The position numbers and the translations under genes were made by a program. The notes under the pieces are model-generated. The model had not been told where the DNA came from. It saw only the letters and a program-made list of their open reading frames with translations, and did no database searches. From Burkholderiales bacterium (lineage in GTDB: Bacteria; Pseudomonadota; Gammaproteobacteria; Burkholderiales; Ga0077523): a stretch of DNA of 64,000 nt. The stretch lies in contig JAIEQG010000025.1 in the NCBI GenBank assembly GCA_019747905.1, positions 1 through 64,000 on the forward strand. Direction: 5' to 3'. The number at the start of each line of letters is the position of its first letter. The first letter of the stretch is position 1. Of this stretch, positions 1 to 64,000 are shown in pieces.

Positions 1-1563
1 TTGCACACCACCCAGCAGACGTATGCCACCCGTGCGGACTTCCTGACGGAAATGGTCAGGCAGGCCATGTACGAGCGTTATCGCGACGAGGCTTACTCGG
101 CAGGCTTCCGGGTGATCACCACGATCAAGCGCGCTCACCAGAACGCGGCCTATGCGGCCGTGCGGCGCGGCGTGCTCGAGTACGACCGCCGCCACGGCTA
201 CCGGGGTGCCGAAGGCTATGCCCAGCTGCCGCCGCAGCCCTCGGACGAAACGCTCGAGGACCTGCTCGCCGAAGAGATGGAGAGCGACGACATCCTGCCG
301 GCCCTGGTGCTGGCGATCGACCAGAAAGCCGCCCAGCTCCACGTGAAGGGGTTGGGCAAAGTCGAGGTGAATGCCGAGGGCCTCAAGTTCGCCCAGCGCA
401 TGATCGGGGACAAGGCCCCGGCCAATCGGCGCCTGCGCGCCGGCGCCCTGGTCCGGGCCCAGAAGGACGCCAGCGCAGGCTGGCAGATCGTGCAGATTCC
501 CCAGGTGGAATCCGGTTTCCTCGCCCTGGACAACAGGACCGGGGCGGTGCAGGCACTGGTGGGTGGCTTCGACTTCAACCGCAACAAGTTCAACCACGTG
601 ACGCAGGCCTATCGCCAGCCGGGGTCGAGCTTCAAGCCGTTCGTGTACTCCGCGGCGCTGGAGAAGGGCTTCACCCCTGCGACCATCATCAACGACGCGC
701 CGCTCTCCTTCGATGCGACGGAGACCGGGTCGGCGGTCTGGGAGCCGAAGAACTTCGACGCCACGTTCGAAGGTCCGATGCGCATGCGGGTCGCGCTGAC
801 GAAATCCAAGAACCTCGTGTCGATCCGCATCCTTCAGGCGATCGGCCCGCAGTACGCGCAGGATTACGTGACGCGATTCGGCTTCGACCCGAAGCTGGTG
901 CCGCCCTACCTCACCATGGCTTTGGGTGCCGGCTCAGCCACGTTGTGGCAGGTCGCAACTGGGTATGCGGTCTTTGCCAATGGCGGCTATCGGCTGAGCC
1001 CCTATTTCATCGACCGCATCGACGATTCAAACGGGACGACACTTGCCCGCACCAAGTTCGTGACGGTCCCGGAAACCGCGCCGCGCGTGATCGATCAGCG
1101 CAATGCCTTCCTGATGACCAACATGATGCAGGACGTGATTCGAGGCGGCACCGGCGCGCGCGCCCTCGCCCTGGGCCGTTCCGACCTCGCGGGCAAGACC
1201 GGCACCACCAACGAGCAGATGGACGCGTGGTTCGCGGGCTTCAACCCGAAACTCACGGCGGTGGCCTGGATGGGTTTCGACACCCCGCGATCCCTGGGCA
1301 ACGGCGAGACCGGCGCCCAGGCGGCTTTGCCGATCTGGATGTCCTACATGGGAATAGCGCTGAAGGACGCCCCGGACGAGCCGCCCTCGGCGCCGGAGGG
1401 CGTGGTTGCCGCCGCCATCAATCCGGACACCGGTCTGCGCGACAATCAGGCACCGAACCGGATGGTCGAGTACTTCTATCATGAGAACATGCCGCCCGAA
1501 GACGATGACGGTGCGGTGAATCCGACCGGACGCAAGGACGACGTAGACGACCAGATCTACTAG
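1..1563 (+). CDS. mrcA: Penicillin-binding protein 1A, C-terminal part (5' end outside window)
   Basis: Bifunctional class A penicillin-binding protein that polymerises and cross-links peptidoglycan at the inner membrane; 520 residues are visible and the transglycosylase domain lies upstream of the window. An OB-like insertion spans roughly residues 95-170, followed by the transpeptidase domain. The three penicilloyl-transferase motifs are present: SSFK with catalytic Ser209 and Lys212, SKN at 269-271, and KTGTT from Lys399. The tail after residue 490 is acidic. The stop codon at 1561 is followed at once by a spacer repeat and a co-oriented gene. The reading frame is open from base 1, so no start can be assigned. 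Identification is firm from motif order and spacing. Confidence 0.96.
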   Translation: MHTTQQTYATRADFLTEMVRQAMYERYRDEAYSAGFRVITTIKRAHQNAAYAAVRRGVLEYDRRHGYRGAEGYAQLPPQPSDETLEDLLAEEMESDDILPALVLAIDQKAAQLHVKGLGKVEVNAEGLKFAQRMIGDKAPANRRLRAGALVRAQKDASAGWQIVQIPQVESGFLALDNRTGAVQALVGGFDFNRNKFNHVTQAYRQPGSSFKPFVYSAALEKGFTPATIINDAPLSFDATETGSAVWEPKNFDATFEGPMRMRVALTKSKNLVSIRILQAIGPQYAQDYVTRFGFDPKLVPPYLTMALGAGSATLWQVATGYAVFANGGYRLSPYFIDRIDDSNGTTLARTKFVTVPETAPRVIDQRNAFLMTNMMQDVIRGGTGARALALGRSDLAGKTGTTNEQMDAWFAGFNPKLTAVAWMGFDTPRSLGNGETGAQAALPIWMSYMGIALKDAPDEPPSAPEGVVAAAINPDTGLRDNQAPNRMVEYFYHENMPPEDDDGAVNPTGRKDDVDDQIY

Positions 1564-1565
1564 GG

Positions 1566-1734
1566 CGAAGAATGAAACGTCCCCCAAGCTCCCGATGGTC
1601 GCTGCCCACCGACGGGGTCCGTCAGTCCCTTGGCGCGGCCCGGCGGCACACACCTCACTGTTTATTGCGAGAAGGCCCGTGCGACCCGGCTACGCCGGCC
1701 GCTGGCCCATCGCGGCAGCGAACATCGCACTGAC
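1566..1734 (+). repeat. Spacer repeat R2, copy 1 (directly before a start codon)
   Basis: A GC-rich stretch of about 169 bases that fills the spacer between the PBP1A stop codon and the next gene's ATG. It matches 36473-36639 read on the minus strand over its full length: both begin AGAATGAAACG, share TTGCGAGAAGG in the middle and end GAACATCG(C/T)ACTGAC. Its frame is open and in phase with the downstream gene, so automatic gene calling could extend that gene into the repeat. It resembles the interspersed repeats common in Burkholderiales spacers. Confidence 0.8.
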
Positions 1735-2358
1735 ATGCCACGAGATCAAGCCGCCGGTCGCCAGATGCGCACGCGCATCGCCCACCTCGCCGCCCGCCTC
1801 ATGGCCCAGGACGGCATCGACGATTTCGCCCTGGCCAAACGCAAGGCCGCCCGCCAGGTCGGCGCACCCGACACCCGCAACCTTCCCGACAACGAAGAGG
1901 TCGAGGAGGCGCTGCGGACCTATCAGCAGATCTACCAGGCGGAGGAACAGGCCGAGCGCATGGTCGAGCTGCGTCGCGCGGCGCTCGACATGATGGACGC
2001 GCTATCGGCGTTCGATCCGCACCTGGTCGGCTCGGTGCTGTCGGGCAGTGCCGGGCGCTATGCGGAGATCGACCTGCACCTCTTCACCGACAGTGCGAAA
2101 GAGGTCGAGCTGTTCCTAATCAATCGTGGCATTCCGTTCCGGACCCGCGAAACGCGCTACTGGTCGGGGGATGAGCCGCGCCAGGCGCCGAGCTACGAGT
2201 TCGAGACCGATACGGCCCGCTTCAACGTCTCGGTGTTCGAAGTACGCGACCTGCGCCAGCCGCTGCGAGCGACCCAGGAAGGCCGCCCGATCGAGCGGGC
2301 GCGCCGCGGCTGGCTCGCAAACCAGCTAGGCTCGGCGGACGCCGCCCGTCCCCGCTAA
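1735..2358 (+). CDS. Nucleotidyltransferase-like protein of unknown function
   Basis: A 207-residue protein of which I recognise only a nucleotidyltransferase-like core. The helical N-terminal half contains the charged run EEQAERMVELRR. It is followed by GSVLSGSAGRYAEIDLHLF, which resembles the glycine-serine loop and acidic metal-binding strand of the DNA polymerase beta-like nucleotidyltransferase fold. The second acidic strand may lie in FETDTARFNVSVF. Reaction and substrate are unknown. The start at 1735 excludes the repeat upstream; ATG 1765 is an alternative. It is co-oriented with PBP1A and with the PilZ gene downstream. The fold is inference from a short motif. Confidence 0.6.
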   Translation: MPRDQAAGRQMRTRIAHLAARLMAQDGIDDFALAKRKAARQVGAPDTRNLPDNEEVEEALRTYQQIYQAEEQAERMVELRRAALDMMDALSAFDPHLVGSVLSGSAGRYAEIDLHLFTDSAKEVELFLINRGIPFRTRETRYWSGDEPRQAPSYEFETDTARFNVSVFEVRDLRQPLRATQEGRPIERARRGWLANQLGSADAARPR

Positions 2359-2424
2359 AGTTTCTCCCTCACCCGCCGCAACTTCATCCCGGGGCTGGCA
2401 CACCGCCCGCTTTATTCGGCTTCC

Positions 2425-3186
2425 ATGGAATCCCCTGGCACCTCCAACCGCGGCGTCGCAAGCGACGAAGACGATGACCGCTTCCTCATCCGTTCGCGCG
2501 TCGAGGTAGCGTTCATCCTGAAGGCGGTGATGCAGGCCGGGGAGATCGTCACCGCCTACTTCCACGACGGCAAGGATTTCGCGATCACGGCACTGCTTGC
2601 CGTCGACGGCAATGCCGGCTTCGTCATCCTGGATGCCAGCAAGGAACTTGCGGCCAACCGGCGCCTGCTCAGCAGCGACCGCATCTCGTTCGTAACCAGT
2701 CAGGATCGGGTCAAGATCCAGTTCGAGGTGGGCAGCGTCACGGCGATCGAGTTCGAGAACCGGCCGGCGTTGCGCATCGCACTGCCGCAGTCGCTGCTCA
2801 AGTTCCAGCGGCGCGAGTACTACCGCGTCGAAACACCCGTGGCGAAACCGTTGAAATGCGTGGTGGCTCAGCCCGATGCGCCGTCGCTCACGTTGACGGT
2901 GGTCGACATCAGCCTGGGCGGCGTGTGCGTGACCGGCTATCCGGAAGCAGTGAAGTTCGAGCCCGGCACGACTTTCGAGCAATGCCGGATCGATCTGCCG
3001 GAAGTGGGCATGCTCACCACCACGCTGCAGGTACGGAACACCTTCGAGGTGCCGTTGCGCAACGGCATGGTCAATCGGCGCGCGGGCTGCATGTTCTTCA
3101 AGCTGCCGCCTGCCTCCGAGGCGATGGTCCAGCGCTACATCATCCGCCTCGAACGGGACCGCCGGGCCAAGCTTACCGACCGTTGA
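2425..3186 (+). CDS. ycgR: YcgR-type cyclic-di-GMP binding flagellar brake protein
   Basis: A 253-residue cytoplasmic protein with the two-domain layout of YcgR: an N-terminal PilZN/YcgR domain (about residues 20-125) and a C-terminal PilZ domain (about 130-245). Both c-di-GMP binding motifs of PilZ are visible, RREYYR near residue 131 and DISLGG near 165. In the family, c-di-GMP-bound YcgR interacts with flagellar motor proteins and slows swimming. No flagellar gene is in the window, so the target here is inferred. The gene is convergent with hemB across a repeat array. Confidence 0.87.
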   Translation: MESPGTSNRGVASDEDDDRFLIRSRVEVAFILKAVMQAGEIVTAYFHDGKDFAITALLAVDGNAGFVILDASKELAANRRLLSSDRISFVTSQDRVKIQFEVGSVTAIEFENRPALRIALPQSLLKFQRREYYRVETPVAKPLKCVVAQPDAPSLTLTVVDISLGGVCVTGYPEAVKFEPGTTFEQCRIDLPEVGMLTTTLQVRNTFEVPLRNGMVNRRAGCMFFKLPPASEAMVQRYIIRLERDRRAKLTDR

Positions 3187-3457
3187 CTCGCGCCAGCCCG
3201 CCAGCGGGCTGGCCCCGTCGGGGGGACGACGTCACCTCAGCCCGCGCCGGGCTGGCCCCCTTGGGGGAATGGCCGCGGGCCCGTCGGGGGGGGGGGACGT
3301 CAACGCAGCCCGCGCCGGACCGTCCCAAGCGGGCTGGCCCCCTCGGGGGGAGGGGCCGCAGGCCCTTCGGGGGGGACGTCAGCTCAGCCCGCGCCGGGCC
3401 GCCCCAAGCGGGCTGGCCCCCTTGGGGGGAGGGGCCGTAGGCCCATCGGGGGGGACG

Positions 3458-3460
<3 letters not shown>
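3187..3460. repeat. Spacer repeat R1, tandem array
   Basis: This block lies between the convergent ycgR and hemB genes and holds three tandem, imperfect copies of a GC-rich unit. Each unit is bounded by GACGTCA, seen near 3228, 3297, 3376 and 3454, giving periods of about 68, 79 and 78 bases. Each carries a CCCGC...GCGGG type inverted repeat and long G and C runs around GGCTGGCCCCCT. The last GACGTCA includes the hemB stop codon. Related single copies occur at 21000-21164, 39070-39156 and 54309-54415. No coding function is apparent. Confidence 0.85.
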
Positions 3461-4624
<1,164 letters not shown>

Positions 4625-4642
<18 letters not shown>

Positions 4643-5281
4643 TATTCTTTCCGGCAGGTCGAGCCATTGCGCCAGAACCACCTCGACCTCCCGGATGCCG
4701 GTGCGTTTGAGGCTGGAAAACAGCTGCGCGGTGCAAGACGGGCCTGCGGTACGCACTGCCGCGCGGACCTCGGTCAGTGTCTCCGCCGCCTCCCGCCGCG
4801 ACAGCTTGTCGGCCTTGGTGAGGAGGATATGCACGGGCTTGCCCGTGGGCAAGAACCAGTCGAGCAACTGCTGATCGAGCGGTGTCAGCGGATGGCGCGC
4901 ATCCATGATCACGATCAGCCCGCGCAGTGCCCGGCGCTCCATGAGATAGGCAGCCACGAACTCGCCCCAGCGGCGCCGCTCCTTCTCGGGCACTTCGGCA
5001 TAGCCGTACCCCGGCAGATCGACGAGGTAGCGCTCCTCGCCCAACCCGAAGAAGTTGATGAGCTGGGTGCGACCCGGCGTCTTGCTCGCGAATGCGAGGC
5101 GCGTATGCCCCGTGATCGTGTTGATCGCGCTCGACTTGCCAGCGTTCGAACGCCCGGCGAATGCGACCTCCCAGCCGCCGTCAGGGATCAGTTCCTTGCG
5201 GTCGTGCGCGCTAGCGACATAGACCGCGCGATTGAAGGCGCTCACGAAGCTGTCCCCAAGGTGCGGCTGGCCGAGCTGCAT
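4625..5281 (-). CDS. engB: Ribosome biogenesis GTPase EngB (YihA/YsxC)
   Basis: A 218-residue Era-like GTPase needed for large ribosomal subunit assembly. The G motifs are all present: G1 GRSNAGKSS at 43-51, G2 threonine in TPGRTQ, G3 DLPGYGYA, G4 TKAD and G5 FSSLKRTG. The N-terminal extension and length are usual for the family. The start is the ATG at 5281; the gene is divergent from cytochrome c4, as in other proteobacteria. Its 3' end overlaps the terminator of the small RNA candidate, so the two units converge. Confidence 0.97.
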
Positions 5282-5406
5282 GCAAATCGGCTAAACTGCG
5301 CTTTGTTTCTGATTATCTGCGCATTTATGTACTGCACCGAAGATCGCTGACGGTGCCGTCGCGCACAGGCCGCGCGCTGTTCGCGCAACCAGTCGAGGAG
5401 TCGTAC

Positions 5407-6024
5407 ATGTTCAGTTTCAAGTCGGCCGCGATCATCGTCGGCCTGATGACCGCCGCATCCGCCCATGCCGAGTCGACGCAGCACGGTGACCCCGCCAAGG
5501 GCCAGGCGCTCGCTGCAGTCTGCGGCGCCTGCCACGGAACGGACGGGAACAGCGCGATCGGCATGAATCCCAGCCTGGCCCAGCAGCACCCGGCATACAT
5601 CGCGAAGCAGCTCGAGAACTTCAAGAGCGGCGCCCGGACCAACGCCATCATGGCTCCCATGGCGGCCAACCTGTCGCCGGAGGACATGAAGAACCTCGGT
5701 GCCTATTTCGGTGCGCAGAAATTGCGACCGGCCGCCGCGAAGGATCGCGATCTGGTCACGCTGGGGCAGAAGCTGTATCGCGCGGGCGATGCGGAGCGCG
5801 GCTTGCCCGCCTGTGCCGCCTGTCATTCGCCCACGGGTGCTGGCATCCCCTCGCAGTATCCGCGCCTCGGTGGTCAGCATCCGGAGTACACCGTCGCGCA
5901 GCTCAAGGCATTCCGCGCCGGCGAACGGGCCAACGACCCGAACAGCATGATGCGCAGCATCGCCGCCAAGATGACCGACCGCGAGATCGCTGCGCTCGCC
6001 GAGTACTCCGCCGGCCTGCGTTGA
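5407..6024 (+). CDS. Periplasmic di-haem cytochrome c4
   Basis: A 205-residue precursor with a Sec signal peptide (about residues 1-20, cleavage after SAHA). It has two cytochrome c domains, each with a CxxCH haem site: CGACH at 39-43 and CAACH at 136-140. The internal duplication is the mark of cytochrome c4, which passes electrons from the bc1 complex to terminal oxidases or peroxidases. The ATG at 5407 follows GAGGAG at 5395-5400, a good ribosome binding site. The gene is divergent from engB, a common betaproteobacterial pairing, and converges on hemL with an 8-base gap. Confidence 0.95.
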   Translation: MFSFKSAAIIVGLMTAASAHAESTQHGDPAKGQALAAVCGACHGTDGNSAIGMNPSLAQQHPAYIAKQLENFKSGARTNAIMAPMAANLSPEDMKNLGAYFGAQKLRPAAAKDRDLVTLGQKLYRAGDAERGLPACAACHSPTGAGIPSQYPRLGGQHPEYTVAQLKAFRAGERANDPNSMMRSIAAKMTDREIAALAEYSAGLR

Positions 6025-6032
6025 CCGGCGGC

Positions 6033-7319
6033 TCACGCCGCCAACTGCCTGAACGCATCGTTGGCCGCAGCGATCGTCGCGGCAATTTCCTCGGCGCCGT
6101 GCGCCGAGGAAACGAAGCCAGCTTCGAACGCCGACGGCGCGAGGTATACGCCGCGTTCGAGCATCAGGTGGAAGAAGCGGTTGAACTGTTCCTTGCTGCT
6201 CGACATCACTTCCGCATAGCTCGTCGGTGCGGCTGCGCGGAAAAACAGGCCGAACATGCCGCCCACGCACGCGCCCGAAAACGCAACCCCGTTTGACCTG
6301 GCCGCGCTCACGAGTCCGTCGACCAGCTGGCTGGTCGAGGCACTCAAGCGGTCGAAGAAGCCCGGCGCCTGCACCAGCTTGAGCGTGGCAAGGCCCGCGG
6401 CCACGGCCACCGGATTGCCCGACAGCGTCCCGGCCTGATACACCGGCCCGAGCGGCGCCAGCTTCTCCATGATTTCGCGCCGGCCGCCGAATGCGCCGAG
6501 CGGCATGCCGCCGCCCACCACCTTGCCGAGCGTGGTGAGATCGGGCTCGATGCCGAACAGCCCTTGCGCGCCCTTCGGGCCGACGCGAAACCCCGTCATG
6601 ACCTCGTCAAAGATCAGCACCGCACCGTGCTTGCGCGTGAGCGAGCGCAGCGCGTCGAGAAACGCACGGCTCGGCATCACGAAGTTCATGTTGCCCACCA
6701 CCGGCTCGATGATGACCGCGGCAATCTCGCTGCCGAGTTCGGCGAAGGTGCGCTCCAGCCCGGCCACGTCGTTGTAGTCCAGCACCGTGGTGTGCTGGGT
6801 CGTCTCCGCCGGCACGCCCGCGGAGCTCGGTTGCCCGAAGGTGAGCAGACCCGAGCCGGCCTTCACCAGCAAGGCATCGGCATGGCCGTGATAGCAGCCT
6901 TCGAACTTCACGATGCGGCTGCGACCGGTGAACCCGCGTGCGACACGGATTGCGGTCATGGTCGCCTCGGTGCCCGAACTCACGAGGCGCACCATCTCGA
7001 TCGACGGCAGCAGCTCGGTGATGAGTTCGGCCATCTCCAGTTCGCGTTCGGTCGGCGCACCGAAGGACAGTCCGTCCGCCGCGGCGTCCTGCACGGCACG
7101 CACCACCTGCGGGTGCGCGTGACCGACGATCATCGGCCCCCACGACCCGACGTAGTCGATGTACTCCTTCCCGTCCGCGTCCCACACCCGGGCGCCTTTA
7201 CCGCGCACGAAGAAGCGTGGCGTGCCGCCGACGGAACGAAAGGCGCGCACGGGCGAGTTCACGCCGCCGGGAATGACGCGTTGGGATTTTTCGAACAGGG
7301 TCTCGTTACGGGAAGTCAT
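6033..7319 (-). CDS. hemL: Glutamate-1-semialdehyde 2,1-aminomutase
   Basis: PLP-dependent aminomutase that makes 5-aminolevulinate from glutamate-1-semialdehyde in the C5 pathway. It has 428 residues, the normal length. Lys266 in [18 protein letters not shown] is the PLP-binding lysine, DEVMTGFR holds the pyridine-binding aspartate, and SSGTEATM lies in the phosphate-binding region. It is probably the last gene of a thiD-thiE-hemL unit, separated from thiE by 3 bases, a grouping frequent in betaproteobacteria. Its product feeds HemB, also in this window. Confidence 0.98.
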
Positions 7320-7322
7320 GGG

Positions 7323-7949
7323 TCATTCCACAGTGGCGGCACGCTCGAACAGGCGGCCATAGGCTCGAACCCGCGCGCCGATGTCGGCCGCGGAAAAGAC
7401 ATCGGTGATGACGGCGAGCGCGTCCGCGCCTGCATCGCGCAACAGCGGCGCGGTAGCGAGCGTGATGCCGCCGATCGCGACGATCGGACAATCGAGAACG
7501 GCGCGCCCGCGCGTCAGCAGATCGAGCGGCGGACGCACCGCAGCCGGTTTCACCGACGAAGCGAAGAAACTGCCGAAGGCCACGTAGTCCGCCCCTTCGG
7601 CGCGCAGGCGTTGTGCGCGCGCGAGGTCGTCGTAGCAGGAGACACCGATGATCGCGCCAGCGCCGAGCACTGCGCGCGCGGCGGCCACGGACCCGTCGTC
7701 GCGGCCCAGGTGCACGCCATCCGCCCCGCACTCTGCCGCCAGCATCGCATCGTCGTTGACGATGCACGTGGCACCGTAATGCCGGCACAGCGCCACCACC
7801 CGCGCCGTCGTGGGCGCCCGCTCCGTCGGGCCGCTCTTGCTGCGCACCTGCAGCAGGCGCAATCCGGCACCCAGCGCAGCCTCCACCTGCGCCAGCAGCG
7901 TGTCCTCCGGTCCTTCCGGGGTCAGCGCGTACAGACCTTCAACCCGCAT
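7323..7949 (-). CDS. thiE: Thiamine-phosphate synthase
   Basis: Joins HMP-pyrophosphate and thiazole phosphate to thiamine phosphate. The TIM-barrel protein has 208 residues from ATG 7949, which gives the usual N-terminus (MRVEGLYALTPE) and an 11-base overlap with thiD. An upstream start at 7970 would add seven residues and is less likely. Seen motifs are LLQVRSK, the metal-site segment IVNDDAMLAAECGADGVHLG, and the phosphate-binding VAIGGIT. It lies between thiD and hemL in one unit, so the two consecutive thiamine steps are co-transcribed. Confidence 0.96.
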   Translation of the reverse strand: MRVEGLYALTPEGPEDTLLAQVEAALGAGLRLLQVRSKSGPTERAPTTARVVALCRHYGATCIVNDDAMLAAECGADGVHLGRDDGSVAAARAVLGAGAIIGVSCYDDLARAQRLRAEGADYVAFGSFFASSVKPAAVRPPLDLLTRGRAVLDCPIVAIGGITLATAPLLRDAGADALAVITDVFSAADIGARVRAYGRLFERAATVE

Positions 7950-8769
7950 CGTCGTCGCGCTCCTCGTCACGCGCCCAGAACAGGCGATCGGGCAGCTGAT
8001 GCCCCATTCCCGGTCGGTAGGCGAACTTGAGCGCCTGCCACGTGTACTCCTGCGCGTCGCGCACCGCTTCGGGCATCGGCAAGCCGTTGGCGATGGTAGC
8101 CGCGAGCGCCGCCGCGAGCGTGCTGCCGGCGCCGTGGAACTTTCCCGGCAGCCGTTGCCAATCGTCCGAGCGCACCACGCCGTCGGCCGAGTGCAGGACG
8201 TTCACCACTTGCGGCGTATTGTCGTGCGTACCGCTCAGCAGCACGTACTGGCAGCCGAAATCGAGAATGCGGCGCGCACATTCGGCCGGCGTCGGATCGT
8301 CCGAGTCGTCGTCCGGGTCCTGCGCCAGCCGTCGCGCCTCGAGACCGTTCGGCGTGATGACGGTGGTCTGCGGTATCAGGAGTTCGCGCATGGCAGCCAC
8401 CATGTCGTCGGTCGCGAGCTCGTCGCCACGGCCTGAAATCATCACCGGATCGAGCACCAGCGGGATGTCGGGGTAGTCCGAGACCACCTCGGCGATGGCC
8501 GTGATGGCCTCGACGCTGCCCAGGAGGCCGATCTTGAACGCCGTGACGGGCATGTCCTCGAGGAGGCAGCGCGCCTGGCCGGCGACCCAGTCGGCGTCGA
8601 GCGCCATGACGTCTTCCACGCCGGAGGTGTCCTGGATGGTGACGGCGGTGATGACCGACAGTGCATGGCAGCCCATGGAACTCAGCGTGAGCATGTCTGC
8701 CTGGACGCCCGAGCCTCCGCTCGGATCCGTTGCCGCGAATGTCAGGACGATCGGTGGTGCGGAGATCAT
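7939..8769 (-). CDS. thiD: Hydroxymethylpyrimidine/phosphomethylpyrimidine kinase
   Basis: Phosphorylates HMP and then HMP-phosphate, giving the pyrimidine substrate of ThiE. It is a 276-residue ribokinase-fold protein. Visible features are the N-terminal ATDPSGGSGVQAD substrate loop, VLDPVMISGRGDEL, TPNGLEA and the C-terminal GAGSTLAAALAA anion-hole region (usually G-[ST]-G-[CD]). It is the first gene of the thiD-thiE-hemL unit, divergent from rubredoxin. The acidic stretch DPDDDSDD near residue 155 is unusual but lies in a variable loop. Confidence 0.95.
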   Translation of the reverse strand: MISAPPIVLTFAATDPSGGSGVQADMLTLSSMGCHALSVITAVTIQDTSGVEDVMALDADWVAGQARCLLEDMPVTAFKIGLLGSVEAITAIAEVVSDYPDIPLVLDPVMISGRGDELATDDMVAAMRELLIPQTTVITPNGLEARRLAQDPDDDSDDPTPAECARRILDFGCQYVLLSGTHDNTPQVVNVLHSADGVVRSDDWQRLPGKFHGAGSTLAAALAATIANGLPMPEAVRDAQEYTWQALKFAYRPGMGHQLPDRLFWARDEERDDDAG

Positions 8770-8790
8770 GTGGCGGCGCGGCGGTTTGCC

Positions 8791-8798
8791 TATAAAAT
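8791..8798 (+). promoter_or_regulatory. Likely -10 element for the rubredoxin gene
   Basis: TATAAAAT lies in the short divergent spacer between thiD and the rubredoxin gene, 37 bases before the rubredoxin ATG. It is a close match to the sigma-70 -10 consensus in a GC-rich genome. No clear -35 hexamer is seen. The AT-rich stretch may also serve the divergent thiD promoter. Confidence 0.5.
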
Positions 8799-8834
8799 GA
8801 AATTTTAGCCGAAACCCCCTTGCCCATTCTTCAT

Positions 8835-9020
8835 ATGTCCGACGACGCAGCGCCTTATCGAACCTTCATGTGTCTCATCTGCGGCTTCATCTACGACGAA
8901 GCCGCGGGCCTTCCCGAAGAGGGCATCCCTGCGGGCACCCGCTGGGAAGACGTTCCGATGAACTGGGTCTGTCCCGAATGCGGTGCGCGCAAGGACGACT
9001 TCGAATTGGTGGAGATTTGA
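8835..9020 (+). CDS. rubA: Rubredoxin
   Basis: A 61-residue one-iron electron carrier. The four iron ligands are Cys13 and Cys16 (CLICG) and Cys46 and Cys49 (CPECG). The core aromatic residues Tyr20 and Trp45 (with Trp37) sit where expected. I take ATG 8835 as the start; a TTG at 8820 would add five residues. In betaproteobacteria this gene is often divergent from thiD, as here. The redox partner cannot be told from the sequence; proposed roles include alkane hydroxylase or oxidative-stress electron transfer. Confidence 0.96.
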   Translation: MSDDAAPYRTFMCLICGFIYDEAAGLPEEGIPAGTRWEDVPMNWVCPECGARKDDFELVEI

Positions 9021-9042
9021 GAGGGCAGCAACCGTGGGGAGT

Positions 9043-9078
9043 CAGCGGCCGGCGCAGCCGGGGCGCACAGACTCTCGA
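9043..9078 (-). repeat. Short fragment of spacer repeat R2
   Basis: A fragment of about 36 bases in the spacer between rubredoxin and gloA. It matches the part of the 36473-36639 repeat around CAGCGGCCGGCGCAGCCGGG and continues with GCGCAC(A/G)GAC. It lies in the same plus-strand sense as that copy, so it is inverted relative to the copy at 1566. Only this fragment is recognisable. Confidence 0.55.
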
Positions 9079-9104
9079 ACCTCAAGTGAACCAGTGAGTT
9101 GACC

Positions 9105-9494
9105 ATGCGAATCCTTCACACCATGCTCCGGGTGGGCGATCTCGATCGCTCCATCGATTTCTACACCAACGTGCTGGGCATGAAAGTCCTGCGCCGCAAG
9201 GACTATCCCGACGGCCGCTTCACGCTCGCCTTCGTGGGCTATGGCGACGAGAGCGAGGAGGCCGTGCTGGAGCTCACCCACAACTGGGATACCAAGAGCT
9301 ACGAGATCGGCACCGGCTACGGCCATGTGGCGCTTGAAGTGGACGACGCCTACAAGGCCTGTGCGGACACGAAGCAGCGCGGCGGCCGCGTCACCCGCGA
9401 GGCCGGACCGATGAAGCACGGGACCACGGTCATCGCCTTCGTCGAAGACCCGGACGGCTACAAGATCGAGTTCATCCAGAAGAAGGCTGCGTAG
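9105..9494 (+). CDS. gloA: Lactoylglutathione lyase (glyoxalase I)
   Basis: Isomerises the hemithioacetal of methylglyoxal and glutathione to S-lactoylglutathione, detoxifying methylglyoxal. The 129-residue protein has the E. coli-like short form. The four metal ligands are exactly placed: His5, Glu56, His74 and Glu122, indicating the nickel-dependent class. ATG 9105 gives the canonical [10 protein letters not shown] start, and a TTG six bases upstream is rejected. It is convergent with rsmA, and the two coding regions overlap by 23 bases at their 3' ends. Confidence 0.97.
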
Positions 9495-10314
9495 CGGAGC
9501 GCACCGCCACGCGGTCCGCGGCACGCACCCAGGCCGCCACGCCCAGGGTCTCGGGGCGCGCACCAGGGTCGATGTTCAAGCCTTCCAGTTCGGCTGCCGT
9601 CAGGTAAGTCGAGAGCGCGTTGCGCAGCGTCTTGCGGCGCTGCGTGAAGGCGCGCGTGACCAGTTCGCCGAGCAGGCGCTCGTCCAGGGCAGGATGGGGC
9701 AGCGGTCCGTGCGGGATCATCCTCACGACGGACGAATCCACCTTGGGCGGCGGCCGGAAAGCGCCCGGTGGCACATCGAACAGCTTTTCCATCGCGAACC
9801 GGTACTGGAGCATCACGGACAGCCGGCCGTAGTCGCTCCCGCCCGGGGCGGCCACCATGCGGTCCACGACTTCCTTTTGCAGCATGAAGTAGGCATCGCG
9901 CACGTGCGCCGCCTGGGCCGCCACGTGAAACAGCAGCGGCGTGGAGATGTTGTAGGGCAGGTTGCCCACCAGCCGCAGGTCGGTGCCGATGCCGCGGAAG
10001 TCGAAGTCGAGTGCATCGCCAGCATGGACGACCAGGCGTTCACGCGGAAAGGTGCTCTCGAGGTGCGCCACGATGTCGCGATCGATCTCGACCACATGGA
10101 GCTGCTCCACGGCCTGGAGCAGCGGTTCCGTGAGGGCGCCGAGGCCTGGCCCGATTTCAACCAGCCGCTCGCCGGATCGCGGAGCTATCGCCGCGACGAT
10201 CCGCCGCACCCAGAACGGATCACCGAGAAAGTGCTGCCCGAAGCGCTTGCGCGGGATGTGGCCGGCGCTGCCCCGGCGCTCGCGCTCAGCGTTCTTCGTT
10301 GCGGTACTCGACAA
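9472..10314 (-). CDS. rsmA: 16S rRNA dimethyladenosine transferase RsmA (KsgA)
   Basis: Dimethylates two adjacent adenosines near the 3' end of 16S rRNA during small-subunit maturation, using SAM. The family N-terminus [15 protein letters not shown] motif [11 protein letters not shown] and catalytic NLPYNIS are all present. The start is uncertain: the frame has no ATG near the conserved N-terminus, so I give TTG 10314, which overlaps the surA 3' end by 29 bases. Other non-ATG starts further upstream are possible. It follows surA, without the pdxA gene that sits between them in E. coli, and its 3' end overlaps gloA. Confidence 0.93.
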
Positions 10315-11596
10315 AGGCGCGATCGCGCTGCTGGCGCACCCATTCCGTGAACGCTTCGTCCGACTTGCGCGCACGGATCGCCTGCCGGGCAAGCTGGCGC
10401 TGGCGTTCCTTCGTGAGGTCCTCGGTGCGGCGCTCGACCACCTGGATCAGGTGCCAGCCGAAGGGCGATTGCACCGGTTCGCTGATCTCGCCGGGTTTCA
10501 GGGCATCCATGGCCTGCTCGAACTCCGGCACCGTGTCGCCGGGCGAGAGCCATCCCAGGTCGCCGCCGCGCACCGAGGAGGCATCTTCCGATTGCAGGCG
10601 CGCCTGCTCGGCGAAGTCGGCACCCTTCACGATACGCTCGCGGATCTCGGCGAGACGGCGTTTCGCCTCGCTCTCGGCGACCACCTCGTTCAGCCGCACG
10701 AGGATGTGGCGGGCCTTGGTCTGCTGCACCACCACCTGCTGCACGTTGCTGCGCTTCTCCACCAGCTTCAGGATATGGAAGCCGTTCGGACTGCGCAGCA
10801 CGCCGGAGAGGTCACCCACCTTCATCGACGTCACGGTCTGTACGAAGATGTTGGGCAGCCGACCCGGTGCACGCCACCCCAGTTCCCCGCCTTGCAGCGC
10901 ATTGGGCGCATCCGAATAGCTGGCCGAAATCTGCTTGAAGTCGGCACCTGCCTTCAGCTTGGCCAGCGCTTCGTCAGCCCGGGCGCGGCGTGCCTGGATC
11001 TGGTCCGGGCTCGCCGCTTCCGGCACGGTGAACAGGATGTGCAGCAGGTTGTATTCCTCGTTGCGGCCGGCGGCCTGTTGCGTGCGCAGGTAGGTATCGA
11101 TCTCGGCGTCGGACACCACGATCTTGCTGTCCACCTCGCGTTCGCGCAGGCGCGTCACCACGATTTCGTTGCGCACTTCTTCGCGGAACTTCAAGAAGTC
11201 GACACCATCCTCCACCATGTTGTTGCGGAACGCCTCGACCGACATCTTGTTTTCCTGCGCGAGCCGGGCGATCGCGCGTTCGAGCTGCGCATCCTCGATC
11301 CGGACGCCGGTATCGCGGCCGACCTGCTGCAGGACCCGATTGGTCACCATGCGCTCGAGCAGCTGCTTCTCGAGCAGCGCCTGCTGCGGCAGCGGCGTCC
11401 CCTGGCGGATCAGCTGGCGTGTGGCGAGCTTGACCTGCTCGTCGAGCTCGATCTTGGAGATGACTTCGTTGTTGACGATTGCCAGCACGCGGTCGAGCAG
11501 CACCGGGCTGCTCCGGGTGCCTTCGGCCGCGATGCCCGGCGGGAGCGCCACCATGGTCAGCAAGCAGGCGAAGAGGGTGCGGATCGGAAGGCTCAT
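10286..11596 (-). CDS. surA: Periplasmic chaperone and peptidyl-prolyl isomerase SurA
   Basis: Escorts outer-membrane proteins, LptD among them, through the periplasm to the BAM complex. The 436-residue precursor has a signal peptide (residues 1-24, ending GIAAEG). A SurA N-terminal chaperone domain follows, then two parvulin domains at about 178-282 and 290-390 (HILFTV and ARHILVRL begin them). Length and domain order match the family. It starts 27 bases after the lptD stop codon and overlaps rsmA, so lptD-surA-rsmA is probably one operon, placing the chaperone with its main client. Confidence 0.97.
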   Translation of the reverse strand: MSLPIRTLFACLLTMVALPPGIAAEGTRSSPVLLDRVLAIVNNEVISKIELDEQVKLATRQLIRQGTPLPQQALLEKQLLERMVTNRVLQQVGRDTGVRIEDAQLERAIARLAQENKMSVEAFRNNMVEDGVDFLKFREEVRNEIVVTRLREREVDSKIVVSDAEIDTYLRTQQAAGRNEEYNLLHILFTVPEAASPDQIQARRARADEALAKLKAGADFKQISASYSDAPNALQGGELGWRAPGRLPNIFVQTVTSMKVGDLSGVLRSPNGFHILKLVEKRSNVQQVVVQQTKARHILVRLNEVVAESEAKRRLAEIRERIVKGADFAEQARLQSEDASSVRGGDLGWLSPGDTVPEFEQAMDALKPGEISEPVQSPFGWHLIQVVERRTEDLTKERQRQLARQAIRARKSDEAFTEWVRQQRDRAFVEYRNEER

Positions 11597-11623
11597 GGCA
11601 GGGACTTGGCGCCGGACCGGCGG

Positions 11624-13852
11624 TTACTGCGACGGGTAGTAGTCGGATTGGAGCTGGCTCTGCGGCAAAGCGTTCAATCGCTGATAGCCGCCGATGTTCT
11701 GGCGCAGGATCTCCAGCGGGTTGGAGCCGAGCTTCGACAGGCCGCTGAACTCGATCTGGAAGAAGAGCTGGCGGACGTTGTCCTGGGTGAAGGTCACGAA
11801 CTGCTGCGCGACGAACCGCACGGCCCAGCAGCCGGCATTGTACTCGACGCCCATGATGGTCGCGACGGCACGGCCGTCCCGCAGCGAATACGCATAGCGC
11901 GCCACACCGCTCCACTGGTCGGTGATCGGCCATTGCGCGGAGAAGTCGGTCTGCTCGAAGCTGTCGCGGTTGAAACGGTAGCCGACGTTGACGACGCTGC
12001 CGGGCTCGGGGTTGTAGCGCAGGGCGAGGGTGCTGCGATCCTGGCGATTCGAACTGGCGTCGTAGTTGATGGCGAAATCCGTGTACCAATCCTTCGAGAT
12101 CCGGCCGCTCAGCGCCGCCAGCAGGTCTGAGCGGTTCTGCGTGCGCGCGACGACGTTGGGCAGCGTCACCTGCTGGTCCTTGAAGAAGAAGCGCTGACCC
12201 AGCGTCATCCGCAACCGTTCCTGCCCGTCGTCGGGGCTGATGAGGCGGCTCGACACGGCCGCGGTGAGCTGGTTCGCGTCGTTGATGCGGTCACCACCGA
12301 CGAACTGGTTCTCGGTGAAGATCTGGGCGAGGTTGAAGTCGGCCACCGCGGTGTCGAACACCGGCAGCTGGCTCTGGTCGCGAAACGGGATGTAGACGTA
12401 GTACAGGCGCGGTTCCAGGGTCTGGAGGAACGCCTTGCCGAACAGGTTGGCGTTGCGTTCGAACGTGACGGTGCTGTCCACGCTGAAGATGGGCAGGACA
12501 CGCGTGGCGGTATCGAGCCCGGTGGTGCCGTCCAGCGAGTAGCCGGTGTAGTGCAGTCCGACCTTCGGCACGATGTTGACGAACGATTTCTGCAGCGGAA
12601 AGGTGACGCTCGGATAGAGGATCGTCCGTTGCCCGTTGACCAGCGTCGGGTGGGCGAAGGACACGTACTCGGACTGGAAGCCGAGATCGAAGCCGTTCAG
12701 GTTGGTCCGCTGCGCGCCCAGGTTGAGCTGCGGCAGGCGTGCGTAGGGCGGCGTGATGGGCGCATTCGGATCCTGCAAGGTCTGGAAACTCTGGGCACGG
12801 CCCGACAACGTCCACCAGCCGGCCGAATAGGTGAGGCCGCCTTCGCGCGGCAGGGTGCGCAGCGAAGTCACCGCGATACGGTTGGACAGATCGACGAAGT
12901 ACTGGTCGTCCGATACCTTCTGCAGGTTGAGGTTGCCGGTGAGTGCTGGCGAGAACCGGTGCACGTGCCGGAAGGCGAGCGCGTAGCGCGTGTCGCCGTT
13001 GCGCTCGCGATCGCTCTCGAGGTACTCCGCGTTCAGCATGCCGTTGTAGGTATGGCCCAGGTAGCGGACCTCGTTGTTGAGCAGCACCCCGCGCTTGGCG
13101 AGCACCCGCGGGGCGATGGTCCAGTCGTAGTTCGGCGCCAGGTTGAAATAGAACGGCAGCGTGAACTCGAAGCCGCTCTTCCCCGTGGTGCCGTAGGTGG
13201 GGCTCAGGAAGCCGGACTTGCGCGCGTTCGACAGCGGGAAATCGACGTAGGGCAGGTACAGGATCGGCCATTTCTTGAACACCACGGTGGCGTTGCGGGC
13301 CACGCCCTTGTCCTTCTCGCGATCGAGCTTCAGCTTGCCGACGCGCAGGTACCAGTCCTTCTCCGGCACTTCGCAGGTGCTGTACGTGCCCTTCTCGGCC
13401 CGGTACTGGGTGCGGCTGTCGAGATACAGCTTGTCGGCCTTGCCGCGCGCCTTGAAGGCCCGGAAGTAGTATTCGGGCGATTCGGCATAGCCCTGTTCGG
13501 TCTTCATGTCGAAGAAGAGCTTGTCGGTCTCGACCACGTCGCCACGTCGATCGAGCCGGACGTTGCCGGTGGCGGTGAGTTGCTCGTCCGGGATCGAGTA
13601 GTGCAGGTGATCGGCGAAGATCGTGCGCCCGCGCTGGCGGAGCTTGACCCCGCCATCCGCGTCGAAACTCTGGTTCTGGGTCCCGGAGACGGAGTCGGCC
13701 TCGATGAACATCGGCGTCTCCTCGCCGTCCTCGTCGCCGGGGCCGGTCATGAGCTCGGCCTGAGGCTTGAGCCGGAGCCCCAGCTCCTGGGCGTGACCGA
13801 CGAGCGGCGCGAGGACGATGACGGCGGCGACCCAGCGCGGGGTTCGGGACAT
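11624..13852 (-). CDS. lptD: LPS-assembly outer membrane protein LptD
   Basis: Beta-barrel that inserts lipopolysaccharide into the outer leaflet together with LptE. The 742 residues comprise a signal peptide (1-21), a periplasmic OstA jellyroll domain (about 45-180, with the PEYYFRAFKARGKADKLYLDS segment typical of the family) and a C-terminal barrel. Only two mature cysteines are obvious, in STCEVP and AGCWAVRF, enough for one inter-domain disulphide rather than the two of E. coli. First gene of lptD-surA-rsmA and divergent from amgK, as in Pseudomonas. Confidence 0.97.
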   Translation of the reverse strand: MSRTPRWVAAVIVLAPLVGHAQELGLRLKPQAELMTGPGDEDGEETPMFIEADSVSGTQNQSFDADGGVKLRQRGRTIFADHLHYSIPDEQLTATGNVRLDRRGDVVETDKLFFDMKTEQGYAESPEYYFRAFKARGKADKLYLDSRTQYRAEKGTYSTCEVPEKDWYLRVGKLKLDREKDKGVARNATVVFKKWPILYLPYVDFPLSNARKSGFLSPTYGTTGKSGFEFTLPFYFNLAPNYDWTIAPRVLAKRGVLLNNEVRYLGHTYNGMLNAEYLESDRERNGDTRYALAFRHVHRFSPALTGNLNLQKVSDDQYFVDLSNRIAVTSLRTLPREGGLTYSAGWWTLSGRAQSFQTLQDPNAPITPPYARLPQLNLGAQRTNLNGFDLGFQSEYVSFAHPTLVNGQRTILYPSVTFPLQKSFVNIVPKVGLHYTGYSLDGTTGLDTATRVLPIFSVDSTVTFERNANLFGKAFLQTLEPRLYYVYIPFRDQSQLPVFDTAVADFNLAQIFTENQFVGGDRINDANQLTAAVSSRLISPDDGQERLRMTLGQRFFFKDQQVTLPNVVARTQNRSDLLAALSGRISKDWYTDFAINYDASSNRQDRSTLALRYNPEPGSVVNVGYRFNRDSFEQTDFSAQWPITDQWSGVARYAYSLRDGRAVATIMGVEYNAGCWAVRFVAQQFVTFTQDNVRQLFFQIEFSGLSKLGSNPLEILRQNIGGYQRLNALPQSQLQSDYYPSQ

Positions 13853-13872
13853 CGGGCTTGTCGCGGGGTGCT

Positions 13873-13881
13873 TGTTAGAAT
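13873..13881 (+). promoter_or_regulatory. Extended -10 promoter for amgK-murU
   Basis: TGTTAGAAT fits the extended -10 pattern TGnTANAAT and lies in the 64-base divergent spacer between lptD and amgK. Predicted transcription start is near 13888, about 30 bases before the amgK coding region. No good -35 hexamer is visible, which extended -10 promoters tolerate. Confidence 0.5.
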
Positions 13882-13916
13882 TGGGGCAAGTATATGGCGA
13901 GAATGGATGAAACCCC

Positions 13917-14915
13917 TTGGATCGAGCAGATGAGATGCGTAGCTGGCTGGCCGGTGCACTGCCCGGGCGCCGTTGCGAACTGACTCCGGCCTCCGCCGAC
14001 GCGAGCTTCCGGCGCTACTTCCGGGCCACCGAAGGCACGCAGACGTGGATCGTGATGGACGCCCCGCCCGAGCATGAGAACTGCCGCCCGTTCGTGCACG
14101 TGGCCGGGCTGCTCGAGGCGGCCGGTCTCAACGCCCCGCGGGTGCTGGCGCAGGACCTCGATCGCGGCTTCCTGCTGCTCACCGATCTGGGCAACACCAC
14201 CTACCTCGCCGCCCTCGAGAAGGACCGGAGCCTGGCACCGGACCTCTTCGCCGATGCGACCGCCGCGCTGATCCGCTGGCAGCTCGCGTCGCGTGACGGC
14301 GTCCTGCCGCCCTACGATGAAGCGCTGCTGCGCCGCGAGCTGAATCTGTTTCCCGACTGGTACGTCGCCCGTCACCTCGGCGTGGAACTCGACGCAGAGC
14401 AACGCACCGCGCTGGAACGCACGTTCGCCGCGATCGTCGCGAACAATCTCGCCCAGCCGCGCGTCTACGTGCACCGCGACTACATGCCGCGCAACCTGAT
14501 GGTGGCCGAGCCGAACCCGGGCATTCTCGATTTCCAGGACGCGGTACACGGACCGATCACCTACGATCTCGCCTCGCTGTACCGCGACGCGTTCATCAGC
14601 TGGGACGAGCGCGAGGTGCTCGACGGCACCATCCGCTACTGGGAGCAGGCGCGGGACGCGGGATTGCCGGTGGACCGGGACTTCGGGGCCTTCTATCGCG
14701 ACGTGGAATGGATGGGCCTGCAGCGCCACCTGAAGGTGCTCGGCATCTTCGCGCGCCTCAACTATCGCGACGGCAAGCGCGGCTACCTCGAGGACACGCC
14801 ACGCTTCATCGGCTATGTGCGCGCCACGGCTGGCCGCTATGGGGAGCTGCGTCCGCTGCTCGCGCTACTGGACGAACTCGGGCAACGCAGTCCACAGGTC
14901 GGCTACACGTTCTGA
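13917..14915 (+). CDS. amgK: N-acetylmuramate/N-acetylglucosamine 1-kinase
   Basis: A 332-residue aminoglycoside-phosphotransferase-fold kinase. In Pseudomonas and relatives AmgK phosphorylates the anomeric position of MurNAc or GlcNAc in a cell-wall recycling route that bypasses de novo UDP-MurNAc synthesis. Catalytic loop HRDYMPRNLM and metal-binding LDFQDA are intact; the N-terminal ASADASFRRYFR is typical. The start is either TTG 13917 or ATG 13935; I chose the former because DRADEMRSWL looks like part of the first helix. It overlaps murU by one base and is divergent from lptD. Confidence 0.9.
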   Translation: MDRADEMRSWLAGALPGRRCELTPASADASFRRYFRATEGTQTWIVMDAPPEHENCRPFVHVAGLLEAAGLNAPRVLAQDLDRGFLLLTDLGNTTYLAALEKDRSLAPDLFADATAALIRWQLASRDGVLPPYDEALLRRELNLFPDWYVARHLGVELDAEQRTALERTFAAIVANNLAQPRVYVHRDYMPRNLMVAEPNPGILDFQDAVHGPITYDLASLYRDAFISWDEREVLDGTIRYWEQARDAGLPVDRDFGAFYRDVEWMGLQRHLKVLGIFARLNYRDGKRGYLEDTPRFIGYVRATAGRYGELRPLLALLDELGQRSPQVGYTF

Positions 14916-15604
14916 TGAAGGCCATGATCCTCGCCGCCGGCCGCGGCGAGCGCATGCGGCCCCTCACGGATACCGTTCCGAAGCCGCTGCTCGAAGCGGG
15001 CGGCAAGCCGCTCATCGTGTGGCATGTCGAGCGACTCGCGCGGGCGGGTATCCGCGAGCTCGTCATCAATCACGCGCACCTCGGCGCACAGATCGAGCGA
15101 GCCCTCGGAACGGGCGGTGCCTACGGCGTTTCCATTCGCTATTCACCCGAGGCCGAGGCGCTCGAGACCGCCGGCGGCATCGCGCAGGCGCTGCCGCTGC
15201 TGGGTTCCGACCCGTTTCTGGTCGTGAACGGCGACATCCATACCGATGTGGACTTCGGGCCACTCGCTGAGGTGCTCCTGAACGGTGCTCCGCCGCCGCT
15301 CGCGCACCTGGTGCTGGTGGACAATCCGGTGCACAACCCGGATGGCGACTTCGCCCTCGACGGTCCGTTCGCCATCGACAGCGGCATGCCCCGGTACACG
15401 TTCAGCGGTGTGGGCGTTTATCGGCCCGAACTGTTCGCCGGGATCGTCCGGGGCACGAAAGCCAGGCTGGCACCGCTGCTGGTCGCCGCCATGCGCGAGC
15501 GCCGCGTGACCGCCGAGCGCCATCGCGGCTACTGGCTCGACGTGGGGACGCCCGCGCGTCTTGCGGAGCTCGACCGGCATCTGCGCGCGCCCCCGACCGT
15601 ATAA
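14915..15604 (+). CDS. murU: N-acetylmuramate-1-phosphate uridylyltransferase
   Basis: A 229-residue sugar-nucleotidyltransferase that turns MurNAc-1-phosphate from AmgK into UDP-MurNAc. The signature MILAAGRGERMRPLTD and KPLLEAGGKPLI at the N-terminus are classic for the family, and metal-binding aspartates appear in VVNGDIHTD and YWLDVGTP. The ATG overlaps the amgK stop codon (TGATG), indicating translational coupling. The AmgK-MurU pair is the reason some Gram-negatives tolerate fosfomycin, which blocks the de novo route. The last codons overlap the -10 element of pepP. Confidence 0.93.
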   Translation: MKAMILAAGRGERMRPLTDTVPKPLLEAGGKPLIVWHVERLARAGIRELVINHAHLGAQIERALGTGGAYGVSIRYSPEAEALETAGGIAQALPLLGSDPFLVVNGDIHTDVDFGPLAEVLLNGAPPPLAHLVLVDNPVHNPDGDFALDGPFAIDSGMPRYTFSGVGVYRPELFAGIVRGTKARLAPLLVAAMRERRVTAERHRGYWLDVGTPARLAELDRHLRAPPTV

Positions 15605-15605
15605 T
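15600..15605 (+). promoter_or_regulatory. Consensus -10 element that would give a leaderless pepP mRNA
   Basis: A perfect TATAAT overlaps the murU stop codon. It ends seven bases before the A of the pepP ATG at 15613, so transcription starting at the usual distance would begin at or within a base of that A. No good -35 hexamer was found. No ribosome binding site fits between the hexamer and the ATG. Confidence 0.5.
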
Positions 15606-15612
15606 CGACAGC

Positions 15613-16944
15613 ATGAATGCCCCCGCCACAGCCTTGCTCTCTCACGCACCGTTCGTCGACCGGCGTCACCGCCTCGCCGCTGCCATGGGGCAGGGCGTGG
15701 CGATCATCGCCACCGCACCGGAGCGCACCCGCAATCGCGACGTGCATCATCCGTTCCGCTTCGACAGCTATTTCTACTACCTGACCGGGTTCACCGAACC
15801 GGAAGCGGTGCTGGTGGTGGTCGCAGGCGCGACGCCGAAGAGCATCCTGTTCTGTCGCGAGAAGGATCTCGACCGCGAGATCTGGGATGGCTATCGCCAC
15901 GGCCCGGAGAAGGCGCGCGCGACGTTCGGCTTCGACGAGGCGCATCCGATCGCGAAGCTCGACGAGCTGATGCCCAAGCTGCTCGCCGACCAGCCTTCGC
16001 TCTTCGCCGACGTCGGCGCTGACGGCGCCTGGGACACGCGGCTCATCGAGTGGCTCAATGCGGTGCGGGCGCAGGTGCGCACCGGCGTCAGTGCGCCGGG
16101 TGAGATCCGCGACGTGCGCCGCATCCTCGACGACATGCGTCTCACCAAGGACGCACACGAACTGGATGCCATGCGGCGGGCCGCCGCGATATCGACCGCG
16201 GCCCACGCGCGCGCGATGCGCGCCACGCGCCCCGATCTCTACGAGTACCAGATCGAAGCCGAATTGCTGCACGAGTTCCGCTCGCGCGGCGCGCAATCGC
16301 CGGCCTATCCGAGCATCGTCGCCGGTGGTGCCAACGCATGCGTGTTGCACTACGTGGAGAACAGCGCACGCCTGCGCGATGGCGATCTGCTGCTGATCGA
16401 CGCGGGCTGCGAAGTGGATGGCTACGCGTCCGACATCACCCGCACATGGCCGGTCAACGGCCGCTTCACCGGCCCCCAGCGCGACGTCTACCAGTTGGTG
16501 CTCGCGGCCCAGGCCGCCGCTATCGCAGCGGTGAAGCCCGGCCAGCACTGGGAGCAACCGCACGAAGCGGCGCTCGGCGTGCTGGTGCGCGGCTTCATCG
16601 ATCTGAAGCTGTGCCAGGGCACCCCGGAGGCGGTGATCGAATCGAACGACTACCGCCGCTTCTACATGCATCGCACCGGTCACTGGCTTGGCCTCGACGT
16701 GCACGATGCCGGCGACTACAAGCGCGACGGTCGCTGGCGCGATCTGGCACCGGGCATGACGCTGACGGTGGAGCCGGGCTGCTACATCCGCCCGGGCGAC
16801 GGCGTACCGGAAGCCCTGTGGAACATCGGCGTGCGCATCGAGGACGACGTGCTGGTGACGGCGGGCGGGTGCGAAGTGCTGACGGCGGCCGCGCCGAAGT
16901 CCGTCGCCGACGTGGAAGCGCTGGTCGGCACCACCCCGCACTGA
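15613..16944 (+). CDS. pepP: Xaa-Pro aminopeptidase (aminopeptidase P)
   Basis: Removes N-terminal residues that precede proline; cytoplasmic di-manganese enzyme of the pita-bread fold. The 443 residues match E. coli PepP. The metal ligands can be placed: two aspartates in LIDAGCEVDGYASDITRTWP, the histidine of HRTGHWLGLDVHD, and glutamates in TVEPGCY and VRIEDDVLV. The N-terminal creatinase-like domain covers about residues 1-170. It lies 8 bases after murU and 23 bases before the ubiH-like gene. A pepP-ubiH pairing is conserved in proteobacteria. Confidence 0.97.
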   Translation: MNAPATALLSHAPFVDRRHRLAAAMGQGVAIIATAPERTRNRDVHHPFRFDSYFYYLTGFTEPEAVLVVVAGATPKSILFCREKDLDREIWDGYRHGPEKARATFGFDEAHPIAKLDELMPKLLADQPSLFADVGADGAWDTRLIEWLNAVRAQVRTGVSAPGEIRDVRRILDDMRLTKDAHELDAMRRAAAISTAAHARAMRATRPDLYEYQIEAELLHEFRSRGAQSPAYPSIVAGGANACVLHYVENSARLRDGDLLLIDAGCEVDGYASDITRTWPVNGRFTGPQRDVYQLVLAAQAAAIAAVKPGQHWEQPHEAALGVLVRGFIDLKLCQGTPEAVIESNDYRRFYMHRTGHWLGLDVHDAGDYKRDGRWRDLAPGMTLTVEPGCYIRPGDGVPEALWNIGVRIEDDVLVTAGGCEVLTAAAPKSVADVEALVGTTPH

Positions 16945-16967
16945 GGCCAGGTACCCGCGGACGGACC

Positions 16968-18071
16968 ATGTTCGACGCGATCATCGTCGGTGGCGGCCCG
17001 GTCGGACAGTTTCTCGCGCTCGCTGCGGCGCGCGCCGGGCGACACATCCTGTTGCTCGAAGCGAAACCGGCCGGCGCCGGGTTCAACGACGATCGCACGC
17101 TGGCACTGTCCTGGGGTAGCTGGCTCATGTTGCAGCGGGTGGGGGTGACGGAGCAGCTGGAGCCCGCGGCGACACCGATCCTCCGCATTCACGTGTCGCA
17201 GCGTGGCGGCTTCGGTCGCAGCGAACTGACCGCGAACGACGCCGGCGTGTCCGCACTGGGCTACGTGATCGGCTACGGCGACGTGCAGCGCGCTTTGGCG
17301 CAACGCGTGACAGCGTCCGACGTCCGGTACCAAACGACCGTGGACGGCATCGACCAGGCGGATGATGGAGTGGTCGTGCGCGCAGCCGGCGAGAACATCG
17401 CCGCGCGCTGCGCCATCGTTGCGGAAGGCGGCGGCCCGCTGGTCGCAACGCTCGGATTCTCGCAGCGCGAGAAGGACTACGGCGTACACGCCCTGGTCGC
17501 TCGCGTACGCACCGACCGCTCGCACGACGGCGTCGCGTACGAACGCTTTGCCGCCGTCGGACCGCTAGCGCTGCTGCCCCGCAGCGACAGTTTTGCTCTC
17601 GTCTGGACGCTGGCTCCCGACGATGCGCAGGCCGTGCTCGGCCTCGACGATCGGGCATTCCTCGAGCGGTTGCAGCGCGCATTCGGTTGGCGCGCAGGGC
17701 GCTTCATCGCGGTCGCCGAGCGCGGCGCCTTTCCCCTCGTGCTGCGGCAAGCGGAACCCCGGGTTCGCGACCGCATCGCCCTCGTGGGCAACGCCGCGCA
17801 GACGCTGCATCCGGTGGCGGGGCAGGGACTCAACCTCGGCCTGCGCGACGCCTGGCTGGCGGCCGCGCACCTGCCGAAGCTCGACGAACTCGACCGCGCA
17901 CGACGCCTCGATCGCGCGGCGACCGTTCACTTCACCGATGCGCTAGCGGGGATCTTCGCCAACCACTGGCCCGGTCTTTCCTGGGCCCGCGGCATCGGAC
18001 TTGCGGCGCTCGACCTGTCGCCCGCGGCACGTCGCACCTTCGCGCGCACGTTGACTCTCGGGCGCTTGTAA
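16968..18071 (+). CDS. ubiH: UbiH/UbiF-family FAD-dependent ubiquinone hydroxylase
   Basis: A 367-residue flavoprotein monooxygenase that hydroxylates the ring of a ubiquinone precursor. FAD motifs are GGGPVGQFLALAAARAG at the N-terminus (dinucleotide-binding), EGGG at the middle DG-type position, and ALVGNAAQTLHPVAGQGLN, the second FAD motif characteristic of UbiH/UbiF/VisC. Position after pepP supports UbiH, which hydroxylates C6 in E. coli; regiospecificity cannot be read from sequence because betaproteobacterial members may act at more than one position. The start at ATG 16968 gives the normal N-terminus. Confidence 0.9.
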   Translation: MFDAIIVGGGPVGQFLALAAARAGRHILLLEAKPAGAGFNDDRTLALSWGSWLMLQRVGVTEQLEPAATPILRIHVSQRGGFGRSELTANDAGVSALGYVIGYGDVQRALAQRVTASDVRYQTTVDGIDQADDGVVVRAAGENIAARCAIVAEGGGPLVATLGFSQREKDYGVHALVARVRTDRSHDGVAYERFAAVGPLALLPRSDSFALVWTLAPDDAQAVLGLDDRAFLERLQRAFGWRAGRFIAVAERGAFPLVLRQAEPRVRDRIALVGNAAQTLHPVAGQGLNLGLRDAWLAAAHLPKLDELDRARRLDRAATVHFTDALAGIFANHWPGLSWARGIGLAALDLSPAARRTFARTLTLGRL

Positions 18072-18099
18072 GAGCGGGCGCGGTCGCGCCGTTTCTGAT

Positions 18100-18105
18100 T
18101 ACAAT
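18100..18105 (+). promoter_or_regulatory. Likely -10 element for dusB-fis
   Basis: TACAAT in the context TGATTACAATACG lies 40 bases before the dusB start codon, in the 74-base spacer after ubiH. It fits the sigma-70 -10 hexamer (5 of 6). The stretch around it is markedly less GC-rich than its surroundings. A -35 hexamer is not evident. Confidence 0.5.
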
Positions 18106-18145
18106 ACGCGCCCTTTCCCTTCCGCCCGAACTTGCCGCCGCGCTC

Positions 18146-19153
18146 ATGCAGGTCGGTCCTTACATACTGCACAACCGGCTCGCGGTCGCACCCATGGCGG
18201 GCGTTACCGATCGACCGTTCCGTCAGTTGTGCAAGATGCTCGGCGCGGGCTATGCGGTTTCGGAGATGACCGCGTCCGACACGCGCCTGTGGAACACCGA
18301 CAAGAGCCGGCGCCGGCGCGATCATGATGGCGAAGTGGCGCCGATCGCAGTGCAGATCGCCGGCACCGAACCCGTGCAGATGGCCGAGGCCGCGCGCCTC
18401 AATGTGGCGCACGGCGCGCAGATCATCGACATCAACATGGGCTGTCCGGCAAAGAAGGTGTGCAATGTCCTGGCGGGTTCCGCGCTGCTGCGCGACGAGG
18501 CCAAGGTCGGCGCGATCCTCGATGCCGTGGTCGCCGCCGCCGGCGTGCCTGTGACGCTCAAGATCCGCACCGGCTGGGACCGCGAACACCGCAACGCCGT
18601 AAGTGTCGCCCGCATCGCGGAAACCGCGGGCATCCGCGCCCTGGTGGTGCACGGCCGTACTCGCGCCGACCTGTACAACGGCACGGCGGAGTACGACACC
18701 ATCGCCGAAGTCAAGGCCGCGGTCGGCATCCCGGTGATCGCGAACGGTGACATAGATTCCCCGGAAAAGGCCGGCCAGGTGCTGCACCAGACCGGAGCCG
18801 ACGCCGTGATGATCGGCCGTGCAGCGCTGGGGCGGCCCTGGATCTTCCGCGAGATGGATCATTACCTTCAGACCGGCCGGAAACTGGCGCCGCCGGACCT
18901 GACGGAGGTCCGCGAGATACTCCTGGCTCACGTCGGTGCGCTGCATGCGTTCTACGGCGAGCACACCGGCCCGAAGGTGGTGCGCAAGCACGTCGGCTGG
19001 TACGCCGAGAGCATCCCCGGCGGTCAGCAGCTGCGGGCGCAAGTGAACGGTCTCGGCGATGCGCAAGCCCAACTCGAGGCCTTGGCGCATTTCTTCGACG
19101 GCCTCGCCGATTCCGCCTGCGTTACCGCGGTCGAGCAAAGGCTCGCGGCATGA
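18146..19153 (+). CDS. dusB: tRNA-dihydrouridine synthase B
   Basis: FMN-dependent reductase forming dihydrouridine in the tRNA D-loop. The 335-residue protein starts at ATG 18146 (MQVGPYILHNRLAVAPMAGVT). It has the FMN-binding APMAGVTDRPFR, the catalytic-cysteine segment INMGCPAKKV, KIRTGWD, VHGRTR and the late GRAALGRPW. The identity as DusB rather than DusA or DusC is supported by the 4-base overlap with fis, the arrangement of the E. coli dusB-fis operon. Confidence 0.96.
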   Translation: MQVGPYILHNRLAVAPMAGVTDRPFRQLCKMLGAGYAVSEMTASDTRLWNTDKSRRRRDHDGEVAPIAVQIAGTEPVQMAEAARLNVAHGAQIIDINMGCPAKKVCNVLAGSALLRDEAKVGAILDAVVAAAGVPVTLKIRTGWDREHRNAVSVARIAETAGIRALVVHGRTRADLYNGTAEYDTIAEVKAAVGIPVIANGDIDSPEKAGQVLHQTGADAVMIGRAALGRPWIFREMDHYLQTGRKLAPPDLTEVREILLAHVGALHAFYGEHTGPKVVRKHVGWYAESIPGGQQLRAQVNGLGDAQAQLEALAHFFDGLADSACVTAVEQRLAA

Positions 19154-19386
19154 TCAACGAGAACGAGATCGCACGCTGCGTGCGCCGCGCCATCGACGGT
19201 TACTTCCGCGATCTCGACGGTGAACGGCCGAGCCCGATCTACGAAATGGTCATCCAGTGCGTCGAGCGGCCGTTGCTCGAGACAGTCCTCGCGCGAGTCG
19301 ACGGCAATCAGACGCAGGCAGCGGAATTGCTTGGCATGAACCGCAATACGCTGCGCAAGAAGATGCAGGCCTACGGCCTCAAGTAG
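19150..19386 (+). CDS. fis: DNA-binding protein Fis
   Basis: A 78-residue nucleoid protein, shorter than the 98 residues of E. coli Fis, as is usual in betaproteobacteria. The C-terminal helix-turn-helix ([23 protein letters not shown]) is near-identical to the family consensus and follows the dimerisation helices. The ATG overlaps the dusB stop codon by four bases. Fis bends DNA and, where studied, activates rRNA promoters and assists site-specific recombination. purH follows after 50 bases and may be partly co-transcribed. Confidence 0.97.
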
Positions 19387-19436
19387 CACCCCCTTCGAGT
19401 CCACTCTTTCTCCATCGAATCGGATACCCCGTCGCC

Positions 19437-20999
<1,563 letters not shown>

Positions 21000-21164
21000 A
21001 ATGGAATGACTACCCCCCCGATGGGCCTGCGGCCCTTCCCCCCAGGGGGCCAGCCCGCTTGTGGGCTGAGTCCGGACACAGGCAGTCCCTGCGGACTGTC
21101 TGTGCCTGACGAAGGCCATCGGCCTCCGGCCGATGGCAGGCCCGGCGCGGGCTGAGGTGAGGCC
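21000..21164 (-). repeat. Spacer repeat R1 with two extra perfect hairpins (purH-purD spacer)
   Basis: The whole purH-purD spacer is repeat-derived. From 21012 it reads as the reverse complement of the R1 unit (CCCCCCGATGGGCCTGCGGC, then CAGCCCGC). About 100 further bases contain two hairpins not seen in the other copies. One pairs CACAGGCAGTCC with GGACTGTCTGTG (one G-U), the other pairs GCCATCGGCC with GGCCGATGGC. The R1 end GGCCCGGCGCGGGCTGAGGTGA follows. GAGGTGAGG at the end doubles as the purD ribosome binding site. Confidence 0.8.
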
Positions 21165-22448
21165 ATGAACCTGCTTGTCGTCGGTGGCGGTGGACGGGAA
21201 CACGCGATCGCGTGGCGGCTCGCGCAATCGCGCCGTGTGGCGCGCGTCTACGTGGCACCGGGCAACGCCGGTACCGCCGAGGAGGATGGGCTGTTCAACG
21301 TGCCCATCACCGACATCGACGAACTGCTCGCCTTCGTGAAGAAGGAGAGCATCGCGCTCACCGTGGTAGGGCCGGAAGCGCCGCTCGCAGCCGGTGTGGT
21401 CGACCGGTTCCGTGCTGCCGGACTGAAGATCTTCGGTCCGACCCAACGCGCTGCACAACTCGAGGCGTCGAAAGACTACGCCAAGCGCTTCATGGTGGAG
21501 CATCGCATCCCGACCGCCCGCCACGAGACCTTCACCGATGCCGCCGCCGCGCACGCGTATATCGACGCTCAGGGCGCGCCGATCGTGATCAAGGCCGACG
21601 GCCTCGCGGCGGGCAAGGGCGTCGTCGTGGCCATGACTCTCGACGAAGCCCACGGCGCCGTGGATTCCATGCTCAAGGACAACCGGCTCGGCTCGGCCGG
21701 CGCGCGCGTGGTCATCGAGGAGTTCCTCGAAGGCGAGGAAGCGAGCTTCATCGTCATGGTCGACGGCCGCCACATCCTGCCGCTCGCCACCAGCCAGGAC
21801 CACAAGCGCTTGCTCGATGGCGACCTCGGTCCCAACACCGGCGGCATGGGCGCCTATTCGCCGGCGCCGGTACTGACGCCGGCGCTGCACGCGCGGGCCA
21901 TGCGCGAAGTGATCCAACCGGTCGTCTCGGGCATGGAAGCGGCGGGCGAGCCCTACACCGGCTTCCTGTACGCCGGGCTGATGATCACGCCGAAGGGCGA
22001 ACTGCGCACCCTCGAGTTCAACTGCCGCATGGGCGACCCCGAGACCCAGCCGATCATGATGCGGTTGAAGAGCGACCTGCACACGCTGGTGGAGCACGCG
22101 GTCAACGGCACTCTGGACAAGGTTCAGGCCGAATGGGATCGCCGCGTGGCCCTCGGGGTGGTCATGGCCGCGCACGGCTATCCGGAGGATCCGCGCAAGG
22201 GCGATCCCATCACCAGCATGCCGCGCAACGAGGACGACGTGCACGTGTTCCACGCGGGCACCGCGGCTCGCGACGGCGTTACCGTCACCAACGGCGGGCG
22301 CGTACTATGTGTCACGGCGCTCGGCGACACCGTGCGGGTGGCGCAGCGCCGTGCCTACGAGATCGCGGAGCAGATCCAGTTTGCCGGCCGGCAGATGCGC
22401 CGCGATATCGGGTACCGGGCGATCGGTGCGAAGAGGAGCCTGCTGTGA
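21165..22448 (+). CDS. purD: Phosphoribosylamine-glycine ligase (GAR synthetase)
   Basis: ATP-dependent ligation of glycine to phosphoribosylamine, the second step of purine synthesis. The 427-residue ATP-grasp protein shows the N-terminal [27 protein letters not shown], the ATP-grasp core [16 protein letters not shown] and the metal-binding [13 protein letters not shown]. Length and motifs are standard. The gene overlaps hemF by four bases (GTGA). It is separated from purH only by a repeat-filled spacer, from whose end its Shine-Dalgarno is taken. Confidence 0.98.
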
Positions 22449-23392
22449 ACGCTCGCGCGCAAGGGGATGTGGACGCGGCCGCGGTCCGGGAGTACTTCAT
22501 CGGACTGCAGCGTCGGATCGTCGCGGCCCTGGAAGCCGAAGACGGCCGGCCGTTCCGCCTCGATTCGTGGACCCGCGAGGAGGGCGGCGGCGGTGCCTCC
22601 TGTGTGCTCGAAGAGGGCAATCTGCTCGAACGCGGTGGCGTGAATTTTTCGCACGTGCTGGGCGACCGGCTGCCGCCGTCCGCTTCCGCCGGACGACCGG
22701 AACTCGCCGGCCGCGGGTTCGAGGCGACCGGCGTGTCGCTGGTGCTGCATCCGCGCAATCCGTACGTGCCGACCGTGCACATGAACGTGCGCTTCTTCAT
22801 CGCGCGGGCACCCGCAGGCAGCGACGCTCCGCCGGTGTTCTGGTTCGGCGGGGGCATGGACCTCACGCCCTATTACGGCTTCGAGGACGACGCCCGCCAT
22901 TTCCATGCGACGTGCCGCGACGCCCTGGCTCCGTTCGGACCGGATCGCTACCCGCAGTTCAAGCGCTGGTGCGATCGCTACTTCTTCCTGAAGCACCGCG
23001 GCGAGCCGCGTGGTATCGGCGGCATATTCTTCGACGATCTCGCCGAGCCGGATTTCGCCACCGCCTTCGCGCTGGTGCAAAGCGTCGGCGACCACTTCCT
23101 CGAGGCATACCTGCCCATCGCCCGCCGTCGCAGCGACACACCCTACGGCGAGCGCGAGCGCGATTTCCAGGCCTACCGGCGCGGCCGCTATGTCGAGTTC
23201 AACCTCGTGTTCGATCGCGGCACCCTGTTCGGGCTGCAGTCGGGAGGGCGCACCGAATCGATCCTGGTGTCGCTCCCACCGACGGTGAAGTGGCGCTACA
23301 ACTGGCAGCCCGAACCCGGCAGTCCCGAGAGCCTTCTGTACACCGATTTCCTCACGGGACGCGACTGGATTCCCCTGCCGCCCGCGGCCTGA
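22445..23392 (+). CDS. hemF: Oxygen-dependent coproporphyrinogen III oxidase
   Basis: Oxidatively decarboxylates coproporphyrinogen III to protoporphyrinogen IX using O2, so the organism makes haem under aerobic conditions. The 315 residues start at GTG 22445, overlapping the purD stop codon. Family signatures are present: WTREEGGGG, the [10 protein letters not shown] segment, [29 protein letters not shown] and GGIFFDDL, with [20 protein letters not shown] near the end. Translational coupling to purD has no obvious metabolic meaning but the pairing occurs in related genomes. Confidence 0.97.
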
Positions 23393-23411
23393 GCGACGCA
23401 CTTCCGGCACG

Positions 23412-23843
23412 ATGGCAAACCTCGACGAGCTCCTCGCGCTGATCCATCGCCAGCAGGCGCGCATCGGTCATCTCGAGCGCGTGCTGGCCGCGAACAACAT
23501 CCACGTGCCCGAGGGCGTGGAAGTGGGTGAGACCACGTTGAGCGACGCGTCGTCGCACTTCCCGGCACTGGACCTGTCGGAGCCCGAGAAGCCGCCACCC
23601 AAGCGGCTGGAGACCAAGGCGGCGGTGGAGGATCTGCCGCGCATCATGGAAACCCTGCTGAAGCTCTGGGGCCACAGCACCTTCGACGAATACCTCGACC
23701 GCCTCGTCATCGACGAACGCGGCAACCGTCAGGGCTTCAGCCCCGACGTGATGGAAGAGTTGTTGTTCCTCGGCCGCATCTCGCGCGGCAAGCACCGCTT
23801 GCTCGGCATCCCGCCGCCGATCCAGCACCCGAAGGTCAAGTAG
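23412..23843 (+). CDS. Conserved-looking hypothetical protein after hemF
   Basis: A 143-residue soluble protein I do not recognise. The first 30 residues form an amphipathic, probably coiled-coil helix (LDELLALIHRQQARIGHLER). A proline-rich acidic linker follows near residues 50-65 (SEPEKPPPKR). The C-terminal half is compact, with ITS-like helices around LPRIMETLLKLWGHSTFDEYLDRLV and ends in the basic, proline-rich IPPPIQHPKVK. It lacks a signal peptide and membrane segments. It lies 19 bases after hemF on the same strand, so it is probably co-transcribed with purD-hemF, and it converges with livF. Confidence 0.65.
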   Translation: MANLDELLALIHRQQARIGHLERVLAANNIHVPEGVEVGETTLSDASSHFPALDLSEPEKPPPKRLETKAAVEDLPRIMETLLKLWGHSTFDEYLDRLVIDERGNRQGFSPDVMEELLFLGRISRGKHRLLGIPPPIQHPKVK

Positions 23844-23873
23844 GAGTAGCGACCGCAGGGAGCTGGCGGGGCC

Positions 23874-24584
23874 TCATTCGCCGAGGTAGGCCTGCCGCAC
23901 CTGCTCGCTGGCGAGCAGGGTTGAAGCCGCGTCGGTAAGAGTGATGGCGCCCGACTCCATCACGTAACCGCGCGAAGCCGCCTGCAGCGCGAGCCGGGCA
24001 TTCTGCTCGACCAGCAGGATGGTGACGCCCTGCGCGGAAATGGAGGCGATCACCTCGAAGATCTTCTGCACCATGAGGGGTGCCAGGCCCATGCTCGGCT
24101 CGTCGAGCAGCAGCAGCTTCGGCCGGCTCATCAAGGCGCGGCCGATGGCCACCATCTGCTGTTCCCCGCCCGAGAGGGTCCCGGCGGTTTGTGCCCGCCG
24201 TTCCTTCAACCGCGGAAACAGCGCGTAGATGCGATCGAGGTCCGCACGCACTTCATGGCGATCGTCGCGAATGTAGGCGCCCATGCCGAGATTCTCCTCG
24301 ACCGTGAGCCGCGCGAACACGCCCCGGCCCTCGGGCACCAGGGCGATCCCGCGCTGGACCAGCCGATGCGAAGGATCGTGCGTTATCGAAGCGCCGTCGT
24401 AGTGCACGCTGCCGCCGCTCGGCCGCAGCACGCCGGCGAGGGCTTTCAGCGTCGTGGTCTTGCCGGCACCGTTCGCGCCGATCAGCGCGACCAGTTCGCC
24501 GGCGGCCACCTCGAGATCGATGCCGCGCACGGCGACGATGCCGCCGTAGGCCACCTTGAGGTTCCTGACTTCAAGCAGGCTCAT
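23874..24584 (-). CDS. livF: Branched-chain amino acid ABC transporter ATP-binding protein LivF (system 1)
   Basis: One of two ATPases powering the first Liv-type importer. The 236-residue protein has Walker A GANGAGKTT, Q-loop, signature LSGGEQQM and Walker B LLLLDEPS, plus the LivF-type AQTAGTLSGGEQQMVAIGRAL region. The start is ATG 24584 (MSLLEVRNLKVAYGG), seven bases after the livG stop codon; upstream extension is not needed. Last gene of livKHMGF, converging on the hypothetical gene after hemF. Confidence 0.95.
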   Translation of the reverse strand: MSLLEVRNLKVAYGGIVAVRGIDLEVAAGELVALIGANGAGKTTTLKALAGVLRPSGGSVHYDGASITHDPSHRLVQRGIALVPEGRGVFARLTVEENLGMGAYIRDDRHEVRADLDRIYALFPRLKERRAQTAGTLSGGEQQMVAIGRALMSRPKLLLLDEPSMGLAPLMVQKIFEVIASISAQGVTILLVEQNARLALQAASRGYVMESGAITLTDAASTLLASEQVRQAYLGE

Positions 24585-24591
24585 GCGTGGA

Positions 24592-25371
24592 TCAGGCTGC
24601 CGGCGCAACGCCGATATAGGCTTCGATGACGGCCGGATCGTGCTGTACTTCCTTCGGCAACCCCTCGGCGATCTTCTTGCCGTAGTCGAGCACGGCCACC
24701 CGGTCGCACAGACCCATCACCAGCTTCACGTCGTGCTCGATCAGCAGCACGGTGGTGCCATCGTCGCGGATGCGCGCGACCAGTTGCCCCAGGGCCTGTC
24801 GTTCGGTCGGATTCATGCCGGCAGCGGGTTCGTCGAGTGCCAGCAGCTTCGGTTCCGTCGCCAGCGCACGCGCGATCTCCAATCGGCGCTGATCGCCGTA
24901 GGACAGGTTGCGCGCGATGGTGTTCGAATGCCGCTCGACGCCCACGTAGTGCAGGAGCGTGCGCGCACGCTCTGCGATGGCATGCTCTTCCTCGCGCGTG
25001 GCGCGAGTGCGCAGCATGGCGCCGACCACGCCCGCTTGGGTGCGCAGGTGGCGTCCCACCATGACGTTCTCGAGCGCGGTCATGTTGGCGAACAGGCGGA
25101 TGTTCTGGAACGTGCGCGCGATGCCTGCGAGCGCCACGCGATAGGGCTTCAGCCCCGAAAGCGCCGCACCGTCGAAGACGACCTCGCCGCGTTCGGGAAC
25201 GTAGAGCCCCGTCAGCACGTTGAACAGGGTCGTCTTGCCTGCGCCATTGGGACCGATCAGCCCGTAGATCTCGCCGCGCCGGATGGCGATCGAAACGTCC
25301 GACAATGCCGTGAGGCCACCGAAGCGCTTCTCCACGCCTCGGGTCTCGAGCAGCGTCCCGGCAGTCACCAT
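24592..25371 (-). CDS. livG: Branched-chain amino acid ABC transporter ATP-binding protein LivG (system 1)
   Basis: Second ATPase of the importer, 259 residues from ATG 25371. Walker A GPNGAGKTT, signature NLSYGDQRRLEIARAL, Walker B LLALDEPAAGMNP and switch histidine in LLIEHDVKLVM are present. The LSYGDQRR form of the ABC signature and the AGMNP extension distinguish LivG from LivF. Only one base separates it from the livM stop codon, so translation is probably coupled. Confidence 0.95.
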   Translation of the reverse strand: MVTAGTLLETRGVEKRFGGLTALSDVSIAIRRGEIYGLIGPNGAGKTTLFNVLTGLYVPERGEVVFDGAALSGLKPYRVALAGIARTFQNIRLFANMTALENVMVGRHLRTQAGVVGAMLRTRATREEEHAIAERARTLLHYVGVERHSNTIARNLSYGDQRRLEIARALATEPKLLALDEPAAGMNPTERQALGQLVARIRDDGTTVLLIEHDVKLVMGLCDRVAVLDYGKKIAEGLPKEVQHDPAVIEAYIGVAPAA

Positions 25372-25372
25372 G

Positions 25373-26440
25373 CTAGTGCTGCTCGCCCGCGGCAAACTCG
25401 CGGCGCCGCGTCTTCGAAGGAAACAGGCCGGCCGGCCGGAACAGCATCATCAGCACCAGGGCGAGACCGAAGAGCAGCATGCGGATCACTTCAGGTTCGA
25501 TGATGAGTCGGCCGAAGGCGGCTTTCTGCAGGGGCTCGACGGTGTAGCGCAGGATCTCCGGCACGAACGACAGCAGCACCGCGCCGGCAATGACACCCCA
25601 GATGTTGCCCATGCCGCCCAGCACCACCATCGCGAGCACCATGATGGATTCGACCAGCACGAAACTCTCGGGGCTGATGAACCCCTGCATGGCTGCGAAC
25701 ATGCCACCGGCGATGCCGCCGAAACTGGCGCCCATGGCGAAGGCGAGCAGTTTGACGTTGCGCGTGTTGATGCCCATGGCCTGCGCGGCGGTTTCGTCCT
25801 CGCGGATCGCCACCCAGGCGCGGCCGATGCGCGAATCCTGCAGGCGCACGTTGATCACGATCACGACGAGCAGCACCACCAACAACAGGTAGTAGTACTT
25901 GATGGGGCCGGAAAAGGTCAGGCCGAGCAGCGTCTCACTCTTGCTGAAGCTGAAGCCGTCCAGCCTGAACGGATCGATCAGCGTGACACCCTGCGGTCCG
26001 TTGGTGATGTTGACCGGGCGCGACAGATTGTTGAGGAACACGCGCACGATCTCGCCGAACCCCAGTGTGACGATGGCGAGGTAGTCGCCACGCAGCTTGA
26101 GGGTCGGCGCGCCGAGCAGCACGCCGAACAGGCAGGCGACAGCGGCGCCGATCGGCAGGATGATCCAGAAGGGCAGGTGCAGGCCGAAATGCGGCGAGGC
26201 GAGCAGAGCGTAGCAGTAGGCACCCACCGCATAGAAGGCGATGTAGCCCAGGTCCAGCAGTCCGGCGAACCCCACCACGATGTTGAGGCCGAGCGACAGC
26301 AGGCAGAACAGGATCGCGAGGTTGGTGATGCGCACCCAGGCCGTGCCCACTTGAGCGAGCACGAATGGCAGCACCGCGAGCACGATCGCGATCAGCACGA
26401 TGCCGACCTTCGCCTTCGCGTCCATCGGCCGCGAACTCAC
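25373..26440 (-). CDS. livM: Branched-chain amino acid ABC transporter permease LivM (system 1)
   Basis: Inner-membrane permease of 355 residues with about ten hydrophobic segments, the first at 12-32 and the last at 325-340. The permease loop DSRIGRAWVAIREDETAAQAMGIN contacts the ATPases and is characteristic of LivM. The start is GTG 26440, overlapping the livH stop codon by four bases; ATG 26425 is an alternative giving a five-residue shorter protein. Partners are LivH, LivG and LivF encoded next to it. Confidence 0.95.
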   Translation of the reverse strand: MSSRPMDAKAKVGIVLIAIVLAVLPFVLAQVGTAWVRITNLAILFCLLSLGLNIVVGFAGLLDLGYIAFYAVGAYCYALLASPHFGLHLPFWIILPIGAAVACLFGVLLGAPTLKLRGDYLAIVTLGFGEIVRVFLNNLSRPVNITNGPQGVTLIDPFRLDGFSFSKSETLLGLTFSGPIKYYYLLLVVLLVVIVINVRLQDSRIGRAWVAIREDETAAQAMGINTRNVKLLAFAMGASFGGIAGGMFAAMQGFISPESFVLVESIMVLAMVVLGGMGNIWGVIAGAVLLSFVPEILRYTVEPLQKAAFGRLIIEPEVIRMLLFGLALVLMMLFRPAGLFPSKTRRREFAAGEQH

Positions 26441-27429
26441 GCGCGGTCACCGACCCTTTCGCCGAGCAGGCCCGACGGCCGGAACACCAGCACGGCGATG
26501 AGGACGAGGAACGCGAACACGTCCTGGTAGTTGCTGCCCATCAGCACCACGTGGCCGTCCTGCGCGCAGCGCTCCGCGAGTCCGGTCGAGATCCACGAGA
26601 CATGGCACAGGTCGGTCAGTTCACCGATGTAGCCGGCACCGAGGGCTTCCACCAGCCCCAGCAGGATGCCGCCCAGCATCGCCCCGGCCAGGTTGCCGAT
26701 ACCGCCCAGCACCGCGGCGGAGAAGGCCTTCAACCCGAGCAGCGCACCCATCGTGTAGTGCGCGATGCCGTAATAGGTGCCGACCATCACGCCCGCCACC
26801 GCGCCGAGCCCCGCACCGATGACGAAGGTGGAGGCGATGACGCGGTTGATGTTGACCCCCATCAGCCCGGCCACCTGCGGGTTTTCCGAGGTGGCTCGCA
26901 TCGCCGTACCGAGCCGGGTCCGGTAGACCAGCGCGGTGAGGCCCAGCATCATCAGCGCCGACAGGCTGATGATGGCGATCTGGACCCCGCTCACGTTCGC
27001 ACCGGCGATCTCGAACACGGGGTTCGGAATGATCTGCGGGAACGACAGCGGATTGCGGCTCCAGATCAGCATGGCCAGATGCTGCAGGATGATGGAGATG
27101 CCGATGGCGGTGATGAGCGGTGCGAGGCGCGGTGCGCCGCGCAACGGACGGTAGGCGACGCGCTCCATGGTGTAGCCGACCGCCATGCACACGGGCACCG
27201 CGCAAGCGATGCCCGCCAGGACGATGACGACCGGCGGCATGCCGGTGTTGGCACCGGCAAGCGAACCGATCACCGTCAGCGCGACCATCGCACCGATCAT
27301 CACCACTTCGCCGTGCGCGAAGTTGATGAGCTGCACGATACCGTAGACCATGGTGTAGCCGAGCGCGACGATGGCGTAGATGCTGCCCAGCGTCAGCCCG
27401 TTGATGATCTGCTGCAGGAAGACTTCCAT
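26437..27429 (-). CDS. livH: Branched-chain amino acid ABC transporter permease LivH (system 1), with small insertion
   Basis: Inner-membrane permease, 330 residues from ATG 27429 (MEVFLQQIINGLTLGSIYA, the canonical start). Eight or so membrane segments; the loop TRLGTAMRATSENPQVAGLMG is the coupling helix region. Compared with the pattern I know from related LivH proteins, about 24 extra residues, including CHVSWISTGLAERCAQDG, sit between GYIGELTD and GSNYQDVF (about 26541-26612). The reading frame is intact and both flanks look normal, so this is an in-frame insertion in a periplasmic or cytoplasmic loop before the last membrane segment. Confidence 0.93.
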   Translation of the reverse strand: MEVFLQQIINGLTLGSIYAIVALGYTMVYGIVQLINFAHGEVVMIGAMVALTVIGSLAGANTGMPPVVIVLAGIACAVPVCMAVGYTMERVAYRPLRGAPRLAPLITAIGISIILQHLAMLIWSRNPLSFPQIIPNPVFEIAGANVSGVQIAIISLSALMMLGLTALVYRTRLGTAMRATSENPQVAGLMGVNINRVIASTFVIGAGLGAVAGVMVGTYYGIAHYTMGALLGLKAFSAAVLGGIGNLAGAMLGGILLGLVEALGAGYIGELTDLCHVSWISTGLAERCAQDGHVVLMGSNYQDVFAFLVLIAVLVFRPSGLLGERVGDRA

Positions 27430-27680
27430 GAACGGCTTGCCGTTAGCGGCGCGAGCCACCCGGCGAGGGGCCCCGGCCGAAGGCTGGGGATCGACGGCAA
27501 GGCGAGACGCCGCTGGAGGCCGACAACGCAACGCCTGCGCACTCGCGTTCGTTCGGAGGCCGAGGCGTGGCAGCAACGAAAACAGCACCCGCGGGTGCCG
27601 TTCTCGGAAGCGTCCAGCGGCGCGATCTCATGCTGCCCAGCGCCGGTGGTTTGGAGCGGATCGCCGTTGGGATCGGCCGA
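27430..27680 (-). other. livK-livH spacer with a palindrome
   Basis: A 251-base non-coding spacer inside the liv cluster. The 14-base palindrome GCACCCGCGGGTGC at 27585-27598 is followed on the minus strand by TGTTTTCG, a weak terminator-like arrangement. Such elements between the binding-protein gene and the permease genes can lower permease expression relative to the abundant binding protein. No small open frame with plausible coding character was seen. This function is inference. Confidence 0.4.
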
Positions 27681-28901
27681 TCAGGCTCCCGTGCCCTTCG
27701 CGAACTCCTCGAAGGGAATGGTCTTGCCCGCCTTGATGATGGCGACCGGCACGATCTTGCCGTCCTTCAGCGTGAAGATCGTCATCTCGGCATCCTTGCG
27801 GTCGCCCTTTTCGTCGAACTCGATGTGACCGCTGGCCCCGTCGAAGCTGATCGCCTTCAGCGCCGGGAGGTACTTGGCGGGATCGACCGAATCCGCCTTC
27901 TGCATCGCGGTGATGATGAGGTTGGTGGCGTCGTAGGTGAACGGCGCGTAGATGATGGGGTCGGACCCGAACTTGGCCTTGAAGGCGTCGATGAACGACT
28001 TGCTCGAGGCCTGGGCCGGAATGCCGGCCTGCGAGCACACCAGCCCTTCGGCGGCCGCACCCGCGAGCTCCTGCATCTTGTCCGTGCAGGCGCCATCACC
28101 GAAGGCGAACACGCCCTTCAATCCCAGCTCGCGGCCCTGCTTGACCAGCGGCCCCCCGCCCGAATCCATGCCGCCGTAGAAGACCGCGTCGGGCTTCTTG
28201 CCTTTCAGCGTGGTGAGGATCGCCTTCCAGTCGGTGGTCTTGTCAGTGCCCTTCTCGCGCGCCAGCACGGTGACGCCCGCTGCCTTGAGCGACTTCTCGA
28301 CCTCGTTCGCGAGGCCTTCGCCGTACGACGTGGCATCGTCCACCACGGCCACGACCTTCGGCTTGAACTGCGCCACGAGGTAGCTCGCGATGGCCGGCCC
28401 TTGCTGGTCGTCGCGGCCGACGGTGCGGAAAGTCACCGCGAAGCCCTGCTCGGTCAGCTTGGGATTGGTCGCGGAGCCAGAGATCATCGGGATGCCGGCC
28501 GTGTTGTACACGGCGGAAGCCGGGATCGTGACGCCGGAGTTGAGGTGTCCGACGACGCCGGCCACTTTCGCATCGGCAAACTTCTGCGCGATGATCGGGC
28601 CCTTGTCCGGTTTGCCTTCGTCGTCCTCCGACAGCATCTCGAACTGGACCTTGGCGCCGCCGATGGTGAGCCCCTTGGCGTTGGCCTCGTCGACGGCGAG
28701 GCGGACGCCGGCCTCGTTGTCCTTGCCGAGGTGCGCGATGCCGCCGGTGAGCGGAGCGGCATGCCCGATCTTGATCACCGTGGCGCCGCCACCCGCTGCG
28801 GGTTTGGCCGCTTCTTCCTGTTTGCCGCAGGCAGCAACCAGCAGCACGGCGGACAATACGGCGACGGACCGGAGGCGGAACGGGACTCGGGTGAGCGGCA
28901 T
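27681..28901 (-). CDS. livK: Branched-chain amino acid ABC transporter substrate-binding lipoprotein (system 1)
   Basis: Periplasmic ligand-binding protein of the type I (Leu/Ile/Val-binding) fold, 406 residues from ATG 28901. A strong ribosome site GAGGAAAAA precedes it. The signal peptide ends with the lipobox LVAAC near residue 24, so the protein is probably a lipoprotein, unlike the soluble E. coli LivK. Ligand-fold segments include IGHAAPLTGGIAHLGKD, GVVGHLNSGVTIPAS and YAPFTYDATNLI. First gene of livKHMGF. Substrate specificity cannot be read from the sequence. Confidence 0.93.
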   Translation of the reverse strand: MPLTRVPFRLRSVAVLSAVLLVAACGKQEEAAKPAAGGGATVIKIGHAAPLTGGIAHLGKDNEAGVRLAVDEANAKGLTIGGAKVQFEMLSEDDEGKPDKGPIIAQKFADAKVAGVVGHLNSGVTIPASAVYNTAGIPMISGSATNPKLTEQGFAVTFRTVGRDDQQGPAIASYLVAQFKPKVVAVVDDATSYGEGLANEVEKSLKAAGVTVLAREKGTDKTTDWKAILTTLKGKKPDAVFYGGMDSGGGPLVKQGRELGLKGVFAFGDGACTDKMQELAGAAAEGLVCSQAGIPAQASSKSFIDAFKAKFGSDPIIYAPFTYDATNLIITAMQKADSVDPAKYLPALKAISFDGASGHIEFDEKGDRKDAEMTIFTLKDGKIVPVAIIKAGKTIPFEEFAKGTGA

Positions 28902-29008
28902 GGTTTTTCCTCGGGGAAGCCGACGGGGATACGGATCGCGGGGATTATTCCCTGTCGGCCCCAGGGCCGTCAATTTGACGCGACCGGCGTCGCCTCACGC
29001 TGGTGGCG

Positions 29009-29040
29009 AAAAAAAACCGGCCGCTGGGGCCGGTTTTCTC
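29009..29040 (-). terminator. Intrinsic terminator downstream of the small cytochrome c gene
   Basis: AAAACCGGCC pairs with GGCCGGTTTT around a five-base loop, and on the minus strand the stem runs into a tract of eight T. It lies 25 bases past the stop codon of the cytochrome gene and before livK. It therefore separates these two minus-strand units. On the plus strand only four T follow, so the direction is clear. Confidence 0.85.
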
Positions 29041-29064
29041 ACCGTCGTGCGACGGTACGGCGGA

Positions 29065-29385
29065 TCACTTCAACGACAGGATCCACTCCACCATGACCTT
29101 GACATCCTCGTCCTTCAGGTTCGGATGCGGAGTCATGGGCACGGCGCCCCAGGCGCCGGAGCCGCCCGCCTTAACCTTCTTCACCAATGCGTCGGTGGCG
29201 CTCGCGTCGTACTTCTTCGCGATCTCCTTGTAGGACGGTCCGACGAGCTTGGTCGCCTCGGCATGACAGGCCATGCAATCGCTGCCCTTCATCAGGGCGG
29301 CGGCCTTGGCGGCATCGGCGGCGTGCGCCGCACCGGTGGCGGCAATACCTACGGCCAGCGCCGCGGTGGAAAGGATCAGTTTCAT
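29065..29385 (-). CDS. Periplasmic class I cytochrome c (c-551/c8 type)
   Basis: A 106-residue precursor with a Sec signal peptide (1-22, ending AHA) and a single haem site CMACH at 37-41. The sixth ligand is probably Met84 in AVPMTPHP. The segment LVGPSYKEIAKKY after the haem site is typical of c-551/c8 carriers, which shuttle electrons between bc1 and oxidases or nitrite reductase. A clear AAGGAG ribosome site precedes the ATG by five bases. Monocistronic, with its own promoter and terminator. Confidence 0.93.
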   Translation of the reverse strand: MKLILSTAALAVGIAATGAAHAADAAKAAALMKGSDCMACHAEATKLVGPSYKEIAKKYDASATDALVKKVKAGGSGAWGAVPMTPHPNLKDEDVKVMVEWILSLK

Positions 29386-29422
29386 GCGTTCTCCTTGGGG
29401 TGTCGGACGAAGACTGCGGCGA

Positions 29423-29451
29423 ATTCTAGGTGCTTTCCAGCGCCTTGGAAA
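29423..29451 (-). promoter_or_regulatory. Sigma-70-like promoter of the small cytochrome c gene
   Basis: On the minus strand TTTCCA (29451-29446) and TAGAAT (29428-29423) are spaced by 17 bases. The expected start is near 29416, leaving a 30-base leader before the ATG at 29385. Both hexamers are imperfect matches (4 of 6 and 5 of 6), but the spacing is optimal. Confidence 0.55.
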
Positions 29452-29471
29452 CGGCAGGGCGGAAATTCACC

Positions 29472-31499
<2,028 letters not shown>

Positions 31500-31546
31500 G
31501 CGCGTGCTCTGGGGGCAGGTGCGAGGCAGGTTACCATGCACCCACG

Positions 31547-32596
31547 ATGAATCCGACCGCACGCCGGCTCGCCCTGATCCTGGCACTCGCGACCGGCGTG
31601 GCCTTCGCGCAGGATGCCGCGCGCCTGGGTCTGCCCGCCACGGCGCCGACCGCGACGGATGAACAAACGCTCGCGCGGATCGAGCTGGGCCGCCGCCTGT
31701 TCTTCGAGCCGCAACTGGCCGAAGACGGCGTCATGGCCTGCGCCACCTGCCACATTCCCGAGCACGCCTTCACGGTGAATGCCGGCACCGTCGCCTTCGG
31801 GCGCGGCGGACAGGCCCTGCGGCGCAATTCGCCGACGCTGCTCAACATCGACCTCGCCACGTCCTTCTTCCACGACGGCCGCGCCGGCACTCTCGAGGAG
31901 CAGGTCTGGTTCCCGCTGCTGAGCCAGTCCGAGATGTGGAACCCCTCCGCAGAGAGCGTGGTCGGTCGCCTGCGCTACCGGCGCGAGTACGCCGACATGT
32001 TTCGCCGCGCGTTCGGCGACGAAGGCGTCTCGCGCAAGACCCTCGCCGCGGCGATCGCCGCGTATGAACGAACGCTCGTGGCAGGGGGCTCCCGTTTCGA
32101 CCGCTGGTTCTACGGCAAGGAAGAGGCCGCGCTAACGACCGAGGAGCAGGCAGGGTTCACGGTGTTCAACTGGAGCGGCTGCAACGCCTGCCACGTCGTC
32201 GATGCCGCCAGCGCCACCTTCAGCGACAACCGGTTCCGCAACACCGGCATCGAGTGGGCGCGCGCCCGGGGCGAGCTGGGATCGAAGAAGACCGAGTCCG
32301 ATCTGGGCCGTTTCGAGATCACCGGCCGGCCGGAGGACCGCCACGCGTTTCGTACCCCGAGCCTCCGCAACGTCGCCCTGACAGCTCCGTACATGCACGA
32401 TGGCTCGTTACCGACCCTGCGCGACGTGGTCGAATGGTACGACCGCGGCGGCAGCGCCGACCCGGGCAAGGACCCGCTGGTGCGCCCGCTGCGGCTGTCG
32501 GAAGCGCAAAAGCGGCAGCTCGAAGCGTTCCTGAAGAGCCTGACCAGCGAGACCGCGGCCGTACTGGCACGGGAAGCGCGCCCCCGTCCGCAGTAA
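31547..32596 (+). CDS. Di-haem cytochrome c peroxidase (MauG/CcpA family)
   Basis: A 349-residue periplasmic precursor with a signal peptide (1-21, ending AFAQ). Two haem sites are present: CATCH at 65-69 and CNACH at 212-216, the layout of bacterial di-haem peroxidases. The family reduces H2O2 with electrons from small cytochromes, or in MauG-like members oxidises protein residues. Candidate distal ligand regions are RNSPTLLN and [20 protein letters not shown] donor such as the cytochromes c in this window is plausible. Peroxidase or MauG-like activity cannot be separated by eye. Confidence 0.9.
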
Positions 32597-32734
32597 CGAG
32601 AACCGCTCTGGCCGTTGGACGGGCGTCCCACGCCTGCGGCGGCACAACGCTTGCGTCGGCCATCAGGAACCTCGCGCCACTGCGGGCGGTCACCTATTGC
32701 GTGCTGCGCCGACGGGCGGGCAATCCGATCGACC

Positions 32735-35005
32735 ATGGACACCGGCCTCGACTTCCCCCTCAACCCCGCTGCCTACCAGTGGACGGGGCGGTTCATGCGC
32801 TTTCTGCGGCGGGTGCTCAAGGTCAACATCCGCCTGCACCACGACCAGGGCCAGGTGGAAGCGGGCGACATCTTCGTCTTCAACCATTTCGCGCGCTTCG
32901 AGACCTTCATCCCGCAGTACCTGTTCTGGGAACAGTGCGGCGCGCAATGCCGGTCCATCGCCGACCATGATCTGTTCAAGGGCAACGAGCGCTTCGCTTC
33001 CTACCTGCAGGGTGTGGGTGCGGTACCGAACAATCATCCGCACCTGTTGAGCCTGCTCGCCGCGGAAGTCCTGCGCGGGCGCAAGCTCATCGTGTTTCCG
33101 GAAGGCGGCATGGTGAAGGACCGCCAGGTGCTGGATGGCAGCGGCCAGTACAGCGTGTACTCGCGCAGTGCGCAGCAGCGCCGCAAGCAGCACAGCGGCG
33201 CTGCCGTGATCGCGCTGGCCCTGGAGGTCTTCAAGCAGGCGGTACTGAGCGCGGCCGAGCGCCGGGATCACCGGCGCCTGGAAGCGTGGTGCGATCTGAT
33301 CGGCCTCGACAGCCCTGCATTGCTGATCGGCCGGGCGCGCAGGCCGACGCTGATCGTCCCGGCCAACATCACGTTCTATCCGATGCGCGTACGAGGCAAT
33401 CCGCTACAGGCCGGCGTGGAGTTCTTCAACCGCGGCATCAGCCCGCGCATGCGCGAGGAATTGCTGATCGAAGGCAACATCCTGCTGCGCGACACGGACA
33501 TGGACATCCGCCTGGGCAATCCGCTGCGAGCAGCGAACTTCTGGAGCGATCGCGAACGCGAACTGGTGGCCGCGAGCAGCGAGCGCCTGGGCCACCTGAA
33601 GGATGCGTTCACGACCCACTCCGAACGCGCCGACAAGCGCCTGTTCGCGAACGCCACGCGCCTGCAGGCGGAGCAGATCCGCGATGCATACATGCACGCG
33701 ATGTATCAGCTCGTGTCGGTGCACCTGAGCCATCTCGCTGCGTTGATCATCTACGAGCTGCTGGAGGCCGGGCGCAGCGAGATCCCCGCGACGGACTTCC
33801 ACCGCATCCTGTACGTCGCCGTGAAGACGTTGCAGGCCGATACCACCATGCACCTGCACCGCAGCCTGCGCAACCCGGAGAACTACGAGGACCTGCCGTT
33901 CGGCCGTTGCGCAGGCCTCGAGCAGTTCCTCACCACCACCACGCAGCTCGCCCTGATCGAGCGCACCGACAGCTACTACCGTTTCCTGCCGAAGCTGCTC
34001 AAGGATCATGGCTTCGACCAGGTGCGGCTGGAGAATCCGGTGGAGGTCTACGCCAACGAAGTGGCGCCCATCCTGCCGGCGCTGAACGCGGTGCGGACCG
34101 CAATCCGCGAGGTTTCGGATCTGTCCGAGCAGCGCCTGGCCGAACTGCGCTTCGACGATGCCCGCCGCGCCTACGCCTGGGATCGCAAGCGCTTTCGCAA
34201 ACCGAAGCACGAAGCCGTCAACAAGCTGCAGACCCAGAGCGAGGACGCCGAACCGTTCCTGTTCCGTCCCGATCAGCCGCGCAGAGTCGGTGTGCTGCTG
34301 GTGCACGGCTTCCTCGCCTCGCCGGCCGAGGTCCGCGGATTCGGTGAAGCGCTGAGCCTGCAGGGCTACACCACCCTGGGAGTACGCCTCAAGGGGCACG
34401 GCACTTCGCCCTGGGACCTGCGCTCGCGCACGTGGCACGAGTGGCTCGCATCGGTGCGCCGGGGCTTCGAGACCCTGGCGCCGCTGGTGGATCGGGTCTG
34501 TCTGGTGGGTTTCTCCACCGGCGGGTCACTGTGCCTGCAGCTCGCCACCGAGCAGCCCGCCAAGCTCGCCGGCATCGCGACACTGTGCACGCCGCTGCGC
34601 TTCAAGAATCGCAACATGGTGTTCGTGCCGTTCGTGCAAGGGGCCAATCGCCTGGTGAGCGTCGTCCGGGAGGAGGGTGTACTCGCGTTCCGCCCGAATC
34701 CGTCCGAGCATCCGCACATCAACTACGTGCACATGCCGATCCGCGCACTGAACGAGCTCGCGCGCCTGACCGACAACGTCAGGAAGCGGCTCACCGAAGT
34801 GCGCAGCCCGGTCCTGATCATCCAGGGCGACACCGACCCGATCGTGGAACCCGACAGCGCGCTGCTGTTGCACCGATCCCTGGGCACCGACGACAAGCGG
34901 ATCGTGATGGTCCAGTCGCGGCGCCACGGGATTCTCTACAACAACATCGGCGAGACCTGGAAGGAAATCTTCGGCTTCCTCGCCCGCTTCGACCAGCCGG
35001 TCTGA
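32735..35005 (+). CDS. Two-domain protein: PlsC-like acyltransferase fused to an alpha/beta hydrolase
   Basis: A 756-residue protein that appears to join two enzymes. The N-terminal region (about 40-350) looks like a glycerophosphate acyltransferase: FNHFARFE around His51 in place of HX4D (the acid is Glu56), and FPEGGMVKDR at 121-130. A helical middle (about 350-490) resembles nothing I know. The C-terminal 250 residues are a carboxylesterase/monoglyceride lipase-like hydrolase with oxyanion HGF at 524-526, nucleophile Ser594 in GFSTGG, and probable Asp701 and His731. No signal peptide. Membrane lipid remodelling is a reasonable guess, not shown. Convergent and abutting with ubiD. Confidence 0.8.
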   Translation: MDTGLDFPLNPAAYQWTGRFMRFLRRVLKVNIRLHHDQGQVEAGDIFVFNHFARFETFIPQYLFWEQCGAQCRSIADHDLFKGNERFASYLQGVGAVPNNHPHLLSLLAAEVLRGRKLIVFPEGGMVKDRQVLDGSGQYSVYSRSAQQRRKQHSGAAVIALALEVFKQAVLSAAERRDHRRLEAWCDLIGLDSPALLIGRARRPTLIVPANITFYPMRVRGNPLQAGVEFFNRGISPRMREELLIEGNILLRDTDMDIRLGNPLRAANFWSDRERELVAASSERLGHLKDAFTTHSERADKRLFANATRLQAEQIRDAYMHAMYQLVSVHLSHLAALIIYELLEAGRSEIPATDFHRILYVAVKTLQADTTMHLHRSLRNPENYEDLPFGRCAGLEQFLTTTTQLALIERTDSYYRFLPKLLKDHGFDQVRLENPVEVYANEVAPILPALNAVRTAIREVSDLSEQRLAELRFDDARRAYAWDRKRFRKPKHEAVNKLQTQSEDAEPFLFRPDQPRRVGVLLVHGFLASPAEVRGFGEALSLQGYTTLGVRLKGHGTSPWDLRSRTWHEWLASVRRGFETLAPLVDRVCLVGFSTGGSLCLQLATEQPAKLAGIATLCTPLRFKNRNMVFVPFVQGANRLVSVVREEGVLAFRPNPSEHPHINYVHMPIRALNELARLTDNVRKRLTEVRSPVLIIQGDTDPIVEPDSALLLHRSLGTDDKRIVMVQSRRHGILYNNIGETWKEIFGFLARFDQPV

Positions 35006-36469
35006 TTACAGCCCGAGTTCGCCCCAGAGTTCGTCGACCCGGCGCTTCACCGCCGGGTCCATCGCGATGGGTTTGCCCCACTCCCGCTGGGTCTCTCCGG
35101 GCCACTTGTTGGTCGCATCGATACCCATCTTCGATCCGAGCCCCGACACGGGGCTCGCGAAGTCGAGGTAGTCGATGGGCGTGTTGTCGACGAGCAGGGT
35201 GTCGCGCATGGGATCGACGCGGGTGGTGAGTGCCCAGATCACTTCCTTCCAGTCGCGCACGTTCACGTCGTCGTCGGTGACGAGGATGATCTTGGTGTAC
35301 ATGAACTGCCGCAGGAACGACCAGACGCCGAACATCACGCGCTTGGCGTGACCGGGATACTGCTTGCGCATCGATACCACCGCGAGGCGGTAGGAGCAGC
35401 CCTCCGGCGGCAGGTAGAAATCCACGATCTCGGGAAACTGTTTGGTCAGCAGCGGCACGAAGACTTCGTTCAGCGCGACGCCGAGGACAGCCGGTTCGTC
35501 CGGCGGCTTGCCGGTGTAGGTGGAGTGATAGATCGGATTGCGGCGCAGGGTGATGCGCTCGACGGTGAACACCGGAAAGCGTTCCTGCTCGTTGTAGTAC
35601 CCGGTGTGGTCGCCGAACGGACCTTCGAGCGCCGTTTCACCGGGGTGGATCACGCCTTCGAGCACGATCTCGGCACTCGCCGGCACTTGCAGGTCGTTGC
35701 CCACGCACTTGACGAGTTCGGTCTTGGCGCCGCGCAGCAGTCCGGCGAACTGGTATTCGGACAACGTGTCCGGCACCGGCGTCACGGCCCCGAGGATCGT
35801 TGCGGGATCGGCCCCGAGCGCTACGGCGACCGGGAACGGTGTACCCGGGTGCGCCGCGGCGTGATCGCGAAAATCCAGCGCGCCGCCGCGATGGGCGAGC
35901 CACCGCATGATCAGCTTGTTCGGACCGATCACCTGCTGGCGGTAGATGCCGAGGTTCTGGCGTGCCTTGCTGGGACCCCGCGTCACCGTCAGACCCCAGG
36001 TGATGAGCGGGCCGACATCGCCGGGCCAGCACGTCTGCACCGGCAGGCGCGCGAGATTCACGTCGGCACCTTCCCACACGATCTCCTGGCACGGTGCGCT
36101 CGACAGGACCTTGGGCGCCATGTGGAGGACCTGCTTCAACACCGGGAGCTTGTCCCACATGTCCTTCAAGCCCTTCGGCGGTTCGGGCTCCTTGAGATAC
36201 GCGAGCAGCTTGCCCACCTCGCGCAGCGCTTCGACCGAGTCTTCGCCCATGCCCAGTGCCACGCGCCTGGGTGTGCCGAACAGGTTCGCGAGCACCGGGA
36301 TGTCGAAACCGGTGGGCTTCTCGAACAACAGCGCAGGACCCTGGGCCCGCAACACGCGATCGCAGATCTCGGTCATCTCGAGCCGCGGCGAGACAGCTGC
36401 CGCGATGCGTTTCAACTCGCCTTGGCGCTCGAGCTGTTCGATGAAGTCCCGCAGGTCGTGATATCGCAT
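35006..36469 (-). CDS. ubiD: 4-hydroxy-3-polyprenylbenzoate decarboxylase UbiD
   Basis: Prenylated-FMN-dependent decarboxylase of the ubiquinone pathway, acting on the product of UbiA. The 487-residue length is right. Characteristic segments are [14 protein letters not shown] at the N-terminus, the [15 protein letters not shown] region that binds cofactor and metal, and [13 protein letters not shown] with the catalytic glutamate. The start at ATG 36469 follows a spacer repeat whose open frame could mislead gene callers into a 36-residue extension. The flavin prenyltransferase ubiX it needs is not in the window. Confidence 0.97.
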
Positions 36470-36472
36470 GAT

Positions 36473-36639
36473 GTCAGTACGATGTTCGCCATCGCGTCGG
36501 GCCAGCGGCCGGCGCAGCCGGGGCGCACGGACCTTCTCGCAACAAGCCTTGAGGTGGGTGGCGCCGGGCTGCCCCAAGGCACTGATGCACCTCCTTGGGG
36601 AGCAGCGAACATCGAGCGCGCGGCGGTCGTTTCATTCTT
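36473..36639 (-). repeat. Spacer repeat R2, copy 2 (directly before ubiD)
   Basis: On the minus strand this stretch begins AGAATGAAACG and ends CATCGTACTGAC, three bases before the ubiD ATG. It matches 1566-1734 over its full length in the same orientation relative to the downstream gene. It makes up almost the entire spacer between the DUF922 gene and ubiD. The frame through it is open and in phase with ubiD, as with copy 1 and its gene. Confidence 0.8.
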
Positions 36640-36646
36640 GTTCCGA

Positions 36647-37300
36647 TCAGGGAAAGCGTGCGCCTTGCGTGAGGCCGTGCTGGGTGCGGCGGTCGTACTC
36701 GCGATCCAGCTCCACGTAGCGCGCAACCACCTCGTTGGCGACCGCCTTGGCCTCGGCGTCGATGCCGGCGCAATCCCGGCGCGGCGCAAGTCCGCGCACC
36801 CGCGCTTCCACTTCGGTGCGGGCCGCGACGCCATTGTCCCGGTGACCGTTCTCGTGGTCACGCAACGCTCGCAGGTAGCGTTGCCAGCCGGCACGCAATT
36901 CGGCCGGTGCGCGGGCTTCGTCGCGCCAACGCGGCAGGACCATCGACACCGCCAGCTTCGTCGTGACCGTGGTCACGCGACATTGGCCGTCGAGAACCCG
37001 CGTCTGGTAGCGATAACCCAGGTTCCAGTCGGTGCGCCCGGCAAAGACCCGGCCGTCATCGCCCTTGGGGCCCGCCACCGTGATCGACTGCCACAGGGCG
37101 CGCGCGTCGGTGCCGGTCACGTCGTACCAGCGCAGCTCCACGTCGCCCGCACCCGGGGCGGCTTGCACACGGGTCGCCGTCACGGCCCTCGGGGGCAAGT
37201 CGCCGTAGTGCACCTTGCCTTTCTCGTCGACCCATTTGTATACCCCTGCGACGGCTGCGCCACCCAGCGCGAGAGCAACCACCGCACTGCCGGCCCGCAT
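36647..37300 (-). CDS. Secreted DUF4124-DUF922 protein, putative zinc protease
   Basis: A 217-residue exported protein combining two families. A short N-terminal signal (1-19) runs straight into the DUF4124 motif VYKWVDEKGKVHYGDLPP. The rest (about 52-217) is DUF922, annotated in databases as a predicted secreted zinc-dependent protease, with HENGH at 149-153 as an HExxH metal site and the family ending YDRRTQHGLTQGARFP. Substrate unknown. The ATG at 37300 overlaps the SDR stop codon (TGATG), so the two are translationally coupled. Confidence 0.82.
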   Translation of the reverse strand: MRAGSAVVALALGGAAVAGVYKWVDEKGKVHYGDLPPRAVTATRVQAAPGAGDVELRWYDVTGTDARALWQSITVAGPKGDDGRVFAGRTDWNLGYRYQTRVLDGQCRVTTVTTKLAVSMVLPRWRDEARAPAELRAGWQRYLRALRDHENGHRDNGVAARTEVEARVRGLAPRRDCAGIDAEAKAVANEVVARYVELDREYDRRTQHGLTQGARFP

Positions 37301-38088
37301 CACAGCACGGCGCTGAGCCCGCCGTCCATCGGAATCACCGCTCCGGTCACGTAGGCCGCGCGACTCGAGGCGAGGAACAGCGCCACCTGTGCGATATCCG
37401 CCGGATCGGCGTAGCGGCCGAGCGGAACGCGCTTCTGTCCCGCCGCGAGCAGTTCCTCGCGCGCCTTGCCGGACTGTGCGGTCTCCAATGCCAGTGCAGC
37501 ATCGAGACGCTCCCCAAGCACGGCCCCGGGATTGATGGCGTTGATGCGCACGCCCTTCGGTCCGTACACGCTCGCGAGCCCCACGGTGGCGAGCATCAGC
37601 GCCGAATTGGCGGCCCCGCCCGGCAGATGAATGGACGAGGCCACCTTGCCGCCCATGCCGATCACGTTGACCACCGCACCGCGACCCCGCGCGGCCATGC
37701 CCGGCAGCAGCGCGTCCATCATGTGAATGTAGGTGAAGTACTTGGCGTCCATGGCCGCGTGCCAGGCGGCGGCGTCGAGGTCGTCGGGCGCATAGCGTTT
37801 CGCCGCCCCCGCGGAGTTCACCAGGATGTCGATCTCGCCCATGCGACGTTCGAGTTCACGCGCCGCGCGCTGCGCCTCGTCGGCGCGCGTGAGATCGGCC
37901 TGCACGATCACCGGCGGATAGTCGCCGGCCGAGTGCAGTTGCGCGGCGGCGAGCTTCAGGTGCTCCTCGCTGCGGGAAACCAGCGCCACCTGTGCCCCTT
38001 CCGCGAGAAACGCCGCCGCGCATGCGAACCCGATGCCGCGGCTGCCGCCGGTCACCACCGCCACCTTGCCCGTCAACTCCAGATTCAT
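37300..38088 (-). CDS. Short-chain dehydrogenase-like protein lacking the catalytic Tyr and Lys
   Basis: A 262-residue Rossmann protein of the classical SDR size. The cofactor motif TGGSRGIG (13-20) and NSAG (91-94) are intact. Where SDRs have Tyr-xxx-Lys, this protein has GGAANSAL, with Gly157 and Asn161 at the expected positions (Met and Ala nearby do not substitute). Start and end of the fold are normal, including INPG and the C-terminal VTGAVIPMDGG. It may be a non-reductase binding protein or use an atypical mechanism. It lies between ubiA and the DUF922 gene, overlapping the latter. Confidence 0.85.
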   Translation of the reverse strand: MNLELTGKVAVVTGGSRGIGFACAAAFLAEGAQVALVSRSEEHLKLAAAQLHSAGDYPPVIVQADLTRADEAQRAARELERRMGEIDILVNSAGAAKRYAPDDLDAAAWHAAMDAKYFTYIHMMDALLPGMAARGRGAVVNVIGMGGKVASSIHLPGGAANSALMLATVGLASVYGPKGVRINAINPGAVLGERLDAALALETAQSGKAREELLAAGQKRVPLGRYADPADIAQVALFLASSRAAYVTGAVIPMDGGLSAVL

Positions 38089-38097
38089 CTCGTTCCT

Positions 38098-38988
38098 TCA
38101 GAAAGACATGTCCGCCGCGATCCCGGCGAACACCGCCGCGCCTACCCAGTTGTTGTGGAGGAAAGCCCGGAAGCACCCCTCGCGCGTGCGACCCCGGATC
38201 ATACGGAATTGCCATGCGCACAGCACCGCCGCCACCGCGAGCCCGGCGAAGTACGGTGCACCCAGGCCCGCGGCCCATCCCAGCCAGGCCATGATTCCCA
38301 CGAAACCTGCGTGGAACAGCAACACTGCCGCCACGTCGAAGCGCCCGAACAGCAATGCCGCGGTGCGTATGCCGAGCTTCACGTCGTCGTCGCGGTCCAC
38401 CATGGCGTACTCGGTGTCGTAGGCGAGCGTCCACAGCACGTTGGCGAGCAGCATCCACCACCCGAGCGCCGGCACGCTGCCCTGCAGCGCCGCGAACGCC
38501 ATGGGAATGCCGAAGCCGAAGGCGATGCCGAGGTACGCCTGGGGCAGCGCGAAGAACCGCTTGGTGAACGGGTAACTCGCGGCCAGGAACAGTGCGACGA
38601 AGGACAACTGGATCACGAGACGATCGAGCGGCAGGATCAACAGGAACGCGATCAACGACAAAACGCCCGCCACCAGCAACGCTTCGGTCCCGGAGATTCG
38701 CCGTGCCGCCAGGGGCCGGTCCTGGGTGCGCTTCACGTGCGGATCGAAGTCGCGGTCGGCCCAGTCGTTGATCGCGCAGCCGGCCGAGCGCATCAGCGCC
38801 GTGCCCGCCACGAAGATGCCGACCACCACCCAGTCAGGCCGGCCGCCGCCCGCGATCCACAGCGCCCACAGGGTCGGCCAGAGCAGCAACAGGATGCCGA
38901 TGGGGCGATCGAGCCGCACCAAGCGCGCGTAGAGACCGAGTCGCTCGACGATGCCGTTGCGTGGTGGAGTGCTCACATCGGATTGCAT
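38098..38988 (-). CDS. ubiA: 4-hydroxybenzoate octaprenyltransferase UbiA
   Basis: Integral membrane prenyltransferase attaching the polyprenyl chain to 4-hydroxybenzoate, first committed step of ubiquinone synthesis. The 296 residues have about eight membrane segments. The two aspartate-rich motifs are NDWADRDFD (about 84-92) and [13 protein letters not shown] (about 189-201). ATG 38988 (MQSDVS) follows a repeat; an upstream extension through the repeat is unlikely. UbiA and UbiD, consecutive enzymes in the pathway, lie within 4 kb and on the same strand. Confidence 0.97.
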
Positions 38989-39156
38989 CGACGGGTCAGT
39001 GGCGCCGGGCCGCCCCAAGCCACTGACGCGCCCCCTCAGGGGGCAGCGACCGCAGCGAGCGTGGGGGCGCGTTCATCTCAGCCCTCGCCGGGCCGCCCCA
39101 AGAGGGCTGGCCCCCTGGGGGGGAAGGGCCGAAGGACCATCGGGGGGGGCTTCACC
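38989..39156 (-). repeat. Joined spacer repeats R1 and R2 (recG-ubiA spacer)
   Basis: The complete recG-ubiA spacer is repeat sequence. From the recG stop codon on the minus strand it reads first as R1 (CCCCCCCCGATGG, CTTCGGCCC, CAGCCCTC). An R2-like part follows (ACGCTCGCTGCGGTCGCTGC, then TTGGGGCGGCCCGGCGCCA), ending CACTGACCCGTCG next to the ubiA ATG. It shows that R1 and R2 share the TTGGGGCGGCCCGGCGC core. It also shows R1 placed after a stop and R2 before a start within one spacer. Confidence 0.75.
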
Positions 39157-41232
39157 TTATACGCGCAGCAATGCTTCACGACTCCCGAGCCAGCGCTCCA
39201 CGTGCCGGCGCGCATGCTCCGGCCAGCGCTGGAGCAATTCGGCGGCGGTATCCCGTGCCCGCTCGAGCAACGCGGCGTCGCGGTCGAGGTCGGCGAAGCG
39301 CAGCATCGGCACGCCGCTCTGGCGCGCGCCCAGCAGTTCGCCCGGCCCGCGCACGCGCAAGTCCTCGCGCGCGATCTCGAACCCGTCGGTGTTCTCGTAG
39401 ACGATCTTCAGCCGCTCGCGCGCGGTCTCCGACAACGGTTGCTGATAGAGCAGGATGCAGGCGGATTCTGCGCTGCCGCGACCCACGCGGCCGCGCAACT
39501 GGTGCAGTTGCGACAGTCCCATGCGCTCGGCGTGCTCGATCACCATCAACGTGGCATTGGGCACGTCGACGCCGACCTCGATGACGGTGGTGGCCACCAG
39601 CAACTGGACCTCCCCCCCCTTGAAGGCAGCCATCACCTGCGCCTTCTCGTCGGACTTCAACCGTCCGTGCACCAGCCCGACGCGCAGGTCCGGAAACGTT
39701 TCCGTCAGGAGGGCGTGGGTATCGAGCGCCGTCTGCAATTGCAGTTGCTCGCTTTCCTCTATGAGCGGACAGACCCAGTACGCCTGGCTGCCGGTCATGC
39801 AGGCATCGCGCACGCGATGGATCACTTCCTCGCGCCGCGCCTCGGATACCAGCTTGGTGACCACCGGCGTGCGGCCAGGCGGCAGCTCGTCGATGGTGGA
39901 CACGTCGAGGTCCGCGTAGAAGCTCATCGCGAGAGTCCGCGGGATCGGCGTGGCACTCATCATGAGCTGGTGCGGGAGCTCGTCGCCGGCAGCGCCCTTC
40001 ATCCGCAGTGCCAGGCGCTGGTGGACCCCGAAGCGATGCTGCTCGTCGACGATCGCCAGGGCCAGGTGGCGAAACACCACGTGCTCCTGGAACAGCGCGT
40101 GAGTGCCTACCGCGACGGCCGCCTGTCCGCTCTCGACGGCGGCGAGACCGGCCTTGCGCGCCTTCGCACCGAGACTGCCGGCGAGCCAGGCGACTTCGAT
40201 CCCGAGCGGGGTCAGCCATTGCGAAAACTTGGCGTAGTGCTGCTCGGCGAGGATCTCGGTGGGCGCCATCACGGCAACCTGGAACCCACGTTCGACCGCC
40301 GCCAGCGCAGCCAGTGCCGCGACGATCGTCTTGCCGCTGCCCACGTCACCTTGCAGCAGGCGCTGCATCGGGTGGGGTCGCGCGAGATCCGCACGGATTT
40401 CCGCCAGCACGCGCCGCTGGGCCCCCGTCAAGGTGAACGCCAGACCGTCGAGCAACCGACCGGCGAGCGCGCCGTCGCCGGCGAGCACCGGCGCACGGGC
40501 GGCGTCGCGTTCGCGCCGGTGCAGCCGCATCGACAGCTGCTGCGCGAGCAGTTCGTCGAACTTGATGCGCAGCCACGCCGGATGAGTCTTCTGCTCGAGC
40601 GCATCGAGTGCGACGTCCACCGGCGGATCGTGCAGCAGGCGAATGCAACTCCCGAACGCCGGCAGGCGCAAGCGCTTGGTCACGGTCTCGGGCAACGTGT
40701 CGTCGAGTTCGCACGTGGCCAGCGCGCCGGCGACGGCCCGCGTCAGTGCGAACTGCGACAGACCTGCGGTCGTCGGGTACACCGGGGTCAGCTTGTCGGG
40801 CAGCGGTGTGCGTGCGGTCACGACCTTGATGCGTGGATGCACCATCTCCGCGCCGAAGAAACCCTGCCGGATCTCGCCCACCAGCCGCACCCGGGTGTCG
40901 GTCGCCAACTGCTTCTGCTGGCTCGGGTAGAAATGCAACAGACGTACCGTCAGCTCGCCGCCGTCATCGCGCACGCGCGCCACCAGTTGGCGTCGCGGCC
41001 GGAACTTCACCTCGCAGTCCACTACCACGCCCTCGACCTGCACCAGGGTGCCGTGCGCTGCCTCGGCAATGGGCAGCACGCGCGTCTCGTCCTCGTAGCG
41101 CAGCGGCAGGTGCAGCACGAGATCGAACGGGCGGTGAATTCCCAGCTTGGTCAGGCGATCGGCAACGGCGCGCGGCACACCCGGAAAAGCCTCGGGCGGC
41201 GCCGCCGGCGCCATCGGCCGGTCGCGCGGCAC
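39157..41232 (-). CDS. recG: ATP-dependent DNA helicase RecG
   Basis: Branch-migrates stalled forks and recombination intermediates. 691 residues: N-terminal wedge/OB domain (about 50-150), helicase core with Walker A GDVGSGKT, Walker B DEQHRFG, motif III SATPIPRT, and C-terminal motifs around LLVATTVIEVGVDVPNA and LRGRVGRG. The conserved RecG TRG-type ending near ENTDGFEIAREDLRVRGPGE is complete. Start at ATG 41232, or ATG 41214. Nine bases separate it from ridA upstream; ubiA follows across a repeat. Confidence 0.97.
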   Translation of the reverse strand: MPRDRPMAPAAPPEAFPGVPRAVADRLTKLGIHRPFDLVLHLPLRYEDETRVLPIAEAAHGTLVQVEGVVVDCEVKFRPRRQLVARVRDDGGELTVRLLHFYPSQQKQLATDTRVRLVGEIRQGFFGAEMVHPRIKVVTARTPLPDKLTPVYPTTAGLSQFALTRAVAGALATCELDDTLPETVTKRLRLPAFGSCIRLLHDPPVDVALDALEQKTHPAWLRIKFDELLAQQLSMRLHRRERDAARAPVLAGDGALAGRLLDGLAFTLTGAQRRVLAEIRADLARPHPMQRLLQGDVGSGKTIVAALAALAAVERGFQVAVMAPTEILAEQHYAKFSQWLTPLGIEVAWLAGSLGAKARKAGLAAVESGQAAVAVGTHALFQEHVVFRHLALAIVDEQHRFGVHQRLALRMKGAAGDELPHQLMMSATPIPRTLAMSFYADLDVSTIDELPPGRTPVVTKLVSEARREEVIHRVRDACMTGSQAYWVCPLIEESEQLQLQTALDTHALLTETFPDLRVGLVHGRLKSDEKAQVMAAFKGGEVQLLVATTVIEVGVDVPNATLMVIEHAERMGLSQLHQLRGRVGRGSAESACILLYQQPLSETARERLKIVYENTDGFEIAREDLRVRGPGELLGARQSGVPMLRFADLDRDAALLERARDTAAELLQRWPEHARRHVERWLGSREALLRV

Positions 41233-41240
41233 GGCGTTGC

Positions 41241-41621
41241 CTATTGCGGCGGCACCAGGATCGCGTCCACTTCCACCGCCGCGCCGCGCGGCAGCGCCGA
41301 CACCTGCACCGTGGTGCGCGCGGGAAATGGCTCGCGGAAGTACTGCGGCATTATCTCGTTCAGCTTGGCGAAGTTGGCAAGGTCGGTGAGATAGACCGTC
41401 ACGCGCACGGCATCGTGCAGTTGGGCGCCCGCCGCGGTGGCGACCGCCTGCAGATTCCGGAAGACGCGGTGGATCTGGTTCTCGATGCCGTCCACCAGTT
41501 GCATGGTGGCCGGATCGAGAGGGGTCTGGCCGGACAGATAGATGGCACCACCGGCCTTGATGGCCTGCGAATAGGTGCCGATGGCGGCGGGTGCGGCGCT
41601 GGAATGGACGGGCTGGCGCAT
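41241..41621 (-). CDS. ridA: RidA-family reactive intermediate deaminase
   Basis: A 126-residue Rid/YER057c/UK114-family protein. Family members hydrolyse reactive enamine/imine intermediates released by PLP enzymes such as threonine dehydratase. Typical segments are PAAIGTYSQAIKAGG, YLSGQTPLDP, the VRVTVYLTDLANFAKLNEIMPQYF stretch and FPARTTVQVSALPRGAAVEVDAI; the arginine in PART is the substrate carboxylate ligand. The start ATG 41621 gives MRQPVHSSAAPA. It precedes recG by eight bases, probably co-transcribed, and is divergent from kup. Confidence 0.93.
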   Translation of the reverse strand: MRQPVHSSAAPAAIGTYSQAIKAGGAIYLSGQTPLDPATMQLVDGIENQIHRVFRNLQAVATAAGAQLHDAVRVTVYLTDLANFAKLNEIMPQYFREPFPARTTVQVSALPRGAAVEVDAILVPPQ

Positions 41622-41724
41622 GACGGGTCCTTGGGCGGGCTCAACTCCGGGGCAGATGGTATGCGACCGGCGGCACGGCCTCAAACTGGCGGGGCCTCTC
41701 GCTGCGACGCACAATGACAAGTGC

Positions 41725-41753
41725 TACCATCCGCGCCGCTGGCAACGTGGGAG
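41725..41753 (+). promoter_or_regulatory. Probable -10 element and ribosome binding site of kup
   Basis: TACCAT at 41725-41730 in the context TGCTACCAT is a plausible extended -10 element. GGGAG at 41749-41753, six bases before ATG 41759, is a proper ribosome site. Together they argue that kup starts at 41759, not at the ATG at 41714 that lies upstream of this promoter. Confidence 0.45.
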
Positions 41754-41758
41754 TGTTC

Positions 41759-43678
41759 ATGCAGGAATCCGCAAGCCCGACGCCTCCCGCGCCGGACGCC
41801 GTACCGAATCACACGCCGCGCAGCGGCCTGCTCGGACTGGCCCTGGGCGCCGTGGGGGTGGTCTTCGGCGACATCGGGACCAGTCCGCTGTACACCATGA
41901 AGGAAGCGTTCGGGCCCGGCCACGGCCTCGCGCTCACCCACGACAACGTGCTGGGCATCCTGTCGCTGGTGTTCTGGTCGCTGATGCTGTTCGTGACCCT
42001 GAAGTACATCACGTTCATCATGCGCGCCGACAACCGCGGCGAAGGCGGCATCATGGCACTGGTCGCCCTGGTGGTCGGCACCACCGAGCGCGGCTCGCGC
42101 GGCCGCTGGTGGTTGATGGCGCTCGGCATGTTCGGCGCCGCGCTGTTCTACGGCGACAGCATGATCACGCCGGCCATCTCGGTGCTGTCGGCCGTCGAGG
42201 GCCTCACCGTGGCGACCACGGTGTTCGACCCGTACATCGTGCCGATCACGGTCGCGGTGATCATCGGGCTCTTCGTCGTGCAGTTCAAAGGCACCGGCAT
42301 CGTCGGCGCACTGTTCGGCCCGATCACCGCTTGCTGGTTCGTGGTGCTAGCGATCCTCGGCGTCGCCCAGATCGTCCACAACCCGCACGTCCTGAACGGG
42401 CTCAATCCGGTCTGGGCGGTGGAGTTCTTCATCAACAACCGGCTGCACGGATTCCTCGCCCTGGGCGCCGTCGTGCTGGCAGTGACCGGCGCCGAGGCGC
42501 TGTATGCCGACATGGGGCACTTCGGCAAGAACCCGATCCGCGTCGCCTGGCTCGGCCTGGTGTTCCCGGCGCTGATCCTCAACTATTTCGGGCAGGGTGC
42601 CCTGCTGCTGTCCGACCCGGCCGCCGTGGAGCATCCGTTCTTCCACATGGTGCCATCCTGGGCACTGTATCCGATGGTGGCGCTCGCCACCCTTGCCACG
42701 GTGATCGCGTCCCAGGCAGTCATCTCCGGTGCCTATTCGCTCACGCGCCAGGCGATCCAGCTCGGGTACTGTCCGCGCCTCGCGATCCGCCACACGTCGG
42801 AGAAGGAGATCGGCCAGGTCTACATGCCGTGGATCAACTGGGCATTGCTGTTCGCCGTGCTGGTGCTGGTGCTCGGTTTCCGTTCGTCGAGCGCGCTCGC
42901 CTCGGCCTATGGCATTGCCGTGACGGGGACGATGGCGATCGACACCATCCTGCTGTTCTTCGTCATCACCCGCATCTGGAAATGGGGGCAGACTGCCGCG
43001 TGGATCATCTGCGGTGTGCTGCTCTTCGTGGACCTCGCCTACTTTGCGGCGAACTCGGTCAAGATCCTGCAAGGCGGCTGGTTCCCGCTGGCGATCGCCG
43101 CCGGCGTGTACATCGTGATCTCCACCTGGCGTCGCGGCCGCGAGATCCTGTTCGAGCGCCTGCGACCCGGTGCGATCCCGATCGAACCGTTCCTTGCCTC
43201 CATCGCGATCCATCCGCCGCAGCGGGTGCCGGGCACGGCCATCTTCCTCACCGCGGGCCGCGAAGGCGTGCCGCACGCGATGCTGCACAACTTGAGCCAC
43301 AACAAGGTGCTGCACGAGAAGGTGGTGCTGCTCACGGTGCTCACCGAAGACGTGCCGTATGTGCCGGACGAGAGCCGCATCGAGCTCGAGCCACTGGGCG
43401 AAGGGTTCTACCGGATGAATGTCCGCTACGGCTTCAAGGACGAGCCCGACATTCCCGCCGCGCTGCAGCTGCCGAACCCGTGCGGCCTCGAGTTCAGCCT
43501 GATGGAGACCTCGTTCTTCCTGTCGCGCCAGACCATCGTGCCGACCAAGGCGCCGGGCATGGCCATCTGGCGTGAGAAGCTGTTCGCCACCATGTCGCGC
43601 AACGCGGCCAGCGCGACCGAGTTCTTCCGCATCCCCACCAACCGCGTGGTCGAGTTGGGCACGCAGATCGAGATCTGA
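41759..43678 (+). CDS. kup: Low-affinity potassium uptake protein Kup
   Basis: Proton-coupled potassium importer of the KUP/HAK/KT family in the inner membrane. 639 residues from ATG 41759, with about twelve membrane segments in the first 440 residues and a cytoplasmic C-terminal domain. The family signature GVVFGDIGTSPLYTMKE is intact, and so are YGDSMITPAISVLSAVEGL and GSGAL-like segments (VTGAEALYADMGHFG). The stop codon overlaps the start of the TPR gene. Confidence 0.97.
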   Translation: MQESASPTPPAPDAVPNHTPRSGLLGLALGAVGVVFGDIGTSPLYTMKEAFGPGHGLALTHDNVLGILSLVFWSLMLFVTLKYITFIMRADNRGEGGIMALVALVVGTTERGSRGRWWLMALGMFGAALFYGDSMITPAISVLSAVEGLTVATTVFDPYIVPITVAVIIGLFVVQFKGTGIVGALFGPITACWFVVLAILGVAQIVHNPHVLNGLNPVWAVEFFINNRLHGFLALGAVVLAVTGAEALYADMGHFGKNPIRVAWLGLVFPALILNYFGQGALLLSDPAAVEHPFFHMVPSWALYPMVALATLATVIASQAVISGAYSLTRQAIQLGYCPRLAIRHTSEKEIGQVYMPWINWALLFAVLVLVLGFRSSSALASAYGIAVTGTMAIDTILLFFVITRIWKWGQTAAWIICGVLLFVDLAYFAANSVKILQGGWFPLAIAAGVYIVISTWRRGREILFERLRPGAIPIEPFLASIAIHPPQRVPGTAIFLTAGREGVPHAMLHNLSHNKVLHEKVVLLTVLTEDVPYVPDESRIELEPLGEGFYRMNVRYGFKDEPDIPAALQLPNPCGLEFSLMETSFFLSRQTIVPTKAPGMAIWREKLFATMSRNAASATEFFRIPTNRVVELGTQIEI

Positions 43679-43998
43679 TGCTGGAGAACCTGGAGCGTCT
43701 GCTGGCACGCGGCAAGGACGGTGCGCTGTTGCGTTTCAGCATCGCCGGCGAGTACCTGAAGCGCGGCGACACCGCGGCGGCCGTAGCGCATCTGCGCAAG
43801 TCGGTAGAGCTCGACCCCAAGTACTCGGCCGGCTGGAAGCTCCTCGGCAAGGCCTACGAGACGGCAGGGCAATTGAACGACGCGGAGCAGGCCTGGCGCG
43901 AGGGCGTGAGCGTCTCCGAGGTGAACGGCGACCTGCAGGCCGCGAAGGAGATGAAGGTGTTCCTGAAGCGGCTGGCGAAGGCGCGTTCGAAGGACTGA
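43678..43998 (+). CDS. Small tetratricopeptide-repeat protein
   Basis: A 106-residue soluble protein with at least two TPR-like helix pairs: LRFSIAGEYLKRGDTAAAVAHL then AVELDP-like SVELDPKYSAGWKLLGKAYETAGQ and LNDAEQAWREGVSV. The ending is basic. The start codon overlaps the kup stop (TGATG), so it is translated with Kup. TPR proteins act as interaction scaffolds; whether it contacts Kup is unknown. I know of small TPR proteins next to kup in related genomes, but no assigned function. Confidence 0.85.
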   Translation: MLENLERLLARGKDGALLRFSIAGEYLKRGDTAAAVAHLRKSVELDPKYSAGWKLLGKAYETAGQLNDAEQAWREGVSVSEVNGDLQAAKEMKVFLKRLAKARSKD

Positions 43999-44011
43999 GG
44001 GTCGCGGGAGA

Positions 44012-44120
44012 AGGCACTCCTCCCCCCGCGAATGCGGGGGGAGGTTGGGAGGGGGGTGGCGCATGATCATCCCCTGCCCCCACCCCGACCCTCCCCCGCC
44101 TTCGGCGGGGAAGGGAGAAG
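44012..44120. repeat. Palindromic MITE-like element
   Basis: An element of about 110 bases between the convergent TPR gene and hypothetical gene. The left end is a perfect 11-bp hairpin (CCTCCCCCCGC, loop GAAT). The right end is a near-perfect hairpin around CCCCCGCC-TTC-GGCGGGG. The inner sequences GGGAGGTTGGGAGGGGGGTGG and its counterpart near 44079-44097 are inverted copies, making the whole element a large palindrome. The look is that of short non-autonomous repeats in proteobacteria, which can fold in RNA and act as terminators. No coding. Confidence 0.7.
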
Positions 44121-44124
44121 AACC

Positions 44125-45228
44125 TCAATGCCGCGTCTTCGACTCCGGGAACATGTACACCTTCCCGCCCTTCATGCGCGGCGGCGACGGCTGCGACCCC
44201 TTGCTCACGGCATCGAGCGCGCTGTCGAACACGATCGCCACGACCTTGCGCGACGCATCGCGGTAGCAACGCAGCTTCAACTGATCGATGTGCCAGTACG
44301 GATCGGCGAGGCGATCGCAGCGCGCGAGCTCCATCAGGAATCCGCCATTCGCGAGCACGATGCGGCGCGCCTGGTGTTCGGTCCCGGCGATGGCCGCGGC
44401 AAACTCCGGAGGATGCTGGCCGAGCGATTCGTCGAGCAGGCCAACGGCCACGGGTCGAGCCGGTTCGCCCAACACGGTGCGCTCGAAGCCCACGGTGGTG
44501 ACGAACGAGTCCATGCCCTTGTAGGTCTCGATGTCGCAGGTGTAGGCCTCGTGGTGGAACACGAAGAAGCTCACGGCGGCCTGGCCCCACTTGAGCGCCG
44601 TCTCGACCGCGAAGGACAGATCCCACTTGCCGGCCTTGATGTCCGGAATCACGCTGCGGCCGCCGCCGCGTGACTGGCACACCACCGCGAGCGACCCCGA
44701 GCGCACCTCGAATCCGGCGAACTCCTCGAAGTCCGAGTGCGACATGTACTCGTAGGTCTCCTCGAGTCCGTCGGCCATCTCGCCCTTTTCGTAGACCACC
44801 TTGCCGTCGTAGCCGGCGCCGTCGGGATAGAAGTACTCGAGGGCGAAGCGCAGCTTCGGATACTCCTCCGAGAGCATGCGCACGAGCCCGAGCAGCGGCG
44901 TGCGGCTGGTGTAGAACTCGTAGGTAACGGCGCCGTCGGTCTCGCTCACCACCAGGACCGGGTGGCTGGAATCCGCGTAATCCCCCCACCGCTCGCGCAG
45001 GAATGCGCACAGGCGCCCCATGGTGCGCGACGAATCGTCGAACAGATGCTCAGGGACGGCGTCGAAATCGCCGAACTTGAGGAAGTGGTCGAGCTCGGTG
45101 CCCCAGCGCTCGGTCTCTTCCAACTCCTTGCGGAACGTCTTCACGTCCGCCGGATCGCCGGCCACCTGCAGCACCTGGCGGCAGCCGTCCTCCTCGTCCT
45201 CGGGCTCGAGATAATCGTCTTCAGACAT
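44125..45228 (-). CDS. Acidic hypothetical protein with a possible Api92/DUF1281-like domain
   Basis: A 367-residue soluble protein with no signal peptide. The N-terminus is very acidic (MSEDDYLEPEDEEDG). Residues from about 15 to 155 suggest the ferredoxin-like fold of Api92-like/DUF1281 proteins. They have a strand with the CRQVLQVAGDPADVKTFRK type start, then WGDYADS, then YEFYTSRTPLLGLVRMLSEEYP and FYPDGAGYDGKVVYEKG. The remainder is unrecognised; a C-terminal HIDQLKLRCYRDASRKV is basic. I cannot assign a function. Start at ATG 45228; a TTG lies 12 bases upstream. Confidence 0.6.
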   Translation of the reverse strand: MSEDDYLEPEDEEDGCRQVLQVAGDPADVKTFRKELEETERWGTELDHFLKFGDFDAVPEHLFDDSSRTMGRLCAFLRERWGDYADSSHPVLVVSETDGAVTYEFYTSRTPLLGLVRMLSEEYPKLRFALEYFYPDGAGYDGKVVYEKGEMADGLEETYEYMSHSDFEEFAGFEVRSGSLAVVCQSRGGGRSVIPDIKAGKWDLSFAVETALKWGQAAVSFFVFHHEAYTCDIETYKGMDSFVTTVGFERTVLGEPARPVAVGLLDESLGQHPPEFAAAIAGTEHQARRIVLANGGFLMELARCDRLADPYWHIDQLKLRCYRDASRKVVAIVFDSALDAVSKGSQPSPPRMKGGKVYMFPESKTRH

Positions 45229-45302
45229 GGGAGGAGGCAATCACGAATGTCGATCCAGAGCCGGCACGATTAGGACCGGGCGAGCACCGGCATCTTCGAA
45301 TC

Positions 45303-45378
<76 letters not shown>

Positions 45379-45408
45379 ACGGCCGCCTTTGATCACGGCG
45401 AGGGCGGG

Positions 45409-45438
45409 ATTCTAGCGCGAGTCCCCGGCCAGGGTAAA
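45409..45438 (-). promoter_or_regulatory. Sigma-70-like promoter of tRNA-Ala
   Basis: On the minus strand TTTACC (45438-45433) and TAGAAT (45414-45409) are 18 bases apart. The start would be near 45402, giving a 24-base 5' leader before the mature tRNA. It overlaps the 3' flank of lgt. No GC-rich discriminator typical of stringent control was scored. Confidence 0.55.
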
Positions 45439-45455
45439 TCCTCGCTGAACCGCGC

Positions 45456-46250
45456 TCAGGGCCTTACGGCTGCCGACCGCCGGCGATAGGCCCAGGCGAA
45501 CATCGCCACTCCGGCGATGACCATCGGCAACGACAACCACTGGCCCATGCTCAAACCCCACGCGAGCAGCCCGAGGAAGCCGTCCGGCTCGCGCGTGAAC
45601 TCCACCAGGAACCGCAGCAGCCCGTAACCGATCAGGAACAGGCCCGACACGGCACCGAGCGGCCGCTGCCGGCGCGAGAAGATCCAGAGCACCGCGAACA
45701 GCACGATGCCCTCCAGCGCGAACTCGTACAGTTGCGACGGGTGGCGCGGCAGAGCGTCGGCGTTCGGAAACACCACCGCCCACGGCACGTCGGTGGGGCG
45801 CCCCCACAGTTCCCCGTTGATGAAGTTGCCGATCCGCCCGAGCCCCAGGCCCGCGGGACACAGGGGCGCTATGAAATCGGTGACCGCGAGCCATGGCTTG
45901 TGGTGCCGCCAGGCGAAGAACGCCATGGCGATGATGACGCCCAGGAAGCCGCCGTGGAACGACATGCCGCCTTCCCACACGTAGAACACGTGCAGCGGAT
46001 TGTCGACGTAATCGGCGAACTTGTAGAACAGCACGTAACCCAGGCGTCCGCCCAGCACGACACCGATCACCGCGTAGAACAGCAGATCGTCGATGTCCTT
46101 GTACGTCCAGCCCGATTGCGGCTGGCTGCGCACGCGGCTGCGCCCGAGCAGGAGCCCGATGACGAAGCCCGCGAGGTACATGAGTCCATACCAGCGCACG
46201 GCCACGGGGCCGAGCTTGAACGCGATGGGATCGAACTGCGGGTGGATCAT
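45456..46250 (-). CDS. lgt: Prolipoprotein diacylglyceryl transferase
   Basis: Transfers diacylglycerol from phosphatidylglycerol to the lipobox cysteine of prolipoproteins, first step of lipoprotein maturation in the inner membrane. 264 residues with seven membrane segments. The signature [10 protein letters not shown] lies at 138-147, with His99 in the conserved HGG and later HPSQLYE. The start is ATG 46250 ([14 protein letters not shown], the usual beginning). It follows mtgA on the strand after 57 bases; LivK of system 1 is a likely client by its lipobox. Confidence 0.97.
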
Positions 46251-46307
46251 GCCGGGAAGCGATGCAGGAAGCGCGCCGGATTATACGGGGGAGCCCCGCA
46301 TGGTTCT

Positions 46308-47006
46308 TCAGGGAATCTCCGACGCCGGCATGCGCACCAGGATGATCGAGGTCTTGCGCTCGAGCCAGCGCGTGGATCGGTGGCTGTCGTAGAAGCGCGG
46401 ATTCGGGACCATCGCGGCCAGTCGCGCAGCCTGCGCCGGTCCGAGCTGGCCGGCGCTCACGCCGAAATAGTGCCGCGCTGCGGCCTCCGCGCCGAACACG
46501 CCGTTGCCCCATTCGATCACGTTGAGATAGATCTCGAAGATGCGACGCTTGCTCATCACGAGCTCCAGCATCACCGTGATCACCGCTTCCTGGAGCTTGC
46601 GCCAAGGCGTGCGTTTGGACGACAGGAACAGGTTCTTCGCGAGCTGCTGGCTGATGGTCGAGCCGCCAGCGACGATGCGGCCCTTCTTGAGGTTCTTCTC
46701 GTAGGCCTTCTGCAGCGCTTCCCAGTCGAACCCTTCGTGGTCGACGAACCGCGCGTCCTCCGACGCCACGATGGCTCGCTTCAGGTGCGGCGAGATCTTC
46801 TCGTAGGGGACCCACTTGTGCTTGAGGGCGGCTTCGGGGTTCTTCGACTGCATGACCTCCAACCGGTCGTCCATGAAGCTCGACGACGACGGATTGAACT
46901 TCACCCACCACAGGATGCAGGCGAACATCCAGAGCTGATAGACCACGATGATGACGGCCAGGATCAGGCAGGCGTGCCACACGCCCTTCCCGATGGCTTT
47001 CAGCAC
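46308..47006 (-). CDS. mtgA: Monofunctional biosynthetic peptidoglycan transglycosylase
   Basis: Polymerises glycan strands without transpeptidase activity. 232 residues from GTG 47006, with one membrane anchor (about residues 10-30) and a GT51 domain. Catalytic glutamate is in the SEDARFVDHEG motif, with GGSTISQQLAKNLFLS and RKLQEAVITVMLE following, the usual order of GT51 motifs. GTG 47006 is chosen because it gives the normal short N-terminal region; no ATG lies between it and the aroE stop codon 20 bases earlier. The operon order is aroE-mtgA, as in many betaproteobacteria. Confidence 0.94.
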   Translation of the reverse strand: MLKAIGKGVWHACLILAVIIVVYQLWMFACILWWVKFNPSSSSFMDDRLEVMQSKNPEAALKHKWVPYEKISPHLKRAIVASEDARFVDHEGFDWEALQKAYEKNLKKGRIVAGGSTISQQLAKNLFLSSKRTPWRKLQEAVITVMLELVMSKRRIFEIYLNVIEWGNGVFGAEAAARHYFGVSAGQLGPAQAARLAAMVPNPRFYDSHRSTRWLERKTSIILVRMPASEIP

Positions 47007-47025
47007 GACGGCGCGCCGCCCCGCG

Positions 47026-47841
47026 TCACAACTGGCTGCGCAGCAGGGCGAGCACCGGTGCGGTTGCGGGCCGCACGCCCCGCCAGAGTTCGAAGGCTTC
47101 CGCCGCCTGCTCCACCAGCATGCCGAGGCCATCGGCAACGCGCGCGGCCCCGGCAGCCAGCGCCTGTTCCATGAACAGCGTCTGGCCGCGGCCGTACATC
47201 ATCTCGTAAGCGAGCGCGCAGTCCTCATACACGGACGCGGGCAGTGGCGGGCATTCGCCGCCGATGCTGGCCGCGGTGGCATTGAGGACCACATCGAACC
47301 GCGCATCGAGCTTCTCGAAGCTCACCGCGCGGATCGGCCCGCGGGCTGCGAACTGCGCAGCGAGCGCCTCGGCCTTGGCCACGGTCCGGTTTGCCACGAC
47401 CAGTTCGGCCGGTTGCCGCCCGAGCAACGGCACGATCGCACCCTGCGCTGCGCCGCCGGCCCCCACCAGCAGCAGGCGCTTGCCGGTCAGGTGGACGCGG
47501 AGGTTGGACTCGAGGTCGCGCACGAGACCCGCGCCGTCGGTGTTGTCGCCGAAAGAGTCGGCCCCTTCGAACTTCAACTGGTTGACCGCGCCCGCAGCTT
47601 CAGCGCGGTCGGACAACTGGGTCGCGTAGGCACAGGCTTCGAGCTTGAACGGCAGCGTCACGCTGAGGCCGCTGCCGCCCTCGGCCCGGAAGCGATCGAC
47701 CGCCGCGCGAAAGCCATCGACCGGCGCCAGGATGCGATCGTAGGAAATGTCCTGGCCGGTCTGGCGCGCGAACTCGGCATGGATCACCGGTGACTTGCTG
47801 TGCGCGATGGGATTGCCGATGACGGCGTAGCGGTCGGTCAT
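47026..47841 (-). CDS. aroE: Shikimate dehydrogenase (NADP+)
   Basis: Reduces 3-dehydroshikimate to shikimate in aromatic amino acid synthesis. 271 residues with the shikimate-binding SKSP at 15-18, catalytic Lys66 in TLPFK and Asp102 in GDNTDG, and NADP-binding VGAGGAAQG near 127-135. The later NRTVAKAE is the NADP phosphate site. ATG 47841. It lies 16 bases after the TonB-like gene and 19 bases before mtgA; shared transcription is likely, without an obvious metabolic link. Confidence 0.97.
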   Translation of the reverse strand: MTDRYAVIGNPIAHSKSPVIHAEFARQTGQDISYDRILAPVDGFRAAVDRFRAEGGSGLSVTLPFKLEACAYATQLSDRAEAAGAVNQLKFEGADSFGDNTDGAGLVRDLESNLRVHLTGKRLLLVGAGGAAQGAIVPLLGRQPAELVVANRTVAKAEALAAQFAARGPIRAVSFEKLDARFDVVLNATAASIGGECPPLPASVYEDCALAYEMMYGRGQTLFMEQALAAGAARVADGLGMLVEQAAEAFELWRGVRPATAPVLALLRSQL

Positions 47842-47857
47842 GCTGCGGGCACTGCGC

Positions 47858-48793
47858 TCATTCGCTCACCAGCGCTTCGGCGCGAGTGAACGACCAGCTG
47901 CGGGTCACCGAGAGAATGTCGTATTCCTTGCGGATGGCCGGCGGAAAAGGCGCGAACGGCGAGGCGAGTTCGATCACCCGGCGCGCGGCGCGATCGAGCA
48001 CGGCATGCCCGGACGAGCGTTCGATCTCGACCTTCTCGACGCTGCCGTCGGCGCGGATCGACACCGTGAGCAGCAGCGAGCCGAAGATGCCCTGGCGCTT
48101 GGCTTCCTCGGGGAAGTTGCGGGTGCCGATACGCTCGATCTTCTGGCGCCAGTCGTCGACGTACTGGGCATACACCACGCCTTCGGTGCGGGCACCGATG
48201 AACTTGCGCTTGGGCAGTTTCTGGTACTGGTCCATCTGTCGCGCGATCTGCGCTTCGAGCTTCTGGATCTCGAGCCGGCGCTGGTCCACTTCCACCGGGT
48301 CGCGCCCTTCGGCACGGTCCTGCGGCCGCTTCGGATTTTCCACCGGAACCTCGGTCCGGTAGTCGGACTTCAACTGCGCCATCATCCGCTGCACGTCCGC
48401 CTCGAGCTGCTCGATGCGGCGCGCCGCCACCGACATCTCGCTGGTGGTGCTGGCGGCGATGGCCGGCAGGTTGGTCTTGGCGCGCCGGTCTTCCTCGGTG
48501 TTGCCGCCGCCGTCGAGATCGGCCTGGGCCAGCGCATCGGCCTTGCGCGGCTTCTGCGCCGACTTGCTGTTGACCAGCACCACTTCCATGGGCGCGGTCA
48601 GGTGCTCCAGCCAACGGCCGTCGGGCGGCACGAACTTGATGAGCAGCAGGGTCGCGTGCGCCACCAGCGAGAGCGCGATCGCCACCGGCAGGATCTGGTT
48701 GCCGGCGTTGAGCGGCGCGAGATCGTCGAGATTCAGCGGCGCCGGAGAATAGGCTTGCGCAGACACCGTCGGGCGGGAGGAAGACGCACACAT
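47858..48793 (-). CDS. TonB-family energy transducer or cell-envelope protein
   Basis: A 311-residue protein with one membrane segment (about residues 35-55, ILPVAIALSLVAHATLLLI). A long charged, partly coiled-coil periplasmic region (about 115-200, around ARRIEQLEADVQRMMAQL) follows. The C-terminal TonB-like domain begins near YVDDWRQKIERIGTRNFPEEA and includes GSLLLTVSIRADGSVEKVEIERSSGH. It lacks a proline-rich Pro-Glu/Pro-Lys stretch, typical of true TonB, and no ExbB/ExbD is nearby. It might be a TonB or a related partner; I do not assign a symbol. Confidence 0.85.
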   Translation of the reverse strand: MCASSSRPTVSAQAYSPAPLNLDDLAPLNAGNQILPVAIALSLVAHATLLLIKFVPPDGRWLEHLTAPMEVVLVNSKSAQKPRKADALAQADLDGGGNTEEDRRAKTNLPAIAASTTSEMSVAARRIEQLEADVQRMMAQLKSDYRTEVPVENPKRPQDRAEGRDPVEVDQRRLEIQKLEAQIARQMDQYQKLPKRKFIGARTEGVVYAQYVDDWRQKIERIGTRNFPEEAKRQGIFGSLLLTVSIRADGSVEKVEIERSSGHAVLDRAARRVIELASPFAPFPPAIRKEYDILSVTRSWSFTRAEALVSE

Positions 48794-48819
48794 CGATTGT
48801 ATGCGAGGGCAGGCGGGCT

Positions 48820-50667
48820 TTAGGGAGTTTCCGCCACCTTGCCGACGAAGCGGCAGTCGCATTCCAGGGTGAGGAGGTCGATGGCGGACAACTCCACTTC
48901 GACCGGCGTGCCTGCGGCCAGGTCGGGCAACGACGGCGTCCGCAGGTAGAGCGGAATGCGGTCGATGCGCACCAGGCTTTCGCGCACGACGCTCGCCCGC
49001 GTGCGCTGCGCCGCTTCCTGCAGGATCCAGCGCAGGCACCAGTAACGCTCCATGCCGCGCTGAAACTCGGCGTAGGCGTCGTAGGCGAGCTCGAAATCGC
49101 GCATGGCGATGACCAGTTCGTCGCCGCCCTTGCGGTAGGGCGGGGCCTCGCCCCGGGTGAGGGCGATGATCTGGCGCTGGTTCACCAGGTCGACGAAGCG
49201 CCGCAACGGCGAACTCGACCAGGCGTACTGCGCGACACCCAGGCCTTCGTGCGGCGCCGGGACGGTGGACATGCGCACCTTCCCGCCCCCCTGCACCCGA
49301 TAGATGCCGGGCACGTCCGCCTGGGAGAGCTGCCGGCCCCATTCCGCGTTGGCGAGGATCATCATCTCCGCCACGAGCTTGTCCACGGGCGAACCGCGCT
49401 TGCGTTCGACGATGCGCACCCGGTCGTCATCGACATAGAAGTTGTAGTCCTGGCGGTCCGGCCCGTTGTCGGCCTTGCCGCGGGCCGCCTCGAGCACGCC
49501 GGCGTAGCGCCACAGCAACTCGAGTTCGGTCCCCCACGGAAAGTCCATGGTGCCGGCCGCCAGAGTGGTTTCGTTGAACCGGTCCTCCAGCGTGTCGTGC
49601 CGCAGGTTCGCCGCGATGGTGACGCGCTCGATCCGGGTGTCGAACCCGGCCGGCGCGAGATCGGCGTCGATGAGTGCATACAGCGACAACACCGGGCGCA
49701 CGCTGCCCTGCGCCAAAGTGAATCGATCGATGACGGCATCGGGGAGCATCGTGATCTTGCGCCCCGGCATGTAGACGGTGGACAGGCGTCGTGCCGCCAC
49801 CTGATCCAGGGGTCCGCCGACGCCGATGCCGAGCGCCGGTGCCGCGATATGGATGCCGATCTTCCAGCCGCCGCCCGCCAAGGCCGTCACGGACAGCGCG
49901 TCGTCGATCTCGGTGGTGGTCGCGTCGTCGATGCTGAAGGCCTGGACCTCGGCCAGCGGCAATCCGGCGAAGTCGTCGGCAGGCTCGACCGCATCGAACC
50001 CCGTGCCTTGCGGGAAATGTTCGCGCAGGAAGCGCCGCAGATGATAGTCGTGGCTCGAGGGAATGGCGCCGCAGCGCTCCAGGAGATGCGGCGCGCCGAG
50101 TCCGGTTGCGGCGCAGGCAGCCTCGAGCGCCTTGAACTCGATCGAGCCCTTGTCCGGTTCGTACAGGAGTTCGTCGAGCTTGGTGCGAATCCCCTCCGGC
50201 AGCTCGAAGCGCGTGAGCTGAGCGACGTACTCGGCCTGCGCGGCCGCCTGCTGCCGCTTGCGTTCCACGCTCGCGAGGGCCGCCTTGAGCGCATCGGCCG
50301 GTGCCGCCCGGTAGCGCCCCTTGCCTTTCTTGTAGAAATGCATGGGTGAACCGTGCAGGCGGATCAGCAGGCCCGCCGATTCCGGGGGGGAGGGTTCGTG
50401 CCCGAAGTAGTCCTTCGCGAGAACGCCGAACTCGAACTCGTCCTGCGGCGCCACTTCCCACAGGAAGTTCGCGTCGAGTTCGTCCGCCACCTTCTGCGCG
50501 CTGTCGAGGAACGGCGTCAGGCCCGGCTGCTCGAACCGCAGCACCACGGCATTCGCCTTGATCTTGCTGCGCTTGCCGTGCGCGGCCTCGACCTGCAGCG
50601 AGGTGTTGTTGTCGGCGAGCACGGCGCCTACCTTGAAGGCGCCGTCCTCCTCGTAGAACACGTTCAC
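48820..50667 (-). CDS. RNase II/RNase R-family exoribonuclease (RNB domain)
   Basis: A 615-residue processive 3'-5' exoribonuclease-like protein. The RNB domain holds IDDATTTEIDDALSV, where three of the four E. coli RNase II aspartates are aspartate and the second is glutamate, a known variation in betaproteobacterial and plastid members. The N-terminus MNVFYEEDGAFKVGAVLADN resembles a cold-shock-type beta barrel. The start is GTG 50667; about 55 upstream codons in frame are a shadow of the esterase gene. A C-terminal S1-like end is present (CDCRFVGKVAETP). Which RNA it processes is unknown. Confidence 0.88.
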   Translation of the reverse strand: MNVFYEEDGAFKVGAVLADNNTSLQVEAAHGKRSKIKANAVVLRFEQPGLTPFLDSAQKVADELDANFLWEVAPQDEFEFGVLAKDYFGHEPSPPESAGLLIRLHGSPMHFYKKGKGRYRAAPADALKAALASVERKRQQAAAQAEYVAQLTRFELPEGIRTKLDELLYEPDKGSIEFKALEAACAATGLGAPHLLERCGAIPSSHDYHLRRFLREHFPQGTGFDAVEPADDFAGLPLAEVQAFSIDDATTTEIDDALSVTALAGGGWKIGIHIAAPALGIGVGGPLDQVAARRLSTVYMPGRKITMLPDAVIDRFTLAQGSVRPVLSLYALIDADLAPAGFDTRIERVTIAANLRHDTLEDRFNETTLAAGTMDFPWGTELELLWRYAGVLEAARGKADNGPDRQDYNFYVDDDRVRIVERKRGSPVDKLVAEMMILANAEWGRQLSQADVPGIYRVQGGGKVRMSTVPAPHEGLGVAQYAWSSSPLRRFVDLVNQRQIIALTRGEAPPYRKGGDELVIAMRDFELAYDAYAEFQRGMERYWCLRWILQEAAQRTRASVVRESLVRIDRIPLYLRTPSLPDLAAGTPVEVELSAIDLLTLECDCRFVGKVAETP

Positions 50668-50698
50668 GATGGAATACTTCAGGGCAAAAGGGGCGCGA

Positions 50699-51286
50699 TT
50701 ATAGCTGCCGGGTCGCCACCCGCCGGTCGCCGAAGGCGAGCACGGACTCGAGATGTTGTTCGAAATCGGCGAAGCCGTGATCCGAGCCCTGCACCACGAG
50801 CTGCCGAGCCCCGGCGTACTTCGCCACGGCAACGCGGTAGTCGAGCACCTCGTCGCCGGTGGTCACCATGAGGTAGTAGCGCTCGAGGCGGGTCGGATTC
50901 GCGACGTGATAGGCGGCCATCTGAGCAAGGTGGTCGCGCGTCAACTCGTAGGCCGCACCGGTGTACAGGTTGCGCTGCGGCCCGAGGTAGGCCTCGAGGC
51001 CCACGTGCGGGTCGATGGCAGGATTCACCAGCACGGCACGGCAACCGTGATGCTCGGCGAGCCAGGTGCCATAGAAACCACCGAGCGAACTGCCCACCAG
51101 GGTGACCGACTCTGGATCACGGCCTTGGAACAGCGCTTCGAGTTGGTGCATGGCCTCCCGTGGCCAGGGAGACAGTGCGGGGCATGCGAACTCGTCGCCG
51201 CGACCGAGCGCCGTCAGGCGCGCGTGCAACTGCTGCGCCTTGATCGACGCCGGTGCGCTGTTGAAGCCGTGGATGTAGAGGTACAT
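50699..51286 (-). CDS. YqiA/UPF0227-type esterase
   Basis: A 195-residue cytoplasmic alpha/beta hydrolase. YIHGFNSAP gives the oxyanion region, Ser67 in GSSLGG is the nucleophile, and Asp145 in TGDEVLDY and His170 in GSDHGF complete the triad. This layout and length match the E. coli YqiA group, reported as an esterase on short-chain acyl esters. Natural substrate unknown. It precedes the RNB gene by 31 bases on the same strand and is divergent from the amidase gene. Confidence 0.88.
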   Translation of the reverse strand: MYLYIHGFNSAPASIKAQQLHARLTALGRGDEFACPALSPWPREAMHQLEALFQGRDPESVTLVGSSLGGFYGTWLAEHHGCRAVLVNPAIDPHVGLEAYLGPQRNLYTGAAYELTRDHLAQMAAYHVANPTRLERYYLMVTTGDEVLDYRVAVAKYAGARQLVVQGSDHGFADFEQHLESVLAFGDRRVATRQL

Positions 51287-51356
51287 GAGCGCAGTGCATG
51301 GACGCGGGTTTGCTTACCCTATCATTCTTCCCGCCCGCCATGATCGAGACTCTCCC

Positions 51357-52685
51357 ATGCCCAACCGCCGCGACTTCCTCGCCGGTGCCGCCGCTGCGGC
51401 GGCCCTGCCCATGATGCCCAGTGCCCACGCCGAAACCAACGAACGTCCCGAGATCGCGGCGCTCGCCGCCGGCCACATCGGGCAATACCAGGGCGGCGTC
51501 TATCTGCTGCCCGCCACCAGTGAAACCGTGCAGTGGGGCTGGTTCGACAACAGCGAAGAGCCGCGGGCCCGGATCCGTTCCGGCGACACGCTGGTCATGG
51601 AAACCATGATGGCCTCCATGAACCAGGTGCTGCCGGGCGTGCCGGTGGACGAGATCACACGCCTGCGCTTGGCACACCCGGGTCGCGGGCCCCACACCAT
51701 CACCGGGCCGGTGTTCGTCGAAGGCGCGATGCCCGGCGACGTGCTGAAGATCCGCTTGAACCGCATTGTCCCGCGCGCCTACGGCGCCAACTGGAATCTC
51801 CCCGGCGAGCTCAAGCTGGGGCAGTTCCCCGACGTCTTCCGTCAGCCCCAGGTGAAGTACTTCTTCTTCGACATGCACCGCGGTGTCACCGAGTTCCTGC
51901 CGGGCATAGAACTGCCGGTGCGGCCGTTTCCGGGCATCGTCGGCGTCGCGCGCGCCGAGAGCGGCAAGTTCAGCACCGTGCCGCCCGGACCGTTCGGCGG
52001 CAACATGGACGTGCGCGAGCTGGTGCAGGGCGCCACGCTGTACCTGCCCGTGTTCGTCGACGGCGCGCTGCTGTGGTCGGGGGATTCCCACGCGGCCCAG
52101 GGCAACGGCGAGATCAACCTGACCGCCATCGAGACCGCCTTCAACGAACTCAACATGACCATCGAGGTGGTGAAGGGCAACACCATCGCCTGGCCGCGCA
52201 TCGAGACGCCGACGCACTGGATCACCGTCGGCTATGACCGCGACCTCGACAAGGCGCTCGACATCCTCGAGGAAGAGACGGTGAAGTTCCTCACGGACTC
52301 GCGCGGACTGAGCGCGACGGCGGCGCGCAAGTTCATGAGCGCCCACGGCGACTGCCGGGTGTCGGAAGTGGTGAACCAGTTGAAGGGCGTCTACTGCATG
52401 CTGCCGAAGCGGCCGGGCAAGCCCATGCCCGACCGGCCGACGCAGGAGACGCGCAGCAACTTCGTCACCCACACCACCGATCGCAGCGCGCAAACGGCGA
52501 TGAACGACGCAGCGATGCAGATGATCGTGGCGCTGCAGGAGCGCAAGCAGCTGAGCGCGCTCGATGCTTACTCGCTGGCGAGCCTCGCGATGGACGCGCG
52601 CATCGGCCGGCTCGAACCGGGCGCGCGGAGCATCCATTGCCTGCTGCCGAAGAAGCTGTGGGTGCCGGCGAAAGGCAAACCGTAA
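51357..52685 (+). CDS. Secreted acetamidase/formamidase-family protein
   Basis: A 442-residue protein with a Tat-type signal (NRRDFLAGAAAAAAL, then SAHAE), so it is probably exported folded. The body is of the FmdA/AmdA acetamidase-formamidase family: LKIRLNRIVP, the catalytic-metal region SGDSHAAQGNGEI and TAIETAFNELNMT. Family members hydrolyse formamide or short amides to ammonia. Substrate here is unknown, and periplasmic location is unusual compared with the cytoplasmic members. A possible -10 TATCAT is at 51320-51325. Convergent with the NnrU gene, with a hairpin repeat between. Confidence 0.88.
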   Translation: MPNRRDFLAGAAAAAALPMMPSAHAETNERPEIAALAAGHIGQYQGGVYLLPATSETVQWGWFDNSEEPRARIRSGDTLVMETMMASMNQVLPGVPVDEITRLRLAHPGRGPHTITGPVFVEGAMPGDVLKIRLNRIVPRAYGANWNLPGELKLGQFPDVFRQPQVKYFFFDMHRGVTEFLPGIELPVRPFPGIVGVARAESGKFSTVPPGPFGGNMDVRELVQGATLYLPVFVDGALLWSGDSHAAQGNGEINLTAIETAFNELNMTIEVVKGNTIAWPRIETPTHWITVGYDRDLDKALDILEEETVKFLTDSRGLSATAARKFMSAHGDCRVSEVVNQLKGVYCMLPKRPGKPMPDRPTQETRSNFVTHTTDRSAQTAMNDAAMQMIVALQERKQLSALDAYSLASLAMDARIGRLEPGARSIHCLLPKKLWVPAKGKP

Positions 52686-52689
52686 AGCG

Positions 52690-52790
52690 TGAAACACGAA
52701 GGACGCGAAGGGCACGAAGGAAACGCCGAGGGCAGACCGCGGACTTCCTTCGTGTTCCTTGGTGCCCTTCGCGTCCTTCGTGTTGAAAGC
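52690..52790. repeat. ACGAAGG-type palindromic repeat, copy 1
   Basis: Two arms of 22 perfect bases, at 52694-52715 and 52762-52783, are inverted repeats built from short ACGAAGG-like units (CACGAAGGACGCGAAGG on the left). Fairly similar units continue on both sides. The spacer lies between the convergent amidase and NnrU genes, so as RNA it would form a long hairpin at the 3' ends of both. A second copy is at 62440-62572. Confidence 0.8.
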
Positions 52791-52808
52791 GGTTGATTTG
52801 CCGGCCGC

Positions 52809-53390
52809 TCAGCCGCCGAACGGAGCCACCCCGATCCACCACGCGTGCAGCCAGAACGCAAACGCGGCCCAGGCGACGCCACCCACGACCACGGTGATCA
52901 GAGTCGGCACTGCCTGACCGGCAGGATAGGTCTTGCCCGCGGCTCGGTCCCGCTGGCGCATCGACTTGAAGGCCAGCACCGCCCACGCGAGGAACGCACC
53001 GAACAAAAGGATGTCGGCCAATGTGCCGTTGGCGAGCAAGTGCGCGAACGCCCAGACCTTCACACCCGCGACCATCGGGTGTTGCACTTTCGCCTTGATC
53101 GCGTTGCGCGGCACGTAGGCCGCCGCGAGCAGCACGAAGGAGAGCAGCGTCAACAGCGCGGCGACGTGGCGGGTCCAGACCGGCGGCGCCCAGATCGCAA
53201 TGGGCTCCGCGCGAGCCAGGCTGTAGCCCCAGACGATCAGCACGAAGCCGATCGCGGACACCACGGAGTAGAGGCCCTTCCACTTGCCGTCGCCGAGTTT
53301 GGTGCGCTGGCGCGTGCGCCAGTCGTCCGCGAAGATACGAACGGAATGCATGCCGAGAAACAGGACGAGACCTAGGATCAGCGGGATCAT
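52809..53390 (-). CDS. NnrU-family membrane protein
   Basis: A 193-residue inner-membrane protein of about six hydrophobic segments. MHSVRIFADDWR at the N-terminus and HPMVAGVKVWAFAHLLANG in the middle are family signatures of NnrU, linked in alphaproteobacteria to nitrite and nitric oxide metabolism; the fold resembles isoprenylcysteine methyltransferases. No denitrification gene is seen in this window, so that role is only by family. The ATG at 53390 is used. Confidence 0.85.
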   Translation of the reverse strand: MIPLILGLVLFLGMHSVRIFADDWRTRQRTKLGDGKWKGLYSVVSAIGFVLIVWGYSLARAEPIAIWAPPVWTRHVAALLTLLSFVLLAAAYVPRNAIKAKVQHPMVAGVKVWAFAHLLANGTLADILLFGAFLAWAVLAFKSMRQRDRAAGKTYPAGQAVPTLITVVVGGVAWAAFAFWLHAWWIGVAPFGG

Positions 53391-53462
53391 GGGGCACCTG
53401 TCGAGAAGGAGAGCCGCGCCGCGAGGGTACTACGGGTGCCGCGCGGAGCGGAACGTCAACGG

Positions 53463-54308
53463 TCAGAGCTTGAGCATGCCGCGTCCGATGTCGACGACAC
53501 GCCCGCTCACACGGATCAACCGGTCGGCATCCACGCTGAGTCCGAGGCGGCACGCGCGGCCGAGGTGGTCGCCCTGGTGCACCGTCAACCGCACCGGCAA
53601 TGCGCGCTTGGTCGCGATCAGCCACCCGCCGAGATTGGCGCACGCCGACCCGGTGCCTGGGTCTTCCATGATCACGCCAGGCTGCTTCTCGAAGAAGAAG
53701 CGCGTGGCGACCGACCCATCAGGTCGTTCGAACCAGATATAGATCTTCACCATGCCACGATGGTTGGCCCAGCGTTTCGCAAGTTCCGGCACGGCCACTG
53801 CGCGGCGCACGGCGTCCTCGGACAGGAGCGGCACCAACAGCTGCTCCATGCCGGTGTTGACCCACAGCGGCGTTGCGCCGATGTCGGTCGGAACGACATT
53901 CAACATGCTCGCGAGGTCCTGCAGCGACGCTTCCGGCTTGCGCCACTGCGGGGCGTTGGCCTGCAGCGTGAAGGAATCGCCGACCCGCTCGACCGGGATG
54001 ACGCCGGCCTGCATGTCCAGGACGAGGCGGTCGCCCGTACGCTTCAGTTCGCTCACTACCGCAGCCGTGCCGAGCGTCGGATGTCCCGCGAACGGCAATT
54101 CGCCGTTGGGCGTGAAGATGCGCACGGCCGCATCCGCGCGCTCCGACGGCAAGACGAACGTGGTCTCGGACAGGTTGAACTGGATCGCGAGCGCCAGCAT
54201 GTCCGCGTCGGTGAGTCCGCTGCCGTCCTCGAACACGCACAACGGATTGCCCGACAACACGCTTTCGTGCGCAAAGACGTTGACCAGCCGGTAGGCGTAC
54301 TCAGCCAC
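53463..54308 (-). CDS. PhzF-family isomerase
   Basis: A 281-residue protein of the diaminopimelate-epimerase fold. Glu48 in LSETTFVL is the catalytic residue of PhzF, with GHPTLGTA and DPGTGSACANLGGWL as further signatures. PhzF itself isomerises a phenazine precursor; most relatives have unknown substrates, and no phenazine gene is in the window. The start at 54308 lies directly beside an R1 repeat; mpl precedes it on the strand. Confidence 0.9.
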   Translation of the reverse strand: MAEYAYRLVNVFAHESVLSGNPLCVFEDGSGLTDADMLALAIQFNLSETTFVLPSERADAAVRIFTPNGELPFAGHPTLGTAAVVSELKRTGDRLVLDMQAGVIPVERVGDSFTLQANAPQWRKPEASLQDLASMLNVVPTDIGATPLWVNTGMEQLLVPLLSEDAVRRAVAVPELAKRWANHRGMVKIYIWFERPDGSVATRFFFEKQPGVIMEDPGTGSACANLGGWLIATKRALPVRLTVHQGDHLGRACRLGLSVDADRLIRVSGRVVDIGRGMLKL

Positions 54309-54415
54309 AGCACGCGCCGGGCCGCCCCAAGCGAGCTGGCCCCCTCGGGGGGAAGGGCCGAAGGCACTTCGGGGGGGAGGTCACCTTACACGCGCCGGGC
54401 CGCCCCAAGCGATAG
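54309..54415 (-). repeat. Spacer repeat R1 (mpl-phzF spacer)
   Basis: The complete 107-base spacer between mpl and phzF is repeat. On the minus strand it begins directly after the mpl stop codon with CTATCGCTTGGGGCGGCCCG, a fragment of the core, and continues as R1 (CCCCCCCGAAGTGCCTTCGGCC, then CCCCCCGAGGGGGCCAGC). It is the same orientation relative to the upstream stop codon as copies after hemB, purH and recG. Confidence 0.75.
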
Positions 54416-55762
54416 TCATCTCCCCAGGCGCTCGAGCAGCTTGCCGTGGATGCCGCCAAAGCCGCCGTTGCTCATCACGAGCACGTGGTCGCCGGATTTC
54501 GCTTCGACGGCGATCGCTTCGACCAACTGCCCGAGATCCTCGAAGGTCTGTGCCTTCGCACCGAGCGGTTTGAGCGCATCCGCGGCATCCCAGCCCAATC
54601 CACCGGCGTAGCAGAACACCTTTTCGGCATCGACCAGACTGCCGGGCAACAACGCTTTCATCACGCCCAGCTTCATGGTGTTCGAGCGCGGCTCCAGCAC
54701 CGCGAGGATGCGGGCCTTGCCCACCTTGCGCCGCAGCCCCGCGATCGTGGTCTCGACGGCGGTCGGGTGGTGCGCGAAATCGTCGTACACGGTGATGCCG
54801 TCGACCACGCCGCGCACTTCCATGCGGCGCTTGACCCCCTTGAACGCGCCGAGCGCCTCGATGGCGACGTCCACAGGGACGCCGACGTGACGGGCTGCCG
54901 CGATCGCCGCCAGCGCGTTCATGCGGTTGTGGGCCCCGAGCTGGTCCCATTGCACGCGGCCGAGTCTGGCACCTCCCAGCAGAACGTCGAATGCGCCGTC
55001 CGCATCCGCTCCCGCCTCCTGCCAGCCGGCATCGGCGCCGAAGCGCTCCACCGGCGTCCAGCACCCGCGCGCCAGCACCCGGTCCATGCTTTCCTCGATG
55101 CCGTTGGCGACGATGAGGCCGTTGCCCGGCACGGTGCGCACGAGATGGTGGAACTGTGTCTCGATGGCGGCGAGGTCGGAAAAGATGTCCGCGTGATCGA
55201 ACTCGAGATTGTTGAGGATCGCGGTGCGCGGCCGGTAGTGGACGAACTTCGAGCGCTTGTCGAAGAACGCCGTGTCGTACTCGTCGGCTTCGATCACGAA
55301 GAAGGGATCGCTCGTGGTCCGCGCCGACAAGCCGAAATCGAGCGGCACGCCGCCGATCAGGAAGCCGGGATTCAGCTTGGCGTACTCCAGGATCCACGCC
55401 AGCATGGAAGTGGTGGTGGTCTTGCCGTGGGTGCCCGCCACCGCGAGCACCCATTTTTCGCGCAGCACCGATTCGGCCAGCCATTGCGGCCCCGAGACGT
55501 ACGGCAGGCCGCGGTTCAGTATCTCTTCCATCAGCGGATTGCCGCGCGAGACCACGTTGCCGATCACGAAGAGGTCGCAGCCGATGTCCGCCTGCTCCGG
55601 CCCGAAGCCTTCGGTCAACTCGATGCCCTGGGCCTCGAGCTGGGTGCTCATGGGCGGGTACACGTTGGCATCGCAGCCCGTGACCTTGTGGCCGGCCTGC
55701 TTCGCGATCACGGCGATGCCGCCCATGAAAGTGCCGCAGATACCGAGGATGTGGATGTGCAT
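54416..55762 (-). CDS. mpl: UDP-N-acetylmuramate:L-alanyl-gamma-D-glutamyl-meso-diaminopimelate ligase
   Basis: Murein peptide ligase that reattaches the recycled tripeptide to UDP-MurNAc. 448 residues with the Mur-ligase three-domain layout. HILGICGTFMGGIAVIA is the first glycine-rich motif, AGTHGKTTTTSML is the P-loop near 110, followed by EADEYDTAFFD and HNRMNALAAIAAA. The IGGVPLDFG and DFAHHPTA segments mark Mpl against MurC. It complements AmgK and MurU in this window: both use recycled murein pieces to produce UDP-MurNAc derivatives. Confidence 0.96.
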   Translation of the reverse strand: MHIHILGICGTFMGGIAVIAKQAGHKVTGCDANVYPPMSTQLEAQGIELTEGFGPEQADIGCDLFVIGNVVSRGNPLMEEILNRGLPYVSGPQWLAESVLREKWVLAVAGTHGKTTTTSMLAWILEYAKLNPGFLIGGVPLDFGLSARTTSDPFFVIEADEYDTAFFDKRSKFVHYRPRTAILNNLEFDHADIFSDLAAIETQFHHLVRTVPGNGLIVANGIEESMDRVLARGCWTPVERFGADAGWQEAGADADGAFDVLLGGARLGRVQWDQLGAHNRMNALAAIAAARHVGVPVDVAIEALGAFKGVKRRMEVRGVVDGITVYDDFAHHPTAVETTIAGLRRKVGKARILAVLEPRSNTMKLGVMKALLPGSLVDAEKVFCYAGGLGWDAADALKPLGAKAQTFEDLGQLVEAIAVEAKSGDHVLVMSNGGFGGIHGKLLERLGR

Positions 55763-55789
55763 CGGATGAATCGCGCGTGGTCCGCGCCG

Positions 55790-56524
55790 TCAGTTCGGGT
55801 CGGCCGGCATCATATCGCCTTCAGCAACGGCAAAACCCATCAGCGCGGCGATGCGATCGGCATCCCCGGCCAGTTCCCCGCTCGCACCCTGCCAGGCGAG
55901 GCGTCCGCGATCCAGCACGGCGGCTCGGGCCGTCAATGCGAGCGCTTTCTCGACGTGCTGCTCGGCCAGCAGGATCGCAACGCCCTCGTCCGCAAGGCGC
56001 CGGATCGCATCTTCCAGTTCGTCGATGACGATGGGGGCCAGCCCTTCGAACGGCTCGTCCAGCAGCAACAGCTTCGGATTGAGCATCAATGCGCGGCCGA
56101 TCGCGAGCATCTGCTGCTCGCCGCCCGAGAGTTGCCCGCCGCGATGCCGGCGGCGTTCTGCGAGCCGGGGGAACAGCTCGTGAACGCGTTCCAGGGTCCA
56201 GGGTCCGGCACGGCCGACCACAGTGAGATTCTCGGTCACCGACAGGGATGGAAAGATGGCGCGCTCCTGCGGGACCCACGCGATGCCGGCACGCGCCCGC
56301 CGAAGTGGCGACCAGCGGGTGATTTCATGGCTGCCGAAGCGCACGGTTCCGGCGCGCTGCCGGGCAAGACCCAGCAGCGCAGCGATCAGGGTCGACTTGC
56401 CCGCGCCGTTCCTGCCCAGGAGGGCGAGCCCCGCCCGGGGCAGCGCCAGCGAAACATCCTCCAGCACGATCGCATCGCCGTAGCCGGCGGTCAGGTGCTC
56501 CGCTTCGAGAACCGTATCGTTCAT
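55790..56524 (-). CDS. livF: ABC transporter ATP-binding protein LivF-like (system 2)
   Basis: 244-residue ATPase with Walker A GRNGAGKST, signature LSGGEQQMLAIGRAL and Walker B LLLLDEPFEGLAPI. The switch histidine is AEQHVEKA. The start ATG 56524 overlaps the livG stop by four bases. Last gene of a second, compact livKHMGF cluster, all with 4-base overlaps between its transporter genes; mpl follows. It shares only moderate similarity with LivF of system 1, so this is not a recent duplicate. Confidence 0.94.
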   Translation of the reverse strand: MNDTVLEAEHLTAGYGDAIVLEDVSLALPRAGLALLGRNGAGKSTLIAALLGLARQRAGTVRFGSHEITRWSPLRRARAGIAWVPQERAIFPSLSVTENLTVVGRAGPWTLERVHELFPRLAERRRHRGGQLSGGEQQMLAIGRALMLNPKLLLLDEPFEGLAPIVIDELEDAIRRLADEGVAILLAEQHVEKALALTARAAVLDRGRLAWQGASGELAGDADRIAALMGFAVAEGDMMPADPN

Positions 56525-57267
56525 GCGGCGCGACCCAGGTAGATCTGCTTCACCCGCGCATCGCCGGCGATCTCCTGCGGGGTGCCTTCGGTCAGGATCG
56601 CCCCGCCCACCAGTACGGTGATGCGTTGCGCGAAGCGGAAAACGAGATCCATGTCGTGTTCTATGAACAGCACCGTGAGATCGCCGGGCAGGCCCGCGAT
56701 CGCTTCGAACAGCGCGACGCTCTCGCGACGCGGAACACCGGCGGCAGGCTCGTCGAGCAACAGGATGCGCGGGCGGCAGGCGAGCGCCAGAGCGATCTCG
56801 AGCAGACGCTGCTCGCCGTACGCGAGGTCGCGCGTGCGAACATCGGCGACACCTTCGAGTTTCAACAATCGCAAGGTCGCACGCGCCGCCTGGAACTCTT
56901 GGGCGCGCGCATCGAGGCCGCGCCAGGCGTCCAGCGCCGCACCGGTACGCTGACACGTCGCCAGCAGCACGGATTCCAGGACGGTGAGCTCGGGAAACAG
57001 GCTGTTGATCTGGAAGGTGCGCACGAGGCCGCGCCGCACTCTTTGTTCCGGACGCAGCGAAGTGACGCGTTCGGAACCGATGTAGACCTCGCCCGCGGTG
57101 GCCCGCACCGTGCCGGTCAACAGATTGATGAGCGTGGTCTTGCCGGCGCCGTTCGGCCCGATGACGGCGTGCCGGGCGCCGCGCGGCAGTTGCATCGTGA
57201 CGCCGTCGAGGGCGTGAAAATCGCCGAAGCGCTTGCTCAGGCCTTCGGTACGCAGGGTCGAACTCAT
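56521..57267 (-). CDS. livG: ABC transporter ATP-binding protein LivG-like (system 2)
   Basis: 248-residue ATPase with Walker A GPNGAGKTT and LLLDEPAAGVPRRE as Walker B region. The signature region is YGEQRLLEIALAL in place of LSYGDQRR, and the ABC histidine is FIEHDMDLV. The start at ATG 57267 overlaps the livM stop by four bases (ATGA). RTFQINSLFPELTVLESVLLA is the typical Q-loop to signature linker of LivG. Partner of LivF of the same cluster. Confidence 0.93.
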   Translation of the reverse strand: MSSTLRTEGLSKRFGDFHALDGVTMQLPRGARHAVIGPNGAGKTTLINLLTGTVRATAGEVYIGSERVTSLRPEQRVRRGLVRTFQINSLFPELTVLESVLLATCQRTGAALDAWRGLDARAQEFQAARATLRLLKLEGVADVRTRDLAYGEQRLLEIALALACRPRILLLDEPAAGVPRRESVALFEAIAGLPGDLTVLFIEHDMDLVFRFAQRITVLVGGAILTEGTPQEIAGDARVKQIYLGRAA

Positions 57268-58223
57268 GGCGCAGGCCCCGCTCGCCGGCGGCGCACGCCC
57301 AGGACACGGTGGCCGAGACCCAGGATGCCGTCGCGCCCCACGAGCACGATGAGCACCAGGCCTGCGCCGAGCCAGAACTGCCAGTAGACGGGATCCAGCG
57401 AGGACAGGTAATGGTGCGCGATCATGAACACCGCAGCGCCGATGAAGCCACCGTACAGCAAGCCGGCGCCGCCGACGATCAGCATCACCAGCAGTTCCGC
57501 GGAGCGACCGAACGACAGGACATCGAGCCCGACGAACTGCGTCGTCTGCGTGAGGAGGGCGCCCGCCACCCCGGCGCACGCCGCCGAGAAGGTGTAGACG
57601 GCCGCGAGATGCAGATCCACGCGACACCCGATGGCGCGCATGCGTGCGGGGTTGCCGCGGATGCCGCGCAGGCTGAGCCCGAAGGGTGAACGCACCAGCC
57701 GCCGCGCCGCCAGGAACAGGACGAACACCACGGCGAGCACGTAGCCGTAAGCGGTGCGCCCGTAGATATCGAAGCGCAAGGCGCCGAACAACGGTTGCAC
57801 CTCCACGCCTTGAAGGCCATCGACACCGCCGGTGATGGCGCCGAGCCGGTTGGCGAGTTCGAACAGCAGGAGTCCGAGTCCGGTAGTGATCATGAGGCGG
57901 GTGAGATCGGTGCCGCGCACCACCAACGGGCTGGTGATCAGACCGGCGAGCGCGGCCAACAGACCGGCCGCGATCAGACCGGAGATCGGTTCGCCCCAGC
58001 CATGAGCCGCGAGCAGTCCCGCCGAGTAAGCACCGACACCGAAGTAGGCGGCATGACCGAGCGAGAGGATGCCGGCGTAGCCGAGAATGAGATCGTAGGA
58101 GAGCGCGAACAGGCCCGCGATCAGCACCTGACTGGCGAGCGGCAACCGGCTCGGCCAGAGGACGAAGCCCGCGGCCAGCACCAGCCAGAAGGCGGCTTCG
58201 AGCCAGAGGCCGCGTACCCTCAC
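57264..58223 (-). CDS. livM: ABC transporter permease LivM-like (system 2)
   Basis: 319-residue inner-membrane permease with about nine hydrophobic segments. The ALSYDLILGYAGILSLGHAAYFGVGAY motif, and RGIRGNPARMRAIGCRVDLH as coupling loop, identify it as LivM. The start is GTG 58223, overlapping the livH stop by four bases. It is shorter than LivM of system 1 (355) and has a different C-terminus (arginine- and proline-rich). Confidence 0.93.
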   Translation of the reverse strand: MRVRGLWLEAAFWLVLAAGFVLWPSRLPLASQVLIAGLFALSYDLILGYAGILSLGHAAYFGVGAYSAGLLAAHGWGEPISGLIAAGLLAALAGLITSPLVVRGTDLTRLMITTGLGLLLFELANRLGAITGGVDGLQGVEVQPLFGALRFDIYGRTAYGYVLAVVFVLFLAARRLVRSPFGLSLRGIRGNPARMRAIGCRVDLHLAAVYTFSAACAGVAGALLTQTTQFVGLDVLSFGRSAELLVMLIVGGAGLLYGGFIGAAVFMIAHHYLSSLDPVYWQFWLGAGLVLIVLVGRDGILGLGHRVLGVRRRRAGPAP

Positions 58224-59080
58224 GCGCGCGCCACCAGACCCTGCGGCCGCACGATCAGCAGCAGCACCATGATCGCGTACAGGATGAACGCTCCCACCTG
58301 GGGCAGGTAGTACTTGCCGGCGACGTCGGCCACGCCCAGCAGGAGTGCGGCGAACAACGGACCCTTCACGCTGCCGGTCCCGCCGACCGCGACGACCAGC
58401 AGGAAGTAGACGATGTACTTCAACGGAAACGTCGGGTCGAGGCCCAGCACCTCCACGCCGAGCGCACCGCCCAGCCCCGCGAGACCACAGCCGACGGCGA
58501 ACGTGAGCTGGAACACCAGCGCCACGCGGATGCCGAGCGCCTCGGCGACCCGTGCGTCGTCGACCGACGCGCGCACGGCGGCGCCGAAGCGCGTCCGCTC
58601 GAGCACGAAGGTCAGCACTACCGCGAGCGACGCGCCTACCACCAGCAGGAAGCAGCGATAGACGTTGAGGTCCACGCCAAACAAGGACCACTGCCCCGCG
58701 AGCGTGCTCGGCAACCGGAGCGGCTGCTGCTGCGATCCGAACGCCCACGTCGCCACGGCGATCGCCATGAACACCAGGCCGATGGTCACGAGCACCTGGT
58801 CCAGGTGACTGCGGCGGTAGAAGCGGCGATACAGCACGCGCTCCAGGATCACACCCGCCACCGCCGCGGCGATGAACGCGGCCGGCAGTGCCGCCAGGAA
58901 CGGCACGCCCCAGCGCTGCATCAGCGCGACACACACGTAGCCCCCCAGCATCGCGAAGGCCCCGTGGGCCAGGTTCACGAAATTCATCAGCCCGAGCGTG
59001 ACCGAGAGGCCGACACTCACCAGGAACAACAGCATGCCGTACGCGAGGCCGTCGAACAGCACCCCCAGCAGGCTCGCCAT
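58220..59080 (-). CDS. livH: ABC transporter permease LivH-like (system 2)
   Basis: 286-residue inner-membrane permease with about eight hydrophobic segments. GLMNFVNLAHGAFAMLGGYV near residue 30 and the coupling loop TRFGAAVRASVDDARVAEALGI are LivH hallmarks. It lacks the extra loop seen in LivH of system 1. ATG 59080 is chosen over GTG 59083. The start is 21 bases after the livK stop codon, and the stop overlaps livM. Confidence 0.93.
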   Translation of the reverse strand: MASLLGVLFDGLAYGMLLFLVSVGLSVTLGLMNFVNLAHGAFAMLGGYVCVALMQRWGVPFLAALPAAFIAAAVAGVILERVLYRRFYRRSHLDQVLVTIGLVFMAIAVATWAFGSQQQPLRLPSTLAGQWSLFGVDLNVYRCFLLVVGASLAVVLTFVLERTRFGAAVRASVDDARVAEALGIRVALVFQLTFAVGCGLAGLGGALGVEVLGLDPTFPLKYIVYFLLVVAVGGTGSVKGPLFAALLLGVADVAGKYYLPQVGAFILYAIMVLLLIVRPQGLVARA

Positions 59081-59101
59081 CACGCGGTCGGGGGCCTCAC
59101 G

Positions 59102-60274
59102 TTACTTGCCGGGATCCTTCACGTTGGCGATCTGCTCGAACTCGACGTTGAACACGCGGCCGCCTCGTTTCTGCACGCGCCGGACGTACACGGTCTGCAC
59201 CACGTCGCGCGTTTCCGGATCGATCATGATGGGCCCGCGCGGGCTGTCGAGCTTGAGGCCTTTCAGTGCCGCCAGGGCCCGGTCGCCGTCGATGGGCCCG
59301 CTGCCGTTGCGGCGAATCGATTCGTAGATGGCGGCCATGCCGTCCCACGCGCCGACGGCCATGAAGTTCGGCTTGAAGTCCGGGCCGGCCACTTCCGCGA
59401 ACGCCTTCAGGAAGGTGCGGTTCTGCGCGCTGTCGTGCGCGGCCGAGTAGTGGTGAGTGGTCACCACGCCGAGCGGCGTTTCGCCCATCGCTTCGAGTTG
59501 ACCGTCCTCGGTGACGTCACCGGTCGCGATGACGCGGATGCCGGCCTTGTCGAGCTCGCGCTCCGCGAAGCCTTTCATGAAGGCCACCGGCTGCTCGCCC
59601 ACCGGCAGGAAGATGAACACCGCCTGGGGCCGCGCATCCTTGATCCGCTGCAGATATGGCGCGAACTCGACGTTGCGCAGCGGGGTGCGCACTTCGCCGA
59701 CGATCTCGCCGCCGCCGGCGACGAACGTCTTCTTGAACGCGGTTTCCGCGTCGATCCCCGGACCATAGTCGGCCACGAGGGTGTAGACCTTGCCGATACC
59801 GTTCCTTGCAGCCCACGTGCCGAGCGGAGCGGCGACCTGCGCCAGCGTGAACGAGACGCGCACGATGTACGGCGACTTCAGCGTGATCACCGAAGTGGCG
59901 GCATTCATCACGATCATCGGTTTCCTGGTTTCGGTGGCAAGGGGAGCGACGGCCAGGGCGTTGGGCGTCAGACCGAAACCGGCGAGAAAATCCACCTTGT
60001 CGTTGACCAGGAGTTCCTGCGCGAGTCGCTTCGCGACTTCGGGCGCAGGCCCGGTGGAATCGCGCACGATCAGCTCCACCTTGCGGCCACCGACGCTCTC
60101 GCCGTAGACCTTCTGATATGCCTTGGCGCCGTTCACCATCTGGCGTCCGGTTTCGGCGAACGGGCCGCTCATCTCCGCGATCATGCCGACCTTGACCACG
60201 TCCTGCGCCGCCGCACCGGTGGCAGCGATCACGGCAACGGCGAGCGCCAGCGCGCCCCACAGTCTTCCCGACAT
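59102..60274 (-). CDS. livK: ABC transporter substrate-binding protein (system 2)
   Basis: 390-residue periplasmic binding protein of the Leu/Ile/Val fold with a Sec signal (1-23, ending GAAAQ) and no lipobox. Ligand fold markers are VKVGMIAEMSGPFAETGRQM and VDFLAGFGLTPNALAVAP. Strong ribosome site GAGGAGAG is 8-14 bases before the ATG. First gene of the second cluster and divergent from the MetE-like gene. It differs from LivK of system 1 in lacking the lipobox and in most ligand-facing regions, so different substrates are likely. Confidence 0.92.
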   Translation of the reverse strand: MSGRLWGALALAVAVIAATGAAAQDVVKVGMIAEMSGPFAETGRQMVNGAKAYQKVYGESVGGRKVELIVRDSTGPAPEVAKRLAQELLVNDKVDFLAGFGLTPNALAVAPLATETRKPMIVMNAATSVITLKSPYIVRVSFTLAQVAAPLGTWAARNGIGKVYTLVADYGPGIDAETAFKKTFVAGGGEIVGEVRTPLRNVEFAPYLQRIKDARPQAVFIFLPVGEQPVAFMKGFAERELDKAGIRVIATGDVTEDGQLEAMGETPLGVVTTHHYSAAHDSAQNRTFLKAFAEVAGPDFKPNFMAVGAWDGMAAIYESIRRNGSGPIDGDRALAALKGLKLDSPRGPIMIDPETRDVVQTVYVRRVQKRGGRVFNVEFEQIANVKDPGK

Positions 60275-60404
60275 GAACGCTCTCCTCCTCGACGCCGGCG
60301 TTCCCGTGGGCGCCGGTCACTCTCGATGTCGGTCGATTATTGCACGCATGTCGATGCACGCCGCGGACTTGGGAGAGAATGCAGCGCCACCATCGAGGAC
60401 CGCC

Positions 60405-61526
60405 ATGACGCAGCGCAAGATCCCGCCGTTCCGAGCCGATCACGTCGGCAGTTTCCTGCGACCCCAGGCCCTGCTCGAGGCCCGCGAGCAGTACCGCGCC
60501 GGCACCCTGTCGAAGACGCAACTGCGCGACGCCGAGGACCGCGCCATCCGAGACATCGTCCGCATCCAGGAAGACCTGGGGCTCTCCGGCATCACCGACG
60601 GTGAGTTCCGGCGCACCTACTTTCACGTCGATTTCCTGGAACAGCTGGAAGGCGTGGAAACGCGGGGCGGCATGGCAACCAGCTTTCGCAACGCGCTCGG
60701 TACCGAAGTCAATTTCGCTCCCCCCGTGATGCACGTCACGAAGCAGCTGCGTCACGTGCGGCCGATCCAGGTCGAGGATTTCCGCTTCCTGAAGGCAGCT
60801 ACGCAACGCACGCCGAAGGTGACCATCCCATCGCCGACGATGCTGCACTTCCGCGGCGGCCGCGGCGCCATCAGCAAGGAGGCTTACCCCGATCTCGAGG
60901 CGTTCTACGATGACGTGGCCGCGTGTTACCGCGAAGAACTGCAACAGCTGGGCGCAGCCGGCTGCACCTACGTGCAACTCGACGACACCAATCTCGCGTA
61001 CCTATGCGACGCGAAAATGCGCGAAGGGGCACGCCAGCGCGGTGACGATCCGGACGAACTGCCGCGCCGCTACGCGCGGCTCATCAATGCCGCGATCGCG
61101 GGCCGACCCGCCGGCATGACGGTCTGCGTGCACCTGTGTCGCGGCAATTTCCAGAGCGCGTGGGTCGCCGAGGGCGGCTACGAGCCCGTGGCCGAAGCGT
61201 TGTTCAACGATCTGGCGGTGGACGGGTATTTTCTCGAGTACGATGACGCTCGCTCCGGCACGTTCGCGCCGCTACGGTTCGTGCCCAAGGGCAAGATCGT
61301 CGTGCTGGGGCTCGTATCCACCAAGGTGGGCACGCTCGAATCCAAGGACGAGTTGAAGCACCGCATCGACGAGGCCGCGAAACTGGTGCCGCTGGAGCAG
61401 CTTTGTCTGTCGCCTCAGTGCGGCTTCTCGAGCACCGTGCACGGCAACGAGATCGCGCACGAGTCGCAGGCCACGAAGCTCAGGCTCGTGGTGGAAACGG
61501 CGCGCGAGGTGTGGGGTACCGCCTGA
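60405..61526 (+). CDS. MetE-like (cobalamin-independent methionine synthase family) protein
   Basis: A 373-residue protein matching only the C-terminal catalytic domain of MetE; the group includes YxjG/YxjH-type enzymes and some acting on other methyl donors. DHVGSFLRP at the N-terminus and TDGEFRR are typical. Zinc ligands can be placed in VHLCRGN (His and Cys) and SPQCGFSS (Cys), with a Glu in between. A ribosome site CGAGGA precedes ATG 60405. It is divergent from livK of system 2, which makes a functional tie possible but unproven. Methyl donor and acceptor are unknown. Confidence 0.85.
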   Translation: MTQRKIPPFRADHVGSFLRPQALLEAREQYRAGTLSKTQLRDAEDRAIRDIVRIQEDLGLSGITDGEFRRTYFHVDFLEQLEGVETRGGMATSFRNALGTEVNFAPPVMHVTKQLRHVRPIQVEDFRFLKAATQRTPKVTIPSPTMLHFRGGRGAISKEAYPDLEAFYDDVAACYREELQQLGAAGCTYVQLDDTNLAYLCDAKMREGARQRGDDPDELPRRYARLINAAIAGRPAGMTVCVHLCRGNFQSAWVAEGGYEPVAEALFNDLAVDGYFLEYDDARSGTFAPLRFVPKGKIVVLGLVSTKVGTLESKDELKHRIDEAAKLVPLEQLCLSPQCGFSSTVHGNEIAHESQATKLRLVVETAREVWGTA

Positions 61527-61533
61527 GCCTTCG

Positions 61534-62424
61534 TTAACCGGCGGCGAAACGAGCGATGGCCGCTTCGGCCACTGGCGCGCCCCATTCCTGGAGGAAGTGT
61601 CCGCCTTCGGCCACCTGCAGGGGCGGTGGACAGCCACGGATGTCGGCACGCAACGCTTCCATCACGGCGGGCCCGAGCACCGGGTCGGTCATGCCGATCG
61701 CCATGAAGCTCTGCCCGCGCCACTGCGTGCGCCACCAGTCGCGCGCGCGGCGCGAGAGTTGGGCGCCGGGTGCGTCCGGACGATCCGGCACCAGTTGCGG
61801 AAAGCGTCGCGCACCGGCCTTGTAGCTTCGATCGGGGTAGGGCGCCGAATAGGCCGCGGCTTCGCCGGGCGTCAGGTGCGGGCAAGCACGCGCCAGCAGC
61901 TTGCCGCAATCGAGATCGGGGTTGTTCGCGACCCACTGACGCCATGCCGTGAAACCGTCCGTCAGCGGCACGTCGCCGGTACCCAGGGTGGTGTTCATCA
62001 CGAGCAAACCCGCAAATCGCTCGGGCAGGTCCATGGGCAGCGTGAGGCCGAGCAGCCCGCCCCAGTCCTGGCACACGAGCGTGATGCCGTCGAGGTCGAG
62101 CGCCTCGATGAATCGCAGCAGCGATTCACGGTGCGTCTCGAACGTGTACCAGGCGTCGTCCACCGGCTTGTCGGAGCGGCCGAAGCCGAACAGGTCGGGC
62201 GCGACGACGCGGTGTCCTGCCGCGACGAATACCGGAATCATGCGGCGATAGAGATAGCTCCAGGTCGGTTCGCCGTGCAGGCAGAGGAACACCTCGTTCG
62301 CGTCCCTTGGGCCGGTGTCGACGTAGTGCATGCGGAGGCCGTCGAACTCGCGGTAGCGAGGTTCGTACTCGAAGCCCGGGAGGGCGGCGAAGCGGTCGTC
62401 GAGGGTGCGGAGCGCGTGGGTCAT
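61534..62424 (-). CDS. Haloalkane dehalogenase-like alpha/beta hydrolase
   Basis: A 296-residue hydrolase matching the haloalkane dehalogenase type I layout. Nucleophile Asp120 in CQDWGG with halide-binding Trp121, HGEPTWSYLYR (His50, Glu52) near the oxyanion hole, Asp247 in MTDPVL as acid, and His276 in GGHFLQEWG as base. The use of Asp, not Ser, as nucleophile and the adjacent Trp point to dehalogenase rather than esterase. The family converts haloalkanes to alcohols; natural substrate unknown. It converges closely on the MetE-like gene (7-base gap). Confidence 0.85.
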   Translation of the reverse strand: MTHALRTLDDRFAALPGFEYEPRYREFDGLRMHYVDTGPRDANEVFLCLHGEPTWSYLYRRMIPVFVAAGHRVVAPDLFGFGRSDKPVDDAWYTFETHRESLLRFIEALDLDGITLVCQDWGGLLGLTLPMDLPERFAGLLVMNTTLGTGDVPLTDGFTAWRQWVANNPDLDCGKLLARACPHLTPGEAAAYSAPYPDRSYKAGARRFPQLVPDRPDAPGAQLSRRARDWWRTQWRGQSFMAIGMTDPVLGPAVMEALRADIRGCPPPLQVAEGGHFLQEWGAPVAEAAIARFAAG

Positions 62425-62439
62425 TCGAGGGGAAGGTCA

Positions 62440-62572
62440 ACCTCTTTCAACACGAAGGACACCAAGGACACGAAGGAACACGAAGTAGAACGAAACGCTT
62501 CGAGGCAGGGCTCATGAATTTGCTTTCCTTCGTGCTCTTTCGTGTCCTTCGTGCCCTTCGTGGTTCACGCTT
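62440..62572. repeat. ACGAAGG-type palindromic repeat, copy 2
   Basis: Left arm (62443-62484) is made of units such as ACACGAAGGACACCAAGG, and the right arm (62523-62570) is its imperfect inverted copy (CTTTCGTGTCCTTCGTGCC). It lies between the start of the dehalogenase-like gene and the end of the MidA-type gene, both on the minus strand. Same family as 52690-52790. Confidence 0.78.
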
Positions 62573-62582
62573 TTCCAACCAA

Positions 62583-63743
62583 CTACAACAGTCGCGACAA
62601 ATCGCCCGTCGGGAATCCGAGCAAGGGCTCCTGCACCCGCCGCCCCAGCGCCAGCACCTTGAACAGCTCGCCCATCTCCGCCGGGCTCAACAACCGCAGG
62701 GCTTGCGACGACTGCGGCAGGTAGCGGCCGGCGTCTGCCGGGTTCTCGGCGGACAGCAGGTCGGTAATGCCGCAATTGATGAGGAAGCGCGATTGCGTCG
62801 TGTAGCCGAGCACTTCAAGACCACCCATGACCCCGGCTTCGGCCACGGCCGTGAAATCCACATGCGCCGTGATGTCCTGCAGGCCCGGCAGGAAGAACGG
62901 ATCGTCGTGGGCGTGATGGCGGTAGTGGCACATCAGCGTGCCGCGCGAGCGCTGCGGGTGGTGGAATTCTGTGCTGCCGAAACCGTAATCGACGATCAGC
63001 ATCACGCCGTGGCGCAGGCGTTCGGCCAGCGAGGCCACCAGCGCGCTACCGCGGATGCCGACCTCGGTCACGAACGGCGGATCGATCGGCAGCGCACGGG
63101 CGACTTCATCGAGCGGACCGGCGCCGAGCGGGCGATCGGCCCAGGCGAAGCCTCGGGCGCTCCGCTCGACGCCGCGTTCGAAGATGCCGTCGTCGCGCCA
63201 GTGCACCAGATTCACCGGAATCGCATCCAGCACTTCGTTGGCGATCACCACGCCTTCGATCGCCGGCGGCAACGCCTCGAGCCACACGACGCGGTCCAGC
63301 AGATGAGGCAGCTGGGCCGCGATCGCATCCTGCTGGCGCTGGCGCAGCTCACCGCTCACGTCGAGGATCGAGTAGCGCGGCGGCAGATTGTCCATGCGCT
63401 CCAGTTCGCGCAACAGGTCCACCGCGAGCCGACCGGTGCCCGCGCCCAGCTCGAGCACTTCGCCGCGCGTCACGTTCAGGATCTGGGCGACCTGACGGGC
63501 GAGCGTGCGCCCGAACAACGGCGAGATCTCCGGGGCCGTCACGAAATCGCCCCCTCCGCCGAACTTGGTCGCGCCGCCGTTGTAGTAGCCCAGGCCCGGC
63601 TCGTACAGGGCCAGGTCCATGTACCGGTCGAAGCCGATCCAGCCGCCGGCCGCGTCGATGGCCTGGCCGATGCGTTCGGCGAGCAGGGCGCTGTGCGCCG
63701 CCGCGTCAGGACCGGGCACCAGATCGGGAGAAACAGCCAACAT
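62583..63743 (-). CDS. MidA-type SAM-dependent methyltransferase (COG1565/NDUFAF7 family)
   Basis: A 386-residue protein of the family whose mitochondrial members methylate a complex I subunit arginine. GDFVTAPEISPLFG is the family signature, then SAM motif LELGAGTGRLAVDLLREL, VIANEVLDAIPVN and LIVDYGFG. Bacterial target not known; a role in respiratory complex assembly is inferred from the eukaryotic homologue. It is divergent from the pteridine reductase gene, as is common in betaproteobacteria. Stop codon lies about 10 bases from an inverted repeat. Confidence 0.9.
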   Translation of the reverse strand: MLAVSPDLVPGPDAAAHSALLAERIGQAIDAAGGWIGFDRYMDLALYEPGLGYYNGGATKFGGGGDFVTAPEISPLFGRTLARQVAQILNVTRGEVLELGAGTGRLAVDLLRELERMDNLPPRYSILDVSGELRQRQQDAIAAQLPHLLDRVVWLEALPPAIEGVVIANEVLDAIPVNLVHWRDDGIFERGVERSARGFAWADRPLGAGPLDEVARALPIDPPFVTEVGIRGSALVASLAERLRHGVMLIVDYGFGSTEFHHPQRSRGTLMCHYRHHAHDDPFFLPGLQDITAHVDFTAVAEAGVMGGLEVLGYTTQSRFLINCGITDLLSAENPADAGRYLPQSSQALRLLSPAEMGELFKVLALGRRVQEPLLGFPTGDLSRLL

Positions 63744-63764
63744 CGGGGCTTCGGGTCGGTCGAG

Positions 63765-63770
63765 TAGAAT
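63765..63770 (+). promoter_or_regulatory. Likely -10 element for the pteridine reductase gene
   Basis: TAGAAT lies 36 bases before the ATG at 63807, in the 63-base divergent spacer. It matches the -10 consensus in five of six positions. No firm -35 hexamer was seen. Confidence 0.45.
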
Positions 63771-63806
63771 CCGCAGTCCTCGATTTAACTACGGCGTCGC
63801 GGTCCG

Positions 63807-64000
63807 ATGCAAAACAAGGTCGTGCTGATCACCGGCGGTGCCCGGCGCGTGGGTGCGGCCATCTGCCGGCTGCTGCACGCCGAGGGCGCCAACCTCATGG
63901 TCCATTACCGCAGTTCCGCGACCGAGGCGCGCGCCCTGCAGGCCGATCTGAACCACGTGCGGCCCGATTCGGTGGCCCTGGTGCAGGCCGACCTGCTCAA
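63807..64000 (+). CDS. Pteridine reductase-like SDR (3' end outside window)
   Basis: Only the first 64 residues are in the window. MQNKVVLITGGARRVGAAIC carries TGGARRVG, a cofactor motif with the paired arginines that mark pteridine reductases (PTR1/FolM) among SDRs. The segment VMVHYRSSATEA-like (MVHYRSSATEARAL) supports that. Such enzymes reduce dihydropteridines in folate metabolism. The catalytic Tyr and Lys lie beyond the window. Adjacent divergent MidA-type gene is the usual neighbour. Confidence 0.85.
   Translation, partial: MQNKVVLITGGARRVGAAICRLLHAEGANLMVHYRSSATEARALQADLNHVRPDSVALVQADLL

Follow-up and report, generated by a model that had tools for sequence, protein, structure and literature searches.

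An acyltransferase-hydrolase fusion family with a probable role in fatty acid recycling between membrane lipids and energy metabolism

The locus examined here raises the question of what one polypeptide would do with a domain for acyl transfer and another for acyl removal. The gene lies in a 64,000-nucleotide stretch of DNA from a Burkholderiales bacterium (the window; positions are counted from its first letter). A sequence-only reading had placed in a single 756-residue frame a PlsC-like histidine (His51), an FPEGG motif at residues 121-125 and a Ser594/Asp701/His731 hydrolase triad; each is found at exactly that position, and the frame contains zero stops. The same reading suggested that the protein could be either a lipid-remodelling or acyl-swapping enzyme, or a hydrolase joined to an inactive acyltransferase. 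The features of the gene are:

32735..35005, plus strand: acyltransferase-hydrolase fusion gene; ATG start, 756 residues (open frame and full-length orthologues)
32735..33634, plus strand: acyltransferase core, residues 1-300
32882..32902, plus strand: acyltransferase motif I, N50-H51-F-A-R54-F-E56 (H-x4-E)
33095..33109, plus strand: acyltransferase motif III, FPEGG, residues 121-125
33356..33382, plus strand: acyltransferase motif IV, VPANITFYP, residues 208-216 (P209, I212 and P216 invariant in 84 members)
33635..34120, plus strand: middle region, residues 301-462, predicted GPAT-type C-terminal region with a winged-helix-like part (AlphaFold model against GPAT1; profile alignment)
34121..34243, plus strand: helical linker, residues 463-503 (helices 465-486 and 490-496 in the model)
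34244..35002, plus strand: serine hydrolase, residues 504-756, of the monoacylglycerol-lipase or Est30-like carboxylesterase type
34514..34516, plus strand: catalytic Ser594 (motif GFSTG; 84 of 84)
34835..34837, plus strand: catalytic Asp701 (Asp in 83 of 84, Glu in one)
34925..34927, plus strand: catalytic His731 (84 of 84)

An in-frame TTG lies at 32615, upstream of the ATG start. Read from their translations, the neighbours in the window are DUF255/YyaL-type and cytochrome c peroxidase-like proteins upstream and a UbiD-type decarboxylase downstream, with no fatty acid genes among them. This neighbourhood is mostly common to the orthologues of 97% and 92% identity, so the fusion appears to be a settled chromosomal gene in the group. 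An Rfam search of positions 28000-39000 gave no match; near the gene no sigma-70-like site was found, and the one terminator-like site is no better than chance.

Integrity and distribution of the fusion

A frame or assembly error that merged two genes was considered as the origin of this architecture and rejected. The same fusion recurs in many separately assembled genomes and contigs and in phage copies, and orthologues spanning 27-97% identity share it, so we treat such an error as practically negligible. Within the genus, four other genomes encode the protein in full-length open frames (68-97% identity). Outside it, in other classes or orders, the fusion is found at 44% identity in three genomes of one other family of the phylum and at 28% in one. 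When 398 genomes of the phylum were searched with a profile of the acyltransferase half, five matches were obtained at 1e-100, the window genome included, all in frames of 743-896 residues. One more match, a weak one, falls on a standard PlsC that has H-x4-D; apart from it, neither half was found standing alone among these genomes.

A scan of genome contigs yielded 438 relatives, from which the loci analysed further are the best 80, that is, the most query-like and not a random sample. Of these, 79 read through, and the match in L078 has one stop. All read-through loci among these best 80 of 438 carry N-H-F-[AS]-R-x-E, a motif that was itself contained in one of the two search patterns; members recovered by the second pattern, which have other letters at the variable places, still have the Glu. 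A search of plasmids for relatives returned zero matches at 1e-30. Judged from these sequences, the fusion family is widespread, and no characterised member was found. Several record titles are those of metagenome bins and may be misnamed. Two MAG contigs, L071 and L103, are labelled Klebsiella pneumoniae; their fusion genes fall among unclassified gammaproteobacterial ones, and the bins are probably misnamed.

Fold, motifs and likely activity of the two halves

In the hydrolase half, Pfam Hydrolase_4 matches residues 517-735 (E 1.1e-20, 74.5 bits, above the cut-off of 27), and this score, together with the Ser-Asp-His triad, places the domain with the monoacylglycerol-lipase-like enzymes. The closest solved structures are a thermostable monoacylglycerol lipase (5xks, E 5.4e-27), the FphH hydrolase and Est30 carboxylesterases. 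The whole domain aligns with bacterial monoacylglycerol lipase and Est30 proteins (5xks, 3rli, 1tqh), full triad included; unlike the fusion, the matched chains have only about 250-280 residues and no acyltransferase.

For the acyltransferase, PF01553 matches residues 42-134 of the window protein at E 0.0049 and 17.1 bits, below the 23-bit cut-off, yet a scan of 35 relatives gave a match in 30 of them, the best at 4.8e-7, and the profile clears the cut-off in the diverged relative L138 (42.1 bits). The AlphaFold model of the full protein has a mean pLDDT of 84.8 and a pTM of 0.84 (80.8 and 0.83 for residues 1-470 modelled separately), and the 1-470 model matches human GPAT1 (8e4y) in Foldseek at E 1.7e-7. 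Residues 1..448 align with residues 171..581 of the GPAT1 chain (Z 17.3 over 311 residues), with weaker matches to PlsC (Z 12.5), squash GPAT (10.8), PatA (10.6) and LpxM (8.6).

This alignment bears directly on the middle of the protein, which had been described as about 140 residues of unrecognised helix. In GPAT/PlsB-type enzymes the acyltransferase fold runs past its core into a C-terminal region, and the fusion shows the same order, the GPAT1-like fold continuing to residue 448. On the strength of the GPAT1 match we reject a new domain here and assign the middle region to the acyltransferase; the similarity (Z about 6) of residues 329-452 to proteins of the ORC and CRP/FNR types is read as reflecting a common winged-helix arrangement.

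Sequence comparison is consistent with this assignment. The window genome encodes, on another contig, a 475-residue acyltransferase without a hydrolase (L126:1477-2901, contig C159) that is positive for GPAT_C and has H-x4-D; similar proteins occur in two other genomes of the class. Over residues 16 to 446, the fusion-family profile aligns with this protein with motifs I, III and IV in register: E56 stands opposite Asp, PEGG falls on PEGG, motif IV aligns with a P-V-G-I-N-Y stretch, and YANEVA falls on YYANAIA. The score of 37.7 exceeds the maximum of 29.7 in 40 column shuffles, with an hhalign probability of only 28.5% and a GPAT_C-side profile of three sequences. PlsB proper gives a weaker match (31.0 over 197 columns), and a search of PDB sequences with the acyltransferase-half profile returned nothing useful. 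The GPAT_C profile itself (PF19277) has no match in the window protein and one among 35 relatives (E 0.073); GPAT/PlsB-type proteins also differ from the fusion in having Asp in motif I and no hydrolase. We conclude, mainly from the modelled fold, that the middle region is likely to be the acyltransferase's own C-terminal region.

The remaining question about this half is whether it works. The sequence-only reading had described its motif I as changed, and a Glu does occupy the place of the Asp of the H-x4-D motif found in the PlsC-type superfamily. It is no peculiarity of this protein: Glu56 is present in 84 of 84 aligned members, which makes H-x4-E the family's own motif. In the same alignment H51, R54, P122, E123, G124, S594 and H731 are likewise invariant, so that the P-E-G of motif III is retained throughout. 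A catalytically dead domain that only binds lipid or acyl-CoA would be in keeping with the Glu, the weak Pfam score of the window protein, the low-confidence loops that follow PEG in the model and the FPQG that replaces FPEG in diverged L138. Against it stand the invariant residues and the rates of substitution. Measured against the 97% orthologue, dN/dS rises from 0.020 in residues 1-300 through 0.066 in 301-470 to 0.093 in the hydrolase; relative to the 92% orthologue, the values are 0.048, 0.102 and 0.075. No part of the protein is more constrained than the acyltransferase core (0.02, as opposed to 0.09 in the hydrolase), which speaks against a dead domain, and these values indicate that both halves are under purifying selection. 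Moreover, the catalytic dyad of E. coli LpxL is His132 and Glu137, with H132A lowering activity 1000-fold and E137A 3000-fold (PMC6286764). With a His/Glu dyad catalytic in this protein of the same superfamily, the Glu cannot be taken to mean that the half is dead. LpxL and LpxM, in both of which H-x4-E is active, share this motif with the fusion, and LpxM its fold; they differ in belonging to another subfamily, in acting on lipid A and in lacking a hydrolase. An inactive acyltransferase, the alternative offered by the earlier reading, is accordingly very improbable, and both halves look like working enzymes.

Fatty acid genes and the proposed acyl recycling

Gene context was compared across the best 80 of the 438 loci together with the window, with ORFs clustered and neighbouring genes called by a simple codon-position score. 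Three kinds of neighbour recur: FadD-type acyl-CoA ligases (23 loci), FadB-type 3-hydroxyacyl-CoA dehydrogenase/enoyl-CoA hydratases (21) and FadA-type thiolases (20). At least one of them lies near the fusion in 35 of the best 80 loci; more than half of these loci, some of them on short contigs, have no nearby fad gene. All FadD-, FadB- and FadA-type ORFs that could be compared are on the strand of the fusion, the ligase lying upstream of it in Sedimenticola and downstream in alphaproteobacteria and methanotrophs. NCBIfam names the neighbours long-chain acyl-CoA ligases, FadB-type enzymes and acetyl-CoA acyltransferases, with most scores falling short of the equivalog cut-offs. Three genomes have between 6 and 24 AMP-binding matches each, a density at which chance alone would put about 0.03-0.07 of them into 14 kb. 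G201, the most divergent member (28% identity), follows thiolase, FadB/J-type and acyl-CoA dehydrogenase genes, and the L138 fusion (L138:1956-3800) is flanked by acyl-CoA dehydrogenase and thiolase.

In nine relatives the linkage goes further, and acyltransferase, hydrolase and FadD-type ligase form one frame of 1313-1398 residues (L083:6959-11155, and in L063, L070, L076, L084, L091, L096, L101 and L109). The four of these nine that were scanned all have AMP-binding (about 1e-89 or better) and AMP-binding_C. On a quick tree built without bootstrap, no fewer than 10 changes are needed to account for the label 'fad-linked' and no fewer than four for 'triple fusion'. The window genome has no close homologue of the linked ligase at E 1e-100, so any ligase step in this organism would have to draw on other AMP-binding genes, for which it has 24 matches.

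The occurrence of the fusion in many bacteria, often beside and sometimes fused to enzymes that activate and degrade fatty acids, and also in some phages, points to a probable role in which fatty acids are recycled from membrane lipids to energy metabolism and back. In such a scheme the hydrolase would release the acyl chain of a mono-acyl or lyso lipid as free fatty acid, which a ligase would convert to acyl-CoA, whether this ligase is part of one polypeptide with the fusion, encoded in its operon or, for the window genome, one of the AMP-binding enzymes encoded elsewhere. The GPAT-like domain would then place the acyl group on glycerol phosphate or a lyso lipid, with His51 as the base and Glu56 as its partner, while surplus acyl-CoA would pass to beta-oxidation. 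Overall, this would amount to a Lands-type deacylation-reacylation cycle in one protein. We put the chances at about even that the fusion is specifically such a bifunctional acyl-recycling enzyme, serving the release, activation and re-attachment of acyl chains. The linkage and fusion to ligase and beta-oxidation genes fit the lipid-remodelling or acyl-swapping part of the earlier proposal.

The main rivals to acyl recycling are neutral-ester turnover and pure lipid breakdown. In the first, the acyltransferase would make a storage or alcohol ester that the hydrolase mobilises for beta-oxidation; such esters are made by the phytyl ester synthases of plants and the multifunctional acyltransferases of cyanobacteria. 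The monoacylglycerol-lipase-like hydrolase and the linkage to beta-oxidation genes suit this proposal. The acyltransferase fold, closest to GPAT1 among the structures compared, speaks against it, and storage-lipid genes were not noted among the loci. Plant PES proteins begin with the hydrolase and have a DGAT2-like acyltransferase, whereas the fusion has its acyltransferase first and GPAT1-like. Plant and algal PES proteins, of which PES1 and PES2 belong to the esterase/lipase/thioesterase family, nonetheless resemble the fusion, and lend the neutral-ester reading support, in pairing a hydrolase with an acyltransferase domain in one chain (PMC12048435, PMC12526585). On balance we regard neutral-ester turnover as rather unlikely.

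A parallel to the triple fusions, by description, is E. coli Aas, a lyso-lipid repair protein whose single chain combines an acyltransferase with an acyl-activating enzyme (PMC4666226). The window protein lacks the acyl-activating domain, which is the third domain present only in the nine longer relatives, and in E. coli, unlike in the fusion, the hydrolase step belongs to a separate protein, PldB. Together with FadD, PldB and the bifunctional Aas provide E. coli with a comparable set of reactions (PMC4666226). More generally, bacterial lipid turnover is usually drawn with a separate phospholipase or lysophospholipase, ligase and acyltransferase; in the fusion a single chain would combine two or three of them, Glu is invariant at a position held by Asp in most of the superfamily, and the family extends to T4-like phages. 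The component domains are already known. A literature search for such fusions, covering few subscription papers, found no description of the architecture, the operon or the phage gene, and these provisionally appear to be undescribed.

Phage copies and lipid breakdown

Nine viral contigs contain relatives of the fusion, and seven of them encode it in full (763-764 residues). These seven T4-like contigs reach 115 kb, with about 31% GC in those measured. Around the fusion in L139, PHROG families identify primase, ribonucleotide reductase subunits, thymidylate synthase, dUTPase and an exonuclease, and a T4-type major capsid protein is present in two of the four fusion-bearing phage contigs searched. 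The phage copies form one clade adjoining the gammaproteobacterial L106; in GenBank phage records only the hydrolase part finds matches. All seven contigs also carry isocitrate lyase, identified by PF00463 in L139 (6.4e-112) and by a conserved KKCGH stretch in the others. The paired loci are L139:10013-12295 (fusion) and L139:4749-6026 (isocitrate lyase), and the same two genes occur in L140-L145. Isocitrate lyase has already been described in marine viruses (PMC4053976, PMC5332604).

These copies bear on the second rival, in which the hydrolase works in lipid breakdown and feeds ligase and beta-oxidation, the GPAT-like domain being a side or reverse activity or a holder of acyl-CoA. The operon and fusion partners are degradative, and the isocitrate lyase of the phages would use acetyl-CoA from beta-oxidation; the linkage to beta-oxidation fits pure degradation as well as recycling. 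A subordinate role for the GPAT-like domain sits less well with an acyltransferase core that is more conserved than the hydrolase and has invariant catalytic residues, and we consider pure breakdown unlikely. A bolder form of the recycling proposal, which we offer tentatively as possible rather than probable, is that one polypeptide releases fatty acids, activates them in the longer relatives and re-attaches them, so that they are channelled from membrane lipid to beta-oxidation and back, and that T4-like phages use the two-enzyme form with isocitrate lyase to convert the membrane lipid of an infected host into usable carbon. The fusion family opens to experiment both the possible channelling of deacylation and reacylation and the possible reworking of host lipids by phages.

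The diverged L138 fusion is also shorter, has NHFIRAE in motif I in addition to its FPQG, and lies on a 26 kb IMG/VR contig that may be bacterial and not viral. The L139 contig additionally encodes a GST and a DNA methyltransferase.
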